Of a stretch of DNA of 35,236 nt, positions 1 through 35,236 are shown piece after piece (the stretch's first letter is position 1; each line of letters opens with the position of its first letter). The notes beneath the pieces were generated by a model. That model saw only the letters and a list, made by a program, of their open reading frames with translations. It made no database searches and was not told the DNA's origin. The stretch lies in the NCBI GenBank assembly GCA_020433455.1, contig JAGRCP010000017.1, positions 1-35,236 on the forward strand, in the 5' to 3' direction. The position numbers were made by a program, and so were the translations under genes. The DNA is from Caldilineaceae bacterium (GTDB taxonomy: Bacteria > Chloroflexota > Anaerolineae > Caldilineales > Caldilineaceae).

Positions 1-2
1 AT

Positions 3-134
3 CAGGCCGTGATTCAGGCTGACGCATACATCCGGAACGGCAGCACGGACCTGCCCGAGAAGCAGTCCATCGACATGGTTCTGCTTACGCCTGACAACGC
101 CGGAAATTATGAGCGTTTTGCACCCAAGCAGTAG
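3..134 (+). CDS. C-terminal end of a probable sugar ABC transporter substrate-binding protein (partial)
   Basis: Only the last 43 codons are present. The frame opens at base 3 and ends in TAG at 132-134. The peptide contains AYIRNGSTDLPEKQSIDMVL and ends NAGNYERFAPKQ. This resembles the C-terminal helix and strand of ribose/xylose-type periplasmic sugar-binding proteins, where a PEKQxIDxxLLT-like stretch is common; that resemblance is from memory. The next gene is a sugar isomerase on the same strand, which fits a carbohydrate-uptake and catabolism locus. The two are separated by 335 bp containing hairpins, so they need not share a transcript. The fragment is too short for a firm family call. 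Confidence 0.5.
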   Translation, partial: QAVIQADAYIRNGSTDLPEKQSIDMVLLTPDNAGNYERFAPKQ

Positions 135-175
135 GGAGTTGTCCGCGAATTAACATAGCGATTGGGAGCTGTTGT

Positions 176-233
176 CTGGGAGCGTCAATCTCCAGCCTGG
201 CATTAGCGCCGGACTGGAGCCCAGCGCTCCCAG
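176..233. repeat. nested inverted repeat in the spacer after the binding-protein gene
   Basis: Outer arms CTGGGAGCG (176-184) and CGCTCCCAG (225-233) pair perfectly over 9 bp. Inner arms CTCCAG (190-195) and CTGGAG (214-219) pair inside them. The sequence is GC-rich and no T-tract follows, so it is not a classical intrinsic terminator. It could fold as a 3' mRNA-stabilising hairpin for the upstream gene, or be a REP-like repeat; copy number cannot be judged here. Confidence 0.55.
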
Positions 234-325
234 AGGGCGACCAAAACAACAGGCCGTACCTTGAAGAGGGACAATAGCCAGGAAATCGCTCGCGTATGGC
301 TGAACGATAGGCTGTGGATTGGGCG

Positions 326-376
326 GATCGGACGGATCAATACCGGATAGAAAAATCCGTATTGATCCGTCTGATC
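326..376. repeat. long near-perfect palindrome upstream of the isomerase gene
   Basis: The left arm (326-348) and right arm (355-376) pair along about 22 bp with one substitution and one bulged C, around a 6-nt loop (349-354, AGAAAA). The arms are built from repeats of the word CGGAT/GGATC. It ends about 90 bp before the isomerase start. It could be a strong RNA hairpin or cruciform, or a mobile-repeat remnant. There is no T-run, so ordinary rho-independent termination is unlikely. Confidence 0.7.
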
Positions 377-469
377 GCTCACTCTGCGGCCTATTTTAAT
401 TGTAGACCAATCCAGAGAAACCGTTAAGAAGATGCTTGTTGAGACATCAAATCCATAAGGAGAAAGATC

Positions 470-1882
470 ATGAGTGAAAGACCCAAGTTGGGCGTGATCG
501 TCACCAATCGCAACTTTTTCGCCGATAGTTTGGTCCAGGAAGGGCGTACGCAGATTCTGGACGCGCTGGAGAAGTTGGGCATTGATGCGGTAATTGTATC
601 CCCGGAGGAGACGCGGCTGGGCGTGGTGGAGACGTGGGAGGACGCCAAGCAGTGCGGCGCGCTCTTTAAGCGGCATCAGGACGAGATTATGGGCATTCTG
701 GTCTCCTTGCCCAATTTCGGCAACGAGAAGGGCATAGCCGACGCTATCCGCCTTTCCGGCCTCAACGTGCCGGTGTTGGTCCACGCCTTCCCGGACACGA
801 CCCAACAACTGACCGTGGCCGGTCGGCGCGACGCTTTTTGCGGCAAGCTTTCATTGACTAACAATCTTTATCAATACGGGATTGATTTCAGCATAACGCA
901 GAACCATGTGCTCGATCCGGATTCGGATGCGTTCGCCCGAGAGCTGGATAAGTTTGTGCGGCTCTGCAGGGTGGTCAAGGGGATGCGCAGCTTGCGCCTG
1001 GGGGCGATTGGCGCACGCCCGCAAGCGTTCAACACTGTGCGCTATTCGGAGAAATTACTGGAAGCCAACGGCATCAGCGTGGTGACTCTGGACCTGTCGG
1101 AAGTTTTCGGCTGGGCGGAGAAGCTGGGCGATGATGACCGGCGCGTGGTTGAGAAACTGGCCGACATCCGCGGCTATGCCAGAGCCGATGCCGCACCGCC
1201 GCCTTCGCTGGTCAAGATGGCCAAGCTCGGCGTCGTCATCGGCGACTGGATGGACGAGTTCGAGCTTGACGCGACGGCTATCCAGTGCTGGGAGACGCTG
1301 CAGCACAATTACGGCATCAATGCCTGCACCATCATGAGCATGATGAGCGACCGCTTTATGCCCAGCGCGTGTGAGGTGGACATCGCGGGCACGCTTTCCA
1401 TGGCGGCCCTGCAGCTGGCTTCCAATGCGCCGGCCGGCCTCGTTGATTGGAACAATAACTATGATGATGAGCTGGACAAATGCCTCTATTTCCACTGCGG
1501 CAACTGGGCCAAGAGCCTCGTCTCTGAGATTGAGATTGTGCCCGCCGAGGTGCTGGGAACGACGCTGGGCGAGGAGAACACCTGGGGCGCCCTCAATGCC
1601 CGCTCCCTCAGCGGGCCCATGACCTACGCACGCATCGATACTGATGACCGCCGCGGCGTAATCAAGACCTATATCGGCCAGGGCCAATTCACCGACGATC
1701 CGTTGAGCCTTATGTCCGGCACAAAGGCGGTCGTAGAGGTTCAGGAGCTACAGGCGCTGCTGCGCTACATCTGCAAGAACGGTTTCGCCCATCACTGCGC
1801 CATGACCCTTGGCCACGTGAGCGACATCCTGGACGAGGCGTTTAACACGTATCTGGGCTGGGAGACTTATCACCATCAGTGA
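470..1882 (+). CDS. L-fucose isomerase-like sugar isomerase
   Basis: This 470-residue protein has the layout of the L-fucose/L-arabinose isomerase superfamily: Rossmann-like N-terminal domains and a C-terminal metal-binding domain. Visible metal-ligand candidates are Glu302 in CEVDIAG, Asp326 in DWNNNY and His342 in FHCGNW, matching the Glu/Asp/His manganese site of FucI-type aldose-ketose isomerases. At 470 residues it is shorter than E. coli FucI (about 590) and resembles the compact FucI-like proteins common in sugar-ABC loci. It probably interconverts an aldose and a ketose in the cytoplasm; the substrate cannot be read from sequence and may be fucose, arabinose or another deoxy- or modified sugar. 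An AAGGAG ribosome-binding site lies about 8 bases before the ATG. The upstream partial binding protein supports a sugar-catabolic role. Confidence 0.8.
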
Positions 1883-1939
1883 TCTTACTCCCAGACGTTA
1901 CTGTCTAACCTGCGGGATGATTCGCGGGAAATACGCTGT

Positions 1940-1961
1940 TCCCAGAAAGAAACCTCTGGGA
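1940..1961. terminator. possible bidirectional hairpin between convergent genes
   Basis: TCCCAGA (1940-1946) pairs with TCTGGGA (1955-1961) across an 8-nt loop, midway between two convergent genes. There is no T-run on either side, so its efficiency as an intrinsic terminator is doubtful. Confidence 0.35.
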
Positions 1962-1974
1962 GGAACTCGTATGG

Positions 1975-3708
1975 TTACTCCCAGACTAACAAGTTCCACT
2001 TGTCGGATTCGTCGGGGTCGGGCACGAAGGTAAGCTTAAGATTTCGTAGCTGATCGCTTTCAACGAGCATGTCTGAATTGCCTGAAAGCCCGCGCCAGGG
2101 GGTGCTGGCGCTAAAGGCGACCATGCCGGGATAGATGACGTACGCGGCGGAATCGCCCGGCTGGAGGTCCGCTTCGCTGGGGCCCTGTTCGACCCGGAAT
2201 TTTTGATCGATGGTGAAGCGGATAACCTGCTCAAAGTCATTGCGCACCTGGAGCACAGCCAGTCCCGCGGGCACGGCGGGGCTGGCCTGCGCCGTGCCCG
2301 TGGTCGGTTCAGTCGCCGTGACTTCGCTGCTTTCTCCGCCCTCTGTCCCGGAATCAGGCGCTGCTGCGCTGTCCGCCACCGGCTCGACCGGTTCCGGCGT
2401 GGGGGCCAGCCGGCCGTCGGTAATGGCCGCAATGCCCAAAGCCGTGACGTCGTTATTGCACTCCAGGTAGCCGGCGCTGCCGGTAATCCACCCGCCGTCT
2501 GCAATGCGCTCGTCTACGGCCAGCCAGCTGTTGTCCTCGCTGCGTCCTACGATGATGACCGTGGCGGGTTCAGCTCCGTCCCCGCGCACTTTGTTCACGA
2601 TTTCATACTGCAAGCCCGGCCCGCTCCGCACGTTGAGCGCGGGAACGAGCAACGTGCAGGCGATCTCATCCGCTTGCGCAGCGCTCTCCGTTTGCCCCGC
2701 GTTTTCCTGCGTAGCAGCGCTATCTGCCGCCGCGTCATTTGTCGTGTCGTTTGCGGCATCAGCCGCGGGCGCGTCTCCATCTTCCGCCTCCGGCATTGCC
2801 ACGCCCGCGGCCTTGCCCATGACGGGCTTGATAATTAGTTCAGTAAAGCTGCTGCCGGGCAGACCGCCCGCGGCGCTTTGCTCTTCCAGGCTATAGTAAA
2901 ATCCCGCTTGCGCCGTGGCCGGGGCCCACTCGCAGGCCGATTCTCCGTTGGCGTTGATGCAGGAACGGAGGAAGAAGATGGGCAGCGCATCATCGGTGAC
3001 GGTAAACTCCTGGACGGTAGCGGGGAGCAGTTCATATGTTTCATTGCGATAAACGACGGTTTCGCGTTTACCGGTGCGATTCTGGATCCATATCTGGTTA
3101 GAAGGAGGCGAACCCGCTTCGCGCAGAACCAGGCCGGCCGCCAGATCTTCTTCGGCTCCGGCCACGATTTCATAAAAGCCGTCTCGATTGAGGAGATAGG
3201 GGTCCCAATAACAGGTTTCGTCGCCTTCCGGCGTGTCGGCGTCACAATTATAGAGGTTGAGTACAGCCGTTATCCGGGTCAGGTCCAGCCCCAGCGCGCG
3301 TTGGGCGTCCAGCCGGGTGGTTTCGCCCTCAACAAAGAAGCGCACGGCCGCGTCTGTCCGATTGGCGATGATGGTGCCTTCTACGACGGCGGTATAGGCG
3401 CTATCCGCTGCCAGAGCCGGCGCTGTATCAGACACGGCGTTGCCCGTGGTGACGGCCGTCGTTTCGGTTAGACCGGCGACATCCGTGATGGTGGTAACGT
3501 CTGTGATTACAGCAACGCCCGTTACGCCGGTAGTTGCCGTAATGGTTTGCCGCGGGAGGGTCGTCCTCGCTTCCACCTGCTCTGCCGCCTGGATAAGCGG
3601 TCCGGACGATGCTGATGCCGGGGTGGCGTTGAATCCTGTCCCCAACAGAAGGGCTCCAAAAAGAGCAACGGCAATGGTTACATAAAGCGCTGTATGATTC
3701 GTTCGCAT
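1975..3708 (-). CDS. secreted SH3b-domain protein, function unknown
   Basis: This 577-residue protein starts with a clear signal peptide: a positive MRTNH start, then a hydrophobic stretch at about 7-25 and cleavage near ASASS. A Thr/Val-rich low-complexity segment (about 50-95) precedes a domain at about 105-290 with paired cysteines (NCDADTPEGDETCYW; SCINANGESACEW). An Ala/Asp/Glu-rich linker leads to a bacterial SH3 domain (about 350-417) recognisable by ALNVRSGPGLQYEIV and GWITGSAGYLEC. A second acidic, proline-containing linker leads to a C-terminal beta-rich domain ending in LLVWE. SH3b domains usually bind cell-wall or surface polymers. The N-terminal domain is unfamiliar. GGAG lies about 13 bases before the ATG, an unusually long spacing. 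The gene is monocistronic and convergent with the isomerase gene. Confidence 0.75.
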   Translation of the reverse strand: MRTNHTALYVTIAVALFGALLLGTGFNATPASASSGPLIQAAEQVEARTTLPRQTITATTGVTGVAVITDVTTITDVAGLTETTAVTTGNAVSDTAPALAADSAYTAVVEGTIIANRTDAAVRFFVEGETTRLDAQRALGLDLTRITAVLNLYNCDADTPEGDETCYWDPYLLNRDGFYEIVAGAEEDLAAGLVLREAGSPPSNQIWIQNRTGKRETVVYRNETYELLPATVQEFTVTDDALPIFFLRSCINANGESACEWAPATAQAGFYYSLEEQSAAGGLPGSSFTELIIKPVMGKAAGVAMPEAEDGDAPAADAANDTTNDAAADSAATQENAGQTESAAQADEIACTLLVPALNVRSGPGLQYEIVNKVRGDGAEPATVIIVGRSEDNSWLAVDERIADGGWITGSAGYLECNNDVTALGIAAITDGRLAPTPEPVEPVADSAAAPDSGTEGGESSEVTATEPTTGTAQASPAVPAGLAVLQVRNDFEQVIRFTIDQKFRVEQGPSEADLQPGDSAAYVIYPGMVAFSASTPWRGLSGNSDMLVESDQLRNLKLTFVPDPDESDKWNLLVWE

Positions 3709-4094
3709 GATGCGAAGTGTGCTCCTGTAAAAATTGGCTCGCTATTGAACTGCCGCCCGCGTTTGGGCAACCAAACAGGGCCGTACACATTTCGGCGACA
3801 ATAAAGCGGCGTCGGCTTGGCCGTTCTCAGTCGAGACAGAGCCCTTTAAACTAGCCGTCCCACAATGTTCGCTGCGCTGCAATAGCGTTCACTACGTCCG
3901 AAATCTTGCATTTTTTACTTTCCAAAAACGTAAAATAACGCGTACGCGTTCCCGGATTTTGACTTTCTCAGTGTACGCCGGGATCGACTCCCGGCCAAAA
4001 TTCGGGCTCTGCGCTGTAGCCTTGCCCAGCGGATATGTGATAGACTAGCGGCCATGTTACTGTGCTTATTGGTCCGGCAAGCTGTGTGCTTCCC
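3709..4094. other. divergent intergenic region with palindromes
   Basis: These 386 bp separate the divergent SH3b and DUF72 genes and contain no convincing ORF. Both promoters should lie here, but I could not pick -35/-10 pairs with confidence. Besides the 14-bp palindrome listed separately, GCCGGG (3977-3982) and CCCGGC (3990-3995) form a 6-bp hairpin with a 7-nt loop. An A/T-rich patch (3908-3938) sits on the side of the minus-strand gene. Confidence 0.5.
3937..3950. promoter_or_regulatory. perfect 14-bp palindrome, candidate operator
   Basis: AACGCGTACGCGTT reads identically on both strands and sits in the middle of a divergent intergenic region, about 230 bp from one start and 145 bp from the other. 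A perfect palindrome of this size fits a dimeric regulator's site. No regulator gene adjoins it, so the assignment is inference. Confidence 0.35.
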
Positions 4095-4949
4095 ATGATT
4101 GTCCTGGGCGTTTCTTCCTGGCTCTTTGACGCCTGGCGCGGCGTTTTCTATCCAGATAGTCTGGCGCGCGGCGATTATCTGGCCTACTACAGCCGTTATT
4201 TCGCCACCGTGGAAGTAAATACCAGCTTTTACGGCCGGCCTCGCCAATCGACAGTGGCCAAGTGGCTGGCGGCCACGCCGGACGGCTTTCAGTTTTGCCT
4301 GAAGTTTCCTCGGGCGATCAGCCATGAGAAGCAACTGGTTGATTGCCAGGCGGAGACCCGCTCCTTTTTAGACTTGCTCCGCCTTTTGGGGGACGCGGCT
4401 GCGCCCGCATTTTTGCAACTGCCGCCTGGTTTTACCCGGGCCGGCGCGGGGCGGACGCTGGCCGATTATCTGGCCTGGCTGGCTGAAGCCGGCAGGGATC
4501 TGCGCCTGGCCGTGGAGGTGCGGGCCGCTGATCTCATGACGCCTGCTTTTGTCGCCTATTTGCTGGATCTGGGATTGGCTCCGGTCCTGGTGGATCGGGT
4601 CAATACGCCCGATCTCTATCCTGCATATCTGGCCCTGCTGGAAGCGGGCAAGGGGCCTCGGTATTTGGTCATTCGCTGGATCGGCGATGACGCCAATGGC
4701 CCCACCGGCGATCGAGAGATTACGGCTCCCCGCGACGCAGAGCTGGCGCAATGGGCGGAACGGCTGGCCACGCTTCATCGTGCGGGGATCGACGTATTCG
4801 GCTACATGCATAATCCGTATGAAGGCCATTCCCCTGCCAGCGTGCGCCGCCTGCAGGCCGAACTGGCCCGATACGTCGATCTGCCCGCCTGGCAGCCGCC
4901 TCTGGAGCCGGAGGATGCGCCTCCCGGGCAATTGTCGCTGTTCTCGTAA
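4095..4949 (+). CDS. DUF72 family protein
   Basis: The 284-residue product matches the DUF72 (YecE-like) TIM-barrel family: GVSSWLFDAWRGVFYPDS near the start, EVNTSFYGRP, FQFCLKFPRAISHEKQL, and FGYMHNPYEGHSP near the end. Each corresponds to a conserved DUF72 block, and the length is normal. I start at the ATG at 4095, because family members begin only a few residues before the G-x-S-x-W motif. A GTG at 4062 would add 11 residues that look unrelated. The biochemical role of DUF72 is not established. The next gene begins 43 bp downstream on the same strand, suggesting cotranscription. Confidence 0.85.
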   Translation: MIVLGVSSWLFDAWRGVFYPDSLARGDYLAYYSRYFATVEVNTSFYGRPRQSTVAKWLAATPDGFQFCLKFPRAISHEKQLVDCQAETRSFLDLLRLLGDAAAPAFLQLPPGFTRAGAGRTLADYLAWLAEAGRDLRLAVEVRAADLMTPAFVAYLLDLGLAPVLVDRVNTPDLYPAYLALLEAGKGPRYLVIRWIGDDANGPTGDREITAPRDAELAQWAERLATLHRAGIDVFGYMHNPYEGHSPASVRRLQAELARYVDLPAWQPPLEPEDAPPGQLSLFS

Positions 4950-4992
4950 TCCACGCCTTGCGCATGATTCTGTTTACTTATCGAGGGAGACC

Positions 4993-6777
4993 ATGGACCG
5001 AACGACCCCTACCGCCCAAAACGAAGAAATTGAACTATACATCCGCACTTATTATTCTCTCCTGCGTAGCAGCGCGCCGGTGCGGGTGCGAAGTCTGGAA
5101 GACACCCACATGGCCATGAAATCCAGCCTTCACTATCACGCCGATAGCCCGGAGCTGGACATCACCGCGCTCGTCTATGCGGCCCTGCGCTTGCCGGATT
5201 GCATTCACGATACGCAACTGATGATCATGGGGCAGATGGAGGATGTCTTTCTGCGCGAAGGCTATGGCGACGTGACGACCTGGCAGCCGGTGCGGGCTCG
5301 GGCCAGACGTCGCAAATTTTATTATGAACCTGAGCAGTCTTATCTGGCTGCATTTGTCTCCAGCGTCAGCGATATCGACGATCTTATTCCTTGCCTGACC
5401 GCCTATCAGATCGAATGGAACAAGCTGCACCAGAAGCTCAACAGCGCTGATATTGGTCGCCGTTTGGCCCTTTCCCGGACTAACAACGGATATATTCCGC
5501 TGGAGATGCTGGATGAAATTCGCACGGTTCTGGGCCTGAGCGCGGATGACTTTGCCCGGCTCAATCAACTCTGGCCCCGGGAGATGTTCTTGCACAATTT
5601 ATCGGCTGCGGCAGTCAAGCAACTGGATATTCGCATCACCGTCTTGGGCAGCGGCCTGAGCGATTATCGTCGCAGCGTCCAGCAGTGGTGGCGACGCATT
5701 GAGGAGGTGACGCAGGATAAAGGGATTGGCCTGGCCCAGCGCCCCATCTATTTTGTCAGCAGCAACATTCACAGCATGGTCAATCTCCTTTCCGGCTCGG
5801 CCTGGGAACTGGAGGAAGAGCTGCGCCGCTTTGTGGAGGAAGAGAACCCTGAGGACCTGCGGGACGAATTGCTGCAGCTGTCCGCGGATGATACGGGCGC
5901 ATTCGGCAACTTGCTTTATTACGTCCTCCGTCCCTATATCAATCACGCAAACAGTCTGCCCGAAGACCATGAGCGGGTGCTGCGTCGGGAGCGCAAGGCC
6001 GGCGTCACGCGGATTACCGAGCCCCACTGTCTGGATGTAGAAGCCCAAATCATCGAGATAAATCGCCTGCGGGCCAAGCGAGTCGATCCCCGCCTCAGCC
6101 GCCTTTCAGATGAGGAATGGGCGCTACTGCGCAAGAGCGATGCGTTGATCATCAACATTGATTACCCCCTGGGCATGGCGGCTTACCATATTTTCAGCCA
6201 ACTCTCCACCGCGGTGGGCGCGATCCACGGCGTCTATATCCTGGGCAAGGCGGCTACCCTCAACGGACGCGTGGGCGACGTTATGATTCCCAACGTGATC
6301 TATGACGAGCATTCCCTCAATTCGTACCTCTTTCGCAACTGCTTCACTGCGCAGGATGTCGCTCCGTATCTCAAATACGGCACCGTCTTTGATAACCAGA
6401 AGGCGGTCACCGTGCGGGGCACCATGCTCCAGAATCGGGATTTTATGCACGTCTTCTACGAGGAGGGCTATACCGACATCGAGATGGAGGCGGGGCCCTA
6501 TCTCAGCAGTCTTTATGAGGATATCTACCCCAAGCGCTACCCTGTCAATGAAATCGTTAACCTCTTCATCAACGCGCCCTATGATATTGGCCTCATTCAC
6601 TACGCCAGTGACACGCCCATCAGCAAGCGTCAGTCCTTGCTCAGCAAGAGCCTGAGCTACTTCGGCGTGGATGCTACCTATGCTACCTCCGTTGCGATCC
6701 TGAATCGCATTTTGAAGAATGAAGCGGAACGCCTGCGAACTATTGTGACTGAGGAGAAGGGGACGGTTGAAGCATGA
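4993..6777 (+). CDS. uncharacterised protein with nucleoside-phosphorylase-like C-terminal half
   Basis: The 594-residue protein has an N-terminal, mostly helical region (about 1-375) that I do not recognise. Its C-terminal half recalls the purine/uridine phosphorylase fold. ALIINIDYPLGMAAYHI (from about 383) is followed by LGKAATLNGRVGDVMIPN (417-434), the place of the family's G-x-A-x-G-x-VGDVVIP strand. Near the end D-I-E-M-E-A-G (495-501) resembles the phosphorylase E-M-E ribose-binding motif. If active it may cleave or bind a nucleoside-like ligand. The frame extends upstream to 4549, but that part overlaps the DUF72 gene out of frame. The ATG at 4993 has GAGGGAG just before it. The stop overlaps the acyltransferase ATG (ATGA). 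It may belong to a named DUF (possibly DUF6909, from memory, unverified). Function unknown. Confidence 0.8.
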   Translation: MDRTTPTAQNEEIELYIRTYYSLLRSSAPVRVRSLEDTHMAMKSSLHYHADSPELDITALVYAALRLPDCIHDTQLMIMGQMEDVFLREGYGDVTTWQPVRARARRRKFYYEPEQSYLAAFVSSVSDIDDLIPCLTAYQIEWNKLHQKLNSADIGRRLALSRTNNGYIPLEMLDEIRTVLGLSADDFARLNQLWPREMFLHNLSAAAVKQLDIRITVLGSGLSDYRRSVQQWWRRIEEVTQDKGIGLAQRPIYFVSSNIHSMVNLLSGSAWELEEELRRFVEEENPEDLRDELLQLSADDTGAFGNLLYYVLRPYINHANSLPEDHERVLRRERKAGVTRITEPHCLDVEAQIIEINRLRAKRVDPRLSRLSDEEWALLRKSDALIINIDYPLGMAAYHIFSQLSTAVGAIHGVYILGKAATLNGRVGDVMIPNVIYDEHSLNSYLFRNCFTAQDVAPYLKYGTVFDNQKAVTVRGTMLQNRDFMHVFYEEGYTDIEMEAGPYLSSLYEDIYPKRYPVNEIVNLFINAPYDIGLIHYASDTPISKRQSLLSKSLSYFGVDATYATSVAILNRILKNEAERLRTIVTEEKGTVEA

Positions 6778-7427
6778 ACGCTCCTGTCGACGCTACCTGG
6801 TTTTGGCGTCTGCTTCACCTGTCGGGCTATTTCTTACAACTTTTTTTCTGTCGGATTGAAGTCAAGGGACGTGAAAATGTTCCGCTGGAGGGCGGCCTGA
6901 TTTTTGCCTGCAACCACAACATGGGGCCGGACTACGTTATTTTGGGCTGGACGAGTCCCCGTCAGGTTTACTTTATGGCTAAGAGCGACATTTTCTATTA
7001 TTCCGGCTGGCTAACCTGGTTCCTCCATCAGGTTGGGACCTTCCCGGTTGAGCGGGGGCGCGGCGGAAGAGGAGCCGTGACTGCTTCAGTTAAAATCGTG
7101 AAACAGGGCAAGGCGCTGGGCATGTTTCCCGAGGGAACGCGCAGTCGGGACGGTAATCTTCAAGCCGGGCGTTCCGGCGTGGCCCGCATTGCGTTGGCTG
7201 CCCAGGCTCCCATCCTGCCCGTAGTCGTGCTCAACTCGGAAAAGGTGCTGCCCCGGCGCTGGTTGCCCTGGAACCGTCCCCTGGTGACGATCGAGTACGG
7301 AAAACCTTTTCCTGTAACGGGCGATCCGGCCAACCCCGCGGACATCCAACTCGTCACCGATCGCACCATGCGCGGAATTGCTGCTTTGCTCCCCCCTAAG
7401 CGACGCGGCGTTTACGCATCAAGCTGA
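6774..7427 (+). CDS. plsC: 1-acyl-sn-glycerol-3-phosphate acyltransferase family protein
   Basis: The 217-residue product carries the PlsC/LPLAT signatures. Motif I is HNMGPD (His48 and Asp53, the H-x4-D catalytic pair) within ACNHNMGPDYV. The glycerophosphate-binding motif is FPEGTRSRDG (118-127). A proline-containing ILPVVVLN motif (about 148-155) matches the later conserved block. An N-terminal hydrophobic stretch (9-26) probably anchors it at the inner membrane face. The expected reaction is acylation of lysophosphatidic acid to phosphatidic acid. Its ATG overlaps the previous TGA by four bases (ATGA), so translation is probably coupled to the phosphorylase-like gene. Length is normal for the family. 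Whether this is the housekeeping PlsC or a specialised paralogue cannot be told. Confidence 0.9.
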   Translation: MNAPVDATWFWRLLHLSGYFLQLFFCRIEVKGRENVPLEGGLIFACNHNMGPDYVILGWTSPRQVYFMAKSDIFYYSGWLTWFLHQVGTFPVERGRGGRGAVTASVKIVKQGKALGMFPEGTRSRDGNLQAGRSGVARIALAAQAPILPVVVLNSEKVLPRRWLPWNRPLVTIEYGKPFPVTGDPANPADIQLVTDRTMRGIAALLPPKRRGVYASS

Positions 7428-8077
7428 TGCAGCGGATCTTGGTGCCGGGCTGGAGTCGGATGTTCCAGAGGCCGGCCCAAATAAACCCCAACATGGATGA
7501 CTTGGATAACGTGCTTCAGCGCACTTCCTCTAACGGGCTAATAGGCAGCGAATTCATTCGCTGCCGCCACCCCGTAATTGCCCAGAAAACCCATTTGCTT
7601 AAAGCAATATAGAGGGCAGCGTTCAGGCCTTGATTGCTCAATACGTTTTGACATATTTTGATTTGTATTTTGTTATAAATGGGTTGTTTGAGGGGGATGT
7701 TATAAATAGATCTCTGATGTTATTGTAAACCAGAATAATTTATTTTTTCTCACTCTCTGACCGGAGTGAAATTTTTTCGTAACGTATTTTCTACCGTGAT
7801 TGTCGCTTATTTGTAATTTCTTCGCAATGTGGCTTCTGCCAAACTTTCCACCTGATTGTAATCTTCCCCGTAACGTATCCCTGCCATACTCGTCATCAGA
7901 TTTATATTAATGTAGCCTGATTGGTTGGTTTTAATTAATAGATAGCGGATTCGCAGTATGTTTGATTTAGGGTTGTATTTTGTATCGTTGATTTTAGTAA
8001 GTCGTACTGACCGTCCTTTGGACGTGTGCTGCACAACGTGAATTTAGGTAACAGAGCGCAAAGAGGAGATTTCAGGT
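7428..8077. other. AT-rich 650-bp spacer without a credible gene
   Basis: Base composition drops sharply from GC-rich coding DNA to AT-rich sequence from about 7600 to 8040. A 61-codon frame at 7427-7612 and a 75-codon minus-strand frame at 7807-8034 show no family features. The region contains the 45-bp tandem repeats listed separately and presumably the promoter of the surface-protein gene, which I cannot place. The compositional shift suggests acquired or decayed DNA. Confidence 0.6.
7766..7908. repeat. three degenerate 45-bp tandem repeats
   Basis: Three units share TTCGTAACGTA / TTCGCAATGTG / CCCGTAACGTA cores at about 7776, 7821 and 7867. Each core is followed by a CTACC/CTGCC-like block and a GATT-like end. 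Spacing is 45-46 bp. On the minus strand one frame reads through all three with a 15-residue period (EYGRDTLRG, KFGRSHIAK, HGRKYVTK, each with GR at the same place). There is no start codon and a stop lies just upstream, so this could be a fossil coding repeat. Confidence 0.5.
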
Positions 8078-10495
8078 ATGCATAGGGCCCATTCCTTGAG
8101 ATTTTTGGTAAGTTTGATTATCTGCTGGAGTGCAGTGATTTTTTTTGCCCCCAATTTGTGGAGTGCACCTAATGCCTCTTCAATTACGGGGCGGGTATGG
8201 AACGATGCGAATCAGAACAGAACAATTGACACGGGTGAGAGTGGTATCGGCGGTGTGACGGTGGTTCTTTATAATGGCAGCACGTGTCAAAGCGTGCAGA
8301 CCGCGGCGGATGGGACATATACGTTCGCCGGCCTGCCTGACGGCGCTTACACCATTTATGAAGCCGCCGGCGAGACGACGCCCACGCCGGCAACCTGCCC
8401 GCCGACCGCAACAACCGCGGATGCCTCGGGCAGCACGGTCACGCTTGGAACCATCGCCGACCCGACAGGCTATGCATCATCGACCGCCAATGTGCGCCAG
8501 GTGACGATTTCCGGCGCCAATCTCACCAATCAGAACTTTGGCGACTATGTTGCGCCGCCTTTCTCCGGCTGCACCGACAGTGCATTTCTCTACCAGAACA
8601 ACCCCTCTGATATTTACACGGTGGATCTGGTGACGGGCGATTACTCTCTGATGACGGGCGCGCCGGCCGTCTACTCGAACGGCGTCGGCTATAACGTGTT
8701 GGACAACTACATTTACGGTTACGCCTATATCAACCCGGTCAGCGGCGTCGGCTACATCACCCGAACCGATGGGAGCGGCAATATAACAGTGCTGCCCGTA
8801 AGCGGATTGGTTAAGCCTGGCGGAGCGGCCGCCAGCGCTACCGTAGGCGATGTTTCTCTGGACGGTTATCTTTACCTGGGGCGAGCCAATACTGATTACG
8901 CCTGGGTGATCGACGTCAACCCCCAGCGCGCCACCTACTTGCAGCTGACCATGCTTACCCTGTCCTCAACCACAGGCCTGGCGGATTGGGCTTTCAATCC
9001 CGCAGACGGCATGCTCTACGGCATTCAGACGAGCGCGACAGACCCTCGTCTTATCCAGGTTAATCCCACAACGGGCGTCGTGACGGACCTGGGACCGACC
9101 GGCATGCCGGAAGCAGGCGTTGCGTTCGGCGCCGTCTATTTTGATGCGGACGGTTATTTTTATGCTGCCAGCAATAGCGACGTGGATCCCAATAACGATT
9201 GGGGAGATATCTACCGTATCGATCTGCGCGATCCCAATAACCTCGATCCGACGGCTACCTTCTTTACCCAAGGCCCTAAGTCAAACCAGAACGACGGCGC
9301 CCGCTGCGCCCTGGCCGATGTCAGTGCGTTGGATTTCGGCGATGCACCCGATTCCTATGGCACGAGCTTGAATGAGAATGGCGCACGCCATATCGCCTAT
9401 GCCTCCCTTTTCCTGGGGTCGCTGATCGACACGGAAGATAACGCATGGGTGAGCGCAGATGCGTTGGGTGATGACGGTTCCGAGCAGGATGATGAGGATG
9501 GGCTGAACGGCGGATTTCCGTCACTGACTGCGAGCGCGACGACCTACAGCGTCCAGATTGATGTTGCCAACAGCGGCAGCCCGGCTTACCTGGTCGGCTA
9601 TATCGACTGGAACGGCGACGGTGACTTCGGCGACGCCAATGAGCAATCCGGGACGGTAACGGCGAACGCCAACGGTACGTACAGCGTGCAATGGAACGTG
9701 CCCGCCTACTCCATCCCCAGCGCGACCTTCGCCCGCTTCCGCCTAAGCACCGATCAAAGCGCGGTTGAATCGCCCATCGGCCCCGCGCCTGACGGCGAGG
9801 TGGAGGATTATCAGGCGGCCCTCTATACGCCGGCTTCTCTTACCATCGTAAAAAGCGCTCAACCTGCCGACACTGGGACCTCATTTGAGTTCACGCAGGA
9901 CATGGACGCCTCTGGGAATTTTTCTCTTGCCCACGGTGAGAGCAAGCAATTTGCCAATCTGGCGCTCGGCGCTTACACGGTGGGCGAATTGCTCCCCGAT
10001 GGTTGGCAGCTCAATACAATTACGTGCACGGGCAACAGCAATCCTGTTGCGGTTATCGCCCCCAGCGTTGAAGTGACATTGGAGTCGGGTGAGGATGTTA
10101 TCTGCACCTTTGCGAATGAAAATCCCGATTTGAATTTGGCCGTTACGTTGGGTTGGTTCCTTGCTGAGTCCCATGACGGCGTAGTGACCTTCTCCTGGCG
10201 CATGGAGACGGAATCGGGAGTGGCCGGCTTTAACCTGCTGGCCGTCACGGAAACCGGTCTCGTTCCGTTGAACGGTACGCTGATTCCTTCCGTTGCCATC
10301 GACTCAATTGCGCCGACGGAATATCAGGTTTCACTTGCAACGACAGCCACCACCTTTTATCTGCAGGAAATTACGGTTGACGGGGGAACAGAAGATCACG
10401 GCCCCTTTGAAATCGGCCAGGAGTACGGCAGCTCCGGTAATGTGGATGGCGCTTCCATGACGCCCGCCGTCTGGCTCCCTATCGTTGCACGGTAA
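8078..10495 (+). CDS. large secreted surface protein with SdrD_B-like and GEVED domains
   Basis: The 805-residue protein begins with a signal peptide (hydrophobic 9-24, cleavage near 30). Residues 35-105 form an SdrD_B/Cna-B-like domain with the calcium-loop pattern NDANQNRTIDTGESG. Residues about 150-415 resemble a beta-propeller-like repeat domain (CTDSAFLYQNNPSDIYTVDL onward). DFGDAPDSYGT (near 420) introduces a GEVED domain ending APDGEVEDYQ (about 570), and a second Cna-B-like domain follows (585-680). After a further beta domain the protein ends AVWLPIVAR, like the Y/W-L-P-L/I-V tails seen on many Chloroflexota exoproteins (from memory). The start has AGAGGAG upstream. Likely a cell-surface or matrix protein; its ligand is unknown. 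It lies behind an AT-rich spacer and before a strong terminator, so it is probably monocistronic. Confidence 0.8.
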   Translation: MHRAHSLRFLVSLIICWSAVIFFAPNLWSAPNASSITGRVWNDANQNRTIDTGESGIGGVTVVLYNGSTCQSVQTAADGTYTFAGLPDGAYTIYEAAGETTPTPATCPPTATTADASGSTVTLGTIADPTGYASSTANVRQVTISGANLTNQNFGDYVAPPFSGCTDSAFLYQNNPSDIYTVDLVTGDYSLMTGAPAVYSNGVGYNVLDNYIYGYAYINPVSGVGYITRTDGSGNITVLPVSGLVKPGGAAASATVGDVSLDGYLYLGRANTDYAWVIDVNPQRATYLQLTMLTLSSTTGLADWAFNPADGMLYGIQTSATDPRLIQVNPTTGVVTDLGPTGMPEAGVAFGAVYFDADGYFYAASNSDVDPNNDWGDIYRIDLRDPNNLDPTATFFTQGPKSNQNDGARCALADVSALDFGDAPDSYGTSLNENGARHIAYASLFLGSLIDTEDNAWVSADALGDDGSEQDDEDGLNGGFPSLTASATTYSVQIDVANSGSPAYLVGYIDWNGDGDFGDANEQSGTVTANANGTYSVQWNVPAYSIPSATFARFRLSTDQSAVESPIGPAPDGEVEDYQAALYTPASLTIVKSAQPADTGTSFEFTQDMDASGNFSLAHGESKQFANLALGAYTVGELLPDGWQLNTITCTGNSNPVAVIAPSVEVTLESGEDVICTFANENPDLNLAVTLGWFLAESHDGVVTFSWRMETESGVAGFNLLAVTETGLVPLNGTLIPSVAIDSIAPTEYQVSLATTATTFYLQEITVDGGTEDHGPFEIGQEYGSSGNVDGASMTPAVWLPIVAR

Positions 10496-10510
10496 TATTT
10501 CGTCTCTCAC

Positions 10511-10553
10511 AAATAAAAAAGGCGACCGGATTGCCCGGTCGCCTTTTTTATTT
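10511..10553. terminator. strong bidirectional intrinsic terminator
   Basis: GGCGACCGG (10521-10529) pairs perfectly with CCGGTCGCC (10535-10543) around a 5-nt loop. An A-tract (AAATAAAAAA) precedes the stem and its complement (TTTTTTATTT) follows, giving 19-bp perfect arms overall. It sits 15 bp after the surface-protein stop and would also work on the opposite strand. Confidence 0.95.
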
Positions 10554-10716
10554 GCATGCTTTGCCTAATCGCCTAACCCGTTTATCAACCACGAAGCCTG
10601 ATCCGGCCGTGTGCGAGAGCAAACCTGTGGTAAAATAGCCGAAATGTAGCTGCTCTCTTTCGTTAAGGCCGAGGACCTGCAGCGGCCTGCCTCTATCAGG
10701 ATTCCACATAGCCACT

Positions 10717-12087
10717 ATGAAAACGCCAATTCTCACACTACCGGACAACGCGCCTCCTTCCTTTCATATGCTGGCCAAGCCCACGGGCGCGATCTGCAAC
10801 CTGGACTGCGCCTACTGCTTCTTTCTGGACAAAGAGGTCTTTTACGAGGGCAGCAAGTTTCGCATGTCCGACGACACGCTGGAAGAGTATATCCGGCAAC
10901 TCATTGAAGCCCATCAGGTGGACGATGTGACCATTGCCTGGCAGGGCGGCGAGCCCACCATCATGGGGCTGGACTTCTATCGCCGGGCCATGGCGCTGGT
11001 GGAAAAATACCGGCGGCCGGGCATGCGCTTTCTTCACACCATGCAGACCAACGGCACTCTGTTGAATCAGGAGTGGGCGGCGTTTTTGAAAGAACACGAT
11101 TTTCTCATGGGCATCAGCATGGACGGCCCGCGGGAACTGCACGATGTCTACCGGGTTGACAAGGGCGGCGGCCCCACCTTTGATAAGGTTCTGCGCGGCA
11201 TTCGGCTGTTGCAGGAGAACGACATCGAATACAACGTGCTGACCACGGTCAACAGCGTCAACGCCGATTACCCGCTGGAAGTCTATCGCTTCCTGCGCGA
11301 TGAGGTCGGCACCACGTGGATGCAGTTTATTCCTGTGGTCGAGCGGATCAACGAGGACGGCCTGACGCTGCGCCAGGAAGGCGATCACGTGTCAGACCGG
11401 TCGGTCCGACCGGAACAGTTCGGACGCTTTCTCAGCACTATTTTTGACGAGTGGATCACCCATGACGTGGGCCGGGTCTACGTGCAGACCATTGAGGCGG
11501 CCTTGCGCAACTGGCTGGGGATGAGTTCTTCGGGTATGTGCGTCTTTAACCAGACCTGCGGCACGGGGCTGGCGATTGAGCACAACGGCGATGTCTATTC
11601 CTGCGATCACTTTGTGGAGCCCGCTTATCTCTTGGGGAACATCCATAATAAGCACATGATCGAGTTGGTGGCCTCACCCGAGCAGCTTCAGTTCGGTCAG
11701 GATAAATATGACCGCCTGCCCCAATATTGTCTGGACTGCGATGTGCGTTTCGCTTGCCAGGGCGAATGCCCCAAGAACCGTTTCATTCTCACGCCCGACG
11801 GCGAACCGGGGCTGAACTACCTCTGCGCCGGCTTCCAGTATTTCTTCCGCCACGCCGATTTCGGCATGAAGATCATGTCGGAGCTCTACCGCCGCCGACG
11901 GGAGATCCGGGAGGTGATGCCCATCTACCGACGCGCCTTCGCCGATGTCGGCCGCAACGACCCCTGTCCGTGCAATAGCGGGCGCAAATTCAAGCAGTGC
12001 CACGGCCGGGAACACCAGGCGCGCCACGTCGGGCTCCCGACCCTGCGCTCCCAATCCCGTTCGGAGTTGACCGCAAACGTTTCATAA
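10717..12087 (+). CDS. anaerobic sulfatase-maturating radical SAM enzyme with C-terminal SEC-C motif
   Basis: The 456-residue protein has the radical SAM cluster CNLDCAYC (Cys27, Cys31, Cys34) followed by FFLDKE, typical of anSME-type sulfatase maturases. It has a SPASM domain with Cys275, Cys281, Cys296, Cys338, Cys341, Cys347, Cys351 and Cys370 available for two auxiliary 4Fe-4S clusters. These enzymes oxidise an active-site Cys or Ser of sulfatases to formylglycine in the cytoplasm. The C-terminus carries an extra SEC-C zinc motif, DPCPCNSGRKFKQCH (Cys417, Cys419, Cys428, His429), also found in SecA and many bacterial proteins. No sulfatase gene lies in this window, so the substrate is elsewhere. 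The ATG at 10717 has only a weak ribosome-binding site. The preceding terminator isolates it from the surface-protein gene. Confidence 0.88.
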   Translation: MKTPILTLPDNAPPSFHMLAKPTGAICNLDCAYCFFLDKEVFYEGSKFRMSDDTLEEYIRQLIEAHQVDDVTIAWQGGEPTIMGLDFYRRAMALVEKYRRPGMRFLHTMQTNGTLLNQEWAAFLKEHDFLMGISMDGPRELHDVYRVDKGGGPTFDKVLRGIRLLQENDIEYNVLTTVNSVNADYPLEVYRFLRDEVGTTWMQFIPVVERINEDGLTLRQEGDHVSDRSVRPEQFGRFLSTIFDEWITHDVGRVYVQTIEAALRNWLGMSSSGMCVFNQTCGTGLAIEHNGDVYSCDHFVEPAYLLGNIHNKHMIELVASPEQLQFGQDKYDRLPQYCLDCDVRFACQGECPKNRFILTPDGEPGLNYLCAGFQYFFRHADFGMKIMSELYRRRREIREVMPIYRRAFADVGRNDPCPCNSGRKFKQCHGREHQARHVGLPTLRSQSRSELTANVS

Positions 12088-12186
12088 GTCGTTGCAGAAT
12101 ATCGCTGCTGCAAAATATGGCTCTCTGCGGTTTCGTGGAGTCAAGCCGCCGAATGAATCCGGCTCCTGTTACGGGAAACGTGCTGA

Positions 12187-12803
12187 AGCCTGTTTGAGTA
12201 TGTAGATCATCATTACAATCATGGTAATTGCCAGTATCCGCTGGCACACAATCTGGTAACCAGCCACTATGTGAGCAGAGCTGTACGCTTTCCCGTGGAT
12301 GCAAAAATCTACCGACGCTATGAAGAATTCACCAACTGGGAAGCGTTTGTCAAGAAGCATTTTCCGGGTGAAGAGATTCCGAGAAAAAAGAAAGCGCGGA
12401 CGGCATTTCAAAAACGGGTGGCTCCTGTATTGCTGCAAGACCCGGAGTTTCAGGCGTTTGACGAAGCGTTCAAGACAAAGATCACTCTCGCCGGCGAACT
12501 TGCCAAACAGGCCGTTGACCGAGCTCTCTGATTTGGCTGGGTTCTCTTCGATGGCTGGTATCTGGCTCCTGACTTTCTTGCTGTGCTCAACGACCTGGAA
12601 AAGGATTGGATCAGCATTATGTCGTCTTGGTCACCAATCGTACTGACTGTAATGCCAAGCGCATTCTCTCAACTTATCTGCTTCGTTGGCCGATTGAGAC
12701 TTTTTATCAGGATAGAAAACAACTTCTTGGTCTCGACGAATATCGTATGCGAACAGCCCAAGCCTTTCAAAAACTCCCATCCTTTTCGCACATGACGCCC
12801 TGA
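12187..12803 (+). pseudogene. decayed IS701-like DDE transposase
   Basis: Fragments of one transposase lie in order. The first frame (codons from 12187) reads YPLAHNLVTSHYV and then SRAVRFPVDAKIYRRYEEF as far as TLAGELAKQAVDRAL, then hits TGA at 12529-12531. The same frame resumes with LFDGWYLAPDFLAVLNDL. A shifted frame from about 12606 then reads YVVLVTNRTDCNAKRI and LLRWPIETFYQDRKQ, and ends soon after RMRTAQAFQK. These blocks match conserved stretches of IS701-type transposases. The N-terminal part, a central block between DWIS and YVVLVTNR, and the C-terminus are missing. With a nonsense mutation, a frameshift and deletions it cannot be active. I found no terminal inverted repeats. Confidence 0.8.
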
Positions 12804-12947
12804 ATTCCGGCCAACATGTTTCCCAAGTCTTTGGCACCCTTTTTACCAAACAGGAGCTTCGCCCTACTACCTAATTCTCGACCTGCCAAATCTATCCAGC
12901 TCTCAAAACACAACTATCGAGTCAGATTTTCATCAAAGGAATTCATT

Positions 12948-14570
12948 ATGAGCGAATATGACCTCCTCATTCGCAACGGCAAGGTTGTGGACGGCAGCGG
13001 CAATCTCTGGTTCTATGGCGATGTGCTGGTACAGGGCGATCGCATCGCCGCGGTGACGCCTGTGGGGCAGGAGCCCTCAAGCGCGGCCAAAACAGTCGTT
13101 GACGCCACGGACCACGTGATCGCGCCCGGCTTTATCGACATTCAGAGCCATTCCATCCTGCCCCTTATGGTGGACGGGCGCTCGGTTTCCAAATTGCTTC
13201 AGGGTGTCACCACGGAGATCATGGGGGAGGGCTGGACGCCCGCGCCGGTGATCGGCCGCAACACCGATCCGTTGGACGACGTCTACTTCTCCCTTGATAT
13301 CGGCGATGCGTGGCGTTCGCGCATCTATGCCTGGTACCGCTTTCGGGATTGGCTGGACGCGATGGTCGAGCATGGCGTTTCGCCCAATGTTGGGTCATTT
13401 TTGGGCGGCGGCACCCTGCGCACCATAGGCAAGGGGCTGGAGATGGGGCGGCCCAATGATGCTGAGCTGGCCCTCATGCAGCAGACCATGGCCGCCGCCA
13501 TGCAGGAAGGCGCGTTCGGCGTCTCCTACGCCCTTATCTATCCGCCGGACGTCTACACCGATACCGATGAGCTGGCCGCCATCTGCGAAGTCGTGGCTGC
13601 GCACCGCGGCGTCTACATTACCCACATTCGGGATGAAGGCGATCGTCTGGAGGAGGCCATGGACGAGGCTATCGAATTGGGACGGCGCACGGGCGTGGCC
13701 GTGGAGGTTTATCATCTCAAGGCGTCAGGCGCGCACAATTGGCACAAGATGCCCGGGGTGATTGAGCAGATTTCTCAGGCCCGGCGCACGGGCGTTGACA
13801 TCACGGCGGACATGTACCCCTACGCGGCATCGGGCACCGGGCTGAGCGCGGTGCTGCCGCCGTGGGCCATGGCTGAGGGCAAGCTCTATGAAAACCTGCG
13901 GGATCCGGAAATGCGCGCGCGTATCAAGGAGGAGATGCTCCACCCGTCGGGCGATTGGGAGCCCATGGGCACCCGGGATCCGTCGGCCGTCATGCCCATC
14001 GGCTTCGAGCTGGCCGAAAACAAGCAATATACTGCCCTGCGCCTGACCCAAATTGCCGAACAGCGGGGCCAGGATTGGGTGGATACGGTCTTTGACCTTC
14101 TGGCGAGCGAGGAACAGCGCATCAGCACCATCTACTTCAGCATGGATGAGGAGAATCTGCGCTTGCAGTTGCGCCAGCCGTGGATCAAGATTTCGACGGA
14201 CGCCGGCGGCTTTGATCCCGCGTGGGCGGAGCCGTTGGGCCCCTATCATCCCCGCGCGTATGGTACGTATCCCCGGGTGCTGGGGCGTTACGTGCGCGAG
14301 GAGGGGATCATCACCCTGGAAGACGCCGTCCGCAAGATGACATGGTCCGTGGCCGCGCGGCTTAACATGCGCAGCCGGGGACTGCTGGCCCCAGGCAAGT
14401 TTGCCGACATCGTAGTATTCGATCCCGCGACCATCACCGACCACGCAACCTTCGATGAGCCCCATCAGCTGGCAACGGGCGTGCGCGATGTGTGGGTGAA
14501 CGGCGTGCGGGTAGTAGCGGACGGCAAGCACAACGACGCCACGCCCGGCCGCGTCGTCACGCCGGACTGA
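12948..14570 (+). CDS. N-acyl-D-amino-acid deacylase-like amidohydrolase with altered metal site
   Basis: The 540-residue product follows the D-aminoacylase branch of the amidohydrolase superfamily: YDLLIRNGKVVDGSGN at the start, VIAPGFIDIQSHS (about 58-69), a THIRDEGDRLEEAMDEAIEL block, EVYHLKASG, and ISTDAGG late in the barrel, then a C-terminal GKFADIVVFDP. Canonical enzymes have H-x-H at the first motif and a GNCG cysteine loop. Here the first is Gln66-Ser-His68 and the second reads MGEGW (92-96), without cysteine. The substrate is therefore uncertain; it may be a related amide or peptide-like compound. The ATG at 12948 follows AAAGGA. An upstream in-frame extension to 12816 runs into transposon-derived DNA and is rejected. 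It lies directly downstream of the transposase remnant. Confidence 0.8.
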   Translation: MSEYDLLIRNGKVVDGSGNLWFYGDVLVQGDRIAAVTPVGQEPSSAAKTVVDATDHVIAPGFIDIQSHSILPLMVDGRSVSKLLQGVTTEIMGEGWTPAPVIGRNTDPLDDVYFSLDIGDAWRSRIYAWYRFRDWLDAMVEHGVSPNVGSFLGGGTLRTIGKGLEMGRPNDAELALMQQTMAAAMQEGAFGVSYALIYPPDVYTDTDELAAICEVVAAHRGVYITHIRDEGDRLEEAMDEAIELGRRTGVAVEVYHLKASGAHNWHKMPGVIEQISQARRTGVDITADMYPYAASGTGLSAVLPPWAMAEGKLYENLRDPEMRARIKEEMLHPSGDWEPMGTRDPSAVMPIGFELAENKQYTALRLTQIAEQRGQDWVDTVFDLLASEEQRISTIYFSMDEENLRLQLRQPWIKISTDAGGFDPAWAEPLGPYHPRAYGTYPRVLGRYVREEGIITLEDAVRKMTWSVAARLNMRSRGLLAPGKFADIVVFDPATITDHATFDEPHQLATGVRDVWVNGVRVVADGKHNDATPGRVVTPD

Positions 14571-14586
14571 TGGGTTGAGGGATTAA

Positions 14587-14658
14587 GCGATTGGAGATTA
14601 AGAGATTGGGAGATTGCGTCTCCAGACCAATCTCTTAATCTCTCAATCCCCCAATCGC
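14587..14658. repeat. intergenic palindrome with iterated-word arms
   Basis: Inner arms GAGATTAAGAGATTGG (14594-14609) and CCAATCTCTTAATCTC (14627-14642) pair perfectly over 16 bp. Outer arms GCGATTGG (14587-14594) and CCAATCGC (14651-14658) add 8 bp offset by a bulge. The arms iterate GAGATT/GATTGG. It fills the gap between the amidohydrolase and the YbaK-type gene. No T-run follows, so it is not a standard terminator. Confidence 0.7.
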
Positions 14659-14687
14659 CTGCTCACTACTCTGAAAGGACCGCATCC

Positions 14688-15167
14688 ATGTCAGCAGATT
14701 TAAGCAACAGCGCGCAACGCGTACAGGAATTCCTGCGGGAGCAGGGGTTCGATTTTACGGTGAGAGAGCTGCCCGGCTCCACGCGTACGGCCCAGGAAGC
14801 CGCGGAGAGCATCGGCTGCACCGTGGCCCAGATCGCCAAATCTCTCATCTTCCGTGATGAGGCGAATGATCAACCCGTGTTGGTGGTGGCGTCGGGCGTT
14901 AACCGCGTGGACGTAAAGAAGCTTGAGGCCGCGACCGGGCTGAAGCTGGGCAAGGCCGGCGGCAGCTACGTGAAGGAGCGCACAGGCTTTGCCATCGGCG
15001 GCGTGCCGCCTGCCGGCCACCTCACGCCCCTGACAACCTTTCTGGACCCGGACTTGCAGCAATATGACGTCATCTGGGCCGCGGCGGGGACGCCGTTTGC
15101 AGTGTTCGAGTTGACGCCCGATAGCCTGGCCGCTTTGACCGGCGGGCGTTGGGTGGAGATGGCGTAG
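14688..15167 (+). CDS. YbaK/EbsC-family aminoacyl-tRNA deacylase
   Basis: The 159-residue protein matches the single-domain YbaK/ProX editing family. AQEAAESIGCTVAQIAKSLIF holds the conserved lysine of the A-K-S/T-L motif. VASGVNRVDVKKLEAATG and RTGFAIGGVPPAGH form the substrate-pocket loop, and the C-terminus is VFELTPDSL. Members hydrolyse mischarged tRNAs such as Cys- or Ala-tRNAPro in trans in the cytoplasm. The exact substrate (YbaK, ProXp-ala or another subtype) cannot be fixed. The ATG follows GAAAGGA at a good distance. It stands alone after a palindromic spacer, and the next gene points the other way. Confidence 0.88.
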   Translation: MSADLSNSAQRVQEFLREQGFDFTVRELPGSTRTAQEAAESIGCTVAQIAKSLIFRDEANDQPVLVVASGVNRVDVKKLEAATGLKLGKAGGSYVKERTGFAIGGVPPAGHLTPLTTFLDPDLQQYDVIWAAAGTPFAVFELTPDSLAALTGGRWVEMA

Positions 15168-15202
15168 GGAAAGTGACTTAGCTTGTCAATTGGGCCGCTT
15201 GA

Positions 15203-15682
15203 TTAGACGTCCGCGGGTCGGAGCGCTTTGGTCATATTCAGGTTGGTGATTTCGTAGCCGAGCTTTGCATAGAGGGCCCTGGCCTGGGTGTTGTACCCGA
15301 AGACGTGGAGCGCGAGGGCCGTTAAACCCAGGTCGGTCGCCACGTCCTCCAGCAGTTGCATGGCCGTCGTCGCGACCCCGCGGCGGCGAAACTCCTGGGC
15401 GACAAACAGGTCGCATATAAAGCCGGCTCCCCCAGCAAGCTTTGGCTCTGAGGAGAGCCAGATCCTGCCTGCCGCCTCTCCGTCAACCTCGATCACAAAG
15501 AAATGCTGGTAAGGCGTGGCAAACCCCTGGGGCAGCAGCCGGGCGAACTCTTCCTGGGATTTGGCGAGAGCCTCCTCGGCCTTCCAGTTGCCGGCGCGAA
15601 CTTTCTCCTGCGCGTAGATAGGAATTTCGGACACAAGATAGGCATCAAACTCTGTTTGGGTCATGGCGCGTAAAGAAATCAT
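15203..15682 (-). CDS. GNAT family N-acetyltransferase
   Basis: The 159-residue product has the GNAT fold pattern. GFICDLFVAQEFRRRGVATTAM carries the acetyl-CoA pyrophosphate-binding R/Q-x-x-G-x-A motif (RRRGVA), followed by ALALHVFGYNTQARALYAKLGYE, the C-terminal motif-B block. It should transfer an acetyl group from acetyl-CoA to an amine; the substrate is unknown. I place the start at 15682 (MISLRAMTQTEF), because GGAG lies about 10 bases upstream and the N-terminal strand begins here. The frame could start at 15739, adding 19 residues that look like leader sequence. It lies convergent to the YbaK-type gene and downstream of the CNNM operon, with an 85-bp gap. Confidence 0.85.
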   Translation of the reverse strand: MISLRAMTQTEFDAYLVSEIPIYAQEKVRAGNWKAEEALAKSQEEFARLLPQGFATPYQHFFVIEVDGEAAGRIWLSSEPKLAGGAGFICDLFVAQEFRRRGVATTAMQLLEDVATDLGLTALALHVFGYNTQARALYAKLGYEITNLNMTKALRPADV

Positions 15683-15766
15683 GAGAAGACGACTCCATAT
15701 TGCAGAAGACTGACCTTTTAGAATTCCCCTGATGCGCACTCCGTGATGCGTGACGGCCGCGCGTCT

Positions 15767-17176
15767 TTACGTATCCGCTCCATCTGCGGGCTTTGCCGTG
15801 CTGTCAGGCGTATTGTCTGCTGTATTATTCTCTGAATTACCTGATGCAGCGTCTTCGCCTGACGTTCCGGGCAGGCGGATGATCATGGTGCGCACGGCCA
15901 ATCCGTCCATGCTCTCTACCTCGAACTCCACATCACCCAGGCGGAAAGATTCGCCGGGCGTGGCAATACGCCCCAGGTTTTCCATGGCCAGGCCGCCAAT
16001 GGTGTCGGCTTCACTGTCGGGATCAAAGTCGATATCAAAGTGTTGGGTGATCTCTTCCAGGATCGTGTCGCCCCGCACCCGGATCGTGTTGGCGTCAATG
16101 ATGTCCATGGGGGGCAATTCCACATCGAACTCGTCCTGAAATTCCCCGATAAGCTCTTCCACCAGATCTTCCAGCGTGACCAGCCCTGCCGTGCCCCCGT
16201 ATTCATCCACCACAATCGCCACCTGAATGTGCTCTACGCGCATGCGGGTGAGCATATCGTCCAAAGCCAGGGATTCGGGCACAAAGACCGGCTCCCGCAT
16301 GATATCCCGCACCGTGCCCTGCTCCACATCCGCCTCACTCACCAGCAGGCGCGCCAAATCCTTGGCGTGGAGGATGCCCGTAATGTGGTCCACGTCCTCT
16401 TCGTAGACGGGATAGCGGGAGTGAGGCATGGTAATCACCGTCCGCAGGGCGTCGGTCAGCGCCTCATTGACGTCAATCGTGATCATGCGCGTGCGCGGCG
16501 TCATTACCTGGTTGACGACCCGTTCTTGAAAGTCAAGCGCATTTTCCAGATAGAGCTGCTCCGTGGGATCCAGCATGCCGCCTTCGGAACTGTCTTCCAC
16601 GATGTAGGCCAACTCTTCCGTGGAAATGAGGTGCGCCTCAGCGTCGGCCGGCGGCACGCGCATCAGGCGCAAAACCGCATTCCCCAAACCGTTGAGCACA
16701 AAAGTCAGGGGGCGGAAGATGCGCTCGGTAAACGTCATAGCCGGGGCGAGGGCCACCACCGTGCGGGTCGCAGACTGGAGGGCCAGCGTCTTGGGAATCA
16801 TTTCACCCAGCACCACGTGAAGATAAGTGAGGACGGCCACGGAGATGATGGTGGCCAGGGTGTGGGCCAGGGCCACGCCTATCCAACCCAGGCTCTCCAG
16901 AGGATGGACGAACCATTCGGCCACCGCGTGCTCGCCGTACATGCCCAAGCCCAGGCTGGCCAGGGTGATCCCCACCTGCGCCGTGGAAAGATAGCGGTTG
17001 ATGGCGTCCCGGTCGCGCAAAATATCCAGAATGTGGCGGGCCTGTGCTGAGCCGGCCTCTGCCATTTGCGCGATGCGCGTTTGGGGGACGCCAGCCAGGG
17101 CGAACTCTGCGGCTACAAAAAAGCCGTTGATGATAATCAGAATAGTGATGATGAGGATGGGAATTGCGTATTCCAT
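15767..17176 (-). CDS. CNNM/CorC-like membrane protein with CBS pair (paralogue 2)
   Basis: The 469-residue protein has the HlyC/CorC (CNNM) architecture. A DUF21 transmembrane domain (about 1-190) starts with a hydrophobic ILIITILIIINGFFVAAEFAL segment. Two CBS domains follow (about 225-345; HSRYPVYEEDVDHITGILHAKDL and VVDEYGGTAGLVTLEDLVEE), then a CorC_HlyC domain (about 365-445), then a short Ser/Thr/Asn-rich tail. Bacterial relatives have been linked to magnesium/cobalt efflux; CBS pairs usually bind adenine nucleotides. It begins three bases after the stop of the upstream paralogue, so the two are cotranscribed. The older label hemolysin is probably misleading. Confidence 0.9.
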   Translation of the reverse strand: MEYAIPILIITILIIINGFFVAAEFALAGVPQTRIAQMAEAGSAQARHILDILRDRDAINRYLSTAQVGITLASLGLGMYGEHAVAEWFVHPLESLGWIGVALAHTLATIISVAVLTYLHVVLGEMIPKTLALQSATRTVVALAPAMTFTERIFRPLTFVLNGLGNAVLRLMRVPPADAEAHLISTEELAYIVEDSSEGGMLDPTEQLYLENALDFQERVVNQVMTPRTRMITIDVNEALTDALRTVITMPHSRYPVYEEDVDHITGILHAKDLARLLVSEADVEQGTVRDIMREPVFVPESLALDDMLTRMRVEHIQVAIVVDEYGGTAGLVTLEDLVEELIGEFQDEFDVELPPMDIIDANTIRVRGDTILEEITQHFDIDFDPDSEADTIGGLAMENLGRIATPGESFRLGDVEFEVESMDGLAVRTMIIRLPGTSGEDAASGNSENNTADNTPDSTAKPADGADT

Positions 17177-17179
17177 AGC

Positions 17180-18565
17180 TTAAATTTCCCCGCCCAGCTG
17201 CTCCAGGCGCTCGGCTTGATCCGGCGTAACCCGGAAGCTGATGGTCTGTGCGCCGTTGCCTTTAACGGCATCCACCCGCAGGATGAGGTCATCTACGGGG
17301 ACGGTATCGCCGGGCTGGGGCGGTCGCCCCAATTCCCGCAGTACAAAGCCGCCGATTGTGTGGGCGGCCTCCGCCGGCAGCGTCAGGTTAAGGGCCTCGT
17401 TCAGGTCCGCGATGAGGACGTCGCCGCGCACCATGAGGCGCCCCTGGCCCCGGAGGGCGACGGGCGGATTTTCTTCGTCAAATTCATCTTCGAACTCGCC
17501 GATGATCTCTTCGACTAGGTCCTCGAAGGTGAGTAGCCCCGATGTGCCGCCGTATTCGTCCAGCACGATTCCCATATTGCGGTGCTCCCGCTGCATGACG
17601 GCCAGCGCCTGATCCACGGGCAGGGAGTCGGGAAGATACGCGACCGGTCGCAGGAGCTCGCGGACGACGCAGGGCGCACCCTCCTGCCCCGCGCCGTCCT
17701 GTTTCGGCGCGACGGGTCGGCCGGCGGCAGCGGTAAGCAGGTCCTTGAGATGGATTACGCCGATAATGTTGTCGATGCTTCCGTCGTAGATGGGCAGACG
17801 CGAATAGGGCGATTGGGCCAGGATCATCAACAATTCTTGGCAGCTTTTATCTACTGAAGCCGCCAGCATGCGGCTGCGGGGCAGCATGACCTGCTCCGCG
17901 GTGAGATCCCGCAACTGGAGCGTATTGACTAGCAGGCGTCGCTCTTCCGCGTCCAGCCGTCCGCCGGCGGAACTTTCTTCCACCAGCATCATAATTTCCT
18001 CGGGCGAATGGACGTGGGCATGGCCGCCCATGGTCATCATGCCGAAGAGGCGCAGCAGGATTTGTGCGCTGCCGTTGAAGATGGCGATCAGGGGCCGGAA
18101 GAGCAGGATCGACCAGTTCATGGGGGCGGCGGTCATAGTGCTCAGCTTTTCCGGATACTGGACGCCTATGTTTTTGGGCGCCAGCTCTCCCAGCACTACT
18201 TGAAATGTGGTGAGCACAGCCAGAATGATCAGCGCCAGAATCGACTGGGCCGCCACCCGGGTAGTCGGGTCCATCTCGTTAAGCCACGGCTGAAGCAGGG
18301 TCATGATTTGGGATTGGCCGTAGTAGCCCACCACGAGGCTGGAAACGGTAATGCCCAATTGGCATGCGGCCACGTAACGGTCCAGCTTGACGGGGTCGAT
18401 CAGGACGGCAAGCATTTTCTGGGCCGCGCCGTTACCCTCCGCGGCCATCTGGGCCAGGCGGGGACGCCGTGCACTCACGGCGGAGAACTCGGCGGCAACA
18501 TAGAAGCCGTTGATAAAAACCAACAGCAGGATGACGGCGATGATGACGAAGATATTCATAAACAT
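17180..18565 (-). CDS. CNNM/CorC-like membrane protein with CBS pair (paralogue 1)
   Basis: The 461-residue protein is laid out like its downstream neighbour: a DUF21 membrane domain beginning NIFVIIAVILLLVFINGFYV, two CBS domains (about 225-360; SPYSRLPIYDGSIDNIIGVI and VLDEYGGTSGLLTFEDLVEE), and a CorC_HlyC domain. Two differences stand out: a histidine-rich segment GGHAHVHSPEE just before the CBS pair, and an insertion (RPVAPKQDGAGQEGA) between the CBS domains. I start at the ATG at 18565, four bases after the stop of the upstream gene. The frame runs back to 18640 but that overlaps the upstream gene. A second ATG at 18559 is possible. Two adjacent non-identical copies could form a heteromer; that is inference. 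Confidence 0.88.
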   Translation of the reverse strand: MFMNIFVIIAVILLLVFINGFYVAAEFSAVSARRPRLAQMAAEGNGAAQKMLAVLIDPVKLDRYVAACQLGITVSSLVVGYYGQSQIMTLLQPWLNEMDPTTRVAAQSILALIILAVLTTFQVVLGELAPKNIGVQYPEKLSTMTAAPMNWSILLFRPLIAIFNGSAQILLRLFGMMTMGGHAHVHSPEEIMMLVEESSAGGRLDAEERRLLVNTLQLRDLTAEQVMLPRSRMLAASVDKSCQELLMILAQSPYSRLPIYDGSIDNIIGVIHLKDLLTAAAGRPVAPKQDGAGQEGAPCVVRELLRPVAYLPDSLPVDQALAVMQREHRNMGIVLDEYGGTSGLLTFEDLVEEIIGEFEDEFDEENPPVALRGQGRLMVRGDVLIADLNEALNLTLPAEAAHTIGGFVLRELGRPPQPGDTVPVDDLILRVDAVKGNGAQTISFRVTPDQAERLEQLGGEI

Positions 18566-18569
18566 GAAT

Positions 18570-20150
18570 CTATTCCGCTTGCATGGTGATGGTAACAGGT
18601 TGAGAGCGGACGGCATTGTTGGTTGCACCGCTGCCGGCAACCAGGGTGTACTGGGCGCTTTGACCCTGGGCGTCTGCCGGAATGTTGACCCGGAATTCTA
18701 CACGGGCCTGGTTGCCCGGTCCCACATTGTTGATGACCAGGGTGTGGTCAGCGCAGACGCCGTCGCCGCGACAGAGTTGGGGCGCCCAATCTGCGCCTGC
18801 TTGCAGAACAAGGATCAGATCATCGTTGCCGTTGCCCTGATTGGAAACGACCACGGTGGCCGAACAGGCGCCGCCTGCTGCACACCCCCGCGTCACCGAA
18901 CCTTCCACGCCCAGATTGACGCCGAATGTGAGGTTGGGCGTAGGCGTAGCGGTGGGCGCTTCGGGCGTCCAGGTGGGCGTATGATACGGCGTAGGCGTCA
19001 CGCTGGGCGACGCCGTGGGCGTGGGCGTCGGCGCAATGTATTTGATGGTCGTCGTGTAAATTTCGGTGACGCCCGTCGTCAGCACCACGGCCAGGGAGTA
19101 GACCTCATCCTCCTCATCGATGCACTCTTCCTGAGACCCTTCGCCGTTCACGCCGATGCCTTCATAGTAGACTTCGCTGACGTTCTGCACGGCCCAGCGC
19201 ACCGTCGTGCATTGTTTCCGCTCCAGAGAGCGCTGATCGGGCTTAAAGGAGATAATGGGCGGGGCCACATATTGGATGATGACCGTGGGTTGCACTGCGT
19301 CGGCCGGCGTGCTGGTGGGAATCTCAAACGTGGGCGTGGGGCGACGGGTCGGCGGATCGGCTACGGGCTGGCCCAGGTCGAAGATGGGCGTGGGCGTGGG
19401 CGGCAGGGGCATGGGCGTTGCCGGCGGTACGTTGGGATCCACTATGATGACGGGCGGTTCGCCGGCCCCGGGATCGCCGCCCGGCGTGGCCGTCACCGCG
19501 GGCGGAAAGCCGGGCGCGCTGTTGTCTATCGTGGGCGGCGGCGCAATGAGGACGCCCAGCATGGTGGCCGTTTGGGTCGGTTGGGGCGGGACCGTTGCGG
19601 TCATGACGAGATAGACCGGCTCTTGCGGAAGTTGGGCCGCGGCCAGAATTTCGACGGCATCCGTGGCCATCTGGGCGTTGCGCATGGCGTTCCAGCCCGC
19701 GTAAAGGGCTGCGATGCTGCCGCCGCCCACCACCAGCAAGAAGATCGCGGCCGCGGCCAGCCAGCCCCAAACCCGACGCCGTTCGGCTTCCTCTTCGTCC
19801 ATAAAGGTCAGCTCGCGCTCCAGATCCTGGATATCGGTCGCAACCCACTCTGCATTGCGTGCCGCCTCTTCCGGCGTAAGGGGCGTAACGGGGGCGGTCG
19901 CTCCTCTCCTGCCCGGCTGCGTGGCCATGGCCGCAGCATAGCGCGGACAGAAGACATGACTCTTGCCCAGGCAATAGGTCGCTTGATCCGTGAGCATGAG
20001 CATCTCGTACTCATCAAATTCCCGCTGACCGGGCGCCCAGCACCGATTCTCGAAACTTGGATGGGCGATGGCGTCCGTGCGCACCTGATCGGCATCAACT
20101 GCGCCCAGGTGGGGGCAATAGTGTTGACTCAAGGACGTTTCATTTCCCAT
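18570..20150 (-). CDS. membrane protein with N-terminal Cys cluster, PT-rich linker and Ig-like ectodomains
   Basis: The 526-residue product starts with a soluble cysteine-rich segment: YCPHLG (Cys12), ENRCW (Cys37) and TYCLGKSHVFCPRY (Cys60, Cys68). A charged helix (about 94-126) and one transmembrane segment follow (about 127-150, WGWLAAAAIFLLVVGGGS). Outside are Pro/Thr-rich linkers (PTPTP, TPTPTAS), one Ig-like domain (about 290-370, starting PPIISFKPDQRSLERKQCTT) and a C-terminal CARDB/NEW3-like domain (about 405-526). I recall the cysteine pattern from Chloroflexota LysM and membrane proteins; its function is unknown and metal binding is plausible. The ATG overlaps the stop of the nucleotidyltransferase gene (TAATG), and the CNNM gene starts four bases after its own stop. 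The linker DNA is repetitive (GGGCGT units). Confidence 0.75.
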   Translation of the reverse strand: MGNETSLSQHYCPHLGAVDADQVRTDAIAHPSFENRCWAPGQREFDEYEMLMLTDQATYCLGKSHVFCPRYAAAMATQPGRRGATAPVTPLTPEEAARNAEWVATDIQDLERELTFMDEEEAERRRVWGWLAAAAIFLLVVGGGSIAALYAGWNAMRNAQMATDAVEILAAAQLPQEPVYLVMTATVPPQPTQTATMLGVLIAPPPTIDNSAPGFPPAVTATPGGDPGAGEPPVIIVDPNVPPATPMPLPPTPTPIFDLGQPVADPPTRRPTPTFEIPTSTPADAVQPTVIIQYVAPPIISFKPDQRSLERKQCTTVRWAVQNVSEVYYEGIGVNGEGSQEECIDEEDEVYSLAVVLTTGVTEIYTTTIKYIAPTPTPTASPSVTPTPYHTPTWTPEAPTATPTPNLTFGVNLGVEGSVTRGCAAGGACSATVVVSNQGNGNDDLILVLQAGADWAPQLCRGDGVCADHTLVINNVGPGNQARVEFRVNIPADAQGQSAQYTLVAGSGATNNAVRSQPVTITMQAE

Positions 20151-21706
20151 TAGTTGCCGTTCGCTTCGGCTACAAGGGCCAGTCTTGCTTCGGCCAGGCT
20201 AAGCGCTTCCGTGCGCGTGGAAACTTCGCCCGCTGCCTGCGCTTCGGCTACATAACGCAGCAGCGCGCCGATGCCCGGTCCCGGTTCCATGCCCAATTCG
20301 GCAATGAGGGCGTGACCGTCCAGCAGCGGTTCCTGCTCGGTCTTGCGCAGCCCGTCAGGCGCAAACGCGTATTCCAGCATCTGGCTAATATGCTCCAGAT
20401 ATTCATCCCAGCGTGCAGGCACCGCGGCTTCGTGAATGGCCTGATAGTCGGCCATGGCCAGGAGCAGCGTATCCACGCCGGGGGTCGCGTCAAAGCGAGC
20501 TTCGCCTGCGTCCTGAAAGAAGCGATAGATCGCGCGGCGGCTGATGGGCGCGTGGGTAAAATCGGCGTCCAGCAGATGGGGGCGCATATGGGCGCGGACC
20601 ACCGCCGCCGCCAGCGTGATCTCGTAGCGGCTGAAGCGCAGGGCGTCCAGGCGCGCGGCCGTCATCTCCGCCCCGATTTGATCGTGGGTGAAAAAGCGAT
20701 AGCGCACGCCGCCCTCGCTGTCCGATTCGACCGTCCGGGTAACGCTCTTGCCCACGTCATGGAAGAGGGCGTATCCGATCAGCCAGTCAACGCGCCGGCG
20801 TCCGCCCACGGTCGGCTGCATAAAGTGGCGACGGAGCTCATCCCGCCAGGGCAGAAGCGTGGCCTGCCACATGGTTCGGGGCGGATCGTCAACCCGCTCG
20901 GCCCGGAGCCAGGCTCGAATGGCGTCGGCGTGGGCCATGACCCGCAGCGTATGGGTGAAGACGTCGGTGTAGTGGGGGAAGGATTGGGCCACGCCGTCCA
21001 GCTTCGCCACTTCGGGCAGGACGAGCGCCAGCAGGCCCAGATTGTGGAGCAACGCGATGGCCTGCTCAGGCCGGGGCCCGACTAACATTTTCCAGATTTC
21101 GTCCCGCTGTCGTTCGGGCGAAACCAGCTTGACGGTCGTGGCCATGCGGCGAATCTGCTCATCCGTTTGGGCGTCAAGCTCGAAACCAAATTGGACGGCC
21201 AGGCGGACGGCGCGCAGGAGGCGGGCCGGATCGTCGGCAAAGGCCGCGGCCGTAACCCGGCGCAGGCGCTTTGCCGCCAAATCTTCCTGTCCGCCGCTTA
21301 CATCGATCAGACGCGTCGGCGCGCCGGACCTCAACTCGAAGGCCATGGCGTTGACGGTGAAATCGCGCGTCCGGAGATCTTCTCCGATGTCTTCGCCGCG
21401 GATGCGAGCAATGTCGCAGACGTAGGGTTCGCCTTGATTGGCCGTAAAGACCAGACGCGCCACATCCCGGGCCTCGTCCAATGGGTAATAAGCCCAACCC
21501 TGGCGATCCGCCACGCGGCGGGCCAAAGGCAGAGCTGCTTCCGCGACGACCAGATCCAGGTCGGTTACTTTTTTATCTATCCCCAGCAGAGCATCACGCA
21601 CCACGCCGCCCGCCGCGTAGACGACGGGGGTTTCCTGCAGCAGGGCGGTGACAAGGGCGCGCATGGCGGGCACGCGCGGCTGCCAGTCGAATTGCTGACT
21701 CATCAT
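20150..21706 (-). CDS. cca: CCA tRNA nucleotidyltransferase / poly(A) polymerase family protein with HD domain
   Basis: The 518-residue product has the class II nucleotidyltransferase head: YAAGGVVRDALLG (30-42) and DLDLVV with catalytic Asp49 and Asp51. DFTVNAMAFEL and RLLRAVRLAVQFGFELD match the fold's later motifs, and ERQRDEIWKML is the nucleotide-recognition helix. An HD-type motif (ALFHDVGKS, near 316) lies in the C-terminal half, as in many bacterial CCA enzymes. The expected reaction is addition or repair of the tRNA 3' CCA end. Some bacteria divide the work between C-adding and A-adding enzymes, and I cannot tell which this is. The stop overlaps the downstream ATG. It heads the likely four-gene operon. 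Confidence 0.88.
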   Translation of the reverse strand: MMSQQFDWQPRVPAMRALVTALLQETPVVYAAGGVVRDALLGIDKKVTDLDLVVAEAALPLARRVADRQGWAYYPLDEARDVARLVFTANQGEPYVCDIARIRGEDIGEDLRTRDFTVNAMAFELRSGAPTRLIDVSGGQEDLAAKRLRRVTAAAFADDPARLLRAVRLAVQFGFELDAQTDEQIRRMATTVKLVSPERQRDEIWKMLVGPRPEQAIALLHNLGLLALVLPEVAKLDGVAQSFPHYTDVFTHTLRVMAHADAIRAWLRAERVDDPPRTMWQATLLPWRDELRRHFMQPTVGGRRRVDWLIGYALFHDVGKSVTRTVESDSEGGVRYRFFTHDQIGAEMTAARLDALRFSRYEITLAAAVVRAHMRPHLLDADFTHAPISRRAIYRFFQDAGEARFDATPGVDTLLLAMADYQAIHEAAVPARWDEYLEHISQMLEYAFAPDGLRKTEQEPLLDGHALIAELGMEPGPGIGALLRYVAEAQAAGEVSTRTEALSLAEARLALVAEANGN

Positions 21707-21804
21707 AGCAAGCAGTTTCGCTTATCTTGCCGATCTGTGCAAGCTCGCCGGGCCTTTCTGCACGGGTTGGCGAATTGATGGCCGTATCTGTCTCCGGCGA
21801 CCGC

Positions 21805-22650
21805 CTACTTCCGCGTTGTCAGAAGCACGCCGACCAGGACGGCAAGGCCGCCCAGGAGCTGCTGAGGACGAGGAAAATCGCCAAAGAGCAGAAACGACCA
21901 GCCCACTGCGATGACCGGGCTCAGCGTAAGAATGGCGGCGAAAAGGGTGATGGGGAGACGCCGCAGCGCGCTGTAATAGAGGGCCCGGCTGATGGTCACG
22001 TCCACTGTTCCGGCCAGGAGCAGGATGGCCCAGACGCGGGGTTCAGGCCAGACCAGCGCGCGGGCGGCCGCGGCGATGATGACGAGCCAGAAGGTGCTGA
22101 AAAGGAGGCGGAAGAGAAAGAAGGTCAGGAAATCCATCTCGCCGCCGTAGCGCTTGACCAGCGCGGCATGCAGCGCGTACAGGAGCGTGGCGACAACGAT
22201 CATGAGCGCGCCCAGGCGCAGATAGTCGCCCGGCTGGAAGGAGACGATGAAGACGCCCAGCAGAGCAACGAGCGCGCCCGTTGCTTGCTTCCGGGTCAGC
22301 TCTTCGCGTAGCCATATCAAGCCCAGTAGCATGGACCAAAGGGTCGTCATTTTACCCAGCATGGAAGCTGTGCCGGCGTCGATATAGGCGACGGCCATGT
22401 AGTTGAGCACGGTGCTGGCCGCAATAAAAAAGCCGATGCTGAGGAAGAAGAGCCGGTACGTGCGCAGCGCGCGCCAGTCGATGCGGCCGCGGATGAGGGC
22501 GTAGACGGCGACCTGGGCCGTGCCCATGCCGATAACGTACATGGCGGAGGCGGTGGGGGCCATGTAGGGGAGCAGGGCCCGGGCGAAAACGAAGTGAAGG
22601 CTATCGACCAGCAGGAGCAGAGCAAACAGGCTGACGGTATTTTTGGACAC
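21805..22650 (-). CDS. EamA/DMT-family transporter
   Basis: The 281-residue protein is almost wholly hydrophobic with about ten transmembrane segments in two homologous halves, as in EamA (drug/metabolite transporter) permeases. The first half ends VLNYMAVAYIDAGTASMLGKMTTLW. The second ends in the matching ISRALYYSALRRLPITLFAAILTLSPVIAVGWSFLLFGD. It should export or import a small metabolite; the substrate is not predictable. No ATG lies near the N-terminus. I use the GTG at 22650 (MSKNTVSLFAL); a TTG at 22680 would add ten residues. It is divergent from the SLC13-like permease gene and lies about 100 bp upstream of the nucleotidyltransferase gene. Confidence 0.85.
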   Translation of the reverse strand: MSKNTVSLFALLLLVDSLHFVFARALLPYMAPTASAMYVIGMGTAQVAVYALIRGRIDWRALRTYRLFFLSIGFFIAASTVLNYMAVAYIDAGTASMLGKMTTLWSMLLGLIWLREELTRKQATGALVALLGVFIVSFQPGDYLRLGALMIVVATLLYALHAALVKRYGGEMDFLTFFLFRLLFSTFWLVIIAAAARALVWPEPRVWAILLLAGTVDVTISRALYYSALRRLPITLFAAILTLSPVIAVGWSFLLFGDFPRPQQLLGGLAVLVGVLLTTRK

Positions 22651-22671
22651 GCGGATTTTTATCCCTACTGT

Positions 22672-22700
22672 TTGGATCAATAAAGCAGGTGCAGTATGCT
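22672..22700 (+). promoter_or_regulatory. candidate sigma-70 promoter for the SLC13-like permease
   Basis: TTGGAT (22672-22677) and TATGCT (22695-22700) are separated by 17 bp, each matching four of six consensus bases. It lies about 50 bp before the permease ATG. It is weak enough to be chance. Confidence 0.3.
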
Positions 22701-22750
22701 ATGGAGTGGCGTATCTTATCAAACAAACAGTGGAAGCGAAATGTGTTTGA

Positions 22751-24601
22751 ATGAGTGATATGGTTCTTACGTTCATTATTCTGGGCGTTACGATTCTCCT
22801 CTTTGTTCTGGACCGGCTGCGATTGGACATTGTGGCCTTGATCTCCTTGCTGGCTCTTTCCCTCACCGGCCTTGTCACCGTCGAAGAAGCGCTGGCCGGC
22901 TTTTCCGATTCGATTGTCATCATCATTGCTGGCCTCTTCGTCGTCGGCGCGGGCATCTATTATACCGGCGTCGCCAACGAAATGGGGCGCATCCTGGCCC
23001 GTCTGGGCGGCAGCAGCGAAGTGCGCATCCTCATATACGTCATGCTGCTGGTCGCGCTCCTTTCCGCCTTTATGAGTTCCACCGGTGCGGTTGCCGTGCT
23101 GCTGCCCGTGGTCATGAGTCTGGCCAAGGACGCCAGGATTGCGCCCGGCAAGTTGCTGATGCCCCTGGCCTTCGGCGCGCTCATCGGCGGCATGTTGACC
23201 CTCATCGGTACGCCGCCCAATCTGGTTGTCTCCAACCAGCTTGCCTCTCTGGGGATGCGGCCCTTCTCCTTTTTCAGTTTTACGCCCATTGGCCTGATCG
23301 TGCTCATCGTTGGCATCGCTTACATGGCCGTTGTGGGGCGCGGCTTGCTGGGTCGGCGCGCGCAAAAAAAGAGCGGCGCGAGTCAGGCCCCGGCGACTAG
23401 TGACGGTCCTACACTGGCCGAGCTGGCTGCCGAATACCAACTGGATCAAAATTCTTTTCGCCTGCGCGTGCGTCGGGCTTCCCCTTTTGTTAATCAGACA
23501 TTGGCAAATTCCAACATCGGGCATGATTACAACGTGGAGGTGCTGGAGCGCCAATCCTGGCCCGACGATATGACGCAACCGCTGGCTATGGAGCCTGTTA
23601 CGCCCGACACGGTGATTCGGGGTCATGATATTCTCCACGTGCGGGGCACGGCCGCGGCCGTCGCCCGCCTCTGCCGCGAGCAAAACCTGGGCATTCGTTC
23701 CGGCAACGGCGACGAGGGACCCCCCATTTCCCGGGAATTGGGCATGGCCGAGGTGATTGTGCGCAACCGCTCGCCCATGATCGGCAAAACCCTGGAGCAA
23801 CTGCGCTTTCGCAATCGCTACAATCTCAACGTGTCGGCCATCATGCGCCGGGGCGAGCCCGTCCACGAGCTTGTGAGCGCTACGCCCTTGCGTTTCGGCG
23901 ATACGCTCCTGGTGGAAGGCGCCTGGTCCGATATTGAGGCTCTGCAGCAGGATCGCAGCTTTGTCATTGTGCTGGACGTGCCCCAGGAACTGGAGACCCA
24001 CTACCACACCCGGCGCAATGCCTTTGTGGCCATTGCCATTGTTGTGGCCATGCTGCTGTTGATGACCCTCAAAATTGTGCCCACCGTCATCGCCGTTTTG
24101 CTGGCCGCGGTGGCCATGGTGCTTCTGGGCTGTATCCGGGTGGAGGACGTCTATCGCAGCATCAACTGGGAGAGCGTGATTCTGATCGCGGCCATGTTGC
24201 CCATGGCTACGGCGCTGGAGAATTCGGGCGGCGTAGAGGCTGTCGCCGATCTGCTGGTTAACCTGTTAGGTCAGTATGGCCCGGCGGCCATTATGGCGGG
24301 TCTCTTCGTTATTACGGCCTTTTTCAGCCAGTTTATCTCCAACACCGCGACGACCGTTCTGCTCGCGCCCATTGCCGCCGCGGCCGCCGTTACCCTGGGC
24401 CTGTCGCCCTATCCGCTGCTTATGATGGTGGCCATTGCCGCGTCCACGGCTTTTGCGACGCCCATCTCGTCGCCGGTCAACACATTGGTCATGGTTCCGG
24501 GCGGCTATCGTTTTATGGACTACGCCAAAGTCGGCATTCCCCTGCAGGTGCTCGTGCTCGTCGTCGCCCTACTGACTATCCCGATTTTCTTTCCGTACTG
24601 A
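22751..24601 (+). CDS. SLC13-family permease with two TrkA-C (RCK_C) domains
   Basis: The 616-residue protein has an N-terminal block of membrane helices, a cytosolic middle with two RCK_C/TrkA-C-like domains (about 225-310 and 325-405; [20 protein letters not shown]), and a second helix block. The paired transport signatures are visible: [17 protein letters not shown] and [14 protein letters not shown] in the first half, and [18 protein letters not shown] (near 530) in the second. This is the anion-symporter layout of SLC13/DASS proteins, so it probably moves dicarboxylate, sulfate or a similar anion with sodium or protons. The RCK_C pair is common in bacterial members and may sense a ligand. 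The ribosome-binding site is poor. It is followed by phosphoglucomutase 98 bp later, with no evident functional link. Confidence 0.88.
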
Positions 24602-24699
24602 GCGCCGGCCCGATTTTAACCGGCAATCCGCCCGTCTTACGCAACAAAGCAATCAGAATTACCCAGCTGCTCAATCAATCACCACTCAGGAGAAACCTT

Positions 24700-26355
24700 A
24701 TGGCGCTTCACGAACTGGCCGGCCAACCCGCTCCCCATGAACTGCTGGAAAATATTCCGCGTCTGGTCGCGAGTTATTATGCGGTGACGCCCGACCCGTC
24801 CGATCCCAACCAGCGGGTTGCCTTCGGCACCTCCGGTCATCGGGGTACGTCCACCGACGGCAGCTTCAACGAGGCCCATATCCTGGCCACTGCCCAGGCC
24901 ATCTGCGACTATCGGCAAAGCCAGGGCTATACCGGCCCCCTTTTCATGGGCATGGACACCCACGCCCTCTCTGAAGCGGCGCATATCAGCGCGATTGAGG
25001 TCTTTGCCGCCAATGGCGTTGAGCTCAGGGTGGCCCAAGGGATGGAATACACGCCCACGCCCGTTATCTCCCGCGCGATTCTGGTCTACAACCGGGACCA
25101 TGCCGGCCCGCGGGGAGACGGTGTGGTCATCACGCCGTCCCACAATCCGCCCAGCGACGGCGGCTTCAAGTACAACCCGCCCAGCGGCGGCCCGGCCGAT
25201 ACCGGCATTACCGCGCTGATTCAGGCCCGGGCCAACGAGCTGCTGGCGACTGACCTGGCGGACGTCAAGCGCATGCCCTTCAAGCAGGCGCTCCAGGCGG
25301 ATACAACGCAGGCAATCGATTTTATGACGCCCTACATCGATGATCTGGGCGGCGTCATCGATATGGAGGCCATTGCCGACGCGGGACTGCATATCGGCGC
25401 AGACCCCATGGGCGGCGCGGGCGTTCATTATTGGGCGCCGATTGCTGAGCGCTACGGCCTCAATCTGGATGTCGTCAACCCTGCGGTCGATCCCACCTTC
25501 TCCTTCATGACCGTGGATAAGGACGGCAAAATCCGCATGGATTGCTCATCGCCCTATGCCATGGCCAGCCTCATCAGCCTGAAGGATCGCTTTGATATCG
25601 CCTTTGGCAACGACCCTGACTTTGATCGCCATGGGATCGTCGCGCCCAGTGCGGGCCTCATGAATCCCAATCACTATCTGGCCGTGGCCGTCAACTATCT
25701 GTTTCAAAATCGGGCCGGCTGGCCTGCTGACGCGGGCGTGGGCAAGACCCTGGTTTCCAGCTCCATGATCGATCGGGTGGCCGCGGGCATTGGCCGCCGG
25801 CTGGTGGAAGTGCCCGTGGGCTTTAAGTGGTTCGTGGACGGTCTGCTTTCGGGCGCGTATGGGTTCGGCGGTGAGGAGAGCGCCGGCGCGTCCTTCCTGC
25901 GCCGGGACGGTACGGTCTGGACGACGGACAAGGACGGCATCATTCTCGCACTGCTGGCCGCCGAGATCACCGCGCGCACCGGGCGGGATCCGGGCGAGCA
26001 TTATGCCGATCTGGTCAGCCGATATGGCGATCCTGTCTATCGGCGGCGGGACGCGCCGGCCAATCGACAGCAAAAGGCCGTCCTGGCCCAACTTTCGCCC
26101 GATATGGTGGCGGCCAGGGAACTGGCCGGCGAGCCCATCCTGGCCAAGCTGACCAGGGCGCCGGGCAACGACGCGCCCATCGGCGGCCTCAAGGTCGTCA
26201 CCGAGAACGGCTGGTTTGCCGCGCGGCCGTCAGGCACCGAGGATATTTACAAGATTTACGCTGAGAGTTTCCGGGGTGAGGAGCACCTGGAGCGGATTCA
26301 GGAGGAGGCCCAGGCGATTGTGCAGGCGGCCTTTGCCGCCGCCAACGTCGGATGA
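24700..26355 (+). CDS. pgm: phosphoglucomutase (alpha-D-glucose-specific)
   Basis: The 551-residue product has every hallmark of the alpha-D-phosphohexomutase family. The phosphoserine loop is TPSHNPP with Ser147. The magnesium loop is DPDFDRHG (Asp305, Asp307, Asp309). The sugar-binding loop is GEESAG (391-396) and the phosphate-binding loop is RPSGTED (509-515). [19 protein letters not shown] near the start is specific to the E. coli Pgm-type, whose length (546) is nearly the same. It interconverts glucose 1-phosphate and glucose 6-phosphate in the cytoplasm, linking glycolysis with glycogen and nucleotide-sugar synthesis. AGGAGA lies about 6 bases before the ATG. It converges with the CAP-domain gene, leaving only 11 bp between stops. 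Confidence 0.96.
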
Positions 26356-26366
26356 GAAAATACGCA

Positions 26367-27527
26367 TTACGGCAGTTTCAGCTCCTGCCCGATGCTGATA
26401 ATTGAATTTTCGCTCAGGCCGTTGGCGCGCAGCAGATCGCCCCATCCGATGCCGTAACGCTGGGCGATGCTGATGACCGTCTCTCCCGGCGCCACGGTGT
26501 GAACTTGAGGCGCAATCGGGGCTGCGGTGGCTGCCTGCTCGCCCAATACGGCTTGCGCCGGGCTGGGAATGCGCACCACGCTGCCCAATTCCAGCACCGA
26601 ATGTTCTCCCAGGCCGTTGATCGCGGCAACGTCGCGCCAGTCCTGCTTGTAGCGCATGGCAATGTCCGAAAGGGTATCGCCGGGCTGAATGACGTATTCG
26701 ATGTAGCTTGTTGGCAACTGAACGCTTCCCTCCGGACCGCCGATGCCGGGTAACAGGTCATCGGGATGGGGGACGCGGATGCTCTGGCCGATGTTGAGCA
26801 GGGAAAATTCGCTCAGGCCGTTGATCAGGGCGATGTGCTCCCAGTTTACGCCGTAGCGTTGGGCAATGCCCGAGAGGGTGTCGCCCGGGCGCACCGTATA
26901 GTCCATGCCGCCGGCCGGCACGCGTATGGTTGTTTCCATGCCGGCCGCCGGTGCGCCGGCTGTAACCGCCGCGGCCGATGCGGCCATCATCTCGCCGCCG
27001 CTGCTGCCGTTCGTGCCAAAGACCGCCACAAAGAGCCACATGCCGTTGCGGGGATCCTTTTGCGCGCCGACGCCGATATGGGTCCATTTGGCGTTGAGGA
27101 GATTGTTGCGGTGAATGGTGCTGTTCATCCACCAGCCGATCGCACTGGGCGCGTTGCCCACCGCCACCCAGTTTTCGCTGACATTGGCGCTGCCATAGCC
27201 GACCCGGGCCGTCCGCGAGTAGACGGAACTGCCGTCGGTTCCGTAATGGCTGTAGTTGCCGTTGGCGGCCATATCGGCTACGTGGGCTTGGGCTGCTGTA
27301 GCCAGGAGAGGGTGAAAAGCCAAGGGCGCAATGCCATATTGCGCGCGCATACTGTTGATATCGTTCAAAACTGTCTGCGCCTGAGACGCAGGATCACCTA
27401 AGTTGGTTGCTTCCTGCGCCTGTACGGGGGTAAAGAGACTTAGAAAGCTGGCGACTGTCAGACCGCAAATCAAGGCGAACATGCCTGCCCGACGTGCGAT
27501 GTGTCGCCATCGCATTGAATGGAACAT
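26367..27527 (-). CDS. secreted CAP-domain protein with three LysM repeats
   Basis: The 386-residue protein has a signal peptide (MFALICGLTVASFLSLF, cleavage near VQAQ). A CAP/SCP domain (about 50-165) shows SHYGTDG, NVSENWV and HRNNLLN carrying the usual His/Glu/His cluster. Three C-terminal LysM domains follow (about 208-252, 276-320 and 341-386): YTVRPGDTLSGIAQRYGVNW, YVIQPGDTLSDIAMRYKQDW and HTVAPGETVISIAQRYGIGW. LysM binds peptidoglycan or chitin-like glycans, so this is probably an exported wall-associated protein; bacterial CAP domains have no single known activity. I start at the ATG at 27527. ATG 27515 is possible, and the longer frame to 27563 would need TTG. No clear ribosome-binding site is visible. 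Confidence 0.88.
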   Translation of the reverse strand: MFHSMRWRHIARRAGMFALICGLTVASFLSLFTPVQAQEATNLGDPASQAQTVLNDINSMRAQYGIAPLAFHPLLATAAQAHVADMAANGNYSHYGTDGSSVYSRTARVGYGSANVSENWVAVGNAPSAIGWWMNSTIHRNNLLNAKWTHIGVGAQKDPRNGMWLFVAVFGTNGSSGGEMMAASAAAVTAGAPAAGMETTIRVPAGGMDYTVRPGDTLSGIAQRYGVNWEHIALINGLSEFSLLNIGQSIRVPHPDDLLPGIGGPEGSVQLPTSYIEYVIQPGDTLSDIAMRYKQDWRDVAAINGLGEHSVLELGSVVRIPSPAQAVLGEQAATAAPIAPQVHTVAPGETVISIAQRYGIGWGDLLRANGLSENSIISIGQELKLP

Positions 27528-27612
27528 AGCGGTGAATGCTAACAGAGAGCCAAGCGATTGCAAAATCGGGCGTAGGGCTTTGGTCCGGCTTTAGTCCCGG
27601 ATTCGTGCCGTT

Positions 27613-27641
27613 TTGACGCTGATTTTTCCCGGTGCTATACT
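27613..27641 (+). promoter_or_regulatory. near-consensus sigma-70 promoter with long leader
   Basis: TTGACG (27613-27618) and TATACT (27636-27641) are separated by exactly 17 bp, each matching five of six consensus bases. Transcription would start near 27648, giving a leader of about 160 nt before the GTG at 27810. The leader holds two short hairpins that share bases (see findings). GGAGG just before the start completes a convincing expression unit. Confidence 0.7.
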
Positions 27642-27809
27642 CGCGTCGTCTAATCGTAGGCTAGACGCCGGGCATTCACCATCCGGCGACAGCTGCGTTT
27701 TGCTTCCATTCTTCGTTTTCGCCTCCCGCCTTGTCGTTCTCGCTGCACTGCTCCCGCAGCGGCGACGTTTGCGCTTGGCTCCCCCTTAAATTACTGCCCG
27801 GAGGATTTT

Positions 27810-29261
27810 GTGACGTCTGGCGTCCGTTGGCGGATTGGCTTATTGGCTGTTCTAGTTGTCATTATAAGCATCATCGCATTGCGTACGATCACTACTCGAC
27901 GCCAGGCCGGCAACCCGGTCGAGTCCTTGCAGCGTCTCTCCTCGTCCGTCCAGTTTGCTGATGATGAGCCTGCCGCAGCTGAAACGCGATCGACAATCGA
28001 AACGGACTTGCGCCCTCCGCCGGAAGGCGCTTCTTCTACCCGCGATGATGAAGTCGAAGCGCCGTCGCCCTGCGCTGCCGCGTCAGGCCCTGGCGACCCC
28101 ATTATTATCGGCGCGATTTTGCCCCTCTCCAGCCCAGGCGCGTACGATGCCGGCTTCACTATGCAGTTCGCCCTCAACAGCGCCGCCAAGATCGCCAACC
28201 GGGATAACGGCGTCCACGGTCGTCCTGTCCGCATCATCACGTATGATTCGGCGGGCATTCCCCGCAGCGGAGCGCTGCATGCCGAGCGCCTCATTACCCA
28301 GGATTGCGCCGTGATGCTGGTGGGGCTTTACCATGACAACGTGGCCGCGGCCGTGCTGGAAGTGGCCGCGGCCTACAACACGCCCGTCATCATTGCCGGC
28401 GCCCAGGATGAGCGTCTGACGGCCGGCCAATCGCCCGTCGCGTTTCGGATTGCGCCCACCCAAGCGTTGCGTAATCGCAATCTGCTGGCTTTCTTAACCG
28501 ACTATTTCTCTGTTGAACGGGCCCGGGTCTGGCGCGACGGCGCGGCTACGGTTATCATTGTGACCGAAAATCAGGATTTGTCCGGTGACGCCCGGGAGGA
28601 GGTCACCGCCGGCCTGGAGGCAGCCGGCATTACGGCCAAAACGCTGACGGCCGCCCTGCCCATCTCTGATCTCTCGCCCGTCATTACTCGGATTGTGGCC
28701 GAATCCATGCCGCCCGACGCGATCATCATCGATTTGCCCGCCGCGGACGCAGTCCAACTGCAGGCGCTTCTGCTGGATTTGGGGATCGGACCGCCCAGCG
28801 GTACGCTCGTCATTTTGGACGGCGCGGATCAGGTTCGCCAGATGGCCTCGATCCAAGCGGCGGATTCCCATGCGGTTGCTAGTTGGGACGGACCATGGCC
28901 GACGACTGCAAGCGATGCAGCTCGTCCCTTGGTGATGGATTTTAAGGAATATTTTAACCGCTGGCCCGAGCCCATCGCGTTCCATGCCTATGACAGTCTG
29001 CTGCTGGCTGTGGATGCCTTGTGCCGCGCCTATGCCGAGCAGGAGGAAGTCAGCAGTGAAGCACTCATCGCCGCGTTGGAGGCGACGGACGTGGATCTGG
29101 CCGAGGGCCATTATCGCTTTGCCTACGGTTCGGCTCATCCGCCGGGCGCGGACGGCGCTCCCCTGACTGACTGGCATCAATGGCTGGAGCCGCCGCTCCT
29201 CTTCCTGCAGCGCGACGAGAGCGCGCCCGCCACGGATCCACTCCGGGTGATCTGGCCGTAA
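27810..29261 (+). CDS. membrane-tethered periplasmic-binding-protein-like receptor (type 1 / Leu-Ile-Val-binding fold)
   Basis: The 483-residue product starts at GTG, with GGAGG five to six bases upstream. A single N-terminal hydrophobic segment (about 9-24, [16 protein letters not shown]) lacks a lipobox cysteine and looks like a signal anchor. A low-complexity linker (about 30-92) leads to a type-1 periplasmic-binding fold. The fold begins [20 protein letters not shown], with [39 protein letters not shown] and [13 protein letters not shown] matching the branched-chain-amino-acid (LivJ-like) family. No permease or ATPase genes are nearby, so it may act as an orphan receptor or solute binder rather than with an adjacent transporter. 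Ligand unknown. The SufE-like gene follows 74 bp after. Confidence 0.82.
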
Positions 29262-29335
29262 CAAGACCCGTCACGGGTCACGCAGCAACCCACATGAATT
29301 CTGCAAGCGCCATATTTATCAAGGATGTTATCAAA

Positions 29336-29791
29336 ATGACTGACCGTGAATTGGAAGCCAAACTCGCCGCCTGCCGCCCGGCCCTGCGCGAGGTAATCGA
29401 AGAATTTCGCCTGGCCGACCCGCGCGAACGCCTGGAGTATCTGGTTGACTTTTCGCTGGAGTTGCCCGATCTCCCGCCCCGGCTGGCGGGCAGGATGGAC
29501 GAAATGGAGCAGGTCCATGAATGCCAGTCGCCCGTCTTTCTGCATACGGAGATGGAAGACGGGCGGGTGCGCTTCTATTTCGGCATCCCGGCCGAGGCGC
29601 CCACCGTACGCGGTTATGCCGGGGCCTTGCTGGAAGGGCTGGACGGCGCTACGCCCGAGGAAGTACTGACTACGCCCGACACCGTTTATGCGCTCATGGG
29701 GCTGAACGAGGCCCTCACGCCCCAGCGCACCCGAGGTCTCCATGCCCTCATGGGCTACATGAAGCGCCAGGTGATTGCGCTGCAAGCCTAA
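29336..29791 (+). CDS. sufE: SufE-family sulfur acceptor protein
   Basis: The 151-residue protein matches SufE/Csd[21 protein letters not shown] carries the persulfide-accepting cysteine (Cys63) in the family's G/E-C-Q-S context. [23 protein letters not shown] and [19 protein letters not shown] match the later conserved blocks. SufE accepts sulfane sulfur from a cysteine desulfurase (SufS) and passes it to Fe-S cluster assembly. No suf genes lie beside it, so this is a stand-alone copy. I start at the ATG at 29336 with AAGGA 10 bases upstream; an ATG at 29294 would add 14 residues. It converges with the PLP-enzyme gene across a perfect palindrome. Confidence 0.88.
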
Positions 29792-29795
29792 AGGC

Positions 29796-29848
29796 AATGA
29801 GTAATGCGTACTGCGTAATGACCAATTACGCAGTACGCATTACTCATT
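29796..29848. repeat. perfect 24-bp inverted repeat between convergent genes
   Basis: The left arm (29796-29819) and right arm (29825-29848) are exact reverse complements over 24 bp with a 5-nt loop (GACCA). The arms iterate TAATGCGTA/TGCGTAAT. It fills almost all of the 59-bp gap between two stop codons. As RNA it is a very stable hairpin on either strand and could end or protect both transcripts. There is no long T-run, though the sequence after it (ATTTA) is AT-rich. Confidence 0.85.
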
Positions 29849-29850
29849 AT

Positions 29851-31227
<1,377 letters not shown>

Positions 31228-31268
31228 TGGGTTTTCCTTTGTGGAGAAGGGTGATGATTGATAGGAGA

Positions 31269-32558
31269 TTAGCTTACCGCGGCGCGCACGGCATCCAGCG
31301 TCGGCTCTATGACCGTAACGCCGCCGGTGGCCTGAATAACGGCATTGACGTCCTTGAGGCCGCTGCCGGTGTTGATGACCACGATGGTTTCGTCGGGGGC
31401 GACCAGCTCGCTTTTGACGGCCTGTTGTAAGCCAGCGTACGCAGCGGCGCCTGCCGGCTCAGCAAAGACTGCGCCCAGACGCGCCAGGGGCAGAATGGCC
31501 TCCAGAATCGCATCATCCTCCACCGCGATGAAGGCCCCGTCGCTCCGGCGTACGGCATTGAGCGCCTTGACGGGGTCCCGCGGCGCGTTGACGCTGATGC
31601 TGTCCGCCCGGGTGGTCGCCTCCACCGGCCGGGGAATTTTCCGGCCCTCTCGCCACGCATGGTAGAGCGCAGCGCTGCGGACGGACTGGACGCCGTAGAT
31701 GCGGGGCATGCGCTGGATCCAGCCCAGGCTCAGCAGGTCCCGAAAGCCCTTGTGCACGCCGCCGATGATGCAGCCGTCGCCGACGGAGACGAAGAGCGCG
31801 TCCGGCGCGACGAAGCCGGACGCGGCGGGTTGGTCAAGCGCGGCCAGCTGCTCGGCGATTTCAAATGCGACCGTCTTTTTGCCCTCGGTCATGTAGGGGT
31901 TGTAGCCTGTGTTGCGATTGTACCAGCCGAATTCTGCGCAGGCCGCCACGCAGAGATCAAATGCCTGGTCGTAGGAGCCGTCGATGGCCAGCACCGTGCT
32001 GCCGTAGGCCAGGAGTTGCGCAATTTTGGCCTGGGGCGCACTTTTTGGCACAAAGATAACGTTGGCTTGGCCGGCGGCGGCTGACTGGGCGGCCAACGCG
32101 GCCGCGGCGTTGCCCGTGCTGGCCGTTGCCACGATCTCCCTGCCTTGTTCCTGGGCCTGGGCCACCGCAATCGCCGACGCCCGATCCTTGAAGGACGCGC
32201 TGGGGTTGCGGCCGTCGTCCTTCAGAAAGAGGCGGGACAGGCCCAATGGACGGCCCAGACGCGGCGCGTGGGTCAGGGGCGTATTGCCTACCGCCAGGGG
32301 CGGAAGGCTGCGCCGGTCGCCGATGGGCAATAACGCCCAGTAGCGACCGATGGAACGGTCGGGATCGGCGTGGATCGCTGCAGGCGGCATGGCCGCGGCC
32401 ACGCGCGCGTAATCATATTCTGCATCCAGCGTGCCCAGGTCGCTGCCCGTGTTGGCATGATGGGGACAGACGTAGGGCGCGTCATGGAGATCGTATAGCG
32501 TTCCGCAGCGCAGACAGCGGAGCCCGGTTATAAAGGGCGAAGGAAGCGTAGGAGACAT
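31269..32558 (-). CDS. thrC: threonine synthase-like PLP enzyme
   Basis: The 429-residue product has an N-terminal zinc-ribbon-like pair (Cys15-x2-Cys18, then Cys31-Pro-His-His) seen in archaeal-type threonine synthases. NPSASFKDRAS holds the PLP lysine (Lys124), VATASTGNAAAALAAQSAAAG is the substrate loop, and a GDGCIIGGVHKGF glycine loop follows. It should convert O-phosphohomoserine to threonine in the cytoplasm. I start at the ATG at 32558, with GAGG just upstream; the frame could begin at 32735 but that would overlap the divergent promoter region. Threonine synthase-like proteins can have other roles (for example phospholyase), so identity is probable rather than certain. The second PLP enzyme follows in the same direction. 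Confidence 0.85.
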   Translation of the reverse strand: MSPTLPSPFITGLRCLRCGTLYDLHDAPYVCPHHANTGSDLGTLDAEYDYARVAAAMPPAAIHADPDRSIGRYWALLPIGDRRSLPPLAVGNTPLTHAPRLGRPLGLSRLFLKDDGRNPSASFKDRASAIAVAQAQEQGREIVATASTGNAAAALAAQSAAAGQANVIFVPKSAPQAKIAQLLAYGSTVLAIDGSYDQAFDLCVAACAEFGWYNRNTGYNPYMTEGKKTVAFEIAEQLAALDQPAASGFVAPDALFVSVGDGCIIGGVHKGFRDLLSLGWIQRMPRIYGVQSVRSAALYHAWREGRKIPRPVEATTRADSISVNAPRDPVKALNAVRRSDGAFIAVEDDAILEAILPLARLGAVFAEPAGAAAYAGLQQAVKSELVAPDETIVVINTGSGLKDVNAVIQATGGVTVIEPTLDAVRAAVS

Positions 32559-32736
32559 GCAGCCTCGGAAATGGTGGCGGTTGGTGAGAATGCAGACCAT
32601 GTTACCCTGATCGTTCATCTTTAACCAATTGGCGGATTTTGTTATATGATGGACTTTTCCTGCTCTTTGCGCGATAATGCGCCAATGACGCAGCGATACT
32701 TTGCCGTGAGTAGAATGGTTTGCCAAAGGCTTCATA

Positions 32737-33996
32737 ATGCTTGAATCCCAGGAGTTCCCCAGCTATATCGAGAGCGTGGCTGATATTCTCAGCAGCGCGC
32801 CCGCGCCCATGACCTTCAGCAGCATCATGAGCGCCGTGGAGAAGTCTCAGATGCTCCACCGCGACACGCGCTCGTCCGTCTACCGGGCCATCAGCAAACT
32901 CTATCAGGCGGTGGAGGTCGAGCCGGGCCGTTACGGCTGGCTAACCACTCTTTTGCAGGGCGTCCACGTGCGTCATCCCCTTACCGCCGACGAGGTGCGC
33001 CGGGGCTATCTCATGCTGGATGAGCTGGAGCACGCGGTTTTTTGTCCCGAATTTTTCCAATCCCAACAGCAGGAGCATCAGACGCTGACGATTGAGCTGC
33101 TGGGCGGGCCCGCCATTCAGGCGCGCACCCACGTGGAGCGCCGAACCTGGTCCCTTTATCTGGGCAAAACCTTTGTCCAGTGGCTGGATTCCCAGGGCGG
33201 CCAGGAACGGGATGACGCGATTATTTCCGTACTGGATGCGGAGGAAGGGCGATACAGCCTGCGTCTTCAGCCCCGCGAGGCCAAGATTCGCCAGGCTGTG
33301 CGCGATCGCAACATTCAGATTGCCCTGGCCGCGGAGGATATTGCGACTGCCGATCAACGCGTGCGCCCATATCTCCCCGCCTGGGATCTGGTGGCCCGGC
33401 TTGTTGCCTCCGGTCATCTCTATGACCTCACGCCGCCCGACGATCTCCATTATGTGATGGATCAGTACAGCATGCTCCACTATGTAGAGGGAGAGGGCTA
33501 CACGTTGAGCGCCCCCAAGTCTGCGCTCAGCGGCGACGGTCGTATTTCCCGTGGGGAGCGGAGATCCGACACGGAGGATTTTTACAGCGAAGAGCCGTTT
33601 GATGTCGGGAGCGCGCCGTGGGAGGATGATCTGCTGGATCTCGACGATGTCTCGCTGCCTGGCTTTCGGGAAGCCATGGATCCGGTAGAGTTTCTGGGGG
33701 ATTTGGATGACCAATTCGGCGAAAGCTGCGGCGCCTACGAACTCTATCTCAGCCAGTATGAAGAAGCCGATCATCCCGCCCCGCCTTTGGGCCATGCCGA
33801 ATTTCATATGCTGGAAGCCGAACTGGAGTATTTGATCGCGCTGGAAGTCGAGTTTAACGGTCTGCTGCCCGAGCAGGAAGCGCGCAAAGAAGAGCTGGCT
33901 AGCCGGCTCTTCATCGATCCCGATGCCTGGCCCAACGATGATTTTGACATCCCCGATTATCCCGACTACGAAGACCCGCCCTATTGGGGAAATTAG
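32737..33996 (+). CDS. HARE-HTH-like winged-helix protein with acidic C-terminal tail
   Basis: The 419-residue protein starts with a winged-helix-like domain (about 8-72): ESVADILSSAPAPMTFSSIM, then SSVYRAISKLYQAVEVEPGRYGW. This resembles the HARE-HTH domain of RNA polymerase delta (RpoE) and chromatin proteins. The middle (about 75-265) is an unrecognised alpha/beta region with a basic patch (QPREAKIRQAVRDRNIQ). From about 285 the tail is very rich in Asp and Glu (WEDDLLDLDDVSLPG; DFDIPDYPDYEDPPYWGN). RNA polymerase delta also joins HARE-HTH to an acidic tail but is much shorter. A role in transcription or nucleic-acid binding is inference. AAAGG lies 7 bases before the ATG. The Cys-rich gene follows 30 bp later. 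Confidence 0.6.
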   Translation: MLESQEFPSYIESVADILSSAPAPMTFSSIMSAVEKSQMLHRDTRSSVYRAISKLYQAVEVEPGRYGWLTTLLQGVHVRHPLTADEVRRGYLMLDELEHAVFCPEFFQSQQQEHQTLTIELLGGPAIQARTHVERRTWSLYLGKTFVQWLDSQGGQERDDAIISVLDAEEGRYSLRLQPREAKIRQAVRDRNIQIALAAEDIATADQRVRPYLPAWDLVARLVASGHLYDLTPPDDLHYVMDQYSMLHYVEGEGYTLSAPKSALSGDGRISRGERRSDTEDFYSEEPFDVGSAPWEDDLLDLDDVSLPGFREAMDPVEFLGDLDDQFGESCGAYELYLSQYEEADHPAPPLGHAEFHMLEAELEYLIALEVEFNGLLPEQEARKEELASRLFIDPDAWPNDDFDIPDYPDYEDPPYWGN

Positions 33997-34026
33997 AATA
34001 AGCGGTTTATATCTGGACGTCATGCT

Positions 34027-34335
34027 ATGAGTCAGAAGCCGGTTAATTGCCGCTATTTTTACGGAGATTATTTCCGCGGCAAAAATGTGGAGGAGTGTCG
34101 GCTTCTCGCCCGTAATCCCGAAAATAAACGCCCCTGGCGTCGCAAGCTCTGCGACACCTGCCCCGTCCCCGAATTGATTATCACCAGCGATTGCCGCCAT
34201 TTGGAGTTGGAGGCTGAGGTGACCCGCAAGTTCCTGCGCGATCAGGTCGAGGTCACTTTTGCTGTCTGTACCAAACATATGCTTGAGCTGGATGATCCTC
34301 GCACCTGTCCCCAGTGCGCCGCCCCGCCCAATTGA
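34027..34335 (+). CDS. small cysteine-rich protein, possible zinc-binding, function unknown
   Basis: The 102-residue protein has nine cysteines and several histidines, including NCRYFYGDYFRGKNVEEC near the start, LCDTCPVPE in the middle, and SDCRHLE, FAVCTKHML and RTCPQCAAPPN at the end. The C-x2-C pairs (CDTC and CPQC) suggest a zinc ribbon. I do not recognise a named family. It follows the acidic HARE-HTH-like gene by 30 bp and shares its strand, so the two are probably cotranscribed. The TGA stop overlaps the -35 box of the thiamine promoter. The ribosome-binding site is weak. Confidence 0.7.
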   Translation: MSQKPVNCRYFYGDYFRGKNVEECRLLARNPENKRPWRRKLCDTCPVPELIITSDCRHLELEAEVTRKFLRDQVEVTFAVCTKHMLELDDPRTCPQCAAPPN

Positions 34336-34361
34336 CCCATCCCCATCATCTACGCTATAAT
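34332..34361 (+). promoter_or_regulatory. sigma-70 promoter of the thiamine riboswitch transcript
   Basis: TTGACC (34332-34337) and the perfect -10 box TATAAT (34356-34361) are separated by 18 bp. Transcription would start near 34368, just before the riboswitch. The -35 box overlaps the stop codon of the preceding gene. Confidence 0.75.
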
Positions 34362-34372
34362 CGCCTGTGTAA

Positions 34373-34466
34373 CTCAACGGGGAGCTTGGGAACGGCCAGG
34401 CTGAGAGGGAGATGCTTTCATCTCTGACCCGCACACCTGATCTGGGTAATGCCAGCGTAGGGACCG
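34373..34466 (+). promoter_or_regulatory. TPP (THI-box) riboswitch
   Basis: The sequence contains the TPP aptamer signatures: GGCTGAGAGGGAGATGC for the pyrimidine-sensing helix side, then CACCTGATCTGGGTAATGCC and AGCGTAGGGA for the pyrophosphate-sensing side. The opening GGGGAGC pairs with the closing region as P1. It lies between a consensus promoter and a thiamine-binding-protein gene, with an intrinsic terminator downstream. Thiamine pyrophosphate should promote termination and shut off the transporter. Confidence 0.95.
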
Positions 34467-34502
34467 AAATCTTGCGGCACGATCTGTGCGCCCCATTTCG
34501 CT

Positions 34503-34536
34503 GGCTTTACCGATTCGGTAGAGCCGTTTTCATTTC
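34503..34536 (+). terminator. riboswitch-controlled intrinsic terminator
   Basis: GGCTTTACCG (34503-34512) pairs with CGGTAGAGCC (34516-34525) around a 3-nt loop, 9 of 10 pairs canonical plus one G-U. The stem is followed by GTTTTCATTT. It lies between the aptamer and the thiB ribosome-binding site (GGAGG, from about 34538), as expected for a transcription-attenuating expression platform. Confidence 0.75.
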
Positions 34537-34547
34537 TGGAGGCAAAC

Positions 34548-35236
34548 ATGAACCGATGCCGTATTCTGCCCGTTCTGTTGATCGCCGCCGTGCTGCTCTC
34601 TGCCTGCCAGGCGGTGGCCACCGACTCCGCGCCCGCCGCAGCGCAGCCGGCGACGCTGACCGTGGCCACGCACGACTCCTTTGCCATCGGCGAAGAGGTG
34701 CTGCGCCAGTTCGAGACTGAGCACAACGCCCGCGTGCAGATCCTGACGCTGGGCGACGCCGGCGAGGCGCTCAACAAGATCATCCTGAGCAAGGATGCGC
34801 CGCTGGCCGATCTCTTCTTCGGGGTCGACAACACCTTCCTCAGCCGGGCGCTGGACTCGGGCGCCTTCGTGCCCTACGCCTCGCCGCTGCTCGAACACAT
34901 CCCCGACGACCTGGAACTTGACCCAGATCACCGCCTGCTGCCGGTCGACTACGGCTTCGTCAACCTCAACGCCGATCAGGCCTGGTTTGCCGATGCGGGT
35001 GTCCCGCTGCCGCAGACGTTGGAGGATTTGACCGCGCCGGCGTACAAGGGGCTGCTCGTCGTGCAGAACCCGGCTACGTCGTCGCCCGGCCTGGCTTTTC
35101 TGCTCACCACCATCGCTCATTTCGGCGAGGAGGGCTATCTGGACTACTGGCAGGCGCTGCGAGAAAATGACGTCATGGTCTCCGATGGCTGGAGCGAGGC
35201 CTACTTCGAGCACTTCACCGTCGGATCGGGCGGGGC
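34548..35236 (+). CDS. thiB: thiamine ABC transporter substrate-binding lipoprotein (partial, cut by window end)
   Basis: The 229 visible codons begin [20 protein letters not shown], a lipoprotein signal with the lipobox LSAC. Mature sequence matches ThiB/Tbp[65 protein letters not shown] and [11 protein letters not shown], each aligning with an E. coli ThiB block in order (from memory). The protein binds thiamine, and perhaps its phosphates, outside the membrane for an ABC importer, whose permease and ATPase genes should follow beyond the window. Expression is governed by the TPP riboswitch and terminator just upstream. The frame is open at the window edge. Confidence 0.93.

Follow-up and report, generated by a model that had tools for sequence, protein, structure and literature searches.

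The window, a 35,236-nt stretch of Caldilineaceae DNA, carries at 4993..6777 (+) a genuine ATG-initiated open reading frame of 594 residues, the stop codon being counted in the coordinates. Its product is a full-length member of the Pfam family PF21850 (DUF6909), as all 535 profile positions (1-535) are matched. The match spans residues 32-575, with an E-value of 2.4e-216 and a score of 719.7 bits against a curated cut-off of 27. A purine-rich GAGGGAG stands shortly before the ATG at 4993, and relatives of the protein have in common a start of the form M-[DE]-R-x-x-P; for these two reasons the shorter start is taken to be the right one. A 742-aa frame initiating at TTG (4549-6777) was rejected, its additional portion being an in-frame extension into the upstream gene. 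We note that the TTG at 4549 could lead annotation pipelines to a wrong start.

None of the NCBIfam profiles matched the protein, PF01048 (PNP_UDP_1) was not among its Pfam matches up to an E-value of 1, and searches of PDB sequences, with the protein or with a 60-sequence profile, returned chance matches only. A literature search found no paper mentioning the family, whose Pfam entry is without an assigned function. DUF6909 was thus already known as an uncharacterised family, to which the present analysis adds a fold assignment, a domain border, an operon link and a concrete enzymatic proposal.

The gene is flanked upstream by a gene at 4062..4949 (+), which we take to be DUF72-like by sequence. 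This gene is conserved in front of DUF6909 in Caldilineaceae, occupying position -1 in 13 loci. Downstream, a PlsC-like acyltransferase gene (6774..7427, +) overlaps the end of DUF6909 by 4 bases (ATGA), a neighbour that belongs to the Caldilineaceae context; a PlsC relative in locus L019 matches TIGR00530. The Caldilineaceae order is DUF72-like, DUF6909, transglutaminase/TPR, PlsC. The third of these, a transglutaminase-core/TPR gene in most Caldilineaceae relatives, is missing here at the 6777/6774 junction. As the acyltransferase adjoins mainly in this family, the link to lipids envisaged in an earlier note on this DNA is weak. Further along the window, positions 10717-12087 encode a Radical-SAM protein that by eye is anaerobic sulfatase maturase-like, with a SEC-C-like Cys/His tail.

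Scanning GTDB genomes yielded 443 DUF6909 loci. The family is present in 28 of 61 relatives and in about a third (100 of 301) of the Chloroflexota genomes sampled, nearly always as a single copy, whereas all 14 control genomes lacked it. Full-length relatives of about 25% identity occur on two plasmids of Persicobacter (Bacteroidota); none was found in the phages and viral contigs searched. To a domain of unknown function with this distribution, the analysis assigns a predicted fold along with a function that can be tested.

A predicted NP-I fold preceded by a second module

The AlphaFold model of the full-length protein has a pLDDT of 90.0 and a pTM of 0.90, the high pTM suggesting that the placing of its two modules relative to each other is confidently predicted. 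In a Foldseek search the model matched 472 PDB chains at E ≤ 0.001, and all of the 50 listed are NP-I (nucleoside phosphorylase/nucleosidase) enzymes. VIA-align 2 superimposed residues 230-576 on the purine nucleoside phosphorylase 4m7w with a Z score of 18.3 (rmsd 2.8, 214 residues aligned), and among the matches listed the closest solved folds are purine nucleoside phosphorylase (PNP) and uridine phosphorylase. Escherichia coli-type AMP nucleosidase (Amn) was absent from the 50 structural matches listed, which has no bearing either way. As modelled, residues 230-578 or thereabouts (5680..6726, +) are a complete NP-I fold.

The C-terminal part is therefore of the nucleoside phosphorylase fold, as the earlier note had proposed. 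Its domain border at residue 376, in contrast, cuts the fold in two, since the first NP-I strand (residues 250-256) precedes a helical insert at about residues 271-335 (5803..5997, +; predicted secondary structure). The insert is poorly conserved, with a mean column entropy of 2.48 bits, the core segments having 0.8-1.2 bits. The 375 residues described as unfamiliar are indeed so in sequence, but the unfamiliar module comprises only some 220 of them, with the NP-I fold beginning at about residue 230. The fusion does consist of two modules, yet it is not peculiar to this protein: members of an existing Pfam family are normally built in this way.

At the level of profiles the relationship is far less apparent. 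Comparison with hhalign of each half of the protein to uridine phosphorylase/DeoD, to Amn and to each other detected nothing outside the EMEA...SDxP stretch. Since the PF01048 genes first collected from relatives were largely trimeric-PNP/MTAP-like, and hence a poor basis for a uridine-phosphorylase profile, a second set was assembled. Like DeoD and Udp (PF01048), DUF6909 has the NP-I fold (residues 230-578; Z about 18) and the E-M-E motif, and it has the S-D motif in common with DeoD; it differs from both in the lack of any sequence-level match, in having no classical phosphate loop and in carrying the 65-residue insert and the 220-residue N-terminal module.

The N-terminal module (residues 1-220; 4993..5652, +), present throughout the family, is modelled on its own with a pLDDT of 89 and finds weak structural matches. 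It consists of a small sheet, a long helix (residues 125-149) that over residues 123-150 is as conserved as the core (mean entropy 1.0 bits) and a variable helical insert (about 154-208); the two inserts of the protein, at 2.5-2.7 bits, are among its worst conserved parts and the core segments the best. When the module alone was submitted to Foldseek, 30 of the best 50 rows were NP-I enzymes, none of them significant (best E 0.53) and, being related to one another, not amounting to 30 independent matches. The NP-I background is about 0.2% of the library, as estimated from the 693 of 350,542 chains that the full model retrieves with E ≤ 10. VIA-align placed residues 33 or 61 to 220 onto residues 3-141 of uridine phosphorylases with rmsd values of 3.7-4.1 over 82-100 residues and Z scores of at most 3.8 (the match with this best Z having an rmsd of 4.1 over 100 residues); such Z scores may be at the level of chance.

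The weak resemblance of the module alone is chiefly to uridine phosphorylases, in their first half, so that a degenerate half NP-I domain may be present here, a notion to which hhalign lent no support. In ordinary dimers a His and an Arg, H8 and R48 in uridine phosphorylase, are given to the substrate site by the partner subunit. Read by motif, H47 of DUF6909 would stand for H8, R106 for R48 and FDG for LDG, and both H47 and R105-R107 are invariant or nearly so. We tentatively consider, while holding the opposite to be somewhat more probable, that the module is a first-half NP-I copy stripped of all but the duty of H47 and R105-R107, the protein being its own built-in dimer partner. If so, it would offer a clean case in which one chain has come to contain what was an interface between subunits.

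Invariant residues and the candidate active site

Conservation was scored across 161 DUF6909 relatives. Residues R105-R106-R107, S256, N258, H260, N264, G418, K419, G428, D429, E497, M498, E499, Y537, D540 and P542 are unchanged in every one of them. The blocks quoted in the earlier note are real, namely LGKAATLNGRVGDVMIP at residues 417-433 (6241..6291, +), containing G418, K419, G428 and D429, and DIEMEA at residues 495-500 (6475..6492, +), a predicted ribose-binding motif containing E497-M498-E499; the invariance of these residues, together with that of D540 and P542, indicates that such blocks are not due to chance.

The Met-Glu pair (M498-E499) and the Asp (D540) typical of the NP-I superfamily can be recognised at the sequence level. 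By motif, E499 would be the ribose-binding Glu and D540 the Asp that contacts purine N7 in NP-I enzymes; the stretch Y537-A-S-D540-T-P542 (6601..6618, +) is accordingly proposed as the general acid/purine N7 contact. In hhalign, E497-M498-E499 pairs with D403-M404-E405 of Amn and the Y537-P542 stretch with S427-D428-K-P430, in a match that is itself not significant. In AMP nucleosidase, the active-site residues M404, E405 and D428, which touch base and sugar, are also found in distantly related enzymes, and a conserved mobile loop lies over the active site (PMC9584410). The latter is resembled by residues 545-551 of DUF6909 (6625..6645, +), a possible active-site lid following the SDxP motif: this loop is the sole segment of at least three residues with a pLDDT below 50, but its sequence is restricted at most positions and L549 is invariant.

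Two further elements may complete the site. One is the loop after the first strand, S256-S257-N258-x-H260...N264 (5758..5784, +), with S256, N258, H260 and N264 invariant; the other is the R105-R106-R107 triplet of the N-terminal module (5305..5313, +; 161 of 161 sequences), a candidate phosphate or substrate contact. In a motif alignment made by hand, the first of these takes the place of the PGDPxR phosphate loop of DeoD/Udp, while a hydrophobic residue stands where DeoD has R87 and the invariant K419 where it has S90. In the same manner N258 was aligned to Amn N205, for which it may stand.

These replacements bear directly on the possibility that DUF6909 is a classical purine or uridine nucleoside phosphorylase with an extra domain, releasing base and ribose-1-phosphate. 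That the nearest solved folds are of this kind, and that a PfkB kinase found beside some members weakly matches ribose-1-phosphate kinase, would agree with such an activity. Plain phosphorolysis is nonetheless disfavoured by the loss of any equivalent of R87 or PGDPxR. We regard it as unlikely, and the plain label of phosphorylase given by the earlier note as unsupported.

Somewhat better placed, though still improbable, is a divergent AMP nucleosidase in the narrow sense, converting AMP and water to adenine and ribose-5-phosphate. Amn (TIGR01717; PF10423 plus PF01048) likewise couples an N-terminal module to an NP-I core and has M-E, SDxP, an Asn after the first strand and a flexible loop after SDxP; moreover, the Persicobacter relative reads SDNPLH versus SDKPLH. 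On the other hand, DUF6909 has no PF10423 N-domain (no match up to an E-value of 1, where E. coli Amn scores 2.5e-51), the source genome has no match to TIGR01717, and by motif neither Trp383 nor His188-Tyr189 of the partner chain is retained. The profile comparison was not significant either, with an hhalign probability of 0.3% for DUF6909 and similar values for slices of it. Finally, adenine would need to be deaminated before a xanthine-dehydrogenase-type enzyme, such as those described below, could make xanthine.

Operon context and the proposed reaction

In 36 of 116 representatives, DUF6909 lies within 1 kb of one or more xanthine-dehydrogenase-type subunits on the same strand, either adjoining them or between them. 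The partner is a fused FAD/2Fe-2S subunit and/or a molybdenum subunit, often with DUF6909 between the two, and the gaps on the downstream side measure for the most part 2-70 bp. The usual order is XdhC, (metallophosphoesterase), FAD/2Fe-2S subunit, small protein, DUF6909, molybdenum subunit, YqeB, YqeC/MocA. The small protein (about 125 aa; L059:5611-5985 and L057:5602-5991) has no Pfam match and is hydrophobic by eye. The linkage is held between DUF6909 proteins only 46% identical and is strongly clustered on their tree, requiring 7 changes versus 31 with shuffled labels, while being found on several deep branches. It is limited to parts of the Anaerolineae, and genes of the xanthine dehydrogenase type are also found in genomes lacking DUF6909.

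Xanthine dehydrogenases are the best-scoring matches of the subunits, below the curated cut-offs, so that purine specificity of the subunits rests on a motif reading: the molybdenum subunit retains Q218, E253, R361 and E698, which we take to correspond to bovine Q767, E802, R880 and E1261, the purine-hydroxylase set. There are two other links. A hypoxanthine phosphoribosyltransferase gene lies 51 bp downstream of DUF6909 in one locus (L133) and is near it in three more, two of these being in the same family as L133; a PfkB kinase gene, whose best matches are nucleoside kinase and ribokinase (below cut-offs), is head to head with DUF6909 in five of the seven members of this family. The role in salvage suggested in the earlier note, or one in catabolism, is supported by these neighbourhoods.

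The fold, the key catalytic residues and the presence of relatives in purine-oxidising operons lead us to suggest that the probable task of DUF6909 is to free purine bases, which may then be reused or degraded. From family membership, predicted fold, conservation and neighbourhood we infer reaction, substrate and residue roles as follows. With a probability of roughly 0.6, DUF6909 is an N-glycosidase of NP-I fold acting on purine nucleosides or nucleoside-5'-monophosphates, and probably a hydrolase rather than a phosphorylase. Ribose would be held in the C-terminal domain by E499 and M498 while D540 protonates the departing purine; the SxNxHS loop and the arginine triplet of the N-terminal module would complete the site and might hold a 5'-phosphate, with water a likelier attacking group than phosphate. 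The freed base could then be taken up by a purine hydroxylase of the xanthine dehydrogenase type or by hypoxanthine phosphoribosyltransferase, and the sugar could enter central metabolism. The kinase neighbour would fit a nucleoside more than a nucleotide substrate. If the proposal holds, a purine-base-releasing step joins the xanthine-dehydrogenase-type operons of the Anaerolineae, most of whose known members are uncultured.

Several observations weigh against an N-glycosidase. Sequence similarity to NP-I enzymes is confined to the EMEA...SDxP stretch, and the xanthine dehydrogenase link has the restricted distribution and the inconstancy already described. In the source genome a molybdenum-subunit gene of the xanthine dehydrogenase type lies on another contig, in a neighbourhood that shows no obvious purine partner, and four ordinary NP-I (PF01048) genes are already present.

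The neighbours also help in judging whether the substrate might be some other adenosine compound (MTA/SAH, futalosine, adenosylhopane or an NAD-like molecule). Conservation of DUF6909 across a phylum would suit such a nucleosidase, and MTA/SAH nucleosidase (MtnN) is akin to it in NP-I fold, E-M-E and S-D; yet the first-strand GAMEEE loop, with Glu12, is absent from DUF6909 by motif, and the adjoining genes indicate use of purine bases, not methionine or menaquinone. We consider this quite unlikely. NP-I domains are also used as ATP-degrading immune effectors, a precedent for DUF6909 being a phage-defence effector or else a non-catalytic nucleotide sensor. PADLOC gave no match for DUF6909, however, and a nearly always single copy, broad spread, steady operon and invariant catalytic residues make this very improbable.

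In other classes the neighbours of DUF6909 include penicillin amidase, Nramp, carbonic anhydrase, RraA-like, polyphosphate kinase and glycogen-type phosphorylase genes, among others, and no common theme was seen among them. In one Chloroflexota family, DUF6909 has its start within the last 4 bases of a glycogen-type carbohydrate-phosphorylase gene (L123:2540-4852 and L124:10929-13613; Pfam assignment on L123).
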